From Candidatus Polarisedimenticolaceae bacterium (GTDB lineage: Bacteria > Acidobacteriota > Polarisedimenticolia > Polarisedimenticolales > DASRJG01), in contig DASUCV010000020.1 of assembly GCA_036275915.1 (NCBI GenBank), positions 124,001 through 188,000 on the forward strand: a stretch of DNA of 64,000 nt, given 5' to 3'. Every line of letters begins with the position of its first letter. The stretch's first letter is position 1. Both the position numbers and the translations under genes were made by a program. Under the pieces are notes generated by a model. The model made no database searches and had not been told where the DNA came from. It saw only the letters and a list, made by a program, of their open reading frames with translations. This document shows positions 1-64,000 of the stretch, one piece after another.

Positions 1-455
1 AGCTGCCGGCGCGCGAGGTCGAGCGCCTCGACAGGCGTCCCGGGATCGATCGGCTCACCGAGCTGCGCCAGGAGCGCCTCGGTCGCGCGCGTGAGCGCGG
101 CGCGATCGAGGATCCGTAAGCCCCTCCGTCGCGGCTCGTGCCCCAGGAAGACGTTCTCCGCCACGGTCAGGTGCGGCACGAGGTGCAGCTCCTGGTGGAG
201 GATGCCGATGCCGAGCGCGAGCGCGTCCGCCGGCGAGCGCAGCGACACCGGCGCTCCTTCGAGCGACACGGTCCCGGAGTCGCATGCCGTCGCACCCGAG
301 AGCACGCGCACGAGGGTCGACTTCCCTGCTCCGTTCTCGCCGGCGAGCGCGTGGATCTCGCCGCGCTCCAGCGTGAAGTCGACCCGGTCGAGGGCGCGCG
401 TCGTGCCGTAGCTCTTCGTGATCTCCCGCATCGCGAGGAGCGGGGACAAGGTCAT
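1..455 (-). CDS. Sugar ABC transporter ATP-binding protein (partial, 3' end outside window)
   Basis: This is the N-terminal ~151 residues of an ABC ATPase of the RbsA/MglA sugar-import type, which powers monosaccharide uptake from the cytoplasmic face of the membrane. Visible motifs are a Walker A (GENGAGKST, about residues 39-47) and a Q-loop region (GILHQELHL). The phrase TVAENVFLG is characteristic of the first of the two ATPase domains in this family. The ATG at 455 overlaps the stop of the upstream binding-protein gene (ATGA), so the two are probably translationally coupled. The family normally has about 500 residues with two ATPase domains, so most of this gene lies beyond position 1. 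The exact sugar cannot be read from the sequence. Confidence 0.9.
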   Translation of the reverse strand, partial: MTLSPLLAMREITKSYGTTRALDRVDFTLERGEIHALAGENGAGKSTLVRVLSGATACDSGTVSLEGAPVSLRSPADALALGIGILHQELHLVPHLTVAENVFLGHEPRRRGLRILDRAALTRATEALLAQLGEPIDPGTPVEALDLARRQ

Positions 456-1372
456 CGCGGCGCCGCGCTCGAAAGCGCCGCCTTGTCCACGATGCCGACC
501 GGCACCGGCACCACCTTCGGAACCGGCTTCCCGGCGAAGTGATCGCGGATCTCGTCGATCGTCGCCGCCCCGATCTTCTTCGGGTACTGGACCACGTCGG
601 CCGCGAGCGCCTCGCCCTTCTTGATCGCGTCGACCGCCGGCTCGGTCGCGTCGTAGCCGACGATCACGATCCCGTCGCGCTTGAACTGGCGCACCGCGTC
701 GAGCGCGCCGAGCGCCGAGTCGTCGTTGATTCCGAAGATCCCGCGCAGGTCGGGATGCGCCTGGAGGACGTCGGACGCGGCCTCGAGCGCGCGGTCGCGC
801 ACGCCTTGCCCGTTGACGTCGGCGACGACCTGGATCCCCGGATGCGCCGCGATCGCCTCGCGGAACCCCTTCACGCGGTCGAGCACCGAGGTGATGACCG
901 GCTGGTTGATGATCGCGACCGCCCCCGATCCGCCGATCGCCTTCGCGAGGTATTCCCCGGCGAGACGTCCGCCGGCGACGTTGTCGGACGCGACGTGGCA
1001 GACGACGTCGCCATCCTTCGCGGCGATGTCGGCCGTGAAGACCGGGATGCCGGCGGCGTTCGCCTTGCGGATCGCCGGCCCGACGCCGCTCGAATCGACC
1101 GGACAGACGACGATCGCGTCGACCCTGCGGGCGACGAAGTCCTCGATCTCGGAGGTCTGCTTGCCGAGATCGAAGTCGGCCGCGGTCACGACGAGCTCGT
1201 ACCCGGGCGACTTCGCGGCGTCGCGGAGGCCCTCCTCGAGATCGCGGTAGAAGAGGTGACCCCGCGTGAGCAGGGTCACTCCGATCGTCTTCGTCGCCGC
1301 CGGCGCGTGTGCCGACTTTCCGCCGCAGGACAGCAGCGCGGGCAGCAGCAAGCAGGCGGCGAGGCGTCTCAT
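452..1372 (-). CDS. Sugar ABC transporter substrate-binding lipoprotein (RbsB-like)
   Basis: A 306-aa periplasmic binding protein of the RbsB/Peripla_BP_4 type that should deliver a sugar or related solute to the ABC importer encoded just downstream. I chose the ATG at 1372 because it starts a clean lipoprotein signal (MRRLAACLLLPALLSC, lipobox LLSC, Cys16). The frame stays open upstream to 1453, but that extension has no signal character. Family hallmarks are IGVTLLTRGHLFYRDLEEG, then DAIVVCPVDSSG, AGIPVFTADI, VASDN and GIFGINDDSALGA. The 4-bp ATGA overlap with the ATPase gene supports one operon; a permease is expected beyond the window. The ligand is unknown. The start is divergent from the RiPP precursor gene. 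Confidence 0.9.
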   Translation of the reverse strand: MRRLAACLLLPALLSCGGKSAHAPAATKTIGVTLLTRGHLFYRDLEEGLRDAAKSPGYELVVTAADFDLGKQTSEIEDFVARRVDAIVVCPVDSSGVGPAIRKANAAGIPVFTADIAAKDGDVVCHVASDNVAGGRLAGEYLAKAIGGSGAVAIINQPVITSVLDRVKGFREAIAAHPGIQVVADVNGQGVRDRALEAASDVLQAHPDLRGIFGINDDSALGALDAVRQFKRDGIVIVGYDATEPAVDAIKKGEALAADVVQYPKKIGAATIDEIRDHFAGKPVPKVVPVPVGIVDKAALSSAAPR

Positions 1373-1452
1373 GGCGCGGCGCTCAGTCTGCCACGCCTTT
1401 CCCGGAAGTCGGGCGAGCGCGGCGCAGCAAAGTTGTTTCACGCTTTTCCTCA

Positions 1453-1482
1453 TTGACAGCGGCGACCGATGGGGTGTTAGCT
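1453..1482 (+). promoter_or_regulatory. Candidate sigma-70 promoter of the RiPP precursor
   Basis: A perfect -35 hexamer TTGACA lies at 1453-1458. A weak -10 (TTAGCT, 1477-1482) follows after an 18-nt spacer. A start near 1489 would give a short leader with the strong AGGAGGTG ribosome site before the ATG at 1524. The -10 is poor, so the assignment rests mainly on the -35 and its position. Confidence 0.35.
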
Positions 1483-1523
1483 ACCGGCCGTTTGCGCAAC
1501 TTGGCGCAGCACAGGAGGTGTCG

Positions 1524-1679
1524 ATGAACGAGAGCAAGACGGTGGTGTTGGATCTCGAGATCGATGAGATCGAAACGCGGGAGAAGGCGAGCGGGACGTG
1601 CACGTCGTCCACGACCTCGCCCCGTTGCACCTGCATGTGCATCTTCCCCACAACACTCGCCAAGGACACGTTCAAGTAG
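1524..1679 (+). CDS. Candidate RiPP (lanthi-/thiopeptide-like) precursor peptide
   Basis: A 51-residue peptide with a near-ideal ribosome site (AGGAGGTG, 1513-1520) four bases before the ATG. The N-terminal half is an acidic leader (VVLDLEIDEIETREKASG) with the 'LDL/LD' flavour of class I lanthipeptide and thiazolylpeptide leaders. The C-terminal half is rich in Thr, Ser and Cys: Cys26, 35, 37 and 39, and at least eight Ser/Thr between residues 25 and 36 (GTCTSSTTSPRCTCMCIF). It ends in FPTTLAKDTFK, perhaps a follower. Immediately downstream are a 13-bp hairpin and a SpaB_C-type protein gene, which is the expected company of a precursor. The modifications and the mature product are unknown. 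No YcaO or glutamylating LanB is visible in the window, so the enzyme set here is incomplete or unusual. Confidence 0.75.
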   Translation: MNESKTVVLDLEIDEIETREKASGTCTSSTTSPRCTCMCIFPTTLAKDTFK

Positions 1680-1688
1680 TCTCTGAAC

Positions 1689-1729
1689 GCGGCGCGGAGG
1701 GATCGCACGACCATCGCTCCCTCCGCGCC
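1689..1729 (+). promoter_or_regulatory. 13-bp perfect RNA hairpin between precursor and SpaB_C gene
   Basis: The arms 1689-1701 and 1717-1729 are exact reverse complements (CGGCGCGGAGGGA on the left) around a 15-nt loop. The hairpin starts 10 bases after the precursor stop and ends 19 bases before the next start. No T-run follows on the plus strand (it is GGAAAAAACG), so it is not a classical intrinsic terminator. It could be an attenuator, or a 3'-end stabiliser or processing site that keeps precursor mRNA in excess over enzyme mRNA, as in many lantibiotic operons. The role is inferred; the structure is read directly. Confidence 0.7.
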
Positions 1730-1748
1730 GGAAAAAACGCCCCGCCCC

Positions 1749-2570
1749 ATGCGTGACGCGCTCGCCGTCTCGATCCCCTCCCCCAAGGCTTCCCAAGACG
1801 CCGTGATCCGAGGCGAGATCGCCCTCGTCATCGCGGCGCTCGCCGGAGCGACCGAGCTCGAGGCGATCTCGTTCGAGCGATTCAACAAGCCCGATTGGGG
1901 GGTCAGGCTCCGCGTCCTCGGCGCGCGCTCCTGGCTCGACGATGTCGTGCGGCCGGAGATCGAGCGCCACCTCGCGGCGACGACGTTCGCGTTCGGCGAG
2001 CCGGCCGCGGAGGACAAGTGGGTCGGCGGCCGCGAGGACGAAGATCTCTTGATGGCGTTCGACCACGCCGACACCGCGGCGTGCTTGGCGTTCCTCGAGG
2101 CCGAGGCCGCAGGACGGCTCGAAGCGTCGCGCGCCCAGTGGAGCCTCCACGTCGTCGAGGCGATCCTCGGTCTCTTTCCGCTCCGCGCCGACGAACGTCT
2201 CGCCTTCTACCGCCGCGGATGGGAATGGACCGCCGAGTCGGGGCGCTGGGACGACGAGGTGTTCGCGATCCTCGACGGGAAGTACGAGGCGCAGGAGAGC
2301 ATGCTGCGCGAGGCGGTTTCTGGGAAAGCTGCGTGGGGCGGCAGGGAGCCTGAAGAGATCGCGCTCGCCCTCATCGAAGCTCTGCGCGGTCCGATCGGCG
2401 CGATCCGCGCGGCGGTCGCGTCCGGGAAGACGTCGAAGTCGGTGATCGATCTCGCAGTCGTCATCGGTCACGGTCACTCGAACCGCCTCGGCATCCACGC
2501 GACCCAGGAAGCGACGATGCGCTACCTGGTCTGGCGCGCGCTCGGCGGGCGCAGGCCTCCCTCGGCATAG
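1749..2570 (+). CDS. Stand-alone SpaB_C / thiopeptide-type bacteriocin biosynthesis protein 1
   Basis: A 273-aa protein resembling the C-terminal elimination domain of LanB dehydratases (Lant_dehydr_C, also called thiopeptide-type bacteriocin biosynthesis domain), the superfamily that also includes thiopeptide [4+2] cyclases. Visible blocks are RLRVLGARSW (about 52-61), a shortened WVGGREDEDLLMAFDHADT region, an FYRRGWEW-like helix, and the C-terminal HGHSNRLG (His241/His243), the position of the essential NisB His961 by eye alignment. It lacks the family's Y-x-R-E-x-x-R-Y-G-G block present in its partner. There is no glutamylation domain (full LanB proteins have about 1000 residues). The ATG at 1749 has no clear ribosome site but aligns with the partner's N-terminus. 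The 3' end overlaps the convergent partner by 49 bp. Confidence 0.8.
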   Translation: MRDALAVSIPSPKASQDAVIRGEIALVIAALAGATELEAISFERFNKPDWGVRLRVLGARSWLDDVVRPEIERHLAATTFAFGEPAAEDKWVGGREDEDLLMAFDHADTAACLAFLEAEAAGRLEASRAQWSLHVVEAILGLFPLRADERLAFYRRGWEWTAESGRWDDEVFAILDGKYEAQESMLREAVSGKAAWGGREPEEIALALIEALRGPIGAIRAAVASGKTSKSVIDLAVVIGHGHSNRLGIHATQEATMRYLVWRALGGRRPPSA

Positions 2571-3379
2571 AGCCGGTACATCAGGTAGCGGAGGATCGCC
2601 TCGGGGACGACGTCGATCCCCAAGCGGTTGCAGTGCAGGTGCGTGTACGACCACGCGAGATCGACGAGATCTTTTTGAACGTGACCGGCGGCGTGGGCCG
2701 CGAGCAACTCGTCGACGACGGGTCGCGTCGCCTCGAGGCAGCGCCCCGCGATGGCGCGCGCCGTCTCGTCGCCGAACGTGAGGACGCGCTCACGCAGACC
2801 GTCGCGCATGCCGTCGTACCTGCGCTCGAGCTTCGGCCGGTCTTCGTCGCGGAAGACGCCGTCGCGGAACGCCCACTCGTGCCCCGTGCGATAGAACGCG
2901 GTCCGCTGAGCGTCGTCGAAATGGAAAAGATCGAGAAACCGCTCGGTGAAGACGAGGCTGTACTCGCGGCGCGGCACTTTCTCAGACTCGAGAAACTCCA
3001 GGCACGCGACCGAATCGTGGAAGAAGATCTTCTCCGCAAGCCTCATCCCGGCCGGGCCGCCGTAGCGTTCCCACTCGCGCGCGTACTCGCCCCACACGAC
3101 CTCGCCGATCGCTCCCGACGCGACGAACGGCCGGAGCGCCTTCTCGACCCTCGGCCGCACGAATCCGTCGACCCACTCCGGACGCCCCAGCACGCGGAAG
3201 CGAAGCTGCCACTCGGGGTCGGCGTAGCGGACGAAGAAGAGCGAGTCGAGATCGGGGTGCTCGCGGATCTCCGCGACGACGGGAGCGACGAGCTCGTGGA
3301 GAAGGCGGTCGTGGCTCTCCGCCGGCGACGTCATCGCCGCGTAGAGACAGGCTTCGGGCTTCTCGACGCTCACCGGCAC
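2522..3379 (-). CDS. Stand-alone SpaB_C / thiopeptide-type bacteriocin biosynthesis protein 2
   Basis: A 285-aa SpaB_C-family protein, paralogous to the one converging on it. It is the more canonical of the two: CLYAAMTSPAESHDRLLHE at the N-terminus matches the family's 'WLY.KLY' start, followed by FFVRYADPEWQLRFRVLG, then YAREWERYGG with M and the F-H-D-S block, and HLHCNRLG (His247/His249) near the end. The start is GTG at 3379 or 3373. I reject the internal ATG because it would delete the conserved first strand. There is no clear ribosome site. It lies 92 bases downstream of a small Ser/Thr kinase gene on the same strand. Expected roles are glutamate or phosphate elimination from an activated Ser/Thr, cyclisation, or a structural partner role; the sequence does not decide between these. 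Confidence 0.82.
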   Translation of the reverse strand: MPVSVEKPEACLYAAMTSPAESHDRLLHELVAPVVAEIREHPDLDSLFFVRYADPEWQLRFRVLGRPEWVDGFVRPRVEKALRPFVASGAIGEVVWGEYAREWERYGGPAGMRLAEKIFFHDSVACLEFLESEKVPRREYSLVFTERFLDLFHFDDAQRTAFYRTGHEWAFRDGVFRDEDRPKLERRYDGMRDGLRERVLTFGDETARAIAGRCLEATRPVVDELLAAHAAGHVQKDLVDLAWSYTHLHCNRLGIDVVPEAILRYLMYRLYAEGGLRPPSARQTR

Positions 3380-3471
3380 AGTATGAGAGATCGTGGGGTT
3401 GAGTACGAAGCAAAGCTCGAAAAGGGGGAACGCAAGCAGCTGACCCAGCTCCTGAACAAGCCGGCGACACC

Positions 3472-4248
3472 CTAGGCCGCCGCGAGGTCCGCGGCGAGGT
3501 CGGCCGCGCTCGCGTAGCGCTCGTCCGGTGACTTCGCGAGCGCCTTCATGACGATCCGCTCCAACTCCTCGCCGACGCCCATCGCGGCCGGCTCGTCGAG
3601 CACCGTCTCGTTCGTCGCACCGGGAAACGCGGGCCGCCCTGTCGCCATCTCGTAGAGCACCGCACCGAGCGAGAACAGATCGCTCCGCGCATCGGTAGAG
3701 TGACCGAGGATCTTCTCGGGAGCCATGTAGCCGCGTGTTCCCACGGCCAGCAGCCGACTCGACTCCACACCCGGCGGAGCCGACGAGAAGCTGGCGAGCC
3801 CGAAGTCCGAGAGCATGGCGCGTCCGCCGGCCGCGATCAGAATGTTGTTCGGCGACACGTCCTGATGGAGGACCCCTCGCGCATGCGCGAAGGCGAGCGC
3901 CGAGGCAAGCCCGGCGCCGTGTCGCACGACGTCGGCGAGCGGTAGCGGTCCGCCGCCGTCGATCACTGCGCCGAGACTCGTGCCCTCGACGAACTCCATG
4001 ACGAGCCACGGAGAACCGTCGTGCTCGAATCCGCCGAGCACACGGACGATGTTCGGGTGGATCAGCCTGGCGGCGAGACGCACCTCGCGAAGGAAGCGGC
4101 GCAGTATGTCGGGACCGCCGCGCGGCACCTTCAGCGCGACCGTGCGCCCCGAGCTGACGTCGGTCGCGCGGTACACCTTCGCCATCGCGCCGCCGCCGAT
4201 CGCACCTTCGATCCTGTAGTGCGAGACGAGCGTGCCCGCCTCGATCAC
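3472..4248 (-). CDS. Small soluble Hanks-type Ser/Thr protein kinase
   Basis: A 258-aa protein that is a kinase domain only, with no membrane segment or sensor. Motifs include a Gly-rich loop (IGGGAMAKVY, 17-26), Lys40 in VALKV, the alpha-C Glu55, the catalytic loop HQDVSPNN (128-135, Asp130 and Asn135), DFG (148-150), GTRGYMAPE and a D-x-x-S-L-G block. The usual HRDLKP is HQDVSP: the Arg before Asp is Gln (a non-RD kinase) and the Lys is Ser. The GTG at 4248 overlaps the stop of the upstream GWI-repeat gene (GTGA), indicating translational coupling. It sits 92 bases before SpaB_C protein 2. It may be a regulatory kinase of the large upstream operon. A role in phosphorylating the RiPP precursor is a speculative alternative. 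Confidence 0.88.
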   Translation of the reverse strand: MIEAGTLVSHYRIEGAIGGGAMAKVYRATDVSSGRTVALKVPRGGPDILRRFLREVRLAARLIHPNIVRVLGGFEHDGSPWLVMEFVEGTSLGAVIDGGGPLPLADVVRHGAGLASALAFAHARGVLHQDVSPNNILIAAGGRAMLSDFGLASFSSAPPGVESSRLLAVGTRGYMAPEKILGHSTDARSDLFSLGAVLYEMATGRPAFPGATNETVLDEPAAMGVGEELERIVMKALAKSPDERYASAADLAADLAAA

Positions 4249-5105
4249 GGACAGGCGGCGCGCGACGCCGCGATGCCCGCGTCCCGTCCTCCATGCTGCG
4301 ACGGCGAGCCGCCGTCATACGTCCCGCGCCCGCGGCAGTTCGACGCCCTCGCCACGAACCAGACGCCGTTCCCCGGCGGCGGCACCGCCGTGGGATCGTC
4401 GGTGGTCGTGACCGCGATGCGGTTCGCGACGCACTTCGTCGTCGCTTGGCTGTAATCGCCGCCCGACGAGCGCAGGACCGAGAGCGGCCCGGCGACGACG
4501 TCGTACCACGTGGCGCCGCTCGATGCGTCCCACGAGAGCGTGGCCACCTGCGAGCCCGCCGGCCTCGACACCTTGAACCCGGTCAGGAATCCGGGTGCGG
4601 CGGCGACTCCCTGGCACCACGACGTCCGCGCGGTCCACGTCTCGGGCGGTCCCGACGAGAAGGTGATCCATCCGTCGTTCTCGCTCCAGGCGCGTCCCGA
4701 GAAGTAACCGGTCGCCGGATCGATCGTCACGCCACACGTCGGATCGCCGAGACAGGTCGTCGGCGCGAAGTTGATCCAGCCGGCGTTCTCGCTCCACGCG
4801 AATCCGGACAGATGCCCCGATCCGTCGTTGGCGACGCCGTACTGAGTGACGCCGCAGACCTGCGTGTTGTCGCAGGCGAGGCTGATCCAGCCGATGTTCT
4901 CGCCCCACATCCAGCCGAGGAGCGTGAAATCTCTCACTTCGACGCCGTTGCCGCCGTCGTCGTTCGGCTCAGCGTTGATCCAGCCGACGTTCTCGGCCCA
5001 CGCGTACTGGTGGCCGTCGCCGGCGGGATCGATGTTCTCGCCCCCGATCGCTGCCGCGTTCACCGCGAGCAGCCCGAGGGTCAGAATCGCGATTCGATTC
5101 CTCAT
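4245..5105 (-). CDS. Secreted 'GWI' repeat protein
   Basis: A 286-aa exported protein. A Sec signal (MRNRIAILTLGLLAVNAAA) is followed by four repeats of roughly 35-45 residues with the pattern A-W-x-E-N-x-G-W-I (YAWAENVGWINAE, WMWGENIGWISLA, FAWSENAGWINFA, RAWSENDGWITFS). A fibronectin-III-like C-terminal module ends in GTYDGGSPSQ-x-GGRD. The ribosome site GGAGGGG lies five bases before the ATG. The end overlaps the kinase start by 4 bp, and the Tat-exported beta-helix gene lies 26 bases upstream. I know of no biochemical function for the GWI repeat. An extracellular surface-display or carbohydrate-like binding role would be inference. Confidence 0.85.
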   Translation of the reverse strand: MRNRIAILTLGLLAVNAAAIGGENIDPAGDGHQYAWAENVGWINAEPNDDGGNGVEVRDFTLLGWMWGENIGWISLACDNTQVCGVTQYGVANDGSGHLSGFAWSENAGWINFAPTTCLGDPTCGVTIDPATGYFSGRAWSENDGWITFSSGPPETWTARTSWCQGVAAAPGFLTGFKVSRPAGSQVATLSWDASSGATWYDVVAGPLSVLRSSGGDYSQATTKCVANRIAVTTTDDPTAVPPPGNGVWFVARASNCRGRGTYDGGSPSQHGGRDAGIAASRAACP

Positions 5106-5131
5106 CCAACCCCTCCAGTGCCTCGCGGCGA

Positions 5132-5950
5132 TCAGTACACGTAGTTCGCCTCGGGATGGCCGGAGTTGGGGATCGCGCCGATGTCGCCCGTGCAGAACAC
5201 GATCGGCCCGTACGCATTGCCCTGGCCGAGATCGAACGCTGTCCCGCACTCGGTCGCGCAGTTGCCGATGAGGAGGTTGGGAGAATTGATGCCCTTGAAC
5301 GCGATCGGGCAGGTCCAGACGCCGCACTGTTCGACGAGTGATCGCACGCCGCTCAGGGTGAAGCCGTTGCCGCCGCTCGAGTAGCAGTCGCAGTCGTACG
5401 CCTGCCCGCGATCGCCGAGGAAGAACCCGCCCGACGACGAGTTGATCGAGGTCACGTCCCAAACGATGAAGAGCGAGGCGTGCTCGAAATCGACGCCGCG
5501 TCCCCATCCGACGACCGTGCCGTCGTACACCGTCACGTTCGACTGGTCGCAGACGATCGCCGAGCCCTGGGGCAAGCCGTTCGGCGGAGCGCCGAGCATG
5601 TGGAATCCACCCAGGTGGAGATCGACGTTGGGCGACGCAATCCTGATCCCGTGAACCCCACCGACTCCCTGGATGTTGTCGGTCAAGTAGTAGGAGCCGG
5701 GCGACGAGAGCAGATACTGGCAGTCGGCTCCCGCCGGCTGGCCCTGGACGGGCATGCGCGGCTCCGAGATCCCGCCGGGCGTCCTCGCGATCATGGCTGC
5801 GATCTCGGAGTTCGTGCGGCCGGTCGGACCGACCGCCCCCGGCGGCGGATTGAGCTGCCCGGCGAGCGCGGGCCGCGCGAGCATCGAGCCCGCGATCGCC
5901 CCGCCGACGCCGGCGAGCAAGACCCTGCGGTCGAAGTTCTTCTTTTCCAT
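5132..5950 (-). CDS. Tat-exported right-handed beta-helix protein
   Basis: A 272-aa protein with a twin-arginine leader (DRRVLLAGVGGAIAGSMLA, ending ARPALA) and a body of short beta-helix rungs rich in N, G and S. Examples are GIRIASPNVDLHLGGFHM, SNVTVYDGTVVGWGRGV and NGFTLSGVRSLVEQC. Such folds occur in polysaccharide lyases and adhesins, but I see no lyase catalytic signature. A strong ribosome site (GAGGGGG) precedes the ATG. Several Cys residues (DCDCYSS, CGVWTC) may form disulfides or bind metal, which would suit folded export via Tat. It lies 86 bases downstream of the S8-like protease gene on the same strand. Function unknown. Confidence 0.82.
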   Translation of the reverse strand: MEKKNFDRRVLLAGVGGAIAGSMLARPALAGQLNPPPGAVGPTGRTNSEIAAMIARTPGGISEPRMPVQGQPAGADCQYLLSSPGSYYLTDNIQGVGGVHGIRIASPNVDLHLGGFHMLGAPPNGLPQGSAIVCDQSNVTVYDGTVVGWGRGVDFEHASLFIVWDVTSINSSSGGFFLGDRGQAYDCDCYSSGGNGFTLSGVRSLVEQCGVWTCPIAFKGINSPNLLIGNCATECGTAFDLGQGNAYGPIVFCTGDIGAIPNSGHPEANYVY

Positions 5951-6036
5951 GCTGACCCCCTCTGGATTGCAGACTGAATCGACCGCTTCTATATGCCGCT
6001 TGCCAGGGGAGGGCAACAGGAAACTAGCCTGCTGCG

Positions 6037-7584
6037 CTACGGCGAGGTCTGCATCAAGACCGGCGTCGAGCTCCAGAAGCACGACGGGGACGATGCGCAG
6101 TCGATCGACCCGTCCGGCTTCATGCGGTACCAGAGCGAGATCGAAGCGCTTGGATTGACGAGGGCGCCGCCGTTCGGAACGACGATCGCCGCGAGCGTCC
6201 CAGCCGTCATCTGCTGGAGCTGCAACGTCGTGAGACCGAGGACGTAGTTGCTCGTGCCGACGTGCAGGGCCACTTGGTCGAGAACGATTCCGCCCGGGAG
6301 CGCGTCCGATTCCGACATGTCGATGCGCAAGTCGGAGCCGTGGCTCGTGGCGACGAGCCGCCCCGAGCATGGGACGCACGGGTCGGACTCGGGCTCGGGG
6401 TGCGTCGGCCCGCCCCACGTGTCGATGCTCGGGATCGCGTCGGGCGGCGTCGCGCGGCCGGCGGAAACCGTGACCGCAGCGGCGGCGGGATCGCCGCAGC
6501 CCGGCTGCGTGGGCCCGAGCAAGGCAGCGAAGATCGACGTGACGGCTGCGTTGCACCACGGCGTCGCTTTGCGTCCTTTCGCGAGCACGTAGCACCCGCT
6601 CGCCGGGCTCCATGCCGGCATCCACGTGCCGTCGCCGAGCTGGTCGAGAACGTCGGGATGGTCGAGCAGAGCGACGAGCCAACCCGAGAGGAGCGCGCTC
6701 GAGTACGACGACCCCGCGGGCGCCGGCCACGCGTCGAGGCAGAGTCCGTATCCGGGAATCGTGGCGGCCGCTGCCGGCGGCGTCTCCCAGGCCGGTCGTG
6801 TGGCGATGCCCGCGAGGAACGCATTGAGGTCGACCATGCCGGCGTCGACCACCTCGTCGAGCGCTCCGGGGAAGAGGCTGTCGCGATGGTTGCCGGCGGC
6901 GGCGACGAGCCACGCGCCGGACTGTGCGACGTGGTGGACGACCTGCGCGACCTGGCAGGCGGCGTTCTGCACCGGACACGACGAGGACGACGCGGGGTCC
7001 GTGGCGCGCACGCGGCGGCCGAAGCTCATGTTGACGGTCCGCGGTGCCGGCAGCGCTCCCCCGTCGACGTCCTGCGCGATCTCGCACAGCCTTGCGAGGA
7101 CGTGGAAGTCGCCGACCGGCCCGAGGACGTCGAGCGCCGGGTCGTCGAGCGGGGCGAGCGCCGGCGTGACGTCCGGCCCCGCGATCTGCCCGGCGAGCCA
7201 CGAGGTGCTCTCGCCGTGCGCGTCGTCGAAGTCGACGACGGCGATCCACCTCGACACGGGGCCGAGGCTCGTGAAGCCGGCGGGCGATTCCTGAGGAGCG
7301 ATGTCGCGGAGCCGCGTCATGTGCAACGGGAACGGCTGCGTGGCGGGCGGCGAGGCCGGATAGACCGGCGGCTCTTCTCCTCCCGACGCGCGCGGAGTGC
7401 ACCCGGGCGGCGGGGTCGACTGAAGGATCATGAACCGCCCGTACGTTCCGCAGGCGATGTCGACCGCGGCGGCGCCACCGGCGCAGCTTGCGTCGTAGAG
7501 GTGCCAGTCGATGGGCGTTGCGTGCGAGGCCGACACCGATGCGGCGAGGAGGGCGGCGAGCCAGGCGAATCGAGAGAGCTTCAT
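6037..7584 (-). CDS. Secreted subtilisin-like (S8 family) serine protease
   Basis: A 515-aa exported protein (signal MKLSRFAWLAALLAASVSA) with a divergent S8 triad. Asp118 lies in VVDFDD, His123 in HGESTSWLAGQI, an oxyanion-type Asn232 in AAAGNH, and Ser293 in GSSYSSALLSG (the GTS-x-A equivalent). NMSFG precedes the Asn region as in subtilases. The Asp and His are only about five residues apart, far closer than in typical S8 enzymes, so this is a compressed or atypical member. The remainder looks like a C-terminal beta domain. The ATG overlaps the stop of the upstream membrane-protein gene (ATGA). It may process secreted products of the operon or, more speculatively, trim the RiPP leader. Confidence 0.75.
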   Translation of the reverse strand: MKLSRFAWLAALLAASVSASHATPIDWHLYDASCAGGAAAVDIACGTYGRFMILQSTPPPGCTPRASGGEEPPVYPASPPATQPFPLHMTRLRDIAPQESPAGFTSLGPVSRWIAVVDFDDAHGESTSWLAGQIAGPDVTPALAPLDDPALDVLGPVGDFHVLARLCEIAQDVDGGALPAPRTVNMSFGRRVRATDPASSSSCPVQNAACQVAQVVHHVAQSGAWLVAAAGNHRDSLFPGALDEVVDAGMVDLNAFLAGIATRPAWETPPAAAATIPGYGLCLDAWPAPAGSSYSSALLSGWLVALLDHPDVLDQLGDGTWMPAWSPASGCYVLAKGRKATPWCNAAVTSIFAALLGPTQPGCGDPAAAAVTVSAGRATPPDAIPSIDTWGGPTHPEPESDPCVPCSGRLVATSHGSDLRIDMSESDALPGGIVLDQVALHVGTSNYVLGLTTLQLQQMTAGTLAAIVVPNGGALVNPSASISLWYRMKPDGSIDCASSPSCFWSSTPVLMQTSP

Positions 7585-8321
7585 GGTGCATTCTCCGTCC
7601 GGGCGGTGATCGTGAGCGAGACACGGTAGATGCGTCCCCCGGTCGCCTCGGTGAGGGCAAACTCGGAAGTCTCCGGCGGCGCAGCCACGCGGTCGGGCAA
7701 GCGGGAGCGACGAGAGACGACGATGAAGAAGGGACGCGTCCCTTCCGCCGGTCCGACGAGGTGGTCCGCCTCGGCGGTGAGGGAAGCGCTGCCGCGATCG
7801 GCCGCGATCGTGATCTCGTCCGGCTCCCTGAGGCGCGTGAGGCCGCCGTCGTCCCGGCGATACGCGCCGAACATCAGACCGGCCGCTGCTTCACCACGCG
7901 GCTCGACGACGACGCGCACGCGCTCCGAGGCGAAGGCGCGCGCTTCGCCGGGGACACCCCGTGTCGAGGCGAGCCCCTCGACGCGCACCGAGAAGTCGGG
8001 AAGCGGCGGCCTGCCCCGCCCGACGACGAGGAGCACGGTGATCCCGATCGTCGCCGCCGCGGCGAGCATCGCGGCGACGAGCTTCATCGGCCGCGAGCGA
8101 TGCTCCGGATGCGACTCGAGATGGACTCCGGCCAACGTCGCCAACCGCTCGCGTCCGTGCCGGCTCCCGGCGAGGCGCCATTCGAGGCGTGTCGTCTCGT
8201 CCGCCGGCAGCGCGCCCGCGCGGTAGGCGCTGAGGAGCTCGTCAGGGGGAGCCGGCCCGTCGTCGTGAGACTCCACGCGTGGCAGATCCCACAGCCGGTC
8301 GTCTTCGAATCTCGAAGTCAT
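7581..8321 (-). CDS. One-pass membrane protein, putative anti-sigma-like regulator
   Basis: A 246-aa protein. A cytoplasmic N-terminal helical domain (DELLSAYRAGALPADETTRLEWRL) has the look of anti-sigma N-termini but lacks the HCxxC zinc motif. A single membrane segment follows (LVAAMLAAAATIGITVLLVV, about 81-100) and then a beta-rich outer domain. It sits between the CHAT gene and the S8 gene with 4-bp overlaps at both ends, in an operon led by an ECF sigma factor. This is the usual place for a transmembrane sigma regulator. No direct sequence evidence shows sigma binding. Alternatively it is a membrane anchor for the CHAT and S8 proteins. Confidence 0.7.
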   Translation of the reverse strand: MTSRFEDDRLWDLPRVESHDDGPAPPDELLSAYRAGALPADETTRLEWRLAGSRHGRERLATLAGVHLESHPEHRSRPMKLVAAMLAAAATIGITVLLVVGRGRPPLPDFSVRVEGLASTRGVPGEARAFASERVRVVVEPRGEAAAGLMFGAYRRDDGGLTRLREPDEITIAADRGSASLTAEADHLVGPAEGTRPFFIVVSRRSRLPDRVAAPPETSEFALTEATGGRIYRVSLTITARTENAP

Positions 8322-10987
8322 CGCAGCCCCCCCGCAAGATGGGGAGTCCGCGCATCGGCCGTTTGCCCCCCTCGATCGGCGTCGGCGCCGCTCAAGAGAA
8401 CCCACGCGCCCCACCGCGAGGCCGGGCTGCGGCGGCGAACGGCTTCGAGACCGGAGCGATAGGCGTGGGGAACGTCGCCCCCGCCCGCGAGGGCCGCATA
8501 GAACGCCCGATTGAACGCGGCGGCCAGGGCATCGGCGAGCGGCGCCCGGGCTGCGACGACCCACGGCACGCCCGAGCGCGCGAGAAGGCCGGCGATGCCG
8601 AAGCGGCCGCTGTCCGCGCTGACGGGCGCGCGCCCGGTGGCGCAACCGCTCAAATTGGCGAAGACGAGGCCCGGCCCCCACGCGGCCAGCTCCTGCCCGG
8701 TCGTGACACCGTCGGCGAGAACGATCGTCGAGAGCTCGGGAAACGCAGGCTCGTAGTGCGCGTGCGCGTCGACGTGAAGGAGCGCTGCGCCTGAAAGGGC
8801 CCGGCGGAGCGCATCGCGTGTCGCCCCCTCGCCGCGAAGGATCGTCGCGGGACCGCCGCTCCACGCAGCCGTCGCACCGAGGTCGCCGCGAGGATCGGAG
8901 ACGACGACGGCTCCGCCGGCGGCACTCTCGCGTCGCACGGGTGTCGCGATCGCCGTGCGATGGACCGGTGCGGTGACCTCGCCGAGCCATCGCCGGGCTG
9001 CGTCGGCTGGAATCCTGAGCGCGGCGAGCGGAACGTCTTGAAGGATGCCGTGCATCGCGAACGCCGTGGCGGCGGCGAGATCCTCCGCCCTGGGTGCGAG
9101 CGCTCTTCCCAGGGGTTCGACGAGCTGGTCCCATCGGGCGTCGTCGACGTCGCCTCGCTCGAGGGCATCGCGCACGGCCGAAATGCGCGCGACGAGCTCG
9201 GCGCGCGAGAACGGCGTCCGCCGGTAGGTGACGATGCGACCGCCCTCCGTTCGCCGGAGGACGATCACCTCAACGTCGACGGGGAATGCGCGGTAGTCGG
9301 TGGAGGCCTGCTCGCGCTTCGACGGAGCGTCGTGCGAACGGATCGCCTCGCGCATGCGGTCGAGCGCCGACCAGCGAATCGCATCGCGCTCCTCGCGCCG
9401 CGACGACGACGCGGGGCGCTCGAGCTCGGCCAGGAGAGCGAGCCACGGCTCGAGCGACACCGGCGCAGGTCGAGGTGGTGTCTCTCGGTCCTCGTCCAGG
9501 GCTTCCAAGATCGCCCACGCCTCTTCGGGGCGCCCGCCCTCGACCTCGACACGCGCCGCGGCGTACGCGTCCTCGGCCCAAGGGCTCGGCCCCAGCGGAT
9601 CGTCGAGCCGCGTCGCATTCGACGCCGCGTGGAGCGCGAGCGCCTTCGCGTAGCTCGCGCTCGCCTGCTCGAGCTTTCTCAGCTTCCGCAGTGCAGCTCC
9701 GGTGGCGCTCGCGGCGAAGGCGCGGACACGCGGGCTCGCAGCGGCCGCGTCGATCCGTCCGCACGCCGCGAGGGCGCGGTGCGCATCGCCCTCGTCCATG
9801 TCCCGCCGAGCCTCAGCAAGGTCGGCCCACGCGGCGAGATCGTGCGCCCGCGCGGAAGCGTCGTTGCCGATCAGACCGCGCGCACGCGCCAGGGCGTCCA
9901 CGGGCGCGCGGCCGGCGCGCACCTCGAGGAAGGCAAGGTTGAGAAAGACGTTCGCCTGCTCGAGTTTGTCCTGCGACGCCGGGGCTTCGGATCCGATCGC
10001 CGCCACGCGGCGCGTCGCCGCGTCGATCTCCTCGGGGGATGAATCGGGATCCGAAGCGACGAGCCACGCCCACGTGCTCTCCACGGAACGGACGAGCGAC
10101 GGGTCGCACGGGGCGGTGCCGCACACCGAGACCGCGAATCGGAGACGCTCCTTCGCCTCGCCGAGAGCGCCGGCGCGGGAGAGGACCTCCGCCTGCTTTC
10201 CGGCGACGGCGATCCACTTGCGATCGCCGCTCAGCCGGAAGCTTCGTTCGGCCGTCCGGAGGAGGCGCCAGCAACCGGCGAGATCGGCTCGAGCGTCGAG
10301 CGCGAGCGACGCGCGCTCGTAGTCGAGCGGACCCGCCCAGCGAAGGCCGGCGGTGGATCGCACCCACGGCGGGTCGTCGCGCAGCAGGAGCGTGGCCTCG
10401 GCACGCGCCGAGTCGGACCCATCGCGGCGCAGCGCGTACGCCGCGATGAGCTTTGCGCGGAACGCCAGTCCCGTGTAGCCGTCAGCCTTCGCGTCGTCGG
10501 AAAGCGACTCGAGCGCGGATGCCCCTTTGGCCAACGCGGAAGGGATCCGCTTGTCGAGCTCCGCGATCGCTCCATCGTCGGTCTCGAGCCGGAATGGCAG
10601 GCAGGGCAAGCTCTGCGTCTCTCCGTCGAAACGGTCGCGGAGGACGGCGCACATCGTCCGCGTTCCATCGGCGAGGCTCGCGGGGATCGGCGCCTCGAAG
10701 CAGACCGTCGTGTCGAGGCGCGCGACCGGACGCACGAAGGTGCCGTCGAGCACGCGCGCCTCCCACTGGCTCGTATCGGTTTGAGGCGGTGCGTCGAGGC
10801 AGAACCCGATCGGCGCGGACCGCCCGATCACGCGCGGGACCGGAGCGGCCGCCCCGGCGACGTCGATGTCGCGGTGGCCTCGAAATACAGGAGCGGGATC
10901 CGCGATCAGGCCGGAGCGTCCTGCGACGCGACACGCAGCCGCCGCGAGAGCGACCGCGATCAGCGCAGGCCGAGACGACGCGCGCAT
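8318..10987 (-). CDS. TPR-CHAT (caspase-like) lipoprotein
   Basis: An 889-aa protein. It begins with a lipoprotein-type signal (ALIAVALAAAAC, Cys19), then about 100 residues of beta-type domain, a long TPR-like alpha-helical solenoid (about 140-560), and a C-terminal CHAT domain (about 600-880). The CHAT dyad is visible as VDAHAHY (His742/His744) and NLSGCATG (Cys782), with the preceding GILQDVPLAALRI block also typical. CHAT proteases are caspase/separase relatives. TPR-CHAT proteins include the protease of type III-E CRISPR, but no CRISPR genes are present here. The ATG at 10987 overlaps the ECF sigma gene by 28 bp, and the 3' end overlaps the membrane-protein gene by 4 bp. Lipidation would place it in the envelope. 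Substrate unknown. Confidence 0.85.
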   Translation of the reverse strand: MRASSRPALIAVALAAAACRVAGRSGLIADPAPVFRGHRDIDVAGAAAPVPRVIGRSAPIGFCLDAPPQTDTSQWEARVLDGTFVRPVARLDTTVCFEAPIPASLADGTRTMCAVLRDRFDGETQSLPCLPFRLETDDGAIAELDKRIPSALAKGASALESLSDDAKADGYTGLAFRAKLIAAYALRRDGSDSARAEATLLLRDDPPWVRSTAGLRWAGPLDYERASLALDARADLAGCWRLLRTAERSFRLSGDRKWIAVAGKQAEVLSRAGALGEAKERLRFAVSVCGTAPCDPSLVRSVESTWAWLVASDPDSSPEEIDAATRRVAAIGSEAPASQDKLEQANVFLNLAFLEVRAGRAPVDALARARGLIGNDASARAHDLAAWADLAEARRDMDEGDAHRALAACGRIDAAAASPRVRAFAASATGAALRKLRKLEQASASYAKALALHAASNATRLDDPLGPSPWAEDAYAAARVEVEGGRPEEAWAILEALDEDRETPPRPAPVSLEPWLALLAELERPASSSRREERDAIRWSALDRMREAIRSHDAPSKREQASTDYRAFPVDVEVIVLRRTEGGRIVTYRRTPFSRAELVARISAVRDALERGDVDDARWDQLVEPLGRALAPRAEDLAAATAFAMHGILQDVPLAALRIPADAARRWLGEVTAPVHRTAIATPVRRESAAGGAVVVSDPRGDLGATAAWSGGPATILRGEGATRDALRRALSGAALLHVDAHAHYEPAFPELSTIVLADGVTTGQELAAWGPGLVFANLSGCATGRAPVSADSGRFGIAGLLARSGVPWVVAARAPLADALAAAFNRAFYAALAGGGDVPHAYRSGLEAVRRRSPASRWGAWVLLSGADADRGGQTADARTPHLAGGLR

Positions 10988-11586
10988 CGGTCGATCGCTC
11001 CATCCAGGACCGACCGCAGCTTGTACGTGATCTTCCGCGACCAGCCGGTCACGACCGCGATCTCATCCGGAGTGAACCCGTCGACGAACCGGAGCTTGTA
11101 GTAGAGGTACGACCGGCTCCCGGCCCGCTTGAGACACGCCTTGAGCTTGCTCAAGAGGTCGCGGTCGAGCGTGAGGCGCTCCGCATCGACCGGGTCGACC
11201 GCTTCCTCCACCGGCATCGACGAAGCGGCAGGCTTGCGCCGCGCCGAGCGCAGGCGGTTGCTCGCGATACCGCAGGCGAGGTCCCACAGGTACGCGTCGA
11301 GCCGCGTCTCCGTGCGTTGAGCCGCCGGGACCTCGTCGAGGAATCGTCCGAAGGTGCGCGGCGCGCTCTGGAAGAAGAAGAGGAAGGTGTCCTGGAACAC
11401 TTCCTCGACGTCGACCCCGCGGAACCGCGCGTACCGCGCGCGCAGCCGGCGTGAGAGGCGCGGCGCGAACGTGTCGTGCAGCCAACGCCGCGCTCCGTCG
11501 TCGCCGTCGACGATGCGCGTGAGGCGCTCCGTCAGCTCCGCTCCCGCTCCGCGAGGCTCGAACTCCGGGAATGCCGTGGCCGACAT
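10960..11586 (-). CDS. ECF-family RNA polymerase sigma factor
   Basis: A 208-aa sigma-70-family factor. The region-2 block is DVEEVFQDTFLFFF and the following L-W-D-L-A-C-G-I-A-N-R-L block. A linker (residues about 105-130) precedes region 4, whose helix-turn-helix is DGFTPDEIAVVTGWSRKITYKLRS. It should direct RNA polymerase to a dedicated promoter set, possibly its own operon. It is the first gene of an overlapping series (CHAT, membrane protein, S8), which argues that those proteins are either its regulators or its regulon. The ATG at 11586 has only a weak AAGG ribosome site. The promoter it recognises could not be identified by eye. Confidence 0.88.
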   Translation of the reverse strand: MSATAFPEFEPRGAGAELTERLTRIVDGDDGARRWLHDTFAPRLSRRLRARYARFRGVDVEEVFQDTFLFFFQSAPRTFGRFLDEVPAAQRTETRLDAYLWDLACGIASNRLRSARRKPAASSMPVEEAVDPVDAERLTLDRDLLSKLKACLKRAGSRSYLYYKLRFVDGFTPDEIAVVTGWSRKITYKLRSVLDGAIDRCARRLGLR

Positions 11587-11640
11587 GGCCTTGAATCTAC
11601 TCCGGAGACCGGCCTCCTCGGCGGATAAAGTTTCGGCCGC

Positions 11641-14600
11641 TCACGGCCCCGGCGTGCACTCCGCGACGAGCTGATCGACGCGCTTCCGGTAGATCTGCCG
11701 GTTGTCCGCCGCGTCGTGCACCTCGACGGTGATCCAGTCGCTCGACGAGACCCCCAGGATCGAGAGGAGAACCTCGCCGTTCTGGATCGGGTGAGAAGAG
11801 TCGGGCCATTGCGCCGAGTAGATCGACCGACTGTCGTTCAGGAGAACCGAAATCGACTTCAGCGCGTTCGAGTCGTCCCACCATCCGACTCGAAGTTGGG
11901 TCGCAGCGCAGTTGCTCGTCGAGATCGCCGCGTCCGCGGTGGGGTGGTACCAATCGAACTTGTAGCCGATGGGGTTCGGAATCGTGTTCCCGGTATCCCG
12001 CGGCATGTGGTTGTCGATCCACTTCCCGAGCTTGAAGAGCCACGAGGCATACGCGGCGTCGCCGGTCGTGCACGGGTGCCCCGCACTGTTGCCGAGATTG
12101 TCGTGGATTGAGGAGTAGTAGTAGCCGTACCGCGTCTTGTCATCGCAGCCGGTGCAGTTGACGTTCGCCGGCGCCGCGGTGTTGTCCCGATTGTCGGTGC
12201 GGCGCCCGCGTGCCGCCCAGAAGAGGGGGCTGCCGAGCGCGCCGAGCCCCGAGCTCGCGTACTTGCGAAGATTGAGGGTGGCGTACACGAGATCCGACGT
12301 CGGGATCGACGTGTCGGACCAGGAGAGGGCGTTCTGCGCCGTCGTATTCCCCGAGCTCGACGAGTTGTGACAACCGCCGCAATAGGTATTCAAGCCCTGC
12401 CAGATGTCGGCGCGCCACTCCGGGTAGTCGACCGCCGGTGCCCGTGTCGGTGGGTCCACCTGGATCTGGCAGTGCGCGTCGTACGAGATCGTCGTGGTCG
12501 AGCGCACGAGGTCGAGCGGCGGCTGCGTGCTCGCATAAGAGTTCTCGAACCGTACGGGCGAGGGGGCATCGGCGGCGTGCTGATGGCATCCACCGCAGTC
12601 CGTCCGCGTCTCCTGCGGCTTGAGGCTGTGCCAGCTCGCCTGATCGGTCAGCTTCATCCCGTAGGTCGAGTCGATCGCCTGGAGCTCGATCGGCACGTTC
12701 GACGGGATCAGCGCGAACGCCGATTGATCCGTTTGGTTTCGGACGTCGTAGATGCCGAGGAGGCGCGAGGCCTCGGTGGCACGGCCATACTGGCCGTTGC
12801 CGAAGTGCACACCGTCCGACGTGTACCCGAGCGCCGAATCGTTGAGATTCGTCTTGTCGCTGGTGATGTTGATCACGAGGCCGAGGATTTGCGACGCCGG
12901 CGGCGGAACGCAGAAGTTGTTCGGGGGGCTCACGTTGACCCAGGTCCATGGCGCCTGGTTCTGCGTGATCAGATCGCTTTCCTGGCCGACGCCGTAGTTG
13001 CCCCACGGGTTGAAGTACAAACGAGCCCCGGAGGCCGGTTGCCTGAGGTAGCACTCCCATGGACGCCGATCGGTATTCCCCATCGCCGAGGTCCCGATGC
13101 GGGCGAACGGCTCTCCCGGGAGGATGTCGGGAGTCGGCGTGATCAACGACTTCGTCGCCACCCGCTGGGTCGCGTCGCCGTTCGAGCGGGTGCTCCACGG
13201 CACGATCGGCACCGGCCAGACGAGGTTCGAATCGCCGTTCCGCTTCCGGATGACGATGGAGCTCCCGTCGTAGTGGTTCTCCGGGCTTGGCGTGACCCCC
13301 GGATTGAACCAATTGAGGTTGGGTCGAAAGTCGATACGCGCGCGGTAGCGGCCCTGGTTACATTCCGCGTCGTAGTTGTAGCTCTTGTAATTCGCGCCGG
13401 TCGGCGTGTACGAGAAGTAGAGCTCATCGACGCCTCCGCAACGCGGCGAGGTGAATTTCCCGTAGAACACGCCGGGCGATCGCAGAGGGGACGGCTGGTC
13501 GGTCGAGAGTGAAAGAGGCGATGGCGTGAGCAGCTGAGATCCGACCTGCAACGGAACGTACCAGTTGTTCTGCACGAGGTTGGCAGGGTCGTTGTAGGTG
13601 TTCTTTCCACGGATTGAAAGGTCTTGCGACCACAGCGCGCCGAACCCCTCGTTGCTCCCGTTGTAGTAGCGGGCGGCGACGAGGCGGTCGCCCAAGACGC
13701 CGTTGTCGTTCGTCACGCAGAACGTGGCGAGGTGGTAGACCTCGGGGTTCGAGCCGTAGCCGATGATCGGGAACCAATACCCCTCGGAGTCCATCCCCTG
13801 GATGTGCCACATGCGCATCGCGTCGGTCGATGCTTGATACGAGAAGGCGAGGCCGTTTCTGAGCGGCGTCGGAGATAACGCGGAGGTCGTCGTGTAGTAC
13901 TGGAACTGCCCGTCCTCGGGGCCGAGCGTGCCGTCCGGAAGGATCGGAGCGACGTGAATGTTGAAGTTGTTGTTGGAGTGACCCATCTGCTGGTTCGAGT
14001 TCGCGAGCCGGCGCTCGTTGCTCACGTAGGCCAAGCGGAGTCCGGCGCGCGTTCTGAACTCGGTCGGATGCATGAAGACGGTGCCCCAGTTCGTTTCGTT
14101 GATGCTCGTTTGCTGCGCCATCGTCGGATTCATCGCCGCTTTGTCGCGGTCGGCGGGGTCTTGCACCATGTATCCATGATCGAACACATAGTTTCGGGTC
14201 GTCAGACGCGTCACGACGAGCGTATCGGGATTCGTCAGCGGCTGGCTCAGGAGAGGGCCGATGTCGATCGCGTAGAGGTCGGCGCCGGTCCGCGAGAGCG
14301 TCATCTGATCTTGATGCGTGCTGTTCGCGTCGGTCGCGTCCTGAAAGTACGCGAAGTAGATACGCCGGCCGTCCTCCGAGAGGCTCGGCTCGACGACGGA
14401 GCCGACGGCCGCTGTGAAGTCGATGACCGAATGCTCGTGGATCGGCCGCGGGAAGAGCTTGACGACCTGACCCACGGATGGGAGATAGATCCACAGCTCG
14501 TTGCCCGGATCAGGGTCGTTCGCGGAGAGCACGTCGGTCCCGACGTGGTAGTGACCGACCGTGGCGTTGGGGAAGGGCGTCCCTGAGCAGGTCTGCGGAT

Positions 14601-14844
14601 TATTCGGGTCGTAGGCGTAACAAGACGACCCGATCAGGCATAAGGGATGACTCCACTCGACGACCGGCGACTTGACGAACGCGATCGGATACGAGGGGAG
14701 GTAATACGCGGGATCCCCCGGGTTCACGAACGCGGTGTCCCAGCCGGGCGTCGGATCCGGAACCTGTTGGAGCCCACCCGGCGCCGCCGAAACCGCACCA
14801 CCCACGAGGACGGCCAACGCCGTCGCGCAAAGTTTCTGCCCCAT
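11641..14844 (-). CDS. Large secreted di-heme cytochrome c, hydrazine-synthase-alpha-like propeller
   Basis: A 1067-aa exported protein (signal MGQKLCATALAVLVGGAVSA; ribosome site AGGAGGGAGGG). The first ~700 residues form a PD40-like propeller (SEDGRRIYFAYFQDA is a typical strand block). Two heme-c sites follow, CGGCH at 750-754 and CGGCH at 822-826, with a degenerate CTGCD near 898. The layout recalls the alpha subunit of anammox hydrazine synthase and its many uncharacterised relatives. I do not claim hydrazine synthesis, because no beta or gamma subunits are present. A periplasmic redox role is most likely. A carbohydrate-like C-terminal domain closes the protein. The next gene on the strand, the ECF sigma factor, is 54 bases downstream. 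Confidence 0.8.
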   Translation of the reverse strand: MGQKLCATALAVLVGGAVSAAPGGLQQVPDPTPGWDTAFVNPGDPAYYLPSYPIAFVKSPVVEWSHPLCLIGSSCYAYDPNNPQTCSGTPFPNATVGHYHVGTDVLSANDPDPGNELWIYLPSVGQVVKLFPRPIHEHSVIDFTAAVGSVVEPSLSEDGRRIYFAYFQDATDANSTHQDQMTLSRTGADLYAIDIGPLLSQPLTNPDTLVVTRLTTRNYVFDHGYMVQDPADRDKAAMNPTMAQQTSINETNWGTVFMHPTEFRTRAGLRLAYVSNERRLANSNQQMGHSNNNFNIHVAPILPDGTLGPEDGQFQYYTTTSALSPTPLRNGLAFSYQASTDAMRMWHIQGMDSEGYWFPIIGYGSNPEVYHLATFCVTNDNGVLGDRLVAARYYNGSNEGFGALWSQDLSIRGKNTYNDPANLVQNNWYVPLQVGSQLLTPSPLSLSTDQPSPLRSPGVFYGKFTSPRCGGVDELYFSYTPTGANYKSYNYDAECNQGRYRARIDFRPNLNWFNPGVTPSPENHYDGSSIVIRKRNGDSNLVWPVPIVPWSTRSNGDATQRVATKSLITPTPDILPGEPFARIGTSAMGNTDRRPWECYLRQPASGARLYFNPWGNYGVGQESDLITQNQAPWTWVNVSPPNNFCVPPPASQILGLVINITSDKTNLNDSALGYTSDGVHFGNGQYGRATEASRLLGIYDVRNQTDQSAFALIPSNVPIELQAIDSTYGMKLTDQASWHSLKPQETRTDCGGCHQHAADAPSPVRFENSYASTQPPLDLVRSTTTISYDAHCQIQVDPPTRAPAVDYPEWRADIWQGLNTYCGGCHNSSSSGNTTAQNALSWSDTSIPTSDLVYATLNLRKYASSGLGALGSPLFWAARGRRTDNRDNTAAPANVNCTGCDDKTRYGYYYSSIHDNLGNSAGHPCTTGDAAYASWLFKLGKWIDNHMPRDTGNTIPNPIGYKFDWYHPTADAAISTSNCAATQLRVGWWDDSNALKSISVLLNDSRSIYSAQWPDSSHPIQNGEVLLSILGVSSSDWITVEVHDAADNRQIYRKRVDQLVAECTPGP

Positions 14845-14924
14845 CGCACCCTCCCTCCTGAGACCTCTTCAGAAGAGAGGGAGTCCGCGTCGTGGCCGAT
14901 TGCCCTCTGCGGTACGCTACTTTC

Positions 14925-17900
14925 GTGGGGCGCGTCAAGATCCTCGCGATGCTCGTGGCGGCCACGCTGCCGTTCGCCGCCCACGCCGCCCGGGCTCCGA
15001 TCCGCCACTACACCGCCACCGACGGGTTCGCGGAATCGCACGTCAACCGTCTCAAAATCGATCCGAGCGGTGTCGTGTGGATCGCGGGCGCGTCGGGGTT
15101 GTGGAAGTTCGATGGCGAGCGCTTCGATCTTCTCGGTGCGGATCTGGGTCTCCCGCGCGCGGAGGTCCAGGACATCGCCCTCGCCGGCGACGGATTGCTC
15201 TGGGTCGCGACCGACGTGGGGCTGTTTCGCGGTGACCCTTCGCAGCGGAAACAGGAACCGGTGTTCGCGCGCTTCGAATTCCCATCGGAGGAGAACGGAT
15301 CCGCGCCGGCTCCGTTCCGCCTGCTCGCCGCCGGCGACGGCACGATCTGGGTCGGCACGCGGCACGGCTTGTGGCGGATCCCACCGACCGGCGGAGGCGC
15401 GTCGAGAATCGACGGCGTGCCGCAGCTCGGGCGCGTGACCAGCCTCGCGGAGGGACCGGGAGGCGCCGTCTGGGTCGGGACACATCGCTCCGGTCTCTAT
15501 CGCATCGCACGCGACGGCCGCGTCGATCATCACGATGATGCCGAGCCGGGCTACGGGTTCGTCAGCGACTTCATGTTCGACGACGACGGGAGCGTGTGGA
15601 CCGCCTTCCTCGGCGGCGTCGCGCACTTCACGGGAGATCCGTTCGCCTCGCCCGCTCCAGGGCCGGCCATTCTCGGAGAGTCGGACGGCATCAGCATCAG
15701 CCCGAGCAGCCTCCTGCGCGTCGATCGCGACCGGTTCCTGATCGGCACGCTCGCGGGGATCGACGACGTGCGGCGCGATGCGAGCGGGCGCTTCAAGGTC
15801 GAGGGCAAGCTCGATCGATCGTCGGGCTTGCCCGATGCCGCCGTGCAGACGGTCGCCTTCGACCGCGAGGGAAACCTGTGGTGCGGGATGTTCTACCGCG
15901 GGTTGGCCAAGCGCGTCGCGAGCGGTTTCACGCAGCACGACGAGGTCGACGCGCAACGCTCGATCATCATCGGTGTCGCCGGGGATCGAGAGGGCCGGGT
16001 CGCCGTGCTCACCCGAGGCGAGACGTCGCTCACGCTGTACACGAGCGGCGCCGCGGACTTGGTCGCGCGGGCGCTCACCCTTCCGTTCGCTTCGGGACTC
16101 GTGGGCTGGCGCACCGCGGGGCAGTTCGCCCAGGATCCGTCCGGAGATTGGTGGGTAGGCGGCTCCATGGGCCTGCTCCGCTTTCACGGTGCGACGCCGG
16201 TGCGCGCACCGGCCGGCGGAAGCGACCTCGAACGCGCCGAGGCTTCGGCGGTCTTCGTCGCCGCGAACGGCGACCTCTGGATCGGCTCCCCGAGGGGCGA
16301 ATCGGAAGCGAGCACGCTGTCGTGCCGGCATCCCGGCGGCACCATCACGACCTTTCCGTCCTCGGCCATCGGGACGCACGCCGTCGCCTACGCGTTCGCG
16401 GAGGACGCCGCGCACGACATCTGGATCGCCTTCGAGGACGGAAGGATCCTCCGCTACCGCGACGGAAATTTCGAGCGCCTCCCGGTCCCGGTCGCGGCCC
16501 TCGCGGAAGCGCCGTTCTTCGTCGATCGCGCGGGTGCGCTGTGGATCTTGGGTCAAGGCCTCGCGGTCAGCTCGGATCCGGCATCCGCGCATCCGGCGTT
16601 CGAGCGGCAGCCTCTGCCTGCTCGGTATGCCGATCTGGCGACGACGTGCGGCACGGAGGATCGCGACGGCCGCTTCTATTTCGGCACGACGCGCGGCGTG
16701 CTCCGTCTCGATCGCAAGACCGGCGCCTTCCGCCTCTTCACCGACGACGACGGCCTCCCGCGCGGCGAGATTCGATACGCCTTTCGCGACACCTCCGATC
16801 GGCTCTGGTTCGCGGATGCGATCGGCCTCGCGCAGCTCATCCCGGGTCCCGATCCACCGTCGTTCGAGGCGCCGATTCGCATCCGTTCGATCACCGTGGA
16901 AGGGACGCCGCTCCCCCTCGCTCCCCTCGGTGCGTCAAGCGTCGGTCCGCTCTCGCTTCGAGCCGGCGAGCGGACGCTGCGCATCGAGTACCTGGCCGTT
17001 CATCACGCACCGGGATCGTCTCCGCAGTTCCGCACCAAGCTCGAGGGCGCCGACTCGAGCTGGAGCGCGCCCACCGACGAACGCTCGGTCGTGTACTCGA
17101 ATCTCGCGCCCGGCCATTACCGCTTTCTCGTGACGTCCGCGACCTCGAACGGCGGATCGCCGGCGACCGTCGTCTTCCACGTGGCGGCGCCGTTCTACAA
17201 GCGTGGCTGGTTCGTGAGCCTCGTCGCCGTCCTCGGTGTCGCCGCCGCGTTCGGCGCGTACCGTGTTCGCGTCGCGCACCTGCTCACGCTCGAGCGGTTG
17301 CGCACGCGGATCGCCACCGACCTTCACGATGAGGTCGGCTCGAGCCTGTCGCAGATCGCCGTCTTGAGTCAGGTCGCGGAGCAAGCGCCGGCGCCGCGAG
17401 CGCTCGGCCGGATCACCGAGCTTGCGGGCAGCCTCGTCGATGCGATGAGCGACACGGTGTGGGCGATCAGCCCGGGCGAGGACCGTCTCAGCGATCTTGT
17501 CCATCGCATGCGGCGCTTCGGGGCCGACCTCTTCGCCGACGGCGCCGCGACGGTGCAGCTCGATCTGCCGGAGGCGCACGGCGACGAGCGCCTCGAACCG
17601 GACGTCCGGCGGGCGATCTACCTCGTCTTCAAGGAATCGCTCCACAACATCCACAAGCATGCGCGCGCGCGGCACGTCCGCGTCGCCCTGGAGCGGCGGG
17701 GCGGAGGCTTCCGGCTGACGATCGGCGACGACGGCCGCGGCTTCGACCATTCTGCGATCACACCCGGCCACGGTCTCGCGAGCATGCGCGCCCGCGCCGA
17801 GGCGCTCGACGGGCGCCTCAACGTGGAATCGGTCGTCGGCAGCGGCACGCGTGTCGTCCTCGACGTCCTCCGGCCGAAGCGATCGCTAGCAAGATGGATA

Positions 17901-17927
17901 GTGTGGCGTCGCAGGAACCGGATGTAA
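14925..17927 (+). CDS. Two-component-regulator-propeller sensor histidine kinase
   Basis: A ~1000-aa hybrid membrane sensor. It has a signal-like N-terminus, a periplasmic Reg_prop beta-propeller with repeated G-V-V/L-W-I/V-A/G blades (GVVWIAGASGLWKFDG, GLLWVATDVGLF), and a Y_Y_Y domain ending PGHYRFLV. One membrane helix follows (VSLVAVLGVAAAFGAYRV), then a HisKA_3 domain with the phospho-accepting His in LHDEVGSSLSQIA, and a HATPase with KESLHNIHKHA (N box), GDDGRGFD and GHGLASMRARAE. I use GTG 14925 because it gives a basic-hydrophobic signal; GTG 14892 is also open. It is 13 bases upstream of a NarL-type regulator, its obvious partner. The ligand is unknown, though polysaccharide-type cues are common for such propellers. 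The gene is divergent from the cytochrome. Confidence 0.92.
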   Translation: MGRVKILAMLVAATLPFAAHAARAPIRHYTATDGFAESHVNRLKIDPSGVVWIAGASGLWKFDGERFDLLGADLGLPRAEVQDIALAGDGLLWVATDVGLFRGDPSQRKQEPVFARFEFPSEENGSAPAPFRLLAAGDGTIWVGTRHGLWRIPPTGGGASRIDGVPQLGRVTSLAEGPGGAVWVGTHRSGLYRIARDGRVDHHDDAEPGYGFVSDFMFDDDGSVWTAFLGGVAHFTGDPFASPAPGPAILGESDGISISPSSLLRVDRDRFLIGTLAGIDDVRRDASGRFKVEGKLDRSSGLPDAAVQTVAFDREGNLWCGMFYRGLAKRVASGFTQHDEVDAQRSIIIGVAGDREGRVAVLTRGETSLTLYTSGAADLVARALTLPFASGLVGWRTAGQFAQDPSGDWWVGGSMGLLRFHGATPVRAPAGGSDLERAEASAVFVAANGDLWIGSPRGESEASTLSCRHPGGTITTFPSSAIGTHAVAYAFAEDAAHDIWIAFEDGRILRYRDGNFERLPVPVAALAEAPFFVDRAGALWILGQGLAVSSDPASAHPAFERQPLPARYADLATTCGTEDRDGRFYFGTTRGVLRLDRKTGAFRLFTDDDGLPRGEIRYAFRDTSDRLWFADAIGLAQLIPGPDPPSFEAPIRIRSITVEGTPLPLAPLGASSVGPLSLRAGERTLRIEYLAVHHAPGSSPQFRTKLEGADSSWSAPTDERSVVYSNLAPGHYRFLVTSATSNGGSPATVVFHVAAPFYKRGWFVSLVAVLGVAAAFGAYRVRVAHLLTLERLRTRIATDLHDEVGSSLSQIAVLSQVAEQAPAPRALGRITELAGSLVDAMSDTVWAISPGEDRLSDLVHRMRRFGADLFADGAATVQLDLPEAHGDERLEPDVRRAIYLVFKESLHNIHKHARARHVRVALERRGGGFRLTIGDDGRGFDHSAITPGHGLASMRARAEALDGRLNVESVVGSGTRVVLDVLRPKRSLARWIVWRRRNRM

Positions 17928-17940
17928 GGATTCGGAGACC

Positions 17941-18600
17941 ATGACGATGGACATCGAGACCTCCGTCATCCGTGTCGGGATCGTCGAGGACCAAGACGAT
18001 ATCCGCGAGGGCCTTGCGACCTTGATCGCGGCCGCGCCCGGCTTCGCCTGCGCCGGCGCGTGGCCGGTCATGGAGTCCGCGCTGCCCGAGCTCGAGGCGA
18101 AGGAGCCCGACGTCGTGCTCGTCGACCTGGGCCTTCCGGGCATGGGCGGGATCGAGGGAATCCGCCGTCTCAAGGTGTCGCGGCCGACGATCCCGAGCGT
18201 CGTCCTGACCGTCTATCAGGATGACGACCGGATCTTCCAGGCCCTGTGCGCCGGCGCGTGCGGCTATCTCCTGAAGAAGACCCCGGCACCGCAGCTCCTC
18301 GCCGGCGCGGCAGAGGCGGTGCGCGGCGGCGCCCCCATGTCTCCCGAAATCGCGCGTCGTGTGGTCGGGTTGTTCTCGCGGTTCGAGCCCGCCCGCCACG
18401 CCGATTACCGCCTCACACCGCACGAACTGCGCGTGCTGAAGCTCCTCGTCGAGGGGCACTCGTACAAGACGGCCGCGGCGGCGCTCGACGTCTCGGCGGC
18501 GACGATCGCCTTCCACCTGCGTCGGGTCTACGAGAAGCTCCAGGTCCACTCGAAGACCGAGGCGGTGTCGAAGGCGCTTCGCGACGGATTGGTGCGCTGA
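17941..18600 (+). CDS. NarL/FixJ-family response regulator
   Basis: A 219-aa regulator. The receiver domain has acidic Glu16/Asp17, phospho-acceptor Asp62 (VVLVDLGLPG), Thr90 (VVLTVY) and a conserved Lys near 112 (YLLKKTPAP). A LuxR-type helix-turn-helix (about 155-215) contains LTPHELRVLKLLVEGHSYKT and AATIAFHLRRVYEKL. A ribosome site (GGAG) precedes the ATG. It is encoded 13 bases after the propeller histidine kinase and is expected to be phosphorylated by it. The adjacent plus-strand gene for a large secreted repeat protein begins 68 bases downstream and is a plausible target. Confidence 0.95.
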   Translation: MTMDIETSVIRVGIVEDQDDIREGLATLIAAAPGFACAGAWPVMESALPELEAKEPDVVLVDLGLPGMGGIEGIRRLKVSRPTIPSVVLTVYQDDDRIFQALCAGACGYLLKKTPAPQLLAGAAEAVRGGAPMSPEIARRVVGLFSRFEPARHADYRLTPHELRVLKLLVEGHSYKTAAAALDVSAATIAFHLRRVYEKLQVHSKTEAVSKALRDGLVR

Positions 18601-18652
18601 TCCGGGCCGATTCCTAACAATCCAGATAGTGGGCACCGGCTCCCCGCGCCGG

Positions 18653-18658
18653 TATACC
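18653..18658 (+). promoter_or_regulatory. Candidate -10 box of the secreted repeat protein gene
   Basis: TATACC lies 10 bases before the ATG at 18669, and TGGGCA (18630-18635) lies 17 bases further upstream as a possible -35. An inverted repeat ACCGGC/GCCGGT (18635-18640 and 18648-18653) overlaps the spacer and could be an operator. The matches are partial, so confidence is low. Confidence 0.3.
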
Positions 18659-18668
18659 GGAGCCCACC

Positions 18669-21197
18669 ATGAGCACACGCTTCGTCAGCCTCATCGCCGC
18701 AGTTCTCTGCGCCACGGGTCTCGCGATGGCCACGCCGGAGATCGACACGTTCGTCCTCACGGTCGGTGGCCAGTCGCAGCCGACATTTCCGGATCCGCCG
18801 CCGTTCTCGTGCGGCACCTATGGAACGCCGCCGCCGGTCTTCCCATTCTTCGGTGGGTTGGGCGTGTCGATGCCCACGGAGGGTTACGCCGCCTGCGACA
18901 TCGCCGGCGGGTATCGGACGCGGACCGGCCCCGCCGGGCCGTTGGCCGATGCCACCTCGCTCGACGTCGACTACGACAACTTCGACAACGATCACTCGAC
19001 CGGATCGGCCGACGCCAAGGCGGACTTCGGCGTGCTGGGAGCGCGAGCGTACGCTCGGCTCCTCGCAACCCCCGGCTATGCCGCACCCATCGTCCAGGGT
19101 GCCGAGGCGTACGGAAAGTTCACCGATACGCTGACGATCACGAGCCCGAACGTTGCGAGCGGGGCCTCGGGCTACGTTCGCTTCCACTTCTGGATCGACG
19201 GCCACCTGAACTTCACCGGCAACGACGACGTTCGCATGACCGTGCTCTACCAGGCGAGCCCGGGACCGATCTATCCGCTGATGATCACCGGCGGCGCCAA
19301 CAACAACCCGCAGCCGTACATCAGCTACCCGGCCGGCTTCGGCGGCGCGAGCGGCCCCGGCACCTTCGGCGGCTTCACGCTCGCCGCCGGCTCGTCGAGC
19401 GGCGCCGGCGAGTTCGTGACGTTCCTGCTGCCGATCAACTTCGGCACATCATTCGACTTCACCGCGGGGCTCATGGTCTACGTCCTCCCCGGTGCGACGC
19501 TCGATGGGTTCGTCGATTTTCTCTCGACGGCGCGTCTCACCGGGATCGAGGTCATGGATGCCGGCATGACGCCGGTCCCAGCCTTCAGCGTGGCGGCGGG
19601 ATCAGGCACCAACTACGACGCAAACGGTGTGCACTATCCGGTGGATCCGTGTGCACCGATCGTCTCGAGCGGCGCGCCGGTGCCGGCCGGCACCGGCATC
19701 GTGACGTCGTTCGCAGAAGGACCCGTGAGCCGCGGCGGGCGCGACGCGTTCATCGCTTCGGGAACTTCAGGCCAAGAGGGCGTCTACGTGCGCGCGACTC
19801 CGCCGAACCCGATCAAGGTGGCCGATCTCGCGAGCGCGATCCCCGAAGGTACCGGGACGTTCACGGGATTCGGCAACCTGTCCATGGCGGCGTCGCTCCT
19901 GGGATTCATCGGCAGCGGTGCCGGGCAGGAAGGCGTCTACGTCGCCGACCTCAGCGATCTGCAGGTTCCGCCCAACCCCATCGAGGTGGCGGACCTTGCC
20001 TACGGCATCCCCGGAGGATCCGGCACCTTCACAGGCTTCGGCGATCTCTCGCTCGCTGGAATTCCGCCGACACCGATCCGGGCGGCGTTTGTCGGCAGCG
20101 GCGTGGGGCAGCAGGGCGTCTACCTCGCCGACCTCAGCAATCTACAGATTCCACCCGACCCCATTCGGCTCGTCGATCTCACGACCGCAATTCCGGGAGG
20201 GACCGGCGACTTCACGGCGTTCCGCGAGGTCTCCATGACGATATCCCCATCCGCGAGCCACGTGGGCTTCGTCGGAAGCGGAACGTCGCAGGAAGGTTTG
20301 TACCTCGCCGATGTCACGGACCTGATGATACCGCCAAGCCCGGTCCGGATCGCAGATGGAACGACACCGGTTCCGGGCGGAAGCGGCGCCTTCACCGGGT
20401 TCGGCCATCTGTCGCTCGCGTCACCGCGCGTCGCCTCACCGGCGGCGTGGCCGACACGCATCGCTTTCGTCGGAGCCGCCGCAGGCCAACAGGGCGTCTA
20501 TCTCTCGGAGGTGAGCAACTCCCTCGTTCCTCCCTCGCCAATCCGGCTCGTCGACCTCAATACGCCGATCCCGGGTGGCACCGGGACTTACACCGGCTTC
20601 GACGCGGTGAGTGCCGGTGGAAACGTCACCGCGTTTCGAGGGATGGGAAGCAACGGTCAAGCCGGGATCTATCTCGCGAGCCCGCCGACCAAGGTCATCG
20701 CGATCGGCGACACGCTCGAGGGAAAGACGGTCACGGGCGTCACCCTCGGGCGCGAAGGGCTCGACGGCGATCAGCTCGACTTCGGCGCGTCGTTCTCGGA
20801 CGGATCGCAGGCGATGCTCGTGTACACGGTGCCGTCCTTGCTCGATTCAACAGGAGCCGGCACGGTCGGCGACTCGTTGCGCGTCGACAGGTCCGTCGCG
20901 ACCCCCGGCAACGTGAAACTGAGCTGGAGCGCGAGCTGCTCGGTGAGCGCGACCGACTATGCGATCTACGAAGGCACGCTCGGTAACTGGTACAGCCACA
21001 CGATGCGGACATGCACTGACACCGGTGCCGATCTGACGGAAGACCTCGCGCCCGCGGCGGGCAACCGCTACTACCTGATCGTCGCGCTCGGGTCCGACGG
21101 CGAAGGCTCCTACGGCACCGACTCGACCGGCGCCGAGCGGCCGATCGGCTCGGGCTCGCGCTGCGAGGCCGTTCAGTCGATCGGGCCGTGTCCGTGA
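18669..21197 (+). CDS. Large secreted protein with six ~65-residue tandem repeats
   Basis: An 842-aa exported protein (signal MSTRFVSLIAAVLCATGLAMA; GGAG ribosome site). Residues 25-350 form a choice-of-anchor-like beta domain. Residues about 360-715 carry six repeats with the consensus F-x-G-S-G-x-x-Q-x-G-V-Y-L-A-D-L, then P-P-x-P-I-x-x-x-D-L, then I-P-G-G-T-G-x-F-T-G-F, predicted to be propeller blades. The C-terminal ~110 residues form a fibronectin-like module (YYLIVALGSDGEGSYGTDS) shared in style with other exported proteins of this lineage. Its last 11 codons and stop recur as an isolated 43-bp copy at 26305. No enzymatic motif is visible. It may be an extracellular binding or structural protein, perhaps controlled by the preceding two-component pair. 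Confidence 0.8.
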   Translation: MSTRFVSLIAAVLCATGLAMATPEIDTFVLTVGGQSQPTFPDPPPFSCGTYGTPPPVFPFFGGLGVSMPTEGYAACDIAGGYRTRTGPAGPLADATSLDVDYDNFDNDHSTGSADAKADFGVLGARAYARLLATPGYAAPIVQGAEAYGKFTDTLTITSPNVASGASGYVRFHFWIDGHLNFTGNDDVRMTVLYQASPGPIYPLMITGGANNNPQPYISYPAGFGGASGPGTFGGFTLAAGSSSGAGEFVTFLLPINFGTSFDFTAGLMVYVLPGATLDGFVDFLSTARLTGIEVMDAGMTPVPAFSVAAGSGTNYDANGVHYPVDPCAPIVSSGAPVPAGTGIVTSFAEGPVSRGGRDAFIASGTSGQEGVYVRATPPNPIKVADLASAIPEGTGTFTGFGNLSMAASLLGFIGSGAGQEGVYVADLSDLQVPPNPIEVADLAYGIPGGSGTFTGFGDLSLAGIPPTPIRAAFVGSGVGQQGVYLADLSNLQIPPDPIRLVDLTTAIPGGTGDFTAFREVSMTISPSASHVGFVGSGTSQEGLYLADVTDLMIPPSPVRIADGTTPVPGGSGAFTGFGHLSLASPRVASPAAWPTRIAFVGAAAGQQGVYLSEVSNSLVPPSPIRLVDLNTPIPGGTGTYTGFDAVSAGGNVTAFRGMGSNGQAGIYLASPPTKVIAIGDTLEGKTVTGVTLGREGLDGDQLDFGASFSDGSQAMLVYTVPSLLDSTGAGTVGDSLRVDRSVATPGNVKLSWSASCSVSATDYAIYEGTLGNWYSHTMRTCTDTGADLTEDLAPAAGNRYYLIVALGSDGEGSYGTDSTGAERPIGSGSRCEAVQSIGPCP

Positions 21198-21199
21198 GC
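21157..21199 (+). repeat. 43-bp direct repeat, copy A (3' end of the repeat-protein gene)
   Basis: This segment encodes the C-terminal residues RCEAVQSIGPCP and the stop of the 842-aa protein. It is identical to 26305-26347 apart from one G/C difference (21194 versus 26342), in the same orientation and about 5.1 kb apart. Confidence 0.9.
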
Positions 21200-22884
21200 T
21201 AGGGACAGTCGGGAGGTGGGGCGACCCGCCCATCGGGATCTTGAGCCGCGAGGAACGACTTGATGTCATCGGCCTCCGGATTCCCGGGGTCGACGCGCAA
21301 GACGCACCGATAGCTCTCGAGGCCCTTGCTCAACAGGCCGGCGTCGCTTCCGGCGCGTCCGGCCGCCCTTTGTGACTGCCCGAGATTGAGCCACGAGCTC
21401 CATGCGTACGGGTGGAGCTCGGCGTTCAGACCGCACACGTCCAGCGCATCGGCATATCGCTTCGCAGCCCGCAGCGCTTGGCAGGGCTCGCGAAGCTCGA
21501 TCTCGGTGGGTGGTTGCCACCACGCGAGCGCGGCGAACTCCTTTCGGCGTTCGACGACCGTCTGCCTCGCGAGCGGACTGCCTTCCGCCAAGGCGATCAA
21601 GGGCACACTTCGCATTTCGTCGCCGCGCAGAATGGGATCGACGGCGGGATCGCGGCCGCTCATGTAGTCCGAGCTGGAGAACGGCGCGGCGACGTCGACG
21701 GGGATGAACTCGCGGATGTCGTCCGAAGCGCTCAATTGCCAGCGCAAGGTGGACACATGCAGCCGCAACCCGGTCCGGTCGTAAGTGCGCGTCGTCGCAT
21801 CGCCGAACTGGTTCAGGGCGCTGCCGGCCGGTTCGCCGACGATCGTCAGCGGAACCTGCCCAAGCAAGGCGTGCACCGCCATCACGCCCGCGCCGAAGGT
21901 GCGTCGCCCCGTGAGAATGTAGAGCTCCCGCCAGGGTGGGCTGCCCTGACGCTTGGTAAACTCGCGGGCGATCGCCGGCACGATGCTGCCGTCGCCGCCG
22001 AAGTTGTAACGCCAATCGATGATGAGGCGGCGCGGCTTTTGCGCGTCCACCTCCTTCATGATGCTCTCGAGGAACGGCATGAAGCCGTCATCGAGGAGAT
22101 CCATCCGGGCGTAATACGCGTCCTGACTCGGCAGAGGGCGTGCGCTGAACGGCTTTCGATCGGATAAGTGAGCGGGCGGGGAGGCGCTGATCCATTCCGA
22201 ATCTGAGCGCGCGGGCGGTCCAAACATTTCGCGTCGAGAGCGCCATGCGAACGTCGCGTCCTCCGAGCCTGTCATCGGATGCAGCGTTTGCCGGACGACG
22301 TCCCCCGCTCGCGTCCGGACCGTCACCTCGAGATCGCCGCTCTCGGAAGCGAACCCAAGGCCTCGCATGAGACGAGCGTTGTGGAGCGCGAAGAGGTTTT
22401 CGAGGCTGCCGCTCGGGTTGTCGGCGCCCATCAACGTTCGCGCCGCGGCCAGAACCTCGTCGACGGGGTGCCCGCCGATCTCAAGGACCTCAGCACCGGC
22501 AAGCTCGGCGACCGAACGCTCCGCGGCGGTCACGAAAAGCCCGTCGGTGAATGAGTAGAAGCGAACGGGATACCAAGAGGCAAAATCGTGCCTCGATGGC
22601 TCGAGCTGCGTATGGCCGTCGCCGATGGACGCTACGAGCCGCATGGCGGCAACGACACGTTGTTCTTTGGTGAGCTCCGGTATCCGATCGCGGAAGGCGG
22701 CCACACGCCGGTCGAACGCGAGCTTGCCGATCGTCGTGAACGGATCGGGATGGAGCACGCGAATGTCACGCACGATCTCGTCGAGGTCGTGCCGCCAGTC
22801 GGTGACGCTCTGCGCTCGGGCGCGTGCGACCGAGGCGCAGCCCAGGAAGACGAGCGCGAGGGTGGTACGACGGACGGACGGCAT
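21199..22884 (-). CDS. S41-like (C-terminal processing peptidase family) protein lacking the catalytic Ser
   Basis: A 561-aa exported protein (signal ALVFLGCASVARARA). It has an S41-type layout: an N-terminal helical cap with IGDGHTQLEP, a PDZ-like region (EVLEIGGHPVDEVLAA), the strand RRLIIDWRYNFGGDGS (the family's D-x-R-x-N-x-G-G), and a C-terminal TPR-like tail of about 90 residues. In the block where S41 enzymes carry the nucleophile (T-F-S-A/S-G), this protein reads GRRTFGAGVMA: Gly331 replaces Ser. The following lysine is also not obvious. It may therefore be a non-catalytic pseudo-peptidase, or it may use a different residue. It converges on the repeat-protein gene with a one-base gap. 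Confidence 0.78.
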   Translation of the reverse strand: MPSVRRTTLALVFLGCASVARARAQSVTDWRHDLDEIVRDIRVLHPDPFTTIGKLAFDRRVAAFRDRIPELTKEQRVVAAMRLVASIGDGHTQLEPSRHDFASWYPVRFYSFTDGLFVTAAERSVAELAGAEVLEIGGHPVDEVLAAARTLMGADNPSGSLENLFALHNARLMRGLGFASESGDLEVTVRTRAGDVVRQTLHPMTGSEDATFAWRSRREMFGPPARSDSEWISASPPAHLSDRKPFSARPLPSQDAYYARMDLLDDGFMPFLESIMKEVDAQKPRRLIIDWRYNFGGDGSIVPAIAREFTKRQGSPPWRELYILTGRRTFGAGVMAVHALLGQVPLTIVGEPAGSALNQFGDATTRTYDRTGLRLHVSTLRWQLSASDDIREFIPVDVAAPFSSSDYMSGRDPAVDPILRGDEMRSVPLIALAEGSPLARQTVVERRKEFAALAWWQPPTEIELREPCQALRAAKRYADALDVCGLNAELHPYAWSSWLNLGQSQRAAGRAGSDAGLLSKGLESYRCVLRVDPGNPEADDIKSFLAAQDPDGRVAPPPDCP

Positions 22885-22933
22885 ACATGACCACGAACGC
22901 GCGAGCCGACGGAAAGTTGCGTTCAGCGCAGGG

Positions 22934-25810
22934 CTAGCGAAAACCCTTCATGAGGACGGCATCCTGTGTCTCGTTGCCGTAGGTGAAGATGACGGTCTTC
23001 CCGTCCCGGGTGATGCGGAGATCGAAGACCGACCCCGTCAGGAAGTCGGTGAGCGCGGCAGGATCGCGACCGTCGGACCCGACGGACCAGAGATTCGCCA
23101 CGTCCCCCATGCGGCGGACGAGCAGGATCGTCTTTCCGTCCGGCGCCCAGGCGTAGTCCTGGATCTGACCGTCGGTGAGCTTGGTGATCGGCTGCGCGGC
23201 CCCTCCGGAGAGCGGCTTGAGAGACAGATTCGGCGCGCCCGCATCCGCGAGGAACGAGATCGCCTTGCCGTCGGGAGTCCACTTGAAGTTCGACGAGTTG
23301 GGAGGGAGGGTGATCTTCGCCGAAGGCTCTCCTCCACCCGCCGGAATGACGAGGAGGGTGCGGTCGGAGCGCCCTTCGATCTCGGGCGGTCTGAGATACG
23401 CAATCCTCGTGTGGTCGGGGGAGAATCCGACGACTTGATCCGAGTCACCGGCGAGCTTGCGAGCCTCGCCGCCCTGGGTCGGCACGGACCAGATGTCGCG
23501 CAGGCTGTCCACCTTGATGAAAAGGATCGTCGAGCCGTCGCCCGAGATGTCCTGGATCCATTCGCCGGCGCCTGACGCGATGCGACGGAGGTTCCCGCCG
23601 TCGGCATCTGCCCGGGCCATGTGGGCGACGTGGTCGTCGCCGTACGTCGCCGCCACGAATCCGCCATCGGGCAGGCTGCGCACTTCGGGGTCATCGGTTC
23701 CCGAGGTGAGCTGGCGGAGCCGCTCGCCGTCCGACCCGATCGAGTAGACGTGGGATTGGTGCTCCGCGGTCGCGGAGAAGAGGATCGTCTCGTTCCCGGC
23801 GGGGCTGAAACGGCTGACCGAGCTGTCGCTGCTCGTGTTGAACGTGATCTGTCGGGGGCGGACTTTCCCGGCGAGCGGCAGGGTCCAGAGGTTCGCGACC
23901 CTGGATTGGCGGACGCACGCGAGGACAACGCCGTCCCGGGACGTGCTCACGCCGTAATAGCTGCTGGTGTCGTTCGTGATCCTCCGGCTCTCGCCCCCGG
24001 GATACGCGACGTCCCAGATCAGGCCGTACTCCGATGCGCCGTACTTCAAGGCGCCGAGGATGAGACCGCTGCCATCCGGCCGCCACACCAGCGAGTTGAC
24101 CTCCCAGCCGGTCGTTCCGAGGCGCTCCTCCTTGCCGTCGTCCACGCCGACGACGACCAGCTGGGCGTGGATCCCGTTGGCCGGGGTGTGCACCGCCGTG
24201 GCGATCGACTTGCCGTCCGGCGACCAGGCTGGATCTCCCTCGAAGCTGAAAGGCAGCTTGACGTTCTGGAGCGTCTTCTCGTCGCCCCCGGCGAGGTCGT
24301 GGAGAACGAGGGATTGCTCCCCGGTCGAAGGGTTGCCCCTGACGAAGCAGATCCTCTTGGCGTCGGGGGAGAACCCAATTCCCGAGAAGATCTGGGTCGT
24401 GATCTTCTTCGGTGCGCCGCCCAGCGCGGGCACCTGATACAGCGTGGCGCCCTCGGCTTGCGAAGTGACGTCGACATACCAGACGTGCTCGCCGCTGGGC
24501 GAGAAGGCGGCGACGAACACGGTCGGCCGCTCGGAGGTCAGGATCTTGATCTCGCTGCCGGTCGAGACCTGTCGAACGATGAGGGCCGACCCGCCGCCGG
24601 CGCCGCTGACGTAGGCGAGGTAGCGGCCGTCGGGAGAGAGGGCGACGGAAGAAACGCCCCCGCGGCTCGGCACGCTCGTGACTGCCAGCGCGGGGGGCGC
24701 GGCGGCGGCGCCCGTCGCCACGCCGTGCCGCGCCCGCATCCCGTAGAGCACTCCCGCGATCCCGAGGACGCCGATGAGCGCGACGGCGGCAACGCCGGCG
24801 ATCCACGCGCGCGACGTCCCGCGAGGCGGAGACGGAAGCGCCGCGACGACTCCCGTGCTCTGAGAGGAGCCCGAGCTCCCCGATGCGGAGAGCGTCTCGA
24901 ACTCGTCGGCGATCTCGCGGAGGTCCAGCGCGACGTCCTTCATGGACTGCATCCGCTGGTCGGGACTCTTCGCGAGGCACTTCCGGATCAGGCGCCGCAG
25001 CTCCGCCGGCGCCGCCGGGTTGAGCTCTTCGACCGGCTTGGGCTTGTCGTGCAGGATCTTGTGCATCGTCTCGACCACGGAGTCGGCGTTGAACGCACGG
25101 CTGCGCGTCGTGGCCTCGTAGACGATGCAGCCGAAGGAGAAGACATCCGATCGCGGATCCACGATCTTGCCGAGGGTCTGCTCCGGGGACATGTACCCCG
25201 CGGTCCCGATGGCGACCCCGCCCTGGGTGTGGTCCCCGTCGTGGGTCGGCGCGGTCGAGAGGGCCGGGTCGGCGGCCTGCGTTTCCGTGAGCTTGGCCAG
25301 GCCGAAGTCCAGGACCTTCGCGAACCCGTCGTCCGAGACCATGATGTTGCCGGGCTTGAGGTCGCGGTGAACGATCCCCACAGCGTGCGCCTTCGCGATC
25401 CCCTCGGCGGCCTGCGCGAGATAGCCGAGTAGCGTGCGTAGGTCGGTCCGCTCGTCGTAGATCTTCGCCGCGAGCGTCTTCCCGGCGACCACCTCCATGG
25501 AGATGTACTGAAGCGGTCCCGACGAAATCCCAGCTCCGCCGGCGGACGAGCGGACCTCGGCCTCGCCGATCTCGTAGATCGTGACGATGTTGGGGTGATT
25601 GAGGGACGACGCGGACTTCGCTTCCTGGACGAAGCGGCGCACCCGCTCTTGGCTGCGCACCAGCTCGGGCGGGAGGATCTTGAGCGCGACCTGTCTTCCC
25701 AACGTGCCGTCCTGGGCGAGGTACACCTCGCCCATTCCGCCCGCCCCGAGCGGGGCGACGATCCGGTAGTGGGCGATCTGGTCCTCGGGCTGGAGCGTGC
25801 GCGCCGCCAC
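22934..25810 (-). CDS. Membrane Ser/Thr kinase with PD40/TolB-type extracytoplasmic propeller
   Basis: A 958-aa receptor kinase. The cytoplasmic Hanks domain (about 14-285) has GAGGMGEVY, Lys44, HRDLKPGN (148-155), DFG (168-170) and GTAGYMSPEQ. Its glycine-rich insertion (about 86-100) is unusual. One membrane helix (about 335-357) is followed by a ~590-residue propeller with repeated PDG blocks (LSPDGRYLAYVSG, WSPDGKSIA, WAPDGKTILLV). This kinase-PD40 architecture is very common in Acidobacteriota. It starts with GTG at 25810, with GGGAGAG just upstream. It should phosphorylate cytoplasmic targets in response to a periplasmic signal. No adjacent substrate can be named. Confidence 0.93.
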   Translation of the reverse strand: MAARTLQPEDQIAHYRIVAPLGAGGMGEVYLAQDGTLGRQVALKILPPELVRSQERVRRFVQEAKSASSLNHPNIVTIYEIGEAEVRSSAGGAGISSGPLQYISMEVVAGKTLAAKIYDERTDLRTLLGYLAQAAEGIAKAHAVGIVHRDLKPGNIMVSDDGFAKVLDFGLAKLTETQAADPALSTAPTHDGDHTQGGVAIGTAGYMSPEQTLGKIVDPRSDVFSFGCIVYEATTRSRAFNADSVVETMHKILHDKPKPVEELNPAAPAELRRLIRKCLAKSPDQRMQSMKDVALDLREIADEFETLSASGSSGSSQSTGVVAALPSPPRGTSRAWIAGVAAVALIGVLGIAGVLYGMRARHGVATGAAAAPPALAVTSVPSRGGVSSVALSPDGRYLAYVSGAGGGSALIVRQVSTGSEIKILTSERPTVFVAAFSPSGEHVWYVDVTSQAEGATLYQVPALGGAPKKITTQIFSGIGFSPDAKRICFVRGNPSTGEQSLVLHDLAGGDEKTLQNVKLPFSFEGDPAWSPDGKSIATAVHTPANGIHAQLVVVGVDDGKEERLGTTGWEVNSLVWRPDGSGLILGALKYGASEYGLIWDVAYPGGESRRITNDTSSYYGVSTSRDGVVLACVRQSRVANLWTLPLAGKVRPRQITFNTSSDSSVSRFSPAGNETILFSATAEHQSHVYSIGSDGERLRQLTSGTDDPEVRSLPDGGFVAATYGDDHVAHMARADADGGNLRRIASGAGEWIQDISGDGSTILFIKVDSLRDIWSVPTQGGEARKLAGDSDQVVGFSPDHTRIAYLRPPEIEGRSDRTLLVIPAGGGEPSAKITLPPNSSNFKWTPDGKAISFLADAGAPNLSLKPLSGGAAQPITKLTDGQIQDYAWAPDGKTILLVRRMGDVANLWSVGSDGRDPAALTDFLTGSVFDLRITRDGKTVIFTYGNETQDAVLMKGFR

Positions 25811-25870
25811 CGTCTCTCCCTGTTTCTTGTTCCCCGCTGCAACGGGAACCGTTGCAAAGCGCGGGAGAGC

Positions 25871-26212
25871 TTACCCCGATTCGTCTTGCGGCCGCTCGCG
25901 GATCGGCTCGACGTCGAGCACGCGACCCCCGTGGCGGATCGTCTCCGGTGGGGCCCGGCGCCGCGTGGCGAGAAAGACCGCCAACGTCCACGAGGGCACG
26001 AGGTCGAGGCCCGGCACGAGCTCAGCGGCGAACGTGGGAAGAAATGTCCAGTGCCATCCGACGAGCGACGTGAGGACGACGGCCATCAAAACGTCGAGCG
26101 TGAGGTCGAAGACCGACAGACCACCCTCGAGGAACAGCGGAGCTAGACCGATCTGGATGACGTCGGCCGCCACGGCGAGTCCGCGCGCGATCCAGATGCG
26201 ACGAGCGCTCAT
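25871..26212 (-). CDS. Small membrane protein of unknown function
   Basis: A 113-aa protein with two or three hydrophobic segments (GLAVAADVIQIGLAPLFL, DLTLDVLMAVVLTSLVGW and WTFLPTFAAELVPGLDLVPS), a basic N-terminus (MSARRIWIARG) and a hydrophilic tail with TRRR and a final RPQDESG. I chose the ATG at 26212; the frame stays open to 26260, but the extra residues are not membrane-like. It lies 60 bases upstream of the kinase-PD40 gene on the same strand, so cotranscription is likely. I do not recognise the family. Confidence 0.6.
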   Translation of the reverse strand: MSARRIWIARGLAVAADVIQIGLAPLFLEGGLSVFDLTLDVLMAVVLTSLVGWHWTFLPTFAAELVPGLDLVPSWTLAVFLATRRRAPPETIRHGGRVLDVEPIRERPQDESG

Positions 26213-26304
26213 CCCGCGAGGGTAGGCTCGGTCGGTCGAGTGGTCAAAGCCTTCGCCCAAGCGCGTGAGCCGAAATCACCCTGCGATTTCGCGAGCAACG
26301 CGCG

Positions 26305-26347
26305 CGCGCTGCGAGGCCGTTCAGTCGATCGGGCCGTGTCCCTGAGC
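26305..26347 (+). repeat. 43-bp direct repeat, copy B (gene relic)
   Basis: This copy of the last codons of the 842-aa gene, including the TGA, has one mismatch to 21157-21199 and no attached open frame. It sits 24 bases before the start of the GloVer gene. It looks like the footprint of a lost or rearranged paralogue, or of a recombination that inserted the intervening genes. The rest of the gap (26213-26304) holds nothing I can recognise. Confidence 0.85.
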
Positions 26348-26357
26348 GGGGGCGTGC

Positions 26358-26363
26358 TATAAG
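26358..26363 (+). promoter_or_regulatory. Candidate -10 box, possibly for a leaderless mRNA
   Basis: TATAAG lies eight bases before the GTG at 26372, and no ribosome site is visible in between. Transcription would start close to or at the initiation codon. No good -35 was found. Confidence 0.35.
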
Positions 26364-26371
26364 CGCGCTAC

Positions 26372-29300
26372 GTGCGACCCCGTTCCGTCTGGCCTGCCTC
26401 GACATGGATCGCGCTCATTGCAGGCGCCGCGCTCTGGGCTGTTCCCGCCCTCGGCGATGCCGCGAGCGTCCCGGATCCGGTGTGCGCGTATCGCGTGCTG
26501 CACTCGTTCGGAAAACCCGGCCCAGGCTCGCTCCCACGCGCGACGCTGCTCCGGGGATCCGACGGCGCGCTCTACGGCACGGCGCAGCACGGGGGCAGCA
26601 ACGACTTCGGCACCGTCTTCAGGATCAACCCCGACGGCTCCGGGTTCAGAGTGCTCGTTCACTTCGACCGAGCGACGAGCGGCGCCTATCCATGGGCAGG
26701 AGTGATCCAGGGAACTGACGGCGCGCTCTACGGCACCACGCCGGAAGGCGGTGCGCACGGCCTGGGCACTGTGTTCAGGGTCAAAATCGACGGCACTGCA
26801 TTGACGGTCCTCGAGAGTTTTTCCGGCGCCGAGACGGGGAGCCATCCGTACGGGACGGTGCTCCAGGGCGCCGACGGTGCGTTGTACGGGACGACGTCCG
26901 ATGGAGGAGCCAACGGGACCGGCACCGTCTACAAGATGAACCGTGACGGCACCGGCTTCACCGTGCTGATGAGCTTCGCCGATGCGACGACCGGCTCCTA
27001 TTCCTACGCCGAGCTCATCCAGGGTCCCGACGGCGCCCTCTACGGAACCGCCAGCTCCGGCGGAGCCGCCGGTTGGGGAACCGTCTTCAGGCTTCGGACC
27101 GATGGCGCAGGCTTCGCTGTCCTGAAACACTTTGCGGGGGGTGCGGGCGGCGCCTCGCCCTGGGGCGCGGTCATCCGTGCGTCCAACGGCGTGCTGTATG
27201 GGACAACGAGCTATGGGGGAGCGTTCGACAACGGAGCGATCTATCGCCTAAACTCGGATGGAAGTGGGTTCGGCATTCTGAATAGCTTTCAATACGCGGC
27301 GACCGGCCAGTTTCCCGCGACGGCACTCATCGAGGGCGCCGGCGGGTTTCTTTATGGAACGACGTCGTACGGCGGCGGCTTGAGCGCCTACGGCACCGCC
27401 TTCAAGATCGGCCTTGATGGAGCTCTCTTCACGACCCTGACCACGTTTCAATATCAAGCCACGTCCGACAACCTTTCGGATCGGACAGGTGGCGTCATCC
27501 TCGGCGGCGATGCGATGCTGTACGGCACGACACCGGGGGACTCGGAGACCGGCGCGGGGCGCATCTACCGGCTCAACGTTGACGGATCGGGGTTCGAGCT
27601 CATCTTCAGCAATTTCTCTTTGTATCCCGACATGACCGAGGGCGGTGGCGAGCCAGGCCCTGGAGTGATCGAAGGCCACGACGGGTGGCTCTATGGTGTC
27701 GCCTACGCGGGCGGTCTTTTCGACAGCGGCACGGTTTTCAAAGTTCGCACGGACGGCACCGGTTTCACCGTGCTCAAGGATCTGTACCCGACGACGGGGT
27801 CGCATCCGTCGGGGGCATTGGTGCAGGCCGCCGACGGAACGCTCTTCGGCACGACGTTGGTCGGCGGGAACCCCGGTGACGGCACCATCTTCAGGCTCGA
27901 GACCGACGGGAGCGGATTTTCCGTCGTGAATACATTTCGGCGAGTAACGACCGGCGCGTACCCGACGGGGTTGACGATCGCCTCGGACGGCCGCTTGTAC
28001 GGCACGACCCGGGAAGGCGGCAGCTCCAATTCCGGCATTGTCTTTCGGGCCAACATCGACGGTACCGGGCTTAGCGTGCTGAAACAGCTCGGCGGGACGA
28101 GCGGCGGGAGGCCACTAGCCCCTGTCGTGCAAGGCTTGGACGGCTCCCTTTACGGGACCACGACGAACGGGTCGAACGTGGCCGGCACCATGTTCACCCT
28201 TCACACCGACGGCTCGGGATTTGCGACGTTGCTCGACCGCGGTTCCGACAAAAGATTAGCGCAAGCACCGGACGGGATGTTCTACGCCACGATCGACGCT
28301 GGTTACCAAAATTCTGGTTACATCTACCGCGTGCGTCCCGATGGCAGCGGCTATTCCGTCCTCCATACGTTCCCCGTCGCTGGAGAGGGCATCAACCCGG
28401 CAGGGATCATGCTCGCCGCCGATGGCAGGCTGTACGGGACAACGATGGGTGGTGGGTTCGATGACGCGGGAACCCTCTACGGCTTGAACATCGACGGCAG
28501 CGGTTTCTCCTCGCTCGTTGAGTTCGAGCGAGTTCTTCAAGGCCAGTTGCCAGAGTCCCCGTTGATTCAAGGTACGGACGGTGTGCTGTACGGCACGACG
28601 GCCCGCGGTGGAAGCGCCGGCGGCGGCACCGTCTTCCGCTACGACCCGTTCGTCAACCACACTCCGCCGGTGGCGCGCTGCAAGAATGTCACCGTCGCTT
28701 CGACCTCCGCCTGCACGGCCGACGTGTCGATCGACGATGGGTCGTTCGATCCGGATGCGGGAGATCGCATCACGATGTCGCAGGAGCCGGCGGGGCCGTA
28801 CCCGGTCGGCGACACGCTCGTCACCCTTTCGGTCACCGATCGTGGTTGCGCCACGACGACCTGCACCGCCACGGTGACGGTCCTCGCGGGGACGCCGTGT
28901 GACGACGGCAACGCCTGCACGACGGCCGATCATTGCGATGAGACGGGATGCATCGGCGGGCCACCGTTGAATTGCGACGACGGCGATTGCTGCACGATCG
29001 ATGGTTGCGATCCGGCTTCGGGGTGCACGCATGCGCCCTACACAGTGCCGCCGGCGATCGTCGTTCAGCCCGATCTCGACGGCGGAGGCGGAAGCTGCCC
29101 CGCGCTCTGGCCGCCGAACCATCGATATGTCGACTTCGGCGTCGCCGACACGGGAATCGAGGCGACGTCCGCTTGCGGCGGAGTCACGTACGCGTTCGAG
29201 AGCTGCGACTCGAGCCAGGCCGAAGACCAGCCCGGTGGTGCGGACGGCATCACCCTGCGTGATTGTGTCTACGAGAACGAGGCCTTGCACCTCCGCGCGG

Positions 29301-29815
29301 AACGCGACGGCACCTGCAGTCCGAAGGGTCGCCGCTACACGATGACGATGATCGCTACGGACGCGTGCGGCAACTCCGTCACCTCTTCGCCGTTCACCGT
29401 CTGCGTCTGGCACGACAAACGGAATGGGCCCGATGGATCGGGAGGCAACGTCTACGCCCCGACACCTGGCACCGGCGACACGCGACCGGGGACGAACGGC
29501 ACCTACGGCGCCGCGTGCGGCTTGGGATGCGGCCTCGTCTGCGGCGAAGAGGGGCAAGTCCACGATAGCTCGGACGATGACCGGCCGAGCTTGACGCTGA
29601 CTCCGCTCGCGAGCGGCGGCGTCCGCCTCGACTGGGCGCTTCCTGCGCCCGGCGATCCGTACCCCCCGAACGCGAGCTATGAGATCTGGCGTCGTGTCCG
29701 TGGCGAGACGCGGTTCGAAAAGCTCGCCGAGCTTCCGCACAGCGTCAACACGTACACCGACCTCGGGGTCATCGACGGCATCGACTACGAATGGTCGGTG
29801 AACGCGCTGTACTGA
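26372..29815 (+). CDS. Secreted GloVer-repeat (choice-of-anchor tandem repeat) protein
   Basis: A 1147-aa exported protein. After a signal peptide, residues about 40-755 hold tandem ~50-residue repeats of the GloVer type (TIGR03803): G-x-L-Y-G-T-T-x-x-G-G, then G-T-V-F-R-x-N-x-D-G-S-G-F, then L-x-x-F. These are predicted propeller blades. An HYR-like Ig domain follows (about 757-845), then a Cys-rich stretch (CDDGNACTTADHC, CDDGDCCTIDGC), a beta domain with PPNHRYVDF, and a C-terminal fibronectin-III module (YEIWRRVRGETRFEKLAEL). The start is GTG with no ribosome site. No catalytic motif is visible. The likely location is the outside of the cell; the function is unknown. Confidence 0.9.
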   Translation: MRPRSVWPASTWIALIAGAALWAVPALGDAASVPDPVCAYRVLHSFGKPGPGSLPRATLLRGSDGALYGTAQHGGSNDFGTVFRINPDGSGFRVLVHFDRATSGAYPWAGVIQGTDGALYGTTPEGGAHGLGTVFRVKIDGTALTVLESFSGAETGSHPYGTVLQGADGALYGTTSDGGANGTGTVYKMNRDGTGFTVLMSFADATTGSYSYAELIQGPDGALYGTASSGGAAGWGTVFRLRTDGAGFAVLKHFAGGAGGASPWGAVIRASNGVLYGTTSYGGAFDNGAIYRLNSDGSGFGILNSFQYAATGQFPATALIEGAGGFLYGTTSYGGGLSAYGTAFKIGLDGALFTTLTTFQYQATSDNLSDRTGGVILGGDAMLYGTTPGDSETGAGRIYRLNVDGSGFELIFSNFSLYPDMTEGGGEPGPGVIEGHDGWLYGVAYAGGLFDSGTVFKVRTDGTGFTVLKDLYPTTGSHPSGALVQAADGTLFGTTLVGGNPGDGTIFRLETDGSGFSVVNTFRRVTTGAYPTGLTIASDGRLYGTTREGGSSNSGIVFRANIDGTGLSVLKQLGGTSGGRPLAPVVQGLDGSLYGTTTNGSNVAGTMFTLHTDGSGFATLLDRGSDKRLAQAPDGMFYATIDAGYQNSGYIYRVRPDGSGYSVLHTFPVAGEGINPAGIMLAADGRLYGTTMGGGFDDAGTLYGLNIDGSGFSSLVEFERVLQGQLPESPLIQGTDGVLYGTTARGGSAGGGTVFRYDPFVNHTPPVARCKNVTVASTSACTADVSIDDGSFDPDAGDRITMSQEPAGPYPVGDTLVTLSVTDRGCATTTCTATVTVLAGTPCDDGNACTTADHCDETGCIGGPPLNCDDGDCCTIDGCDPASGCTHAPYTVPPAIVVQPDLDGGGGSCPALWPPNHRYVDFGVADTGIEATSACGGVTYAFESCDSSQAEDQPGGADGITLRDCVYENEALHLRAERDGTCSPKGRRYTMTMIATDACGNSVTSSPFTVCVWHDKRNGPDGSGGNVYAPTPGTGDTRPGTNGTYGAACGLGCGLVCGEEGQVHDSSDDDRPSLTLTPLASGGVRLDWALPAPGDPYPPNASYEIWRRVRGETRFEKLAELPHSVNTYTDLGVIDGIDYEWSVNALY

Positions 29816-29857
29816 GAATCCCTCACTTCTCGCGCACCGGCTCGAACGCCACGCGCG

Positions 29858-30049
29858 TCAGGGCGTGCACCCCGGAATCTGCTGGCACGTCGGGCACTTG
29901 TTGCAGCTCCCGCCACCGAGCTGGTAGCAAGGGGGGCACGCGATCGCGCGGCAGTTCTTGCACGCCCCGGCCTCCGGCGTCGGCAGCACGAGAGCGAGCG
30001 TCCCGAGCGCGATCACGAACATCAGGAATGTCCCGAACCGCTTCTTCAT
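29858..30049 (-). CDS. Cys-rich secreted mini-protein A
   Basis: A 63-aa protein with a Sec signal (MKKRFGTFLMFVIALGTLALVL, then PTPEAGA) and a ~35-residue mature part with eight Cys: CKNC, ACPPC, GGGSCNKCPTC and PGCTP. The Cys spacing is shared exactly with its neighbour mini-protein B from the PPC onward. GGGAGGA is a strong ribosome site. The two genes are 16 bases apart and surely form one operon. The paired CxxC motifs could bind metal (zinc or Fe-S) or form disulfides after export. No family is recognised. Confidence 0.75.
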   Translation of the reverse strand: MKKRFGTFLMFVIALGTLALVLPTPEAGACKNCRAIACPPCYQLGGGSCNKCPTCQQIPGCTP

Positions 30050-30065
30050 ATCGTCCTCCCGTGGT

Positions 30066-30260
30066 CTAGGGCGTGCAGCCCGGAATCGGCAGACACGACG
30101 GACACTTGAAGCAGCTTCCCCCGCCGAGGTGCGTGCACGGCGGGCAACGCGGGACGATGCAGTGCAGGCACGCGTTCGCGTCTTGAACAGGTGCGAGGAG
30201 CGCGATCGTTCCGAGCGCCATCGCGACGATGAATCCCGTTCCCAAGAGCTTCTTGCGCAT
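30066..30260 (-). CDS. Cys-rich secreted mini-protein B (paralogue of A)
   Basis: A 64-aa protein with a Sec signal (MRKKLLGTGFIVAMALGTIALL) and a mature domain CLHC, RCPPC, HLGGGSCFKCPSC and IPGCTP. GGAGG spaced six bases before the ATG at 30260 decides the start over the ATG at 30266, which directly abuts the ribosome site. The mature region matches mini-protein A in length and in all eight Cys, while the signal peptides and loops differ. This indicates a tandem duplication with selection on the Cys scaffold. Confidence 0.78.
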   Translation of the reverse strand: MRKKLLGTGFIVAMALGTIALLAPVQDANACLHCIVPRCPPCTHLGGGSCFKCPSCLPIPGCTP

Positions 30261-30278
30261 GGTCATCCTCCGTTCCGT

Positions 30279-30716
30279 TCAGCTCTGCTTGCCAAGACTG
30301 CCCAGGCCGCCGCGCACGAAGTTGAGCGCTTCGCCCAGCAGTGAGTGCTCGTTCTGAGGCACGCTTCCGTTCGGGGTGAGCTTGTCGATCACCGCCGGAA
30401 GCGCCGTCGCGAGGAACGACGCGGCCATGGAGGGCGTGATCCCGAGGTTCCCTGCGATCTCCTCGATCTTTCCCTGGCCGATCGCCGACTGCACCTGACC
30501 GGGCGTCGCGGGAGGATTCGGTCCGGTGCTGATCCAGCCGTTGACCAAGTTGCCGAGACCTTGCTGCTCGAACTTTTGCGCGATCCCGGAGATCCCGCCG
30601 GAGGACTGGAGCAATCCCATCACGGCGCCGACCGCGTTGGAGTTCAGGAGGCCGGGGCTCGTGCCGGTGGACGCGTTCTGTTGCAGGTGCGCGGTCAATT
30701 CATCCAGTAGTCCCAT
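30279..30716 (-). CDS. YidB-like DUF937 family protein
   Basis: A 145-aa protein with the DUF937 signature: MGLLDEL at the start, a glycine-rich helical core (GLGNLVNGWISTGPN, PGQVQSAIG), the helix GITPSMAASFLATALPAVIDKLTPNG, and a GGLG-containing tail. The strong ribosome site GGAGGAGG precedes the ATG. The family is widespread and lacks an assigned biochemical function. No signal peptide is present, so it is probably cytoplasmic. It lies between the helix-hairpin-helix gene and the Cys-rich pair on the same strand. Confidence 0.9.
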   Translation of the reverse strand: MGLLDELTAHLQQNASTGTSPGLLNSNAVGAVMGLLQSSGGISGIAQKFEQQGLGNLVNGWISTGPNPPATPGQVQSAIGQGKIEEIAGNLGITPSMAASFLATALPAVIDKLTPNGSVPQNEHSLLGEALNFVRGGLGSLGKQS

Positions 30717-30731
30717 GTCGATCCCTCCTCC

Positions 30732-31670
30732 TCAGTTGGTCGTCGAGCTGGGCTTCGCGCCGCCCTTCTTGGCCGCGTGATAGCCGGCGGCGTTCGCATC
30801 GGCCTCGGTCATGAACTTCCCTTCCTTGGTCTTCCCGTACCACTGGTCGCCCTGGTAGTGATACGTCTTCGTCGCCGTGTTCACCCACACCATACCCGGC
30901 GCCGGAGGCGTCCGTTCGGGGTACGCGGACGGAGTGTGCGAAGAGGATTTCGGCGTGGCCGACGCCGGTGCCGGCGCGGCGGGAATCGGGGGCGGCGGCG
31001 CCATGGACGGCGCCGGGGCGGCAGCCGGAGCTGCGCCGGTTGGAGCCGTCGCTGCCGCATGATGCCGCGAGGACTTCGACGCGGAGGCTGCCGGCGCTGC
31101 CGGAACAGCGGCCGCCGCGCCGCCGCCCGACACCGTGACGCTCGGCGAGATCTTCTGGATCGTCGATGCGTTGACGCCGGCCTTGGAGAGATCGCCGACC
31201 GATGCGTACGGGCGTCCTGCGACGATCTTCTTCGCGGTCGCCGGACCGACACCCGGCAGTGACTCGAGATCCTTCTCGCTCGCCGTGTTGAGGTCGATCG
31301 GACCGGCGGGCGAGGAAGGAGTCGTGGACGCAGAGGAAGTCGCCTGCGTCGACGTGTGCTTCGTTTTATGAGAAGCCGTCGTCGCGGTTGCGGGAGCGGC
31401 GGGCGCCGCAGCATTCGGCGTGACCTCGACCTGCGACCGGATCTTCTCGATCGTCGACGCCGGCACACCTGCGCGCGCCAGGTCGTCGACGGAGCTGTAG
31501 GGACGCCCGGCGATGATCTTCTTCGCCGTCGCCGGTCCGACCCCCTGGAGGGCCTCGAGCTGTTTCTCCGTGGACGTGTTGAGGTTGACCGCGGCCGCCC
31601 ATGAGCCCCGGAATGCGAGCGAGCTCAGAACGATGGCGACGAGCGCGATTCGGCCGATGGTTGAACGCAC
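30732..31670 (-). CDS. Secreted double ComEA-type helix-hairpin-helix protein
   Basis: A 312-aa exported protein. I chose GTG at 31670 because AAGGAG sits five bases upstream, although the frame is open to 31712. The signal ([18 protein letters not shown]) is followed by two ComEA-like helix-hairpin-helix units: [20 protein letters not shown] and [20 protein letters not shown], each ending GRPY-S-V-x-D-L-A/S. Ala/Pro/Ser-rich linkers separate them. A small C-terminal module ([19 protein letters not shown], then [18 protein letters not shown]) follows. HhH units of this kind bind DNA non-specifically in competence proteins. With no other competence genes nearby, an extracytoplasmic DNA-binding or purely structural role is possible. 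Confidence 0.85.
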
Positions 31671-31835
31671 GGGACTCTCCTTGTTGAGCACTCTCTTACG
31701 GGATTGATCCACGCTACCACCGACCGGGCGCGCGCTCGGTGGCGAGGTTCAGCCGCCGTTCAGGCGCCGAGGACTCTAACCGACGACAAACATGTATCTT
31801 CGGAATCGCTTCAACTAGAGTCTTAGGAGGTTTTG

Positions 31836-32309
31836 ATGAGCCGAAAGCTTCGCATCGTTCTTCCCCTGCTGTCGTTTTTTGCCGTCACGGTCAGCGTGAT
31901 TCCCGCCCACGCACAGGACATGCCTCCCGGCCAGGGTCCGGGCGGCCACGGAGGTCCGGGCATGATGGGCGGGCGCGGTGGCGAATCGATGCTCGATCAG
32001 ATGAAGAAGCGGCTGAACTTGACGCCGGAGCAGGAAGCGCAGATCAAGCCGATCCTCCAGGAGAATGCCAAGAAGTTGCAAGAGATGCGCGAGAAGCACA
32101 TGGCGGCGAACCCGGGGCAGCCCGCTCCCCCGGATCCCGAGACGCGGAAGCAGATGATGGCGATGCGGGAGGAGACTGACGCGAAAATCGCGAAGATCCT
32201 GACGCCGGCCCAGATGGAAGAGTGGAACAAGATGCGAGCCGAGGCGCGCCAGCGCATGATGGGCGGCCCCGGAGGTGACGCTCCTCCGCCTCCTCCGAGC
32301 CGGAACTAG
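31836..32309 (+). CDS. Spy/CpxP-like periplasmic LTXXQ protein
   Basis: A 157-aa exported protein (signal RIVLPLLSFFAVTVSVIPAHA). A Gly/Pro/Met-rich N-terminal part (GGPGMMGGRGG) is followed by a helical region with two L-T-P-E/A-Q motifs (LNLTPEQEAQIKPILQ and ILTPAQMEEWNKM), the hallmark of the LTXXQ/Spy family. Spy and CpxP are periplasmic chaperone or stress-sensing proteins. The Met-rich segment could also bind copper. TAGGAGG is an excellent ribosome site for the ATG at 31836. No linked two-component system is adjacent. Confidence 0.8.
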   Translation: MSRKLRIVLPLLSFFAVTVSVIPAHAQDMPPGQGPGGHGGPGMMGGRGGESMLDQMKKRLNLTPEQEAQIKPILQENAKKLQEMREKHMAANPGQPAPPDPETRKQMMAMREETDAKIAKILTPAQMEEWNKMRAEARQRMMGGPGGDAPPPPPSRN

Positions 32310-32322
32310 TGTGAGTGTGAGC

Positions 32323-32348
32323 GCGGCGGCCCCTTCACGGGCCGCCGC
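32323..32348. terminator. Perfect 10-bp hairpin between convergent genes
   Basis: GCGGCGGCCC (32323-32332) and GGGCCGCCGC (32339-32348) pair perfectly around a 6-nt loop, 13 bases after the Spy-like stop and seven bases before the ABC-F stop codon on the other strand. No T-run follows on either strand, so termination would depend on a non-canonical mechanism. Confidence 0.5.
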
Positions 32349-32355
32349 TCGCCCG

Positions 32356-34134
32356 CTACTTCGTCTTGGCTTCCAGCTCCGCCCACCGCGCATACAACCG
32401 GTCGACTTCCTCGCGCATGGCGTCGCGCTCGACGATGCGGAGCTGCAGCGCCGCCGCGTCGGAGGCGATCGATAGGTCGTCCGCACGCGAGCGCGCCTCT
32501 TCCCATCGAGCCTCGGCGGCGAGCACGCGAGCTTCCATGCCGTCCCATTCGCGCTGCTCGAGGTACGAGAGCCTCTTCGTCTGTGCCTTCGACGCCGTGG
32601 CACTCTCCGCCGGCCGCGCCGCCTTCGTCGATCGCACCGGCGCGCGCTCCCTGCGCTCCCACTGGTCGTAGTCCGCGTAACGCTCGATACCGCCCTGACC
32701 ATCCAGGGCCAGGATCGCGGTCGACACGCGGTCGATCAGGTGCCGGTCGTGCGTCACGAGAACGAGGGCGCCGGGGAAATCGAGGAGCGACTCTTCGAGC
32801 ACCTCGAGCGTGGGGATGTCGAGATCGTTGGTCGGCTCGTCGAGAACGAGCAGATCGGCCGGCTGGAGCATCAGGCCCGCGAGCACGACGCGTGCGCGCT
32901 CACCCCCGGAAAGCTGCGAGACCGGCATCTCGAGCTGCTCGGTGCGGAAGAGAAAGCGCTTGGCCCATGAGACGACGTGGACCGGCCGATCGCGGTAGAT
33001 CACCGTGTCGCCGTCCCTGGCGAGCGCGCGCTTGAGCGAGAGATTCGGATCGATCGTGCTTCGGTTCTGGTCGAAATAGACGACGCGCAGCGCTTCGGCG
33101 CGGCGGATCTCGCCGGCATCGAGAGAAAGCTCACCGACGATCATTCGCAAGAGCGTCGTCTTGCCGGAGCCGTTGGGGCCGAGCACGCCCAGACGCATCC
33201 CAGGGGTCAAGAGCAGCTCGAGCCCGTCGACGATCGCGGTCGCGCCGAATCGCTTCGTCAGCGAGGTGCCGTGCCAGAGCCGCTTCGTGCGCCGCCCTGT
33301 CGCTGCGAGCTCGATGCCGGCGGATGTGACGACGCCTCGGTCGCGGCTCTCCTTCAGCTCGTCGATCGCGAGATGGGCCGCGCCGATCCGCGCCGTTGAT
33401 TTTCGCGTGCGCGCCTTCGCACCGCGGCGCAGCCACGCGATCTCGCGGCGCACCCGATTCGCGAGCGACTCTTCGTAGCTCGCTTGCTGGGACAGGATCT
33501 CGTCGCGCTTCTCCAGCAGGTCCGCGTACGAGCCTTCGACCTCGATCATCCCTTCGGCGTAGACGCGGTCGATCTCGAACATCCGCCGGCCGACGTTCTG
33601 CAAGAAGTAGCGGTCGTGGCTGATCACGACGAACGCTTCCGGCGATCCGTTGAGCAGCGACTCGAGCCACAGCCTCGATTCCAGGTCGAGGTGATTCGTC
33701 GGCTCGTCCAGGAGGAGAACCTCCGGATCGGCCGCCAGCGCTCGCGCGATCGCGAGCCGCGTGCGCCATCCTCCCGAGAGCGTATCGACGGACACGTCGG
33801 GATCGGCCCACCCCACACGGCTCAAGGCCACCGCACCTCGCTGATCCGCCGGTCCAGCTTCGGCGAGGATCTCCGCCGCCGTTTTCCCCGAGGGGAACGC
33901 GGGGTGCTGCGGCACGTACCCCACGCGCACGTTCTTCCGACGTGTGGAGAGGCCTTCATCGGGGACCTCGAGGCCCGCGAGGATCTTGAGCAACGTCGAT
34001 TTCCCCGCGCCGTTCGGCCCGACGAGGCCGATGTGATCGCCCTCGTGGACGGCGAGGGTCAGCCCGGAGAAGAGCGGCCGGCTCCCGAACGCCTTGGAGA
34101 TGCCCTGGCAACTGAGGAGGATCGGCGGAGGCAT
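32356..34134 (-). CDS. ABC-F family ATPase (Uup-like)
   Basis: A 592-aa cytoplasmic protein with two ABC domains and no membrane segments. Walker A motifs are GPNGAGKST (about 38-46) and GPNGSGKTT (about 317-325). Signatures LSGGW and LSGGERARV precede Walker B LLLDEPTNHLDLES and LVLDEPTNDLD. A charged interdomain linker (RREIAWLRRGAKARTRKST) and a C-terminal coiled-coil tail resemble Uup. ABC-F proteins act on ribosomes; Uup also influences precise excision of transposons. A resistance-type role is not suggested by the context. The gene stands between the Spy-like gene (convergent) and the EXORDIUM-like gene (same strand). Confidence 0.93.
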   Translation of the reverse strand: MPPPILLSCQGISKAFGSRPLFSGLTLAVHEGDHIGLVGPNGAGKSTLLKILAGLEVPDEGLSTRRKNVRVGYVPQHPAFPSGKTAAEILAEAGPADQRGAVALSRVGWADPDVSVDTLSGGWRTRLAIARALAADPEVLLLDEPTNHLDLESRLWLESLLNGSPEAFVVISHDRYFLQNVGRRMFEIDRVYAEGMIEVEGSYADLLEKRDEILSQQASYEESLANRVRREIAWLRRGAKARTRKSTARIGAAHLAIDELKESRDRGVVTSAGIELAATGRRTKRLWHGTSLTKRFGATAIVDGLELLLTPGMRLGVLGPNGSGKTTLLRMIVGELSLDAGEIRRAEALRVVYFDQNRSTIDPNLSLKRALARDGDTVIYRDRPVHVVSWAKRFLFRTEQLEMPVSQLSGGERARVVLAGLMLQPADLLVLDEPTNDLDIPTLEVLEESLLDFPGALVLVTHDRHLIDRVSTAILALDGQGGIERYADYDQWERRERAPVRSTKAARPAESATASKAQTKRLSYLEQREWDGMEARVLAAEARWEEARSRADDLSIASDAAALQLRIVERDAMREEVDRLYARWAELEAKTK

Positions 34135-34191
34135 CGGCCCTGAATATCAGTTGTCTCCGACGATCGCCAGCCGCGGATTCATCGTCGTCGG

Positions 34192-35118
34192 CTACCAGGC
34201 CAATCGGCACCCCATCCCCAGCGCGTTCGTCCAGTTTTCTTGGATCAGATAATCGCGCGCGCCGAGGTGCATGTTGGCGACAGAGCCGTTGGGCGCCGCG
34301 TAGGTCGACCCGAATTTCCAGATGCACTTGTCGGCGCTCTCGCGCCCCAAGCCGTCGTACCAGGCGTTCCCGTCGGGATCGGTGACCGACTCTTCCAGCT
34401 CGTGCGCGATGATGTTGATCGCGCCGTCCACTCCGGTGTCGCCGTTGGGGCTCACGCCTTGCTGGCCCGCGCATTTGCTCGGGCAGCGATCGGAGTCTTC
34501 GACGAACGCGTACTTGAGATCGGTCGTGCCAACCGTTTCATTGTTGTGCCAGCCGCAATAGGCGGTGCAAAACCCGTACATGTCCACGTCCGGCGAAGCG
34601 ATGACGAAGTAGACGCCGTTGGGGTCCATCGGAAGGGAGCCATTGTCGATTGCGGTCTGAACGATCGTGAGGATTGAGGCGGGACTGAGCGACGTGCCCT
34701 GCGAATAGTTGTCGGCGGTGGTCGCGCCGAGCCGAACCGAGTTCGCGACGGGCGTATTGTTCGTACCCCAGTAGGTCGTGTTGATGTTGAAGTACGGAGA
34801 TCCACCGATCGTCGCCCCGAAGTCTTCGAGGATCGTCTTCTGTGACGCCGACCAGGTCCCGTAGTACACGTAATAGATCGCCGTCGTCCCCGTCATGATG
34901 GGTCCACCGTGGTAGTAGATGCCGTACTGGGCGCTGTGCCTGTGGCCGCCCGGGTACCGAGGGGGAGCGTCGGGCCGCGCTTCTCCCCAGCCTTTTCCAG
35001 TGGGTGCGAGGTCGGTTGTCGTGGCGGGTTTCGGAAGCATCCGCACGACTCCTGCATTCAGCGCCGTGCTCGCGAGTGCGGCTGCGACGAATACGGGCAC
35101 AACGTTCCTGAGCTTCAT
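34192..35118 (-). CDS. Secreted EXORDIUM/PHI-1-like protein
   Basis: A 308-aa exported protein (signal MKLRNVVPVFVAAALASTALNA). Its body aligns by eye with the plant EXORDIUM/phosphate-induced-1 family: YHGGPIMTGTTAIYYVYYG, SQKTILEDF, DVDMYGFC-x-x-YCGWH, then CPSKCA, SPNGDTGVDG and ESADKC. Where plant proteins read L-A-S-L-L-A-G-T-V-T-N-P, this protein has AHELEESVTDP (His239, Glu240), a potential metal-binding motif. I set the start at ATG 35118 with GAGGCG upstream, rejecting the open extension to 35196. The family's biochemical activity is unknown. It is likely an extracellular protein. Confidence 0.82.
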   Translation of the reverse strand: MKLRNVVPVFVAAALASTALNAGVVRMLPKPATTTDLAPTGKGWGEARPDAPPRYPGGHRHSAQYGIYYHGGPIMTGTTAIYYVYYGTWSASQKTILEDFGATIGGSPYFNINTTYWGTNNTPVANSVRLGATTADNYSQGTSLSPASILTIVQTAIDNGSLPMDPNGVYFVIASPDVDMYGFCTAYCGWHNNETVGTTDLKYAFVEDSDRCPSKCAGQQGVSPNGDTGVDGAINIIAHELEESVTDPDGNAWYDGLGRESADKCIWKFGSTYAAPNGSVANMHLGARDYLIQENWTNALGMGCRLAW

Positions 35119-35295
35119 GGGATCACGCCTCGCGGGGATGAACCTCCTCGACGTCGAGGAGGTGAGGGCGCCCCCCGGCACCCACGGCGGTTTCAATTAC
35201 AGGCAAGAAGGGACGGAGTCAATGGAGGCAACTCGACAGGAGATGATGCAATTAAGTGGGCGTGCGCAACGCGAAGGATGCGATGCGGCGGAGCG

Positions 35296-37443
35296 CTACG
35301 GATTCATGGGGAACTTCGGTGTCACGCCGAGCTCGTGGAAGATGAAGCTGTAGAGGTCGGCCGTCTCCGCGATGAACTCATCGAGCGAGGTGCCGATGCC
35401 GTGGCCTTCGAAGTTGATGCGCAGGAGCACCGGGTGCGGCGAGCCCGTCGCCTGGAGCGCCGCGGCGAATTTCTTCGAGTGCCACGAATCGACGCGTGGG
35501 TCGTAAGCGCCCGTGGTGAGAATGACCGACGGGTAGACGACCCCGGTTTTCACGTGGTGGAGCGGCGAGTAGCCGTACAACGCTCTGAACTGCGCCGGGT
35601 CTTTGATCGAGCCGTACTCGGTGACGTTGAACTGACCGTTTTGCGTCGTCTCGACACGCAGCATGTCGTAGATGCCGACGCGGCTCGCCACGACGCGGTA
35701 CATCTCGGGATGCTGCGTGAGCACGGCCCCCATGAGCAGCCCGCCGTTCGAGCCGCCGTTGATCGCGAGCATCTCGGGCTTCGTGTAACCGTGCTCGACG
35801 AGCCAGCGGGCGGCGGCGTAGAAGTCGTCGAAGACGTTCTGCTTCTTGAGGAGATTCCCGTCGAGGTGCCACTGATCGCCGTATTCACCGCCTCCGCGGA
35901 TGTTGGCGACCACGTACACACCGCCCTGCTCGAGCCACACCCTTCGCGGCGCCGAGAAGTTCGGGCCCTCCGAGATACCGAAGCCGCCGTAGGCGTACAG
36001 CAACGTGGGATTCCTGCCGTCGAGCTTGGTGCCGCGGCGGCGCAAGATGTTGAGGGGGATCTTCGTGCCGTCCTTCGAGACGGCGAACTCGCGCACCAGC
36101 TCGCAGTCGGAGAAATCCGCGGCACTGCGCACGGCGAGCGCGGTCTGCCGCGCTTGGCCGACCTTGGGGTCGAATCGGTACCACGCTGGGGGCTTCAAGT
36201 AGCTGACGTTGTTGAAGAGCACGGAGCCGTCGTCGAGGCGCGCGAGCTCCCCGACGCTCGAGACATCGAGAACCGGGACGTCTTTTTCGCGCCGTCCGGT
36301 GGCGAGATCGAAAACCCGGAGGTCGGCCGGACCGCCGAGGCGCGAGACGACGTAGAGCCTGGTCTTCGTCGTCGTGAAGCCCGCGATGGCTCCCTCACCC
36401 TCCGGGACGGCGACGCTTCCGCGATCCACCGTGGGGGTGGAGAGCGGCACCCGGATGATCTTTCCTTTGGGCGCATCCTTGCGCGACAAGAAGTAGATGT
36501 TTCCGTCGAGGCCGATTTCGGAATTCACCAAACGGTCGGCGAACGTCGAGACCTGCGTCCAGCGACCCGGGGCGGCGCTCGTCTCCCTCACGAAGTACTC
36601 GACCTCGCCACCGTCGCCGTTCTTGACCTGGGCCACGACGTACCTGCCGTCCTCGCTCGCCTCGAGAGTCGTCTCGCCGATGCGTGGGAAGTCCTTTCCG
36701 ATCTCGTAGACGTCATCCTCGGTCCGGGTGCCGATCTTGTGGAAGTAGACCTGCTGGAAAAAGCCTGCGTCTTCCGGGGGCCGCTCGTTCCCGCGTGGGT
36801 AGCGCGTGTACCAGAAGCCGTTGCCATCAGCCGCGAAGGCGACGCTGCCGCCGGCCGTTCCGTTGTTGACGCGCGGAAGGAGCTCGCCGATCTCCTTCGC
36901 GCCGGCGACGTCGTACAGATGCACATCGCCGGCCTCGCTGCCGTTGCGCGATAGCGAGACGGCGACGCGCTTGCCGTCGAGCGAGGGGACGAAGAAATCG
37001 ATGGCGATCTTCCCGCTCGCATCGAGCACGTTGGGATCGACGATGACTCGCTCCGACGGCGCGTCGTCCGCGTTCTTCCGCGTCACGAGGTACGGCTGCT
37101 GTTTCTTTGGCTCCAGCTTGAGCGCAAACAGAACGCCGCCGCGCTGAACGAGGCCGAAGTAGCTCTCGCTCGACGAGCGGATGAGCGTGTCGAGCCGCTT
37201 ACGCACCGGCTCGCGGAAGCTCAATGCGTCGAGGAAGGCACGGGTGTGAGCCGTCTGCGCGTCGCCCCAGGCCTTCACCGCCGGATCGTCCGCGTTCTCC
37301 AGCCACCGGTAATCGTCGCTGACCTTCACGCCTTGGTACTCGTCCACGACCGGCTTCTTCGGCGTGTCGGGAAGCGGTGCCTTCGTGGGGGCGGCGGAAG
37401 GCGATGCGGCAAGTAGCGCAAGCGCGAGCGACAAGGCGATCAT
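35296..37443 (-). CDS. Exported prolyl oligopeptidase (S9A)
   Basis: A 715-aa protein with a short signal (MIALSLALALLAASPSAA), a seven-bladed propeller cap (about 75-420) and an alpha/beta-hydrolase domain. The catalytic triad is Ser565 (GGSNGG), Asp648 (GAYDPRVD) and His681 (EGHGIG). The block GGFGISEGPNFS, the oxyanion region and IRGGGEYG are classical S9A markers. It cleaves short peptides after proline. Length matches the family. A strong AGGAGGA ribosome site is present. The 178-aa gene immediately upstream on the same strand is 39 bases away and may be cotranscribed. Confidence 0.95.
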   Translation of the reverse strand: MIALSLALALLAASPSAAPTKAPLPDTPKKPVVDEYQGVKVSDDYRWLENADDPAVKAWGDAQTAHTRAFLDALSFREPVRKRLDTLIRSSSESYFGLVQRGGVLFALKLEPKKQQPYLVTRKNADDAPSERVIVDPNVLDASGKIAIDFFVPSLDGKRVAVSLSRNGSEAGDVHLYDVAGAKEIGELLPRVNNGTAGGSVAFAADGNGFWYTRYPRGNERPPEDAGFFQQVYFHKIGTRTEDDVYEIGKDFPRIGETTLEASEDGRYVVAQVKNGDGGEVEYFVRETSAAPGRWTQVSTFADRLVNSEIGLDGNIYFLSRKDAPKGKIIRVPLSTPTVDRGSVAVPEGEGAIAGFTTTKTRLYVVSRLGGPADLRVFDLATGRREKDVPVLDVSSVGELARLDDGSVLFNNVSYLKPPAWYRFDPKVGQARQTALAVRSAADFSDCELVREFAVSKDGTKIPLNILRRRGTKLDGRNPTLLYAYGGFGISEGPNFSAPRRVWLEQGGVYVVANIRGGGEYGDQWHLDGNLLKKQNVFDDFYAAARWLVEHGYTKPEMLAINGGSNGGLLMGAVLTQHPEMYRVVASRVGIYDMLRVETTQNGQFNVTEYGSIKDPAQFRALYGYSPLHHVKTGVVYPSVILTTGAYDPRVDSWHSKKFAAALQATGSPHPVLLRINFEGHGIGTSLDEFIAETADLYSFIFHELGVTPKFPMNP

Positions 37444-37482
37444 CAGCTTCCTCCTGTCTCGCGGGCCGGCACGTCGATCGTC

Positions 37483-38019
37483 TTACTTGGCGGCTTTGTC
37501 CCCGGGGAACGGGATCTGATCGAGGAGGTCGAGACGCATGGCGGTCGTGATGTAGTCATCGACCAGCGCGAAACGGCCGGCGGTCTTGGCGTCGAGCTTC
37601 CCGCGATAGATCTCGAAGTACTTCAGCCGCAGGTCGACGGTCTTGTGTTGAAGCGCGACCATCTCCGTGACGATCTCCTCGATGTCGGCATCGGCGACGC
37701 CGTTCGCGCTCGCGAACGAGTCGACGTACTTCTTCGCGAGATCGATGCGGCTCGAGGTGATCGCATCCTTTTCCTTTTCGTAGTCCGCGTAGACGCCCCA
37801 GAACGCCTGCAGCTGCTCGGCGGAGAGATTGCTCATCGACGCAGCGAACAACTTGCGCCGCGCGCCCGTGAGCGCCTCTTTGAAGCGGTCCAGGTCGACG
37901 GGTTGATGAGTGGCGGGGGCGTGCATCGTCGGCTTCGCTGCCGCAGGTGCTTCCTGCGCCAGGGTCGGGATCGTAGCAACGAAGGCCGCGAGCAGAATCG
38001 TCACCAGAGCTCGTTTCAT
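37483..38019 (-). CDS. Secreted helical protein of unknown function
   Basis: A 178-aa exported protein (signal MKRALVTILLAAFVATIPTLA) with a mature part that is predicted to be nearly all helix (LSAEQLQAFWGVYADYEKEK; EEIVTEMVALQHKTVDLRLK). The LSAEQ...F region loosely recalls LTXXQ-type periplasmic proteins, but I cannot assign it. GGGAG lies eight bases before the ATG. It precedes the prolyl oligopeptidase gene on the same strand. Confidence 0.75.
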   Translation of the reverse strand: MKRALVTILLAAFVATIPTLAQEAPAAAKPTMHAPATHQPVDLDRFKEALTGARRKLFAASMSNLSAEQLQAFWGVYADYEKEKDAITSSRIDLAKKYVDSFASANGVADADIEEIVTEMVALQHKTVDLRLKYFEIYRGKLDAKTAGRFALVDDYITTAMRLDLLDQIPFPGDKAAK

Positions 38020-38254
38020 GTCGTCATCTCCCGCGGTCGCTGGTAGCGCCCGCTCTCCCTGTGATTCGATTACGGCACGTGTGTGACCGCGTGCTCGGAC
38101 GGAAGCGGCGCCATTCTAGGTCAAGACGGCCTCGAGCTGCGGCACGCTCCTCGCGTCGAAGTTTGTCCGTGCGCTGAGCGAGCAGGGCTACCGGGCGATA
38201 ATGCGTCATTGTGGGGATTGAATTGAGGATTGACCGACAACAGAAGGAGGCCAC

Positions 38255-39382
38255 ATGCCGATGCCGATCTCTCGAAGAGCCTTTGCCGGAGTCATCGGTT
38301 TCGCCGCCGGCGCGGCGCTGCTCGACAAGCCGCTGGTGCGCGCCGCTACGGACCGTCGACCGCAGCGAGAGGGCGCGATTCGCCTGGACTCGAACGAGAA
38401 TCCCTACGGACCATCGGCAAAGGCCCTCGCGGCACTCATCGCCGCGAATCCCATCGCCAACCGATATCCGGACGATGCCGAGGAGACGATGCGCTCGGCA
38501 CTCGCCAAGCTGCACGGCGTCGCGTCCGAGCAGGTCGTCCTCGGGTGCGGGTCGTCCGAGATCCTCCAGATGGCGGACCTCGTCTCGACTGGTCCGGGGC
38601 GAGCCGCCGTTGCTGCGGAGCCGACGTTCGAGGCGGTCCTTCACTACGCTAGGGTGCTTCGCGCAGACCCGGTGACGGTTCCGCTCACGTCGGACTTCCG
38701 GCACGACTTGCCGAAGATGGCGGCGGCGTGCCGGACGGGAGCGGGCCTCGTGTACGTCTGCAACCCGAACAATCCTACCGGCACGATCGTCTCGGGCGAC
38801 GAGCTCGCCGGCTTCGTGTCGAACGTGCCGCTTGGGACCACGATCCTCATCGACGAGGCGTACTTCCACTTCGTGGAAGACCAGACTTATCGGAGCGCGA
38901 TCGAGCTGATCCCGAAGCATCCGAACGTCGTCGTGGCGCGGACCTTCTCGAAAATCTACGGAATGGCGGGCCTGCGCTTGGGGTACGCGGTCGGCGCGAA
39001 AGACCGCATCGCCGAGATGGCGAAGTACGCGACGTTCTCGAACGCCAACGCCGCGGTTCTCGCAGCCGCGCTCGCCAGCCTGCAGGAACCCGACCTCGTG
39101 GCGCGCCAACGCGGCCTGCTGAACGATACGCGGCGCTGGCTGATCGCCGAGATGAGCCGGCAGGGGCGAAAGACGATCGCGTCGCACACCAACTTCGTCA
39201 TGATCGATGTCGGCGGCGACGTGAAACCGGTGATCGAAGCCTTTCGCGAGCGGAACATCCTCGTCGGCCGGAAGTTCCCGTCCCTCCCGAACTGGCTTCG
39301 TATCACGATCGGACTGCCGGACGAGGTGAAGGCATTCGCGGCCGCTCTCCTAGAGATCGTTCCCTCGAAGGCCGCCGCCTAA
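38255..39382 (+). CDS. Tat-exported HisC-like aminotransferase (fold type I PLP enzyme)
   Basis: A 375-aa PLP enzyme of the histidinol-phosphate aminotransferase group. Motifs are IRLDSNENPYGPS, the phosphate-binding GCGSSEILQ, VCNPNNPTG, IDEAYFHFVED, the Schiff-base Lys233 in TFSKIYGMAGLRLGY, and the C-terminal Arg block LRITIG. Unlike HisC, it begins with a twin-arginine leader (ISRRAFAGVIGFAAGAALL), so the folded holoenzyme should reach the periplasm. AAGGAGG is a strong ribosome site. No histidine-biosynthesis gene is adjacent. A periplasmic amino-acid or amine transamination role is likelier than histidine synthesis. Confidence 0.9.
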   Translation: MPMPISRRAFAGVIGFAAGAALLDKPLVRAATDRRPQREGAIRLDSNENPYGPSAKALAALIAANPIANRYPDDAEETMRSALAKLHGVASEQVVLGCGSSEILQMADLVSTGPGRAAVAAEPTFEAVLHYARVLRADPVTVPLTSDFRHDLPKMAAACRTGAGLVYVCNPNNPTGTIVSGDELAGFVSNVPLGTTILIDEAYFHFVEDQTYRSAIELIPKHPNVVVARTFSKIYGMAGLRLGYAVGAKDRIAEMAKYATFSNANAAVLAAALASLQEPDLVARQRGLLNDTRRWLIAEMSRQGRKTIASHTNFVMIDVGGDVKPVIEAFRERNILVGRKFPSLPNWLRITIGLPDEVKAFAAALLEIVPSKAAA

Positions 39383-39441
39383 CCGATTCGAGTCGAAGCT
39401 GCGTCGCTCGGTCCCGACGCTGGGCCAGAGGCGGAAGGGAA

Positions 39442-39515
39442 TGCCCCCACCTGGACTCGAACCAGGGACCAGCGGATTATGAGTCCGCCGCTCTGACCGA
39501 CTGAGCTATGGGGGC
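39442..39515 (-). tRNA. tRNA with CAT anticodon (Met or Ile2)
   Basis: A complete 74-nt cloverleaf. The acceptor arms GCCCCCA and TGGGGGC pair perfectly. The D-arm contains AGCTCAGTCGGTCAGAGC, the anticodon stem GCGGA/TCCGC encloses the loop CTCATAA (anticodon CAT), and the T-arm contains GGTTCGAGTCC. The discriminator is A, and the 3' CCA is not encoded. It is not an initiator-type tRNA by its fully paired first base pair. Whether it is elongator Met or lysidine-modified Ile2 cannot be settled from the sequence alone. Confidence 0.95.
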
Positions 39516-39598
39516 GCCGGCATTGTAGTCGCGCGGCGTAGCTCCGCGTTCCGAACTTGCCTTTCCAGCCCTGCGCGCTCGCCGGCTGCGTCGGATCC

Positions 39599-40051
39599 TC
39601 AATGCCCCGGCGACTTGTCCAGGAGCTCTGCCAGCAACAGCTCGACCGCCCGGACCCGCTCCGGGCTGCCCGTGCGCATGAAGACGGCGAGGCTTCTCAG
39701 GATGTTGATCTCGCGAGGCGAGTAGGCCTCGCGACCGTCGGCGCGTGTCACTTCGGCGCTGCCGCGGATCAGTTGAAGGAGACAGTCGCCGCGCGCGCTC
39801 ACCGGGCACACGGGATGACGATGCGGTTCGTGGCTGTCGGGCGTGTGGAGATCGTCGAGGTCGGCATGCAGCGCTTCGAGGACGCGCATGACCGTCGTGA
39901 AGCTCGGGTGCACACGCGACGTTTCGATCCGCGAGAGATACGCGGGCGCGAGGCCGGCGAGACGCGCGGTCGTTCCCTGCGAGAGTCCTCGGCCCGCGCG
40001 GATCGCGGCGAGGCGGGGTCCAATTTCAAACGTTGAAGAATTCCGTGTCAT
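39599..40051 (-). CDS. XRE-family transcriptional regulator
   Basis: A 150-aa protein. The N-terminal Cro/C1-type helix-turn-helix (about 10-65) contains LAAIRAGRGLSQGTTARLAGLAPAYLSRIE and the following SFTTVMRVLEALHADLDDL. The C-terminal part has a His/Cys-containing segment (SHEPHRHPVCPVSARGDC) that could sense metal or redox state, then a helical tail (RAVELLLAELLDKSPGH). It is divergent from the Hsp20-AAA operon with a 138-bp shared upstream region, so control of that operon is the natural hypothesis. There is no clear ribosome site before the ATG. Confidence 0.85.
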   Translation of the reverse strand: MTRNSSTFEIGPRLAAIRAGRGLSQGTTARLAGLAPAYLSRIETSRVHPSFTTVMRVLEALHADLDDLHTPDSHEPHRHPVCPVSARGDCLLQLIRGSAEVTRADGREAYSPREINILRSLAVFMRTGSPERVRAVELLLAELLDKSPGH

Positions 40052-40189
40052 CAGAAGCCGACCCGGTGACTTTCAGGGCATGGCTTTGTCCGTCGAAACC
40101 TGTCGGCGGAATTCTAGGGCGCCTACCTTGCCTCCGCAGTAGGTCGAGTCTCCGAATTACAGACCAGCAGTATCCGAAGGAGGGTGTCG

Positions 40190-40714
40190 ATGACCGAGGT
40201 CATGCAAGCGCTCAACGAAGTGAAGGACCTCTACACGAAGTTCCTCGGGCAACCGGCGCCCGAGATCGGACCGGGCTGGTATGCCCCGTTCCCGCCCGGC
40301 GCGGACCCGATGAGGTACGCCATTGCGGAGGTCGAGGAGCTGAAGAAGCTCCTTCTCCACGCCCGCACGCCGCAGATTCCGATCGCCTGGATTCCGCGCG
40401 CCGACGTCTTCGCGGGGCGCGAGGCGGTCGTGATCCGCCTCGAGATCCCCGGCGTGAAGCGGGACCAGCTCAAGGTGCTCGTCGCCGAAGGGGAATGCAT
40501 CGTTCGCGGCGAGAGACCGACTCCGGCCGAGGACAAGAAGCTCCAGCCGATCGGCCTCGAGTTCCCGTTCGGAACGTTCGAGAGGCGCTTCGCGCTGCCG
40601 ATGCACGCCGCGCCGGAGAAACTGACCGCCAAGTACGCCGACGGCATCCTCGAGGTGACGGTCCCGATCGTGGAGCTGCCCGCACCGAAAGAGATGAAGG
40701 TCGAGATCGCATGA
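40190..40714 (+). CDS. Small heat-shock protein (Hsp20/alpha-crystallin)
   Basis: A 174-aa chaperone. A long N-terminal region (residues 1-65, with EVKDLYTKFLGQ) precedes an alpha-crystallin domain: WIPRADVFAGREAVVIRLEIPGVKRDQLKV, then GERP, then FPFGTFERRFALPM, and the family G-x-L motif in YADGILEVTVP. The C-terminal I-x-I-type anchor is weak (VEIA). GGAGG lies six to seven bases before the ATG at 40190; the GTG at 40184 is rejected because it overlaps that site. It is first in an operon with a 55-aa protein (ATGA overlap), a Pro-rich repeat protein and a ClpB-D2-like AAA+ protein. Hsp20 proteins hold unfolded clients for ClpB-type disaggregases. Confidence 0.95.
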   Translation: MTEVMQALNEVKDLYTKFLGQPAPEIGPGWYAPFPPGADPMRYAIAEVEELKKLLLHARTPQIPIAWIPRADVFAGREAVVIRLEIPGVKRDQLKVLVAEGECIVRGERPTPAEDKKLQPIGLEFPFGTFERRFALPMHAAPEKLTAKYADGILEVTVPIVELPAPKEMKVEIA

Positions 40715-40878
40715 ACACGAAGCCCGCTCTCAACAAGCCGACGGAAGCCCGCGAGGCAGCTTCCGACGATCTCACGATCGCCTATCAGGTCCACACGCTC
40801 GTCCAGATGTTGACGATGCGTCTGGCCGCGCCGCAGCACACGATGCTGCCGGCGCCGTTTCCGCCGTTCGTCCACTGA
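40711..40878 (+). CDS. 55-aa protein coupled to Hsp20
   Basis: A 55-residue protein whose ATG overlaps the Hsp20 stop (ATGA). The N-terminal half is polar (MNTKPALNKPTEAREAASDD), followed by a helix-prone, moderately hydrophobic stretch (YQVHTLVQMLTMRLAAPQ) and a Pro/Phe-rich end (PAPFPPFVH). That end echoes the Phe/Pro composition of the next gene. No family is recognised. Its tight coupling suggests a subunit or adaptor made at a fixed ratio to Hsp20. Confidence 0.65.
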   Translation: MNTKPALNKPTEAREAASDDLTIAYQVHTLVQMLTMRLAAPQHTMLPAPFPPFVH

Positions 40879-40936
40879 GGCCGAGATCGCACGCGTCCAT
40901 GGAGGACGCGCGCTCGAAGCGACAAGGAGCCGCACC

Positions 40937-41293
40937 ATGTTCTGGAACGATCCGAATCTGTACAGCGTGGCCTTCAAGGACGTCCCCAACATTCCCCTGC
41001 CCTTCTACGGGACGCTCCCCCGGTACTTCACCCCGTTCACACCGTTCGACGTGAAGCCGAACCTCTTCACGCCGCAGATTCCGCCGACGATGTTCCCCCC
41101 GCAGATCCCGCAGTATTTCACCCCGCAGATCCCGCAGTACTTCACGCCGCCGGTCACGCCGTCGTACTTCACGCCGCAGATTCATCCGCTCCTGCACAAC
41201 CCGATTCATCGGCTCATGGATCCGATGACCCCACAGCTCCCGTTCAACTACACGCTGCCCTACTTCCAGGGGTATCGGCCCTTCGGGCTGTAG
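40937..41293 (+). CDS. Pro/Phe/Tyr-rich short-repeat protein
   Basis: A 118-aa protein of very low complexity. From residue ~45 to 80 it repeats units of 8-10 residues: LFTPQIPP, MFPPQIPQ, YFTPQIPQ, YFTPPVTPS and YFTPQIHP. The flanks are also aromatic and Pro-rich (VPNIPLPFYGTLPRYFTPF; FNYTLPYFQGYRPFGL). Charged residues are nearly absent after position 40. There is no signal peptide. AAGGAG lies eight bases before the ATG. Such composition suits an extended or polyproline-like, self-associating protein, possibly a client or scaffold of the Hsp20-AAA pair. No family is recognised. Confidence 0.72.
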   Translation: MFWNDPNLYSVAFKDVPNIPLPFYGTLPRYFTPFTPFDVKPNLFTPQIPPTMFPPQIPQYFTPQIPQYFTPPVTPSYFTPQIHPLLHNPIHRLMDPMTPQLPFNYTLPYFQGYRPFGL

Positions 41294-41331
41294 CGGGCCT
41301 GACCTCTCCCGCCGGGGAGATCGAGGCGACG

Positions 41332-42363
41332 ATGTTCTCGGACGTCCTGAAAGCGGCCTTGGAATCGGAGATCGCGGGACAGCCCGCAGCTATCGCGAGC
41401 GCCATCCGCGGAACGACGCGCGTGATGAGCGGGCTGACGCCGCGCGAGCGGAGCTGGTGCGCCTACATGTTCATGGGGCCCAGCGGCACGGGGAAGACGC
41501 AGCTCGTCCGCACGCTCGCGCGGACGCTCCACGGCGAAGGGCGTGGCCTCTTCATCGCCGATTGCGCGCAGTTCATGCACGGCGACCCGTGGTGGGCCTT
41601 CTCCGCGCAGATCCTTCCGATGTTCTCCCAGCCCCGATTCGAAGACGGGGGGGCTCTTCTCGAAGCGCCGCCCTTCTCCGTGGTGCTCATCGAGTACCTC
41701 GAACGGGGACGCAAGGAGATCGGCAAGGCCCTGACGGCGGCCCTGGACTCGGGACGTCTCACCCTCCCCGGCGGAAGACTCGGCAGCTTGAGAGGCTGCC
41801 TGGTGTTCATCACGACGAGCCTGTGCTCGCGCGAGATCCTCGAGGAGAGCCCGAAGATCGGATTCGCCGGAGCGACGGGTCCCGGCCTGGAGGACGACCG
41901 CGTGCTCCAGATGTGCCGGGCGGAGGCTTCGGAGCATTTCGGGGACGATCTCGTCAACCGGCTCGACGGGCTCGTCGTCTTCCACAAGCTGCATGACGAG
42001 CACCTGCGCGAGATCTTCGACCGGCGGTTCGAGAGGATGAACCGCTGGATCTTGAGCCGCGGGTTCCGCTGCGAGCTTGAACCCGCCGCCCGGGCGTTCC
42101 TCCTCGAGCGCTCGAAAGGCGACGCCAAGTTGGGTGCGCGCGAGCTCGTGCGCGTCTTCCGCCGGCACCTCGAGTTTCCCGTGGCCGATCTGATGATCAG
42201 CCGCCGCATCCCCTCTGGCGGGATCGTGCGGATCGACCACGTGGAGAGCGAGGAGCACCTCCACTTCACGGTGATGCCCTCTCCCGCCGTCGCAACCACC
42301 GCATCGCCGCGAACACACGCCCCCCGCGAGGTGGGGATCGAGTGGGGGACCCTCGCGCCCTAG
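41332..42363 (+). CDS. ClpB-D2-like AAA+ protein with degenerate Walker B
   Basis: A 343-aa single-ring AAA+ protein aligned by eye with the second ATPase domain of ClpA/ClpB. Walker A is GPSGTGKT (49-56). The Walker B segment SVVLIEYLERG (116-126) replaces the family's SVVLLDEIEKA, so the metal-binding Asp is Glu and the catalytic Glu is Tyr. Sensor-1-like VFITTS, the arginine-finger block DLVNRLDGLVVFHKL and sensor-2 LGARELVRV are retained. ClpB's N domain, D1 and middle domain are absent. It could be a slow or non-hydrolysing ATPase or a nucleotide-dependent scaffold. It ends the Hsp20 operon, 27 bases before a strong terminator. Confidence 0.85.
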   Translation: MFSDVLKAALESEIAGQPAAIASAIRGTTRVMSGLTPRERSWCAYMFMGPSGTGKTQLVRTLARTLHGEGRGLFIADCAQFMHGDPWWAFSAQILPMFSQPRFEDGGALLEAPPFSVVLIEYLERGRKEIGKALTAALDSGRLTLPGGRLGSLRGCLVFITTSLCSREILEESPKIGFAGATGPGLEDDRVLQMCRAEASEHFGDDLVNRLDGLVVFHKLHDEHLREIFDRRFERMNRWILSRGFRCELEPAARAFLLERSKGDAKLGARELVRVFRRHLEFPVADLMISRRIPSGGIVRIDHVESEEHLHFTVMPSPAVATTASPRTHAPREVGIEWGTLAP

Positions 42364-42390
42364 ACGCGAACCGAGTCGCACGCCCATGCG

Positions 42391-42420
42391 AAGGGGAGCC
42401 TGCGGGCTCCCCTTCTTTTT
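42391..42420 (+). terminator. Intrinsic terminator of the Hsp20-AAA operon
   Basis: AAGGGGAGCC (42391-42400) pairs perfectly with GGCTCCCCTT (42405-42414) around a TGCG loop and is followed by CTTTTT. This is the clearest rho-independent terminator in the window. Confidence 0.92.
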
Positions 42421-42453
42421 GCGCCAATTCCGTGGTGTAGAGTGTGCGACCCC

Positions 42454-44115
42454 ATGGCGTTCCGGTCGGAGAGGCTCGGCGCACTCGCCGCGTTCCTCGT
42501 GGCGGGGACGGTGCTGTTCGCAGGGCTCGGTGCCGTGCCGCTCATGCAGCCCGACGAGGGCCGGAACGCGGAGGTCGCCCGCGAGATGGCCGCGAGCGGC
42601 TCGTGGCTCGTGCCGACGCTCGAAGGCAACCCGTACCTGGACAAGCCGGCGGCCTATTTCGCCGCGGTCGCGGTGTCGCTCGAGGCACTGGGGACGAATG
42701 AGTGGGGCGCGCGGATGCCGTCGGCGCTGTTCGGTCTCGCGATCCTGGCGTGCCTCTACGCGTTCGCGCGGCGGTTCTACGACGGCGCCACGGCCGCGTT
42801 CGTGGTGATCTCCGTGGCGACGATGCCGCTCTTCATCGCGTTCTCGCGGATCGTGATCATGGACATCGCGCTCGCGCTTTGCACGAGCGTCGCGATCCTG
42901 GCGGCGTTCGTCGCCGAGGCCGGAGCGACGCCCGACCGGCGATGGCACCGCGTCAGCGCCGCGGCCGTCGGGGCCGGGATGCTCGTGAAGGGGCCGGTCG
43001 GCGCCCTCGTGCCGGGGCTCGTGCTCATCGCCTTCTTCTGGACGAGCGGCCGTCCGCGGGCGCTGCGGCGCGTGTTCTCACCGCTGAACTTCGTCATCGT
43101 GCTGGGACTGTTCCTTCCCTGGTTCTTCGCGCTCGTGCACGCGCACCCCGAGTTCTTCCACTACGGGGTCGTCGAGGAGTCGCTCAACCGGTTCTTCACG
43201 AAAACCTTCAATCGTGGGCAGCCGTTCTGGTTCTTCGGGCCGGTGTTCATCGCCACCACGATGCCGTGGACGATCCTGATGGCGCCCCTCACCGTGCTCG
43301 CGTGGCGCGAGCGGAAACGCTTGCAGCCCCCCGACCGGCTCTTCATCCTCTGGACGATCGTCGTGCTCGTCTTCTTCTCGCTCTCGCGCACCAAGCAGCC
43401 CGGGTACATCCTGAGCGGCGTGATCGCGGCGGGGGTGCTGGTGGGGCGAGGGCTCGGGGCCGCGCGCGCGTCACGGGCGATCCTGGGTGCCGCCCTTGCG
43501 CTTGCGGTCGTGACGCTGCTCGGCGCGCTGGCGCTCACCCTGGTCGCGCGACGTGGCTTCGGCGAGAAGCAGGCGTGGCTCGACCTCGTGTGGCCGCAGC
43601 TCGTCTGCGCGCTCCTCGTCATGGCGCTCCTCGGGCTGCTCGCGTGGCGCAGCCGCCGGCCCGGCTACGCCGCGGCTTCCTTCGCGACGCTCCAGATCGC
43701 GCTCTTCACGGTCGCGTTTCCCGGCGCACGCGCCTACGCGAGCACCCGGTCGGTCAAGTCGCTCGCCGAGGCGCTTGCGCCACTGCCGCGGACGACCGAG
43801 ATCGCGGCGTTCGAGAGCTACCCCGCGGGCCTCTCGTTCTACCTCGGCCGGACGCTCACCTTGGTCGACGACGACGCCGCGGCGCTCCGCAGCAACTTCG
43901 TCACGTACTGGCTGAAGCGGCAGACCACGCCGCCGCCCGCGCTCGTCTCGTCGTCGGCTCGCGGCGCATGGCTCGCCGCCCGCACGGGCGACCTCGTCGT
44001 CGTCGCACCGGACGCCGAGCGTGACCGCCTCGCCGGGTGGCTCGGCGACCGCGCGCCGGTCCATCGGATCGCCGCGGGATGGTCGGGGGCGTTTCGCCCG
44101 GCCGGGGGCCGCTGA
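42454..44115 (+). CDS. ArnT/GT83-like membrane glycosyltransferase
   Basis: A 553-aa polytopic protein with roughly 11-12 membrane helices. It has the GT-C catalytic signature in the first outer loop, QPDEGRNAEVAREM (Asp34/Glu35), and the family's WLVPTLEGNPYLDKP block, typical of undecaprenyl-phosphate-sugar-dependent transferases such as ArnT. It should transfer a sugar from a polyprenyl carrier to lipid A, protein or another envelope acceptor. The ATG at 42454 lies close behind an extended -10 (TGTAGAGT), so a very short leader is possible; GTG 42442 is the alternative. One base separates its stop from the next gene's ATG, giving tight coupling with the AsnB-like protein. Confidence 0.9.
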   Translation: MAFRSERLGALAAFLVAGTVLFAGLGAVPLMQPDEGRNAEVAREMAASGSWLVPTLEGNPYLDKPAAYFAAVAVSLEALGTNEWGARMPSALFGLAILACLYAFARRFYDGATAAFVVISVATMPLFIAFSRIVIMDIALALCTSVAILAAFVAEAGATPDRRWHRVSAAAVGAGMLVKGPVGALVPGLVLIAFFWTSGRPRALRRVFSPLNFVIVLGLFLPWFFALVHAHPEFFHYGVVEESLNRFFTKTFNRGQPFWFFGPVFIATTMPWTILMAPLTVLAWRERKRLQPPDRLFILWTIVVLVFFSLSRTKQPGYILSGVIAAGVLVGRGLGAARASRAILGAALALAVVTLLGALALTLVARRGFGEKQAWLDLVWPQLVCALLVMALLGLLAWRSRRPGYAAASFATLQIALFTVAFPGARAYASTRSVKSLAEALAPLPRTTEIAAFESYPAGLSFYLGRTLTLVDDDAAALRSNFVTYWLKRQTTPPPALVSSSARGAWLAARTGDLVVVAPDAERDRLAGWLGDRAPVHRIAAGWSGAFRPAGGR

Positions 44116-44116
44116 G

Positions 44117-45982
44117 ATGTGCGGCATCTGCGGCGTCGTCGGTCTCGCGCCCGGTCCCTTCGAAGCGCGACGGGAGCGTGCGGCGGCATCGCTTCACCGC
44201 CTCCGCCATCGCGGCCCGGACGAGACGCACCTCGCCCCCGCCGGTAGCGGCGCGATCGGCGCGACGCGCCTGGCGATCCGCGGCCTGCACTCGGGCTCGC
44301 AACCGTTCGTCGACGAGCGCACGGGAGTCGTGGTCGCCTGCAACGGCGAGATCGACAACCACCGCGAGCTGCGCCACTGGCTCACGGGACGCGGGCATTC
44401 GATCCCCCAGGAAACCGACGTCGCCGTGATCCCGGCGCTCTACCTCGAGGAAGGCGACGCCTTCGCCGAGCGTCTCATCGGCGCCTTCGCCGTCGCCGTG
44501 TGGGACCCGCGCGCGCCGCGGATCGTCCTCGCGCGGGATCGTGCGGGAGAGAAGCCGCTCTTCTACGTCGTACGCGGCGACGAGGTCGCGTTCGCCTCCG
44601 AGCTGGCCGGCCTCGCGACCGACGCCGACCTCGATCTCCGCATCGACCCCGGCGCGATCGCCGGCTACATGCGGCGGGGCTGCTTCGTCGCGCCTCAGAC
44701 GCCGTTCGTCGGGGTCTCGCGCGTGCGGCCCGGCGAGGTCGTCACGATCGAGCCGGGGCGCGTCGTCACCCGGAAGTACTGGAATCTTCGTTTCGCCGCC
44801 GACCCTGCGGTCGAGACGAGCGAGGAGGCGTTCGATCGCGTCTTCACGACGGCGGTCGCGCGGCAGAGCGACGTCTCGGTCCCCTGCGGCGTCTTCCTGT
44901 CGGGCGGCCTCGACTCGTCGCTCGTCACCGCGGTGGCCCGGAAGGTCCAGCCTCTTCGCCCGCTCCGCGCCTTCACGATCCGCTTCGCCGAGCAGTCGTA
45001 CGACGAGGGCGGCGCCGCCGCCGAGGCCGCGAAAGCCCTCGACGTCCCCTGGACCTCGGTCGAGGTGGGCTCCGCCGACGTCCGTCGCGAGATCGAGCTG
45101 CTCGTGTCCGTGTCGGGCGAGCCTCTCGCCGACCCGGCGTGGATCCCGGCGTCGATGCTCTCGCGCCGGGCGGTCGAGGACGTGCGCCTCGTCATGGTGG
45201 GCGAAGGCGCCGACGAGCTGTTCGGCGGCTACCCGACCTACATCGGCGCGCTCCTCGCGAGCCGCTACGGCCGCCTCCCCGGCGCGATCAAATCGCTCAT
45301 CGCCTCGGCGGTGAACGGGCTGCCGGTGAGCGACAAGAAGATCACGGTCTCTTACCTCTTGAAGCGCTTCGTCGAGGGCGATGCGTACTCGGGACTCGCG
45401 CGCCATCTCGTCTGGACGTCGCAGATCGCGCCGCATCTCCTGCGGTCGCTCGGCGTCCCGCCCGAGCCGGCGATCGGGGACGGAGGCGGCGACATCCTCG
45501 ACGTCGTCCAGTGCAGCGATTTCGAGACGACGCTCGCCGAGGGGCTGCTCACCAAGGCCGACCGCGCGGGGATGGGATGCGCGCTCGAGCTGCGCGCGCC
45601 GTTCCTCGACCTCGACGTGCTCCGGTTCGCTTCGGCTCTCCCGGCGACGGACCGCGTGCGTGGGTTCACGACGAAGGTGTTCTTGAAGCGTTTCGCGCGG
45701 CGCTACCTGCCGGTCTCGCTCATCGAGCGGCGGAAGCGCGGCCTGTCGGTCCCGCTCGCGTCGTGGCTGCGCGGTCCGCTCTACGACTGGACGCGCGAGC
45801 GGCTCGCGTCGTCGCGCCTCGAGGCCGTCGGTCTCGACTCCCGCGCCGCAGTCGCCATCCTGGACGAGCACCGCGCGCGCAAGGCCGACCGCGCCCGCGC
45901 GATCTGGACGATCGTCGTGCTCTCCGTTTGGCTCGAGTGGCTCGCCGGAGTGCGCGGAAAGTCAGTCGTCGGTGGTCAGTAG
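44117..45982 (+). CDS. Glutamine-dependent asparagine synthase-like amidotransferase
   Basis: A 621-aa AsnB-family enzyme. The N-terminal class II glutaminase starts MCGICG (Cys2 nucleophile), with HRGPDE, the CNGEIDNH block and ARDRAGEKPLFY. The synthase domain has the PP-loop SGGLDSS (about 262-268), VGEGADELFGGYP, and RAPFLDLDVLRFASALP. It converts Asp and Gln to Asn and Glu, or amidates another carboxylate. Coupling to a GT-C glycosyltransferase is reminiscent of envelope-polysaccharide loci, where AsnB paralogues amidate sugars or peptides. The gene's last codons (KSVVGGQ) run into a GTCAGTCGTCGG-like repeat tract. Confidence 0.93.
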   Translation: MCGICGVVGLAPGPFEARRERAAASLHRLRHRGPDETHLAPAGSGAIGATRLAIRGLHSGSQPFVDERTGVVVACNGEIDNHRELRHWLTGRGHSIPQETDVAVIPALYLEEGDAFAERLIGAFAVAVWDPRAPRIVLARDRAGEKPLFYVVRGDEVAFASELAGLATDADLDLRIDPGAIAGYMRRGCFVAPQTPFVGVSRVRPGEVVTIEPGRVVTRKYWNLRFAADPAVETSEEAFDRVFTTAVARQSDVSVPCGVFLSGGLDSSLVTAVARKVQPLRPLRAFTIRFAEQSYDEGGAAAEAAKALDVPWTSVEVGSADVRREIELLVSVSGEPLADPAWIPASMLSRRAVEDVRLVMVGEGADELFGGYPTYIGALLASRYGRLPGAIKSLIASAVNGLPVSDKKITVSYLLKRFVEGDAYSGLARHLVWTSQIAPHLLRSLGVPPEPAIGDGGGDILDVVQCSDFETTLAEGLLTKADRAGMGCALELRAPFLDLDVLRFASALPATDRVRGFTTKVFLKRFARRYLPVSLIERRKRGLSVPLASWLRGPLYDWTRERLASSRLEAVGLDSRAAVAILDEHRARKADRARAIWTIVVLSVWLEWLAGVRGKSVVGGQ

Positions 45983-45987
45983 TTCCT

Positions 45988-48132
45988 CTACGGCAACCGG
46001 TACATCGCGAGCTTCTCACCGTCGGCGGCGAACACCATCTTCTGCGCCAAGTAGAGCTTCACGACGTCGGCCTTCCCCGCGGAGAGGATGACCTTGCCCG
46101 ATGCGGTGTCGACGACGTTGACGTTGTTCCCGTAGTGGGTGAACAGGTGCGCCGGGCTCGTCTTCTGGAGAAAGCCGGTCGTGTGATCCTCGTCGTCCGC
46201 GGTGAAGTCGTAGATCTTCTCCTGCTTCTTCACGGCGCCGTCGACGGACCATGCCGGCGCGCACGATCCCGGCACCGCTCCGGCCATACCGCTCTTCCCG
46301 AGGTAGACGATCTGGTCGCCGACGGAGTACGTGTAGAGGACGGAGCCGACGCCGAGCTTGCTCAGCTTGCACCCCTTCTCTTTCTTCGCCTTCGCTTGCA
46401 CGCTGCAGATCGAGTTGTCCTTCGGCATCCCGCCGACGAACTCGTAGTCGTGCGACTCGAAGTCCGTGCAGCTCCACGACTCCTTGCCGGTCGCCGGGTC
46501 GAGGCCGACGAAGCCGTACGGGCTCTCGTCGATGTACACCTCCGGCTCCTCGACGTACGTGCGCTCGAGCGGCTGCGTCACGATCGTGACGGGGGCCCCG
46601 TAGTCGTTGGCGTCGGCATGGATCCCCTGGCGGACGATGATCGAGCCGCCGGAGTTGGCGAGGCCGGACACGAGCGAGAGATTCTTGCTCTTGCTCGTCC
46701 ACTTCGCCTTCCCGGTCGAGGCGTCGATCGCGAAGATCTGATCGTTCCCCGCGGCGTAGATCACGCCGTCCCCTTCCACCGGCGCCGGGTTGGTCGGCAC
46801 GTACGTGCGGTTCTGCATCATCGTCCGGATGATGCTGAACGAGTTGTGGCCCCAGTACTTCATCACGCGGTACGAGTTCGGGAGCCCTTCGTCGAGAGCC
46901 CAGCGCTCCTTGCCGTCGTCCCAGTTGTAGAGGCGCGCACCTTTGTCCGACGTGGCGAGGAAGACGCCTTTGGCCTTGTCGAGGTAGAACGGTCCGTTGA
47001 CGCGCTCGCCGACGATGTGCCCCATGATCTGGCGGTTGTCGAGGATCTGGCCGTTGTAGGCGTGCCACGCGACGGCGCCGCTCTTGAGATTGATGCGGTA
47101 GAGGTGCAGCCCGACGTTCGGTGACCTGTCGCCCCCGCGCACCGCCGTGAGCGCCGCCATGTCGTCGCCGTTGATCGCGCCGCCCGCGGCCTGCCCGAGG
47201 ATCGAGCCCTCCGGCGATTGAGCGAAGACCTTTCCTTCCTTCGGGTCGGCGAGCACCGCGCGCCCTCCGAGCGTGAGCAGCACCGGCTCGTTGCCGTCCT
47301 CGCCGCCGGCCTTGAACGCTTCGACGTCCGCTGCCGCCTCCTCGTTCGGGAACGTCTGCGACGCGAGCACCTCGCCGGTGGCGTTGTTGAGCAAGATGAC
47401 CTGCTTCGAGAGATACACCAGCAGGAGACGGCCGTAATCGACGACCGCCGTGTTCGCGACGTCCTTCCCGCCGCGGCGGCGGTTCCCGGTGTCCTTGGCC
47501 GACCAGAGCTCCTTCCCGTTCGCGCCGACGTAGACGGTCCGTGACTTGAGGAACATGAGCACGCCGGCGTCCTGGTCGCCTTCCCGCGCCCAGGTGTCGG
47601 GCACCATGTCGTAGTCGAGCGGCTCGCGCGCGCTCCACAGCAGCTTCCCGGGATCGATGTCCCAAACCGAGACGCCGCTCTCGAAGGCGAACATCATCGC
47701 CTTCGGATTCCCCCGGCGCGGCAAGACGAAGGCGTCGGTCTTGATCCCCTCGCCCGGCGAGGCGTGCCACCGGTCGGTGCCCGTTGCGATGTCGATGCCG
47801 ATCAGCTCCTTGCCGTTGCTGTAGACGTACGTCGCATCGCTGACGTGCCCCCACCAGCCCTTCTCCTCGAATCCGGGCAGCTCACGCTGGTACTTCTGCT
47901 TGCCGTCCTCGGTGGAAAGACCGGTGAAGTGCTTTCCATCACGCGCGTACACGACCTTGCCCTCGGCACCGACCCCGAGGCGGTTGAGATCGTATTTCCC
48001 TTGCGTCGCCCACACGGGCGAAGATGCCGGCGGCTTGTCCGCCGCCGAAGTCTGCGGCACGGCAACGATCGCGACCATCGTCCACGTGATCGCAAGTAAA
48101 CCCGCCACCCCTGAGAACGCCCCACGTCGCAT
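45988..48132 (-). CDS. Secreted PQQ-like beta-propeller protein
   Basis: A 714-aa exported protein with a signal from MRRGAFSGVAGLLAI to TSA and many PQQ-like blades of the type G-x-x-Y-A-x-D-x-x-x-G-K-x-x-W (VIYAAGNDQIFAIDASTGKAKW, GFVGLDPATGKESW as two short examples). AAGGAG is seven bases before the ATG at 48132, which I prefer to the upstream 48162. No dehydrogenase active-site signature is evident. A Lys-rich segment with Cys (KAKKEKGCK) interrupts one blade. It could be a BamB-like scaffold or a ligand-binding protein. It converges on the AsnB gene. Confidence 0.85.
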   Translation of the reverse strand: MRRGAFSGVAGLLAITWTMVAIVAVPQTSAADKPPASSPVWATQGKYDLNRLGVGAEGKVVYARDGKHFTGLSTEDGKQKYQRELPGFEEKGWWGHVSDATYVYSNGKELIGIDIATGTDRWHASPGEGIKTDAFVLPRRGNPKAMMFAFESGVSVWDIDPGKLLWSAREPLDYDMVPDTWAREGDQDAGVLMFLKSRTVYVGANGKELWSAKDTGNRRRGGKDVANTAVVDYGRLLLVYLSKQVILLNNATGEVLASQTFPNEEAAADVEAFKAGGEDGNEPVLLTLGGRAVLADPKEGKVFAQSPEGSILGQAAGGAINGDDMAALTAVRGGDRSPNVGLHLYRINLKSGAVAWHAYNGQILDNRQIMGHIVGERVNGPFYLDKAKGVFLATSDKGARLYNWDDGKERWALDEGLPNSYRVMKYWGHNSFSIIRTMMQNRTYVPTNPAPVEGDGVIYAAGNDQIFAIDASTGKAKWTSKSKNLSLVSGLANSGGSIIVRQGIHADANDYGAPVTIVTQPLERTYVEEPEVYIDESPYGFVGLDPATGKESWSCTDFESHDYEFVGGMPKDNSICSVQAKAKKEKGCKLSKLGVGSVLYTYSVGDQIVYLGKSGMAGAVPGSCAPAWSVDGAVKKQEKIYDFTADDEDHTTGFLQKTSPAHLFTHYGNNVNVVDTASGKVILSAGKADVVKLYLAQKMVFAADGEKLAMYRLP

Positions 48133-48286
48133 GATCGTGCTCCTTCGCAAACCGGCCCCCACTTCGCGCGGGAGCCGCCGGCGAAAGTACGAATTGCAAG
48201 GGCAATGCCGTGCGCGCGCGATCGATTGGCGCGGGATCGCCAGTCGCGACTGCCAGGGGACGCTCTCGATTCGTGGAGCGATCTCT

Positions 48287-49606
48287 CTAGTGGAAGAGAT
48301 GCTCGTAGCGGCCGGGCTGATTCTCCGTCCACGGATGGTAGTCGTTGCAGAAGTCGATGCGCTCGCCGAGGAGCGGGTGGTCGGCGCGCCAGAGCTTGTA
48401 GAGGAGGCTGCGGCGCGGCACGCTCAGGTTCTCCTCCTGGAGGCGGACGAACGCCGTCGCGCAGGCGTGGTTGTTCTGCGTGATCTCGAGACCGAAACGG
48501 TCCGCTTCGTGCTCCTGCCAGCGCGAGTAGCCCGCGCCGACCGGCGTGATGACGAACGAGATCACCCCGACGAGGATCATGACGAGAGGCAGGGACGCGA
48601 TGTCCGAGAGCTCCGAGAAGCGGAAGCGGTCGTGCCAGCGCGCGATGAGCCCCGCTTGCAGCCGGTAGGCGGCGTAGAGCGTGACGAGGATCAGGACGGA
48701 GAAGAAGAGGATCGACTTCCAGACGTGGCCGAGCACGTAATGACCCATCTCGTGTCCCATGACGAACAGGAGCTGGTCGGGTGCCAGCTTCTTGATCGTC
48801 GTGTCCCACAGCACGATCCGCTTCGAGCTGCCGAGGCCGGTGACGTACGCGTTCACGGTGTTCGTGTCGGTGCTCTTGTCGACCTCGAACACGCGGGCGC
48901 CCTCGATCCCCGCGCGGCTCGCGAGGTTCAGGATCTGCTGCTCGAGCGCCTTGTCGTGCATCGGCCCGAATTTGTTGAAGAGCGGCTCGACCGCGATCGG
49001 CTCGACGAGGAGGATGAAGATCGCGATCGGGATCGCGATGAGGCTGTCCCACAGCCACCAGCGGCGCGGGCTCTTCTTGACGATGAGGTACGGGATCCAC
49101 AGGAACATCGCGCCGAAGACCACGCCGACGGCGATCCCCTTGATCTCGTCGCCGATCCACTTCGAGAACGCCTGGTCGGAGAGGCCGTACGCGTGCGGGC
49201 GCACGAAGCCGGTGTAGTAGGAGAGCGGAAGGTCGATGAGAAACGTGATGCCCAGGAAAAGGACGAAGTAGACGAGGATCGTGAAGTACCACTTCTTTCC
49301 GATCCGCCCCGCGGCATCGCGCAGTCGCGCGGAGAACCCCGTGAACAGGATCACGCCGGGGACGAGGAGTCCCCAGATCTGATCGAACCCCCACAACCAG
49401 TTTCCGCTGCGCGCGTACTCCCGCGCCTTCTCGGACGGCTCGGGGACGGCGACCGGACCCGTGGCGTGCGCGTCGTCACGTTTCTCGTCGGACGCCTGGT
49501 TCGCGATCCCGTGCGGCGCGGTTTCGGGAGCGGGCGGCGGCGCCGCGGCGACGAGGGTCCCCACGAACACGAGCAGAAGGCCGATCAGGACGATGCGTCT
49601 CGTCAT
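48287..49606 (-). CDS. M48-family membrane metalloprotease (Ste24-like)
   Basis: A 439-aa protein. A signal or first helix (RIVLIGLLLVFVGTLVAAA) is followed by several membrane segments, then the zinc site HEMGH (His285, Glu286, His289) and the third ligand in RWQEHEADRFGLE. TNTVNAYVTGLGSSKRIVLWDT before the site is typical of CAAX-protease-1 (Ste24) enzymes. A C-terminal HPLLGERIDF block matches the family's HP-x-x-x-R. It would degrade or trim membrane-associated proteins. The ATG overlaps the stop of the BON-domain gene (ATGA), so the two are coupled. Confidence 0.94.
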   Translation of the reverse strand: MTRRIVLIGLLLVFVGTLVAAAPPPAPETAPHGIANQASDEKRDDAHATGPVAVPEPSEKAREYARSGNWLWGFDQIWGLLVPGVILFTGFSARLRDAAGRIGKKWYFTILVYFVLFLGITFLIDLPLSYYTGFVRPHAYGLSDQAFSKWIGDEIKGIAVGVVFGAMFLWIPYLIVKKSPRRWWLWDSLIAIPIAIFILLVEPIAVEPLFNKFGPMHDKALEQQILNLASRAGIEGARVFEVDKSTDTNTVNAYVTGLGSSKRIVLWDTTIKKLAPDQLLFVMGHEMGHYVLGHVWKSILFFSVLILVTLYAAYRLQAGLIARWHDRFRFSELSDIASLPLVMILVGVISFVITPVGAGYSRWQEHEADRFGLEITQNNHACATAFVRLQEENLSVPRRSLLYKLWRADHPLLGERIDFCNDYHPWTENQPGRYEHLFH

Positions 49607-50328
49607 GGATGGATCACCTCGATCGTCGTTCCCGATTTCAGCTCGAGCTGGTTGTCGACGCGGCGGACCCCGTTGATCCCCCACGCGTGCTTCTCGGCGG
49701 TGACGCGGTCGACGAAACGCGGGACGCGGCCGACGAGCGATACGGTTCCCTCGTGGACGGCGGCCTCGACCTTTCCGGGGAACGGCGGCTTGACCCGCGG
49801 ACCGAAGATCGCGTCGAGGACCTTCTGGATCCGGTCGTCCGGCGTGTCCGGCGTGTCGAGCTTGTCGACGACCTCGATGACCCCTTCGATCGCGCCGCAG
49901 AGCGTGCGCAGCTCGCCGCGCCACGACGCGTTCTTGATCTTCCCCGTCAGGGTGACGACACCGTCCGTGACCGACGCCTTCGGCCCGGTCGAGGCGAACT
50001 TGGGGATCGCGAGCACCTGCCGCTCGATCCGCTTCGCGACTTCCTCGTCGCCCGGGCCCGGAAACTCGAGCCGGAGCTGCGAGCGGTCGACGTCGCGGAC
50101 ACCCTTGATCTTGGAGGCGAGCAGGACCACCTCGTCGGCCTGGTCGAGATCGTGCACCGGTCCCTGCGGCTTCACGACACCGTCGTCGACGTCGATCTTC
50201 AGGTGGAGGTTGGCGGTCCCCGCCGTGCCGCGGATCGAGGTCTCGACGTTGCTCCTGATCGTCATGTCGTCGAGGGTGCCGGCACGAGCCGTGCCGGCGA
50301 CGAGGAGCAGGAGGATCGGAAGCCGCAC
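49603..50328 (-). CDS. Exported triple BON-domain protein
   Basis: A 241-aa exported protein (signal from VRLPILLLLVAG to ARA) built of three BON-like repeats, each with a D-G-V-V-x-L/P-x-G-x-V strand: VDDGVVKPQGPV, VTDGVVTLTGKI and VHEGTVSLVGRV, followed by helices ending in G-V-x-x-V-D-N. BON domains bind phospholipid at the envelope. I set the GTG at 50328 because a TATGAT -10 lies six bases upstream, which suggests a leaderless message. The downstream M48 protease gene overlaps by 4 bp, so the pair probably acts together at the membrane. Confidence 0.85.
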   Translation of the reverse strand: MRLPILLLLVAGTARAGTLDDMTIRSNVETSIRGTAGTANLHLKIDVDDGVVKPQGPVHDLDQADEVVLLASKIKGVRDVDRSQLRLEFPGPGDEEVAKRIERQVLAIPKFASTGPKASVTDGVVTLTGKIKNASWRGELRTLCGAIEGVIEVVDKLDTPDTPDDRIQKVLDAIFGPRVKPPFPGKVEAAVHEGTVSLVGRVPRFVDRVTAEKHAWGINGVRRVDNQLELKSGTTIEVIHP

Positions 50329-50333
50329 GGCAC

Positions 50334-50342
50334 GATCATAAT
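50334..50342. promoter_or_regulatory. Shared divergent -10 region (BON gene minus, DUF423 gene plus)
   Basis: On the minus strand TATGAT (50335-50340) lies six bases before the BON gene's GTG. On the plus strand CATAAT (50337-50342) lies 10 bases before the DUF423 ATG. The two boxes overlap, so the genes may compete for polymerase. No convincing -35 was found for either. Confidence 0.35.
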
Positions 50343-50352
50343 GGAGGTCGCG

Positions 50353-50727
50353 ATGACGGAACGTTGGTTTGCCCTCGGCGGGTGGCTCGGTGCTCTGGGC
50401 GTCGTGCTCGGCGCCTTCGGCGCGCACGGCCTGAAATCACGCGTCGATGCCGAGATGCTCGCCGTCTGGGAGACCGCCTCGCGCTACCACCTCGTGCACG
50501 CGCTTGCGCTCCTCGCGACCGGGTGGGCGGCATCGCGCTGGCCCGGCGTCTGGACGTCGGCCGCCGGGTGGCTCTTCGTTTCGGGGATCGCGATCTTCTC
50601 GGGGAGCCTCTACGCGCTCGCGCTCTCGGGCGTCCGCGCCCTCGGCGCGATCACGCCGATCGGGGGGCTCTGCCTGATCGCGGGGTGGGTGTGCTTGGGG
50701 ATGGCGGCCTGGCGGGGAAGTCGATAG
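50353..50727 (+). CDS. DUF423 family membrane protein
   Basis: A 124-aa protein with four membrane helices and the DUF423 signature near the N-terminus (LGVVLGAFGAHGLKSR), then the block ETASRYHLVHALALL and GIAIFSGSLYALALSG, ending GWVCLGMAAW. GGAGG is six bases before the ATG at 50353. The family is widespread in bacteria with no established activity. It is divergent from the BON gene and converges on rpoD, with an inverted-repeat tract in between. Confidence 0.93.
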   Translation: MTERWFALGGWLGALGVVLGAFGAHGLKSRVDAEMLAVWETASRYHLVHALALLATGWAASRWPGVWTSAAGWLFVSGIAIFSGSLYALALSGVRALGAITPIGGLCLIAGWVCLGMAAWRGSR

Positions 50728-50730
50728 TTC

Positions 50731-50783
50731 ACAGTCGACAGTCAACAGTTCACAGTAGTTCGTACCGTCAACTGTCGACTGTC
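50731..50783. repeat. Inverted CAGTCGACAGT-type repeat between DUF423 and rpoD
   Basis: The left arm GACAGTCAACAGTT (50737-50750) pairs with AACTGTCGACTGTC (50770-50783) at 13 of 14 positions around a 19-nt loop. The tract is built of AGTC/GACT/CAACTG units. Related short units occur near the ends of the AsnB gene (about 45962-45982) and the gyrB gene (about 63077-63096), so this looks like a dispersed REP-like intergenic element. Confidence 0.7.
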
Positions 50784-50798
50784 AACTGTTGACCTTCT

Positions 50799-52526
50799 CT
50801 AAGGTGCTCCTGCCTTCTCCAGGAACACCCTCAGCACTTTGCTTCGCGACGGATGACGCAGCTTCCGGAGCGCCTTCGATTCGATCTGGCGGATCCGCTC
50901 GCGCGTCACCGTGAACGATTGCCCGACTTCTTCCAGCGTGTGCTCGCTACCGTCTCCGACGCCGAACCGCATCTTAAGAACCTTTTCTTCTCTCGGCGTC
51001 AGTGTCTTCAGGACCGTCTGAGTCTGAGACCTCAGGTCCAGTTGAATCGCCGCTTCGACCGGGGAGACGGCGCTCCGGTCTTCGATAAAATCCTTTAAAT
51101 GGCTGTCCTCCTCCTCCCCGATGGGTGTCTCGAGGGAGATCGGCTCCTGCGCGATCTTGAGGACCTTGCGCACCTTGGCGACCGGGATGCCCATCTTCTT
51201 CGCGATCTCTTCGGGCGACGGCTCCCGGCCGTACTCCTGGACGAGGCTGCGTGACGTGCGGATAAGCTTGTTGATCGTCTCGATCATGTGGACCGGGATG
51301 CGGATCGTGCGCGCCTGATCGGCGATGGCACGGGTGATCGCCTGCCGGATCCACCACGTCGCGTAAGTCGAGAACTTGTAGCCGCGGCGGTACTCGAACT
51401 TATCGACCGCCTTCATGAGGCCGATGTTTCCCTCCTGGATCAGGTCGAGAAACTGCAGGCCGCGATTGGTGTACTTCTTGGCGATCGAAACGACGAGCCT
51501 CAGGTTCGCCTCGATGAGCTCGCTCTTGGCCCGCTTCGCCTCGCGCAGGCCGCGCGCGACCGCCATGCCGAGCTGATGGATCTCGGCCTTGCCGGTCATC
51601 ATCTCGGTCTCGATCGACTTGATGTCTCCCCGCAGGCCTTCGATCTTCCTCAATACCTCGCGCTTGAGCGCGGGGTCGCGGAACGATTTCACCTTCTCTT
51701 TCAGGTCCTGAATGCTGCGCTCGTGGCGCTTGACCTTGTGGTCGGCGTCGCGGACGGTCTTCGCGAGGTTGTCGGTCTGCGACGGCACGAGGTTCAGCTC
51801 GCGGAGCTCGAGGGCCACGCGGATCTGCTGGCGCATCGCCTTGTAGCGGGCGGTGCGCCAGGCTCGGCCGCCCGGCTTCAGCTTCTCCATCTTCTTCGTG
51901 GCGACGTCGAGGAGTGACAGCTTCTTCGCGAGACGCTGGATGACGAGCTTGGCTCGCTCGAGCTTCTTCGCCGATTTGTCTTCCTCTTCCTCGCCGCCCG
52001 CGAAGACGTTCGCCGAGATCTGGCCCCGCTTGATCCGGTCGCCGATCTGGCGGATCTCGTCGTGCACCCAGGGGCTGCGCGCCAGCGCGTTCATGACGCG
52101 ACGCTCGCCCCGCTCGATGCGCCGCGCGATGCGCACCTCGCCTTCGCGCGTCAAGAGCGGGACGGTCCCCATCTCGCGCAGGTACATGCGGACGGGGTCA
52201 TTGGTTTTTTCGAGGGGGCTCGGGATCGGTCCTTCCTTGCCCTCCTCTTCCTTTTCTTCCTTGACCACTTCCTTGGCCGAAGGCGCCGGACCACCCGGGC
52301 CGAGCTGCTCGCGGGCATCCGCGTCGACCACGGTGATCCCGTGAGCCTCGAGGAGGGAGAAGACCTCCTCGATCTCGTCGGGCGAGGCGGAGATCTCGTC
52401 GGGGAGCGATTCGTTGATCTCGTCGTACGCGAGGAAGCCGCGTTCCTTGCCCAGGGCCAGGAGCTGGCGGACCTCGTCGTACTTGGCCTCGACGCCCGAG
52501 AGCTGTTCTCGCTTCTTCTTGCTCAT
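50799..52526 (-). CDS. rpoD: Primary RNA polymerase sigma factor RpoD (sigma-70)
   Basis: A 575-aa housekeeping sigma factor. It has an N-terminal region 1.1 ([19 protein letters not shown]), an acidic Lys/Glu linker, region 1.2 ([21 protein letters not shown]), and a non-conserved insert. The hallmark region 2 contains [20 protein letters not shown] and [15 protein letters not shown]; regions 3 and 4 end with [20 protein letters not shown]. It is 12 bases downstream of dnaG in the classical rpsU-dnaG-rpoD order. The ATG at 52526 has AGAGGA upstream. Length and motifs match the family. Confidence 0.98.
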
Positions 52527-52537
52527 CGTCCTCTCGA

Positions 52538-54310
52538 TCAATGGGTGACGTCTCGGTAAGGGGCGTCGAGCTGACGCCCGAGGTTCATTCGTTCCAGGAG
52601 CCGCTTTGTTTCTTCTTCTTTCTGCAAAGACGCCAGATCTCGTCCGGATTCCTTGAGCTGCTTCTTCAGACGGTGGCTGCGCAGGCTGTCCAGACAGCCG
52701 TCGACCTCCTCGGGACCGCCCGGCGGGTCGTCGCGGAACGCGATCCGCGTGAGGAGCGTCCGGTCGTTCTCGTCGCTCAGGGCGTCGACGACGAGCGGAC
52801 CGTTCACGGGGAGACCCTGTGCGTCGAGGTCGAGGATCGTCCGGACGATCGGCGCCACGCGGGCCGCCGCCTCGAGATCGGCGGGATCGACGACCTTGCG
52901 GGCGTGCGCGCGGGCCTCGTCGCTCCCGAGCAGCAGGCGCACGAGCCGCGCTTCGACCGGTGTCGCGGCGTCGTCGCCGGCGACGCGGTGCCGGATCGCC
53001 CCCTTCGCGACCTTGAGCGCGCCGCGCAGCTCTTGCATGACGAGATCGTCCTCGATGTCGAGCGCGTCGGCGAGCCGGCCCGCCCACGAGGCGCGCTCGA
53101 CCGCATTGTCGAGCCGGGCGAGGCGCGGGAGGATCGCGTTGATCGCGGCGACCTTCTCTCCGGGGCGCGCGAGGTCGCGGCCGCGGCGCTCGCGGCGGAC
53201 GAGGTACTCGAGATAATCCGGAGCGTCGCGCACGACGGCTTCGTATGCGGCGCGGCCGAACTCCTTGACGAAGTCGTCCGGGTCCTTTCCGTCGGGCACC
53301 TCGGCCACCCGTACGTCGAACCCGCGCTCGAGGAAGAGATCGAGCGATTTGACCGTCGCGTTCGCTCCGGCGGCGTCACCGTCGTAGCTGACGACGACAC
53401 GCTCGGTCGAGCGTGAGAGGAGCTTCACCTGCGCCGGCGTCAAGGCGGTGCCGAGCGACGCGACCGCGTTGTCGAACCCGGCCTGATGAAGCGCGATCAG
53501 GTCCAAGTAGCCCTCGACGAGGATCGCGAACCCCTCGCGGCGGATCGGCTCCCGTGCGACGTCGAGACCGTAGAGATGCTCTCCCTTCACATACGCAGGA
53601 GTCTCGGGAGAGTTGAGATATTTCGGCTCGGCGTCGCCCAGGGCACGGCCGCCGAACGCGACGACGTGCCCTGCCGCGTCCCGGATCGGGAAGATGAGAC
53701 GGTGGCGGAAACGGTCGTAGTGCCCCGTTCCCTCCTTGCGCGCCACCGCGAGGCCCGCGCTCAGGATCTCCTGATCGGTGAACCCGCGGGCGCCGAGGAT
53801 GTTCCCCAGTGAGTCCCACGTGTCGGGCGCGTAGCCGATCTCGAAACGGTCGGCGGTCTCTTCGGAGATGCCCCGCTTCGCGAGGTACGCACGCGCCGTC
53901 TGGCCCCGCGCGCCGTCGCGCCATTGCGCGCGGAAGAAGCCTGCCGCCGCTTCGTTCATGAGGAGCACGCGCCGTCGCGCATCATCTTCGGGGCGGTGGG
54001 CCGCGCTGGGGAGCGGGATCCCCCAACGGTTCGCCAGGAATTCGACCGCTTCCGGGAACTCGAGCTTCTCGTAGAGCATGACGAACTTGAACGCGTCCCC
54101 ACCCGCGTGACACCCGAAGCAGTAGAAAAGTTGCATCTGGGGGTCGACGGAGAAGGACGGTGTCTTCTCGTGATGGAAGGGGCAGAGCCCCTTGAGACGT
54201 GCGCCGCCGGGCTTGAGCGGAACGTAATCCGAAACCAAGCGAACGATGTCGCCTGCATTCCGGACCGCCGCGACGAACTCTCTCGTGAGCGGTACGGCCA
54301 AGAGGGCCAC
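52538..54310 (-). CDS. dnaG: DNA primase DnaG
   Basis: A 590-aa primase that makes RNA primers at the fork. The N-terminal zinc domain has Cys43, His46, Cys64 and Cys67 ([11 protein letters not shown] and [11 protein letters not shown]). The TOPRIM core carries FGGRALGD and [16 protein letters not shown], with the acidic SYDGDAAG block. The C-terminal helicase-binding region is poorly conserved, as usual. The start is GTG 54310 with weak upstream signals. [17 protein letters not shown] aligns with the normal DnaG N-terminus. It is the middle gene of the rpsU-dnaG-rpoD operon. Confidence 0.97.
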
Positions 54311-54322
54311 CTACCGTCGGCG

Positions 54323-54350
54323 GGCCGGGACGGCCGAAGCCGCCCCGGTC
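54323..54350 (-). promoter_or_regulatory. UUCG-loop hairpin between rpsU and dnaG
   Basis: On the minus strand GACCGGGGCGGC and GCCGTCCCGGCC form a 12-position stem (one G-T wobble, one A-C mismatch) closed by a TTCG tetraloop. It is centred between the rpsU stop and the dnaG start. There is no T-run. Its place matches the internal terminator or processing region known between rpsU and dnaG in enterobacteria. Confidence 0.65.
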
Positions 54351-54362
54351 CGAAAGAGGGTG

Positions 54363-54569
54363 TTATCCGTTGTTCCTACGTTCCTGCGCCAACCGCTTGA
54401 GAAGCTTCTTTCGCGCGGCAAGCGCCTTGCGCTTCTTCTTGACGCTGGGCTTTTCGTAGTGCTGGCGCTTCTTGATCTCCGTCAAGATGCCGGACTTCTC
54501 GCACTTACGTTTGAAGCGTTTCAAGGCGTTCTCGAGGCTCTCGTCCTCGCGCACCTTGATCAGCGGCAT
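54363..54569 (-). CDS. rpsU: 30S ribosomal protein S21
   Basis: A 68-aa basic protein with the S21 pattern: [20 protein letters not shown], then [20 protein letters not shown], and a Lys/Arg-rich tail ([14 protein letters not shown]). It is a small-subunit protein involved in translation initiation. An SD-like GAGGAT precedes the ATG at 54569. It is the first gene of the macromolecular-synthesis operon, with a good sigma-70 promoter 65 bases upstream and a hairpin before dnaG that may lower primase output relative to S21. Confidence 0.97.
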
Positions 54570-54633
54570 TGAATCCTCACCCCCCTCGTCGTTCGGTACT
54601 CCGCCCCGGAATTCGAGGCTTCGCAAAACCGCC

Positions 54634-54662
54634 ACTTTAGCGAGGGCCTCGGAGACCGTCAA
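54634..54662 (-). promoter_or_regulatory. Sigma-70 promoter of the rpsU-dnaG-rpoD operon
   Basis: Reading the minus strand, TTGACG (54662-54657) and TAAAGT (54639-54634) are separated by exactly 17 bases. This is one of the best sigma-70 matches in the window and lies 65 bases before the rpsU start. The remainder of the 199-bp gap to larB shows nothing else that I recognise. Confidence 0.75.
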
Positions 54663-54768
54663 GGCGGATGGGGTACTGAGGAGACTGGCCGCCCACCCCG
54701 CCTCACTCAACCGTTACGCGTTTCAAGAAATACCGTCGGTCCGGCGTTTCCGCAACCGAATTTGGCAT

Positions 54769-55551
54769 CTATCGGGGCTTCTTCGACCTTCCAGTTCGGT
54801 TGTGGGCGAGCCGATTGATGAGAGAAGCCAGACAACCGGCGCCGTGGCCATTGTCGATGTTCACGACCGCAACCCCGGGTGCGCAGGCGTTGAGCATTGA
54901 GAGCAGAGCCGCGAACCCGCCCGCTCCGGCGCCGTACCCGACGCTCGTCGGCACGGCGATGACGGGAGCGTCGACGAGGCCGGCGACGACGGACGGAAGC
55001 GCGCCTTCCATCCCAGCGACGACGACGAGCACGTTCGAAGACGCCATCACCCGTTGATGCGCGAGGAGCCGATGGAGCCCTGCGACCCCGACGTCGTAGA
55101 TGCGCCTCACGCGCTCGCCCATCGCCTCCGCGGTGATCGCCGCCTCCTCGGCGACGCCGATGTCGGTCGTGCCCGCGGTGAGCACGGCGACTCCGGGCCG
55201 CGCCTTGGACTTCGCGCGCGCGCCGAGCACGATCGTCCGGGCTTCCGGGTGATAACGCGCGGCGGGATGGCGCTCGCGAACCGCCGCGTAGGCGTCGGGG
55301 TGAGCGCGGGTGACCATGGCCGTCTGCCCTGCCGAGGCGAGGCGGTCGACGATCGACGCGATCTGCTCGGGGGACTTGCCCTGGCCGTACACGGTCTCGG
55401 GCAGGCCTCGTCTCAAAGCGCGATGCGTGTCGATCGTCGCGAAACCGAGATCGGTGGACGGGAAATGACGGAGACGCTCTTCCGCCTCGGCGACCGAGAT
55501 CCGGCGCGCGCGCACGCCGGCAAGCAGCGTCCTGATCGCATCACGATCCAT
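54769..55551 (-). CDS. larB: Nickel-pincer cofactor biosynthesis protein LarB
   Basis: A 260-aa protein of the LarB (NCAIR mutase-related) family, which carboxylates and hydrolyses nicotinic acid adenine dinucleotide in the first step of the nickel-pincer cofactor made for lactate racemase-type enzymes. Visible blocks are GFATIDTHRALRRGLPETVYG, then TAGTTDIGVAEEA, the PurE-like VVVAGMEGALPSVVAGLV and the tail PTSVGYGAGAGGFAALLSML. The GTD-I-x-V-A-E-E-A segment is characteristic. larC, larE and larA are not in the window. Confidence 0.93.
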   Translation of the reverse strand: MDRDAIRTLLAGVRARRISVAEAEERLRHFPSTDLGFATIDTHRALRRGLPETVYGQGKSPEQIASIVDRLASAGQTAMVTRAHPDAYAAVRERHPAARYHPEARTIVLGARAKSKARPGVAVLTAGTTDIGVAEEAAITAEAMGERVRRIYDVGVAGLHRLLAHQRVMASSNVLVVVAGMEGALPSVVAGLVDAPVIAVPTSVGYGAGAGGFAALLSMLNACAPGVAVVNIDNGHGAGCLASLINRLAHNRTGRSKKPR

Positions 55552-55600
55552 ATCGTTTGCTAGGATAGCGCCTCATCGCGCTGCGACGCGGAGGGTCCCC

Positions 55601-55963
55601 GTGAGCCGTACCATCGCCGAACGCCGTTCTCATGCTCGTTTCCGCCATCAATTCGAGATCGAAGGCCCACGGGACGGCGCCGGCGCCGCCGCGCGCATGG
55701 TCGCGAGCGATCTATCGCTCGGCGGGCTGCAGTGCTCGTCCAGCCACGACTACCCCGAGATGACACGACTCGCCGTTCGCTTGCAGCTTCCGAGCGGCAC
55801 GAGCGCGGAGCCGGTCGACCTCGAGGCGGTCGTCGTGCGCCGGCGCGAGCTGCCGGCCGCGGCGGGCGGTGGGCGCTACGAGCTGGCGCTCTTCTTCACC
55901 TCGATGAACGACGACGCGCGCGAGCGGTTGGCACGATTCCTCGCCCGCGCCACGACGAACTGA
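55601..55963 (+). CDS. PilZ-domain protein
   Basis: A 120-aa single PilZ domain, a c-di-GMP receptor fold. The binding motifs are present: an R-x-x-x-R-type start (ERRSHARFRH, residues about 7-16) and D-x-S-x-x-G in DLSLGGLQC (about 39-47). GGAGGG lies five bases before the GTG start. It could link c-di-GMP level to motility, envelope or polysaccharide functions. The neighbours give no target, as the gene is divergent from larB and precedes the HU gene. Confidence 0.9.
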   Translation: MSRTIAERRSHARFRHQFEIEGPRDGAGAAARMVASDLSLGGLQCSSSHDYPEMTRLAVRLQLPSGTSAEPVDLEAVVVRRRELPAAAGGGRYELALFFTSMNDDARERLARFLARATTN

Positions 55964-55976
55964 CGCCAGACCGTTC

Positions 55977-56005
55977 TTGATTTCGCCGCGATGCCGCGGT
56001 GTAAT
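55977..56005 (+). promoter_or_regulatory. Sigma-70 promoter of the HU gene
   Basis: TTGATT (55977-55982) and TGTAAT (56000-56005) are separated by 17 bases and lie 36 bases before the HU ATG. AAGGGGG (56031-56037) is the ribosome site. Confidence 0.7.
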
Positions 56006-56041
56006 GCGCGGAAGCGTTCACACCGTCACGAAGGGGGCCCC

Positions 56042-56317
56042 ATGAACAAGAACGAGCTGATCGGGAAGATTGCGAGCGACGCCAACATCACGCGCACGGC
56101 CGCCGCGACGGCGATCGACGCGCTCGTCGAGGGCGTCACCTCCTCGCTCAAGAAGGGTCAGCGCGTCACGCTCATGGGGTTCGGGACGTTCGGCACGTCG
56201 AAGCGGAAGGCGCGCACCGGGCGGAACCCGCAGACCGGCGAGACGATCAAGATCAAGGCGAAGACCGCGGTCCGCTTCAAGGCGGGAAAAGAGCTCGACC
56301 AGACGCTGAACCGCTGA
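56042..56317 (+). CDS. hup: DNA-binding protein HU
   Basis: A 91-aa nucleoid protein of the HU/IHF family. MNKNELIGKIA and the helical dimer region (AATAIDALVEGVTSSLKKG) precede RVTLMGFGTFG and the DNA-clasping arm RKARTGRNPQTGETIKI, with the RNP tip. The end is VRFKAGKELDQTLNR. It is a non-specific DNA-bending protein. The stop codon lies inside a palindrome shared with the convergent biotin-carrier gene. Confidence 0.97.
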   Translation: MNKNELIGKIASDANITRTAAATAIDALVEGVTSSLKKGQRVTLMGFGTFGTSKRKARTGRNPQTGETIKIKAKTAVRFKAGKELDQTLNR

Positions 56318-56330
56318 CGCGTTGCGTCAG
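56314..56330. terminator. Palindrome containing both stop codons of convergent genes
   Basis: CTGACGC (56314-56320) and GCGTCAG (56324-56330) flank a GTT loop. The HU TGA (56315-56317) lies in one arm and the biotin-carrier TGA (minus strand, 56329-56327) lies in the other. The RNA hairpin forms from either direction, but no T-run follows. Confidence 0.5.
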
Positions 56331-56818
56331 TCGAGGACGACGAGCGTCGCGCCCGACTCGACCGTGATGCCCGGCGTCACAGGGACGGCGCGCACGCGTC
56401 CGGCGCGCGGCGCTTCGATCTCGTTCTCCATCTTCATCGCCTCGACGACGACGAGTCCCTGACCCTTGCGCACCTCGTCCCCTTCGCCGACGAGGACGCG
56501 GACGACCTTCCCCGGCATGATCGAGGCCACGTCGGTCGGACCGGCGCGACGGTGGATCTCGTCCCTCCCCGACCGCGCGTCGTCGGCGAGCTCGACGACC
56601 TGCTCGCTCGCGCCGTGGCGGACGACATAGCGGGCTCCCGATGACTCGACCGCGACCTCGTACGACTTGCCCTCGTAGAGGAAGGAGTAGAAATCGGCCT
56701 CGAGCTTTCGGGCGTCGACGAGGTGCTCGGTCCCGTCGAGGACGACGGCGTAGCGCCCGTCGACGCGCGTCACGATCGCGTCGTGCACCTTCTCGCCGAG
56801 CTTGAGCGCGAACTTCAT
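56327..56818 (-). CDS. Biotin carboxyl carrier protein of acyl-CoA carboxylase
   Basis: A 163-aa carrier. The C-terminal biotinyl domain has VVVEAMKMENEI with biotin-accepting Lys129 and a following APRAGRVRAVPVTPG. The N-terminal half (residues 1-90) is a less conserved linker-type domain resembling the BT domain of propionyl-CoA carboxylase alpha. The ATG overlaps the biotin carboxylase stop (ATGA). In many bacteria this domain is fused to the carboxylase; here it is a separate polypeptide. It shuttles carboxybiotin to the carboxyltransferase. Confidence 0.93.
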   Translation of the reverse strand: MKFALKLGEKVHDAIVTRVDGRYAVVLDGTEHLVDARKLEADFYSFLYEGKSYEVAVESSGARYVVRHGASEQVVELADDARSGRDEIHRRAGPTDVASIMPGKVVRVLVGEGDEVRKGQGLVVVEAMKMENEIEAPRAGRVRAVPVTPGITVESGATLVVLD

Positions 56819-58313
56819 CGGAGCGCCCCGGTGCGCGCCGCCTGCTTCCACCGCGACGGACGTCCGCCCGGCCCCGTCTGCGATTGACGTTCGAGGCGCC
56901 GGAAGTGCGCGACCGCCGCCGCGAGGAGCGCGATCTCCTCGAGCCACGGGTCGGCAGCCGGGGCCACGAGCTCCGGATGCTCCTCGAGGAAGCCGGTGTG
57001 CAGGTCGCCCGCGAGAAACGCCGGATGTGTCATGACGCGCCGGTGGAAGTTGATCGAGGTCTTGATCCCGTCGATCCGCAGCTCGTTCAAGGCGCGCGCC
57101 ATCCGCGCCGCCGCCTCGGCGCGATCGTGGCCCCACGCGATGAGCTTGGCGAGCATCGGGTCGTAGAAGACCGGGACGGTGAAACCCCCGTACACGCCGC
57201 CGTCGTAGCGAACCCCGGGGCCGGTCGGAGCGCGCAGCGCACGGATCGTTCCCGGGGCCGGCATGAAGTTCCGTTCGGGATCCTCCGCGATGATGCGGCA
57301 TTCGATGGCGTGCCCCCGCGGGACCAGGCCGTCCTGCCTGAAGGGAAGCTTGCCTCCGGCCGCGATGCCGATCATCGCCTTCACGAGGTCGACCCCGTAG
57401 ATCATCTCGGTGACCGGGTGCTCGACCTGGAGACGCGTGTTCATCTCCATGAAGTAGAAGCTGCCGTCGGCGCCGCGGAGCATCTCGATCGTCCCCGCGC
57501 TCACGTAGCCGCAAGCCCGCGCCGCCTTGACCGCGATCTCGCCGATGCGAGCGCGCGTCGCCGCGTCGAGGACCGGCGACGGCGCCTCCTCGATGAGCTT
57601 CTGGTGCCGGCGCTGGATCGAGCATTCGCGCTCGCCGAGGTGGACGCAGCTCCCGTGCGCGTCCGCGAGGACCTGGACCTCGATGTGGCGCGGGCGCTCG
57701 ACGTACTTCTCGAGGAAGACGGTGGCGTCGCCGAACGCCGAGCCCGCCTCGCCCTTCGCCTGCGCGAGGAGCGAAGGCAGCTCCGCCTCCGACCGGACGA
57801 TGCGCATCCCCCGGCCGCCGCCCCCCGCCGACGCTTTCAGGAGGACCGGGAAGCCGATGCGCCGCGCCTCGGCGACCGCGTGCTCCGCGCTCTCGAGCGG
57901 CGGCGTCCCCGGCACGACCGGCACGCCCGCCGTCATCATGAGATTGCGCGCGCGCACCTTGTCGCCCATCGCCTCCATCGCCTCGGGCGGAGGGCCGACG
58001 AAGACGACACCGGCGTCGCGGCAGGCCCGCGCGAACGCGGGGTTCTCGGAGAGGAACCCGTATCCCGGATGGATCGCTTCGGCGCCGCTCTGCTTCGCCG
58101 CGTCCAGGATCCTATCGATCCGGAGGTACGACTCGGTCGAGGGCGGAGGGCCGATCGGGTAGGCCTCGTGCGCGAAGCGGACGTGCTGCGCGTCGCGGTC
58201 GGCCTCGGAGTAGACCGCGACCGTGCGGATGCCGATCTCGTGGCACGCGCGGATGATGCGGACCGCGATCTCGCCGCGATTCGCGACCAGGAGCTTCGTG
58301 AAGCGGCGGCCCA

Positions 58314-58314
<1 letters not shown>
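56815..58314 (-). CDS. Biotin carboxylase subunit (AccC/PccA-type)
   Basis: A 499-aa ATP-grasp enzyme. It starts FTKLLVANRGEIAVRIIRAC and continues through IHPGYGFLSENPAFAR, the Gly-rich ATP loop KASAGGGGRGMR, EKYVERPRHIEVQVL, the active-site FMEMNTRLQVEHPVTE and the C-terminal AB-type domain to ~450. It carboxylates biotin using ATP and bicarbonate. The ATG overlaps the carboxyltransferase stop by one base (TGATG). The length beyond ~450 residues, without a BCCP, fits a PccA-type subunit whose carrier has been split off. Confidence 0.95.
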
Positions 58315-59861
<1,547 letters not shown>

Positions 59862-59866
59862 CCGGA

Positions 59867-60507
59867 TCAGGCCTTGAGCTTGGCCCAGTCTTCGAGGAAC
59901 TTCTTGAGCCCGTTCTCGGTGAGCGGGTGCTCGTAGAGCTGCATCATGACCTTGAACGGCATCGTGCCGACGTCGGCGCCGGCGAGCGCCGAATCGACGA
60001 CGTGGAGCGGGTGCCGGATCGAGGCCGCGAGGATCTGCGTCGTGTAGCCGTAGTTGTCGTAGATCGCGCGGATCTGCCGGATCAGGTCCATCCCCTCGTG
60101 GGAGATGTCGTCGAGGCGGCCGACGAACGGCGAGATGAACGTCGCGTCGCACTTCGCGGCCAAGAGCGCCTGCGACGGCGAGAAGCAGAGCGTGACGTTG
60201 ACGTGAATCCCCTGCGCGCGGAGGGCCTTGCACGCGCGCAGGCCTTCCTTCGTGAGCGGAACCTTGATCGTGACGTTCTTGTGGATCTTCGCGAGCGGCG
60301 CCGCCTGCGCCATCATCCCGTCGTAGTCGAGCGCCGTGACCTCCGCGGAGATCGGGCCGTCGACGATCGTCGTGATCTCGCGGATGACGTCCTCGAACTT
60401 GCGCCCCTCCTTCGCGACGAGCGAAGGATTCGTCGTGACGCCGTCCAGGATGCCGAGCCGTGCCGCCTCGCGGATCTCGTCGAGATTCGCGGTGTCGATG
60501 AAGAACT

Positions 60508-60511
<4 letters not shown>
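59867..60511 (-). CDS. tal: Transaldolase (TalC/fructose-6-phosphate aldolase type)
   Basis: A 214-aa short transaldolase: [29 protein letters not shown], the Schiff-base Lys83 in [22 protein letters not shown] and [11 protein letters not shown], ending [19 protein letters not shown]. Length matches the TalC/FSA group, which contains both transaldolases and aldolases. It exchanges dihydroxyacetone units between sugar phosphates in the non-oxidative pentose-phosphate pathway. The ATG overlaps the gyrA stop (ATGA), coupling it to the gyrase genes. Confidence 0.95.
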
Positions 60512-63036
<2,525 letters not shown>

Positions 63037-63098
63037 TCCTGGTTCCTACTGCCGGCGTTGGCGACCGCCCCACCGGTCGACCGTCGACAGTCGACAGC

Positions 63099-64000
<902 letters not shown>

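Follow-up and report, generated by a model that had tools for sequence, protein, structure and literature searches.

Four genes lie on the minus strand of the window (the whole stretch of DNA that was analysed, 64,000 nucleotides). They code, in this order, for a sigma factor, a CHAT-domain protein, a membrane protein (MP) and an S8-like protein (Table 1). Consecutive genes overlap by 28, 4 and 4 bp, the overlap being ATGA in both of the shorter cases. This confirms the four-gene overlapping operon proposed in the initial annotation of the sequence. The start of the MP gene is an ATG located within a longer, mechanically defined open reading frame. Upstream of the sigma gene lies a further gene, whose product is a large secreted protein and whose end is 54 bp from the sigma start.

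Table 1. Genes of the module and the probable associated gene in the window
Product	Positions	Strand	Length	Assignment based on
ECF-like sigma factor	10960-11586	minus	208 aa	NCBIfam sigma70-ECF, TIGR02989
CHAT-domain lipoprotein with helical (weak TPR) solenoid	8318-10987	minus	889 aa	PF12770, Cys19 lipobox, His742/Cys782 dyad
Single-pass anti-sigma-like membrane protein (MP)	7581-8321	minus	246 aa	NF052375 in relatives, one transmembrane segment
Secreted divergent subtilase, S8-like, with C-terminal PCVPC domain	6037-7584	minus	515 aa	hhalign, PDB profile matches
Large secreted protein, probable associated gene	11641-14844	minus	1067 aa	PF18582, Mor1 relative

Using the S8 protein as the search marker, we identified 29 loci of this module in 17 species of Acidobacteriota, the phylum to which the search was directed. 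The set consists of 21 complete loci and eight that are cut by contig ends. The order sigma-CHAT-MP-S8 is identical in all 21 complete loci, and the eight truncated ones agree in those neighbours that are present. Conservation of the order outside this strain, which had been set beforehand as a test of the proposal, is thus borne out, and such consistency rules out a chance arrangement. The identity between module copies is only about 30-40% (median 28-42%); judged from the sequences, the gene order is thus retained over great divergence. Moreover, divergence is correlated across 20 loci for each of the six possible protein pairs (r 0.52-0.74; p 0.0005 by permutation). Correlated divergence of this kind shows co-inheritance and fits a module inherited as a unit, though it is not by itself proof of binding. 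Within the phylum at large it is infrequent, with strong matches in 5 of 396 sampled genomes. When named genomes were scanned with a single strict peptide pattern, the only match was Acidobacteria bacterium Mor1 (CP011806), which belongs to the same taxonomic order as the window genome and has four copies of the module.

The sigma factor of the window matches the NCBIfam sigma70-ECF model with an E-value of 2.1e-5, which is under the model cutoff, and TIGR02989 with an E-value of 6.8e-6; its Pfam matches are also under the cutoffs. A profile built from its relatives detects an ECF sigma factor in the PDB (6dxo, E-value 5e-4). Among 16 homologues, Sigma70_r4_2 is matched by four and region 2 by two. 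The assignment to ECF factors, which have sigma regions 2 and 4 only, is thus supported mainly through its relatives, some of which show region matches.

MP consists of an N-terminal helical domain, a transmembrane segment at about residues 82-100 and a C-terminal beta-sandwich. In the structure model, which is of moderate confidence, the helices span residues 27-63 and the beta domain residues 110-239, the latter being Ig-like according to Foldseek. The NCBIfam anti-sigma family NF052375 is matched by 14 of the 21 MP homologues (best E-value 6.5e-9) and PRK13920, an anti-sigmaE family, by nine; the window protein itself matches NF052375 with an E-value of 0.025, under the curated cutoff. The single transmembrane segment is found in the same place in all 21 homologues. 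The one relevant sequence match of MP in the PDB is a weak one: positions of about 31-82 in its profile align with 3hug_B (E-value 0.05; 0.28 and 0.07 with larger alignments), which is RslA, the membrane-bound partner of SigL in the complex from M. tuberculosis. It is thus through its homologues that MP shows an N-terminal anti-sigma domain combined with one transmembrane segment. An anti-sigma-like gene is also present in each locus whose contig extends far enough. The earlier placement of MP in the anti-sigma position is supported.

The CHAT domain is recognized with confidence (PF12770, E-value 2.4e-17, 63.8 bits against a cutoff of 24). Residues His738, Asp740, His742 and Cys782, which form the H-x-D-x-H motif and the catalytic cysteine, are invariant in all 24 homologues. 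The protein thus belongs to the CHAT family by both its domain score and its His/Cys dyad. The lipobox cysteine (Cys19) is present in 19 of the 21 copies with a complete N-terminus; the remaining two have a hydrophobic anchor instead. Of the TPR-CHAT lipoprotein described initially, the CHAT domain and the conserved lipobox are therefore secure, whereas the TPR match is weak in the window copy and becomes clearer in one relative.

The fourth protein is a more difficult case. Its Pfam match to Peptidase S8 is weak (E-value 0.057, under the cutoff). Nevertheless, its profile aligns with that of canonical subtilases in hhalign (probability 97.4%, E-value 1.4e-11), and nearly all of its profile matches in the PDB are subtilases. 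Candidate catalytic residues follow the subtilase order, D118-x4-H123...N232...S293, with an unusually short distance of five residues between Asp and His. The triad and the Asn are intact in 26 of the 29 homologues, consistent with a divergent member of Peptidase S8. The structure model is of low confidence (pLDDT 51.8), at which the Foldseek matches are not significant. Both residues singled out in the initial annotation for mutation, Cys782 of CHAT and Ser293 of S8, coincide with conserved catalytic positions.

The three exceptions (L164, L165 and L166) are monophyletic. Their S8 proteins have other residues in place of His, Gly, Asn, Glu267 and Ser. Since these residues were lost together in one clade, they probably form the active site in the other copies. 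A Trp-Glu pair at S8 residues 266-267 is likewise kept in 26 of the 29 homologues and absent from the three without the triad; it may belong to the active site. The CHAT dyad is intact in both L165 and L166, the two of these loci whose CHAT gene lies on the contig. The enzymatic activity of S8 is thus probably dispensable to the module, and CHAT, whose dyad is retained without exception in the 24 copies seen, looks like the indispensable protease. Two protease folds had been noted at this locus, and the sequence matches agree with both. The two proteins are not equal, as S8 has become a pseudo-enzyme in one clade and CHAT in none of those seen. As a separate observation, in locus L113 (6466-8049) an S8 domain and DUF4062 share one open frame, with genes for a CHAT protein and a sigma-like protein elsewhere in the locus.

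The relationship between S8 and MP is illustrated by locus L151, where the two are fused into one open frame of 765 residues and the S8 signal peptide is absent. The fusion shows, at the level of the predicted proteins, that MP and S8 can work as one unit, and fits a location of S8 on that portion of MP which lies outside, towards its C-terminus. It comes from a single assembly, so that misassembly is possible, although the absent signal peptide argues against it. This arrangement, together with genes that overlap or abut in other species, makes S8 physically the closest protein to MP. It might therefore be argued that S8 is the site-1 protease acting on MP, with CHAT serving either as an upstream activator or downstream on other targets. 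We regard this as unlikely, since the module persists in L164, L165 and L166 despite the loss of the S8 triad as a set, with CHAT intact in the latter two, and since the Asp-His spacing is unusually short.

The gene upstream of the sigma gene codes for a protein with a hydrazine-synthase-alpha-like middle domain (PF18582, E-value 4.8e-9) and two CxxCH motifs. Over 1066 residues it is 48.5% identical to a Mor1 protein (L054, 11719-14817), which is encoded directly downstream of a Mor1 copy of the module. As these related genes both flank the module, large secreted proteins beside it are suggested as sigma targets, the linkage of this particular pair being seen in two species only. When the regions preceding the sigma and cargo genes were searched for a common promoter motif, nothing rose above shuffles, leaving autoregulation unsupported. 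Immediately ahead of the sigma start there is a GAAACTTT...GTCTC site, which is no more than suggestive. Further along the window, divergent from the cargo gene and separated from it by 47 bp, plus-strand genes code for a Reg_prop/Y_Y_Y histidine kinase (14892-17927) and a LuxR-type response regulator (17941-18600). The product of another plus-strand gene (18669-21197) is secreted and has no Pfam family; beside one Mor1 module copy, at L053 12095-13009, lies a relative with 43% identity (134 aa).

The two proteases could instead be outputs of the system. The sigma/anti-sigma pair would then sense something else and induce two secreted proteases for the maturation or degradation of a surface protein, for example the large neighbour. 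A large secreted protein does stand beside several copies of the module, including the related pair in two species. However, L108 and L111, both from other species, have no such directly adjoining neighbour in the stretch read, and the fusion in L151 ties S8 to the anti-sigma protein itself. We therefore consider the proteases quite unlikely to be mere outputs.

Taken together, the data describe a real, conserved and multi-copy module for which a proteolytic mechanism is plausible. Our preferred reading, which we hold with slightly better than even confidence, is that the four genes form one envelope signalling unit in which a transmembrane anti-sigma factor undergoes regulated proteolysis, the first protease probably being CHAT and S8 acting as its partner or co-receptor. 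In this scheme, whose sigma/anti-sigma binding, first-cutting protease, signal and regulon we infer, the cytoplasmic N-terminal domain of MP would hold the ECF sigma factor at rest. The periplasmic beta domain of MP would be the substrate and receptor side, working with the S8-like protein. A signal would be sensed by the helical solenoid of membrane-tethered CHAT, by the S8 fold, or by both. CHAT would then cut the periplasmic part of MP, while S8 would cut it as well, or else position or license the substrate. General site-2 (M50) proteases, which are present in the genome, and cytoplasmic proteases would subsequently free the sigma factor, which would activate its own operon as well as, in certain copies, the gene for the adjacent large secreted protein. 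Sorting as a lipoprotein could, however, separate CHAT from MP by carrying it to the cell surface or the outer membrane.

Proteolytic envelope signalling with a dedicated sigma factor had been suggested initially. It is supported by the anti-sigma matches, the single transmembrane segment in 21 of 21 homologues, the MP-S8 fusion, the tethering of CHAT and the co-diversification of the module; for the accompanying suggestion of a self-targeting cascade we found no support. More tentatively, and with somewhat less than an even chance in our estimation, the module may represent an undescribed class of sensor, in which a membrane-tethered, extracytoplasmic, caspase-fold CHAT protein makes the site-1 cut in a transmembrane anti-sigma factor. 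The subtilase, which one species has fused to the anti-sigma factor and one clade has as a pseudoprotease, would have turned co-receptor.

If envelope signalling of this kind is confirmed, caspase-fold control of sigma factors would reach beyond one CRISPR-linked system to general envelope signalling, and there would be a hint at a possible origin of the logic of that system, type III-E CASP. CHAT proteases are very numerous in Acidobacteriota, with 21 matches in the Mor1 genome alone (most of them outside the module), and a role would thereby be provided for some of them. Two questions become testable with purified parts: whether CHAT cuts the anti-sigma factor, and whether the subtilase acts as an enzyme or as a receptor.

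In type III-E CASP the CHAT protease Csx29 (TPR-CHAT) cuts the sigma inhibitor Csx30, and CASP-sigma is encoded alongside (PMC10028731). The module resembles CASP in that the CHAT gene has as neighbours those of an ECF-like sigma factor and of its presumed inhibitor; in CASP this inhibitor is what the protease cuts (PMC10028731). This likeness, together with a weak match between CHAT and BovA (E-value 0.0095) among the PADLOC results, all of them marginal, might suggest a defence or programmed-death device in which invasion triggers proteolysis. Several features make such a role very improbable. CHAT and S8 carry signals for lipoprotein export and for secretion, respectively, none of the genes recognized in the loci belongs to defence, a search of plasmids for S8 and MP relatives found none, and the module co-diverges as a unit. 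CASP itself is cytoplasmic and RNA-guided by Cas7-11, whereas the CHAT protein of the module is predicted to be membrane-tethered on the outside, the presumed inhibitor is transmembrane and an S8 partner is added. CASP is defined by Cas7-11 and a CRISPR array accompanying Csx29, Csx30 and CASP-sigma, and no Cas genes were recognized in the gene lists around the module.

RseA and RsiW are transmembrane anti-sigma factors under regulated proteolysis of the RseA/DegS/RseP type (PMC10028731). The module shares with this type a single-pass anti-sigma factor, a periplasmic protease expected for the first cut and available M50 proteases. It differs in its candidate first protease: where this type has a PDZ-trypsin-type protease, the module would use an operon-encoded CHAT lipoprotein (caspase fold) partnered by a subtilase. 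Another comparison is provided by loci of several other Thermoanaerobaculia with the related but distinct layout ECF-small protein X-CHAT-canonical S8 (L069, L071 and L072), which have like protein classes in a similar order. There, however, no lipobox was seen by eye at the CHAT N-termini, the canonical S8 has a prodomain, and X has no recognized family. In two related loci (L068 and L070) the CHAT-S8 pair alone is seen.

A further close precedent is ECF54, whose neighbourhoods, as summarized in PMC8999054 (citing Casas-Pastor 2021), include CHAT, subtilase and carboxypeptidase genes, and for which proteolytic control has been proposed. ECF54, with its model member in Geodermatophilus, is proposed there to act without an anti-sigma factor. 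Common to the two are an ECF sigma factor and, close to its gene, those of a CHAT protein and a subtilase. According to that description, however, the neighbourhood of ECF54 has no anti-sigma factor, while the module has a fixed transmembrane anti-sigma-like gene, and no carboxypeptidase gene was noticed as a part of it. The view that this is not a described system thus holds in the sense that the module lacks the defining features of both CASP and ECF54 as given in these sources; it has to be qualified, since the CHAT/subtilase neighbourhoods of ECF54 (PMC8999054) and the logic of CASP (PMC10028731) were already known.

Follow-up and report, generated by a model that had tools for sequence, protein, structure and literature searches.

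The described systems closest to the locus analyzed here are chaperone assemblies in which a small heat-shock protein (sHSP) acts with a low-complexity segment or with an Hsp100-type protein. In yeast Hsp42, a disordered, prion-like domain is essential for sequestrase function (PMC6813348), and protective aggregates with chaperones have been described in bacteria (PMC10534466). The E455Q and Y430A changes abolish disaggregation by Skd3 (PMC7343390), and the second pore loop of ClpB is essential (PMC6593972).

The window studied here, a 64,000-nucleotide stretch of a Candidatus Polarisedimenticolaceae genome (Acidobacteriota), contains four co-directional genes (40190-42363) that encode, in this order, an Hsp20 protein with an extended N-terminus, a 55-residue protein (P2), a low-charge, low-complexity protein (LCP) and a single-ring AAA protein resembling the second ATPase domain (D2) of ClpB. 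A search of the open-access literature returned no description of an Hsp20-P2-LCP-AAA operon. The likeness to Hsp42 lies in an sHSP acting with a low-complexity segment, reversible sequestration being proposed. Unlike in Hsp42, the low-complexity part is a separate, hypervariable chain (in trans), the Hsp20 extension is modelled as two helices rather than as a prion-like domain, and the operon also encodes a helix protein, P2, and an AAA ring that is degenerate. By analogy, the operon may work like the Hsp42 sequestrase without being a member of that class. The AAA protein shares its fold, Walker A motif and D2-small domain with the D2 of ClpB and ClpC, which provide its best PDB matches; it differs from ClpB/Hsp100 in having a single AAA domain within 343 residues, as opposed to two AAA domains plus N and middle domains. 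Skd3 (human CLPB) likewise has a single D2-type AAA domain, but the operon protein lacks its ankyrin repeats and both of its disaggregation-critical residues. As in the bacterial IbpA/IbpB-ClpB-DnaK system (PMC8155344), an sHSP is paired with an Hsp100-type protein; the operon, however, has no Hsp70 part, its AAA protein is degenerate and the LCP would be a specific partner. The operon is possibly a variant within the sHSP/Hsp100 chaperone systems, and possibly more than that.

Operon anatomy and distribution

The Hsp20 gene (40190..40714, plus strand, as are all operon features) starts with an ATG preceded by AAGGAGGG. Its product matches PF00011 with 56 bits against a cut-off of 20.8 (E 4.7e-15), contains the alpha-crystallin domain and is extended at its N-terminus by a conserved segment of about 70 residues. 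The P2 gene (40711..40878), recognized by profile A2, has its start codon in overlap with the stop codon of the Hsp20 gene; it specifies a conserved AYQVHTLVQ stretch followed by a Pro/aromatic tail. The LCP gene (40937..41293), identified from composition and from conservation of its slot, encodes a 118-residue, low-charge repeat protein rich in Pro, Phe and Tyr, and includes an array of 24-nt tandem repeats (41064..41181; TRF scores 88 and 95) corresponding to 8-residue, FTPQIPQY-like units. AAGGAG-type ribosome sites precede the Hsp20 and LCP genes. A possible hairpin (41297..41327) lies between the LCP gene and that for the AAA protein (41332..42363; PF07724, 5.5e-14; ClpB_D2-small, 8.1e-12). 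An intrinsic terminator (42390..42420) closes the operon; its 11-bp stem (42390-42415) is followed by five T residues, and its fold z of -4.3 was equalled by none of 200 shuffles. Divergent from the operon is a gene for a 150-residue XRE-type HTH regulator (39599..40051, minus strand; HTH_31, 8.6e-12), and beyond it, on the left side, lies a tRNA-Met(CAT) gene (39442-39515, minus strand). The Hsp20/55-aa/repeat/AAA operon claimed in the preliminary description is thus real, with genes at or very near where they had been placed, and the strong terminator and the divergent XRE gene claimed with it were both found. The P2 and LCP proteins were submitted to searches of Pfam, NCBIfam, PHROGs and the PDB, which assigned them to no family and yielded a few insignificant DUF matches.

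The survey for relatives covered 41 genomes of the class and 396 of the phylum, plus plasmid and viral collections. Relatives were reached through single-domain matches to the AAA protein (33-49% identity), and profiles were then built from them. The conserved Hsp20-repeat-AAA order that the preliminary description had suggested looking for is kept, as Hsp20-P2-LCP-AAA, in six operons, which belong to five of the 41 genomes of the class: the window operon and relatives in G009, G021, G007 and G039, the last with two copies, one of which is split across two contigs. The AAA gene comes last in each. Within the class, profile A2 for P2 matches exactly the five operon genomes, at six loci. Across the 396 phylum genomes, only these five give a best E of 6e-35 or lower with the profile of the Hsp20 extension (A5), the next matches being few and weak, and only these five reach about 1e-154 or better with the operon-AAA profile, the next value being 1e-77. 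The extended Hsp20, P2 and the operon-type AAA protein therefore co-occur in the same five class genomes, a patchy distribution among assemblies that are mostly fragmented. Absence or frameshifting of the repeat ORF, which had been named as evidence against the original proposal, was seen in none of the six operons. A viral or plasmid origin was rejected, as no relative was found in IMG/VR and the plasmid rows listed were general Hsp20/ClpB matches only. A contig scan with a single-protein query also brought up one ordinary-looking ClpB/Hsp20 neighbourhood.

The Hsp20 fold matches sHSPs, and in the model (pLDDT 74.8) two helices (2-19 and 40-58) precede the alpha-crystallin domain. Small heat-shock proteins as a rule carry an I/V-x-I/V motif at the C-terminus, and the six operon proteins have it (VEI, VEV, IEI, VDI, VQV and VEI in alignment A1). 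P2 is less constant, with pairwise z values of 2.6-6.8 over the 15 operon pairs and one conserved stretch in which A...H...Q is invariant. Weak A5 matches led to a two-gene sister arrangement in G213 and G010, where a similarly N-extended Hsp20 is accompanied by a 161-residue protein with an N-terminal helix-like stretch, GLSHTSP-type low complexity and a WNDPYLAARVSQTFPY-like end; a third, weak A5 match (G320) has no neighbour of this type. Homology of P2 or LCP to the 161-residue protein was considered and rejected, as hhalign matched the LCP over just six residues, WNDP(N/Y)L, and gave nothing else. Given this near-null result, the link to the sister arrangement is drawn solely from the N-terminus of Hsp20 and from the way the genes are paired. 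As a control, a filter that recovers six of eight known cases, missing L021 and L039, was used to look for LCP-like neighbours at 90 further Hsp20 loci in the class (335 kb, out of 185 Hsp20 matches). None of the neighbours was convincing, and two filter matches look antisense.

LCP turnover and loss of AAA motor residues

Among the 44 window genes predicted by a codon-position heuristic, the LCP gene has the product with the smallest share of charged residues (K+R+D+E, 0.076 against a mean of 0.237) and the largest shares of aromatic residues (0.20) and of proline (0.23). The words "nearly charge-free" in the preliminary description are slightly strong for this protein, at 7.6%, but apt for two of its relatives, at 1.0% and 1.7%. 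All six operons have an open low-complexity ORF in the LCP slot, with 1.0-9.1% charged and 10.5-24.6% aromatic residues and with much Pro, Gln or Asn in the remainder. In each case, an AGGA/GAGG-type ribosome site is found 3-17 nt upstream. The occupied slot and its ribosome-site-like motifs led us to reject the idea of a chance ORF. The sequence itself varies: FTPQIPQY, FNNTPWNG, WNWQQPQ and PLQA are among the units, and tandem repeats are present in four of the six genes (all except L038 and L039), with a different unit in each. Over the 15 operon pairs, LCP alignments are near random (z -1.1 to 6.8), the L040 and L041 proteins scoring much as shuffled sequence does in every pair or almost every pair; the corresponding values are 36-50% identity (z 19.7-34.4) for Hsp20 and 34-49% identity (z 32.2-49.9) for the AAA protein. 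A motif of the aromatic-x-DP-x-[LM]-Y type begins four of the six LCPs. A direct LCP search of 59 other genomes gave no clear relative (best E 0.03).

A fixed slot and composition combined with a varying sequence would be expected of a self-associating, disordered scaffold, and the composition of the LCP is compatible with the part in an assembly or condensate that was originally suggested for it. The same pattern also fits unrelated proteins occupying the slot. For L040 and L041, sequence does not establish homology of the LCPs between operons, and the contents of the slot may be unrelated; alternatively, the L038 and L039 proteins could be ordered binding partners. Low complexity is by itself no proof of condensation.

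The AAA profile matches the D2 of ClpC and ClpB in the PDB, as well as Skd3, and a Foldseek search with the AAA model gave TM scores (query) of 0.66-0.74 to ClpB/ClpC. The protein is about 30% identical to canonical D2 and, with its one AAA domain, covers only the second half of ClpB. Walker A (GPxGTGK[TS]) is intact in the six operon proteins, reading GPSGTGKT in the window. Walker B is degenerate, the window protein having LIEY (E121-Y122): the aspartate is replaced by Glu in five proteins and by Gln in one, and the catalytic glutamate, kept in none, by Tyr, Arg, Gln, Asn, His or Arg. All six also lack the GYVG pore loop. Comparison of 40 of 46 rows (6 operon, 34 control; the other six removed as duplicates or for gaps) showed the DE of Walker B to be kept in 34/34 Clp-type controls versus 0/6 operon proteins. 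In L041 and L021 only, two further positions are altered, the arginine-finger position and the sensor-2 arginine.

In the tree, the six operon proteins form one clade (100/100) on a long stem (1.48 changes per column); the program flags a long branch for the L041 protein (row L022). Sister to this clade (96/81) are eight single-D2 proteins of similar length from other genomes of the phylum (G050, G076, G088, G159, G209, G216, G222 and G333), which keep the glutamate (FEELEKA) and, in 8/8, a GYVG or GYIG loop. No Hsp20 or LCP was noticed among those of their neighbours that were read. The position of the operon clade beside motor-intact relatives suggests that, most likely, a working ring lost its motor upon entering the operon. 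The residues changed in Skd3 E455Q and Y430A are the equivalents of those lost here, and the operon protein is very probably an ATP-binding ring that neither hydrolyzes ATP nor threads substrate. Absence of the catalytic glutamate is no strict proof that ATPase activity is absent. The preliminary description had taken Hsp20 and the AAA protein for a known functional pair in disaggregation. Loss of the Walker B glutamate and of the pore loop in 6/6 operons speaks against a standard ClpB/Hsp20 pair, a reading that we rejected.

Proposed model and alternative readings

We tentatively read the operon as a dedicated sHSP-based protein-assembly module with the LCP as its scaffold, and place this reading only a little short of an even chance. 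It starts from features seen in the sequence, namely the conservation of the operon, the co-occurrence of its genes, an LCP composition kept through sequence turnover and the loss of AAA residues and pore loop, from which we infer a role in condensate formation. In this model the LCP, joined to a smaller extent by the P2 tail, would self-associate into a condensate or reversible aggregate, with selection acting on LCP composition rather than sequence. The extended Hsp20 would bind the LCP and hold the assembly soluble or reversible, and it may bring misfolded client proteins into it. P2 would be a small helical adaptor, and the AAA protein would bind ATP and form a ring serving as a nucleotide-dependent scaffold, cap or switch, not as a disaggregase. 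A more specific and unlikely version makes the operon an energy-state switch: the ATP-loaded, motor-dead ring and Hsp20 would keep the LCP dispersed, and falling ATP, as in dormancy or starvation, would lead to condensation and protein storage, evolution preserving only the composition of the scaffold. If the assembly-module reading is true, the operon provides a compact natural test of whether bacteria encode dedicated protein-condensate scaffolds, of sHSP pairing with specific low-complexity partners and of what an Hsp100-type ring does after motor loss. The six natural LCP versions, which differ in repeat chemistry and are placed before the same chaperones, would then be a ready set for learning which composition rules matter.

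Two other readings turn on the AAA protein. As a disaggregase pair, Hsp20 would hold, and the ring would dissolve, LCP or LCP-bound aggregates through ATP-driven threading in the manner of ClpB and Skd3. Single-ring Skd3 is such an enzyme (PMC7343390). Fold and profile are nearest to ClpB/ClpC D2, with Skd3 matched too, and the single-D2 proteins of the sister clade have lost neither glutamate nor pore loop. The operon proteins, however, lack the catalytic glutamate and GYVG in 6/6 cases, and the arginine-finger and sensor-2 positions are altered in the same two of the six, leaving this reading very unlikely. Alternatively, the AAA protein might join ordinary ClpB/ClpC hexamers and re-target or inhibit them at LCP/Hsp20 assemblies, as an adaptor or dominant-negative subunit. 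Its D2 fold and similarity to ClpC/ClpB would permit this, operon carriers have long Clp ATPases of two-ring size as well, and ATPase-deficient ClpB subunits affect mixed hexamers (PMC6593972). Against this, the protein has one AAA domain and is about 30% identical to canonical D2; co-assembly is hypothetical and we consider it unlikely.

The remaining readings concern the LCP. It could be a structural or storage polymer, forming an intracellular granule, filament or coat, with the other three genes as assembly chaperones. The repeats, the low charge and a ribosome-binding site of its own agree with this, and the hairpin after the LCP gene could help the three genes before it to be expressed strongly. 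Yet there is no conserved LCP sequence of the kind that a defined lattice would be expected to need, and on balance we judge the polymer rather unlikely. Gas-vesicle clusters combine GvpA with Hsp20-like and AAA accessories; GvpA matches were found in 0/7 genomes, control genomes giving no match either. In a defence or conflict module, the LCP would evolve fast as the partner of a factor from a phage or a competitor, diverging in an arms race. The patchy distribution (5/41 class genomes) and the very rapid LCP turnover are in line with this. However, the five genes contain no PADLOC system, with only a partial match of the AAA protein to DolB (4.2e-9) and generic HTH matches, and no relative was found in IMG/VR. 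Moreover, LCP divergence is compositionally constrained, and low-complexity regions can show such divergence without an arms race. We regard a defence function as highly improbable, and keep the assembly module as our working model.

Flanking genes and expression signals

The preliminary description delimited the operon on one side by a tRNA and an XRE gene. Both are present in the window, but an XRE gene adjoins only two of the six operons (that of the window, G000, and that of G009). The window XRE protein, which has the C-terminal motif CPxSxRGxCLLxLIR, is 48% identical to the one divergent from the G009 operon. The family is scattered over eight of the 41 class genomes, with members adjoining other genes in other genomes, and XRE was thus rejected as a defining part of the operon. 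In a search for its operator, no inverted repeat was found in the window and one was found in L038. The tRNA-Met gene looks incidental. No heat-shock promoter came to light: a sigma-70 scan gave no match. The hairpin between the LCP and AAA genes is predicted in 6/6 operons; it is weak in the window copy, with a fold z of -0.9, and more stable than shuffled sequence in the other five, with z of -1.7 to -3.2. These predicted hairpins suggest that Hsp20, P2 and LCP may be made in excess of the AAA protein.

Candidate operators and relatives of the XRE regulator

The gap between the divergent XRE and Hsp20 genes of carrier genome G009 (L038:5200-5336, at its operon locus) contains two palindromes, TGACA-N4-TGTCA, read by eye, and GTTGACA-N4-TGTCAAC, identified by an inverted-repeat search. 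Both are possible XRE operators. A search of the window for an inverted repeat that might serve as XRE operator found none. In three genomes (loci L190, L191 and L192), relatives of the window XRE are paired divergently with a gene whose product looks secreted and is of one common type (QLVGFT...C...CTxSE).

Two-gene relatives and the AAA sister clade

Two genomes of the phylum carry a sister arrangement composed of a low-complexity protein and an Hsp20 (L058:2247-3364 in G213 and L059:3-1097 in G010), with no AAA gene beside the pair. The low-complexity protein (161 aa) comprises a helix, a GLSHTSP low-complexity part and a WNDPYLAARVSQTFPY-like end; the adjoining Hsp20 has an N-terminal extension resembling that of the operon Hsp20.

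Single-D2 ClpB-like AAA proteins form a sister clade (loci L042, L199, L200, L201, L202 and L209-L213), in which the Walker B catalytic glutamate and the pore loop are both kept. Their genes are flanked by TrkA-like and thiE-like genes in three genomes and lie close to hisS-like genes in others (names assigned by eye).

P2 repeats and another low-charge gene

The P2 protein of G009 (L038:4388-4657) harbors its own 10-aa tandem repeat, VAPPQVGYTH, indicating that P2 tails, too, acquire repeats. Elsewhere in the window, a 145-aa gene (30279-30716, minus strand) ranks second-lowest in charge among window genes; by its appearance, the product may be a DUF937/YidB-type protein.
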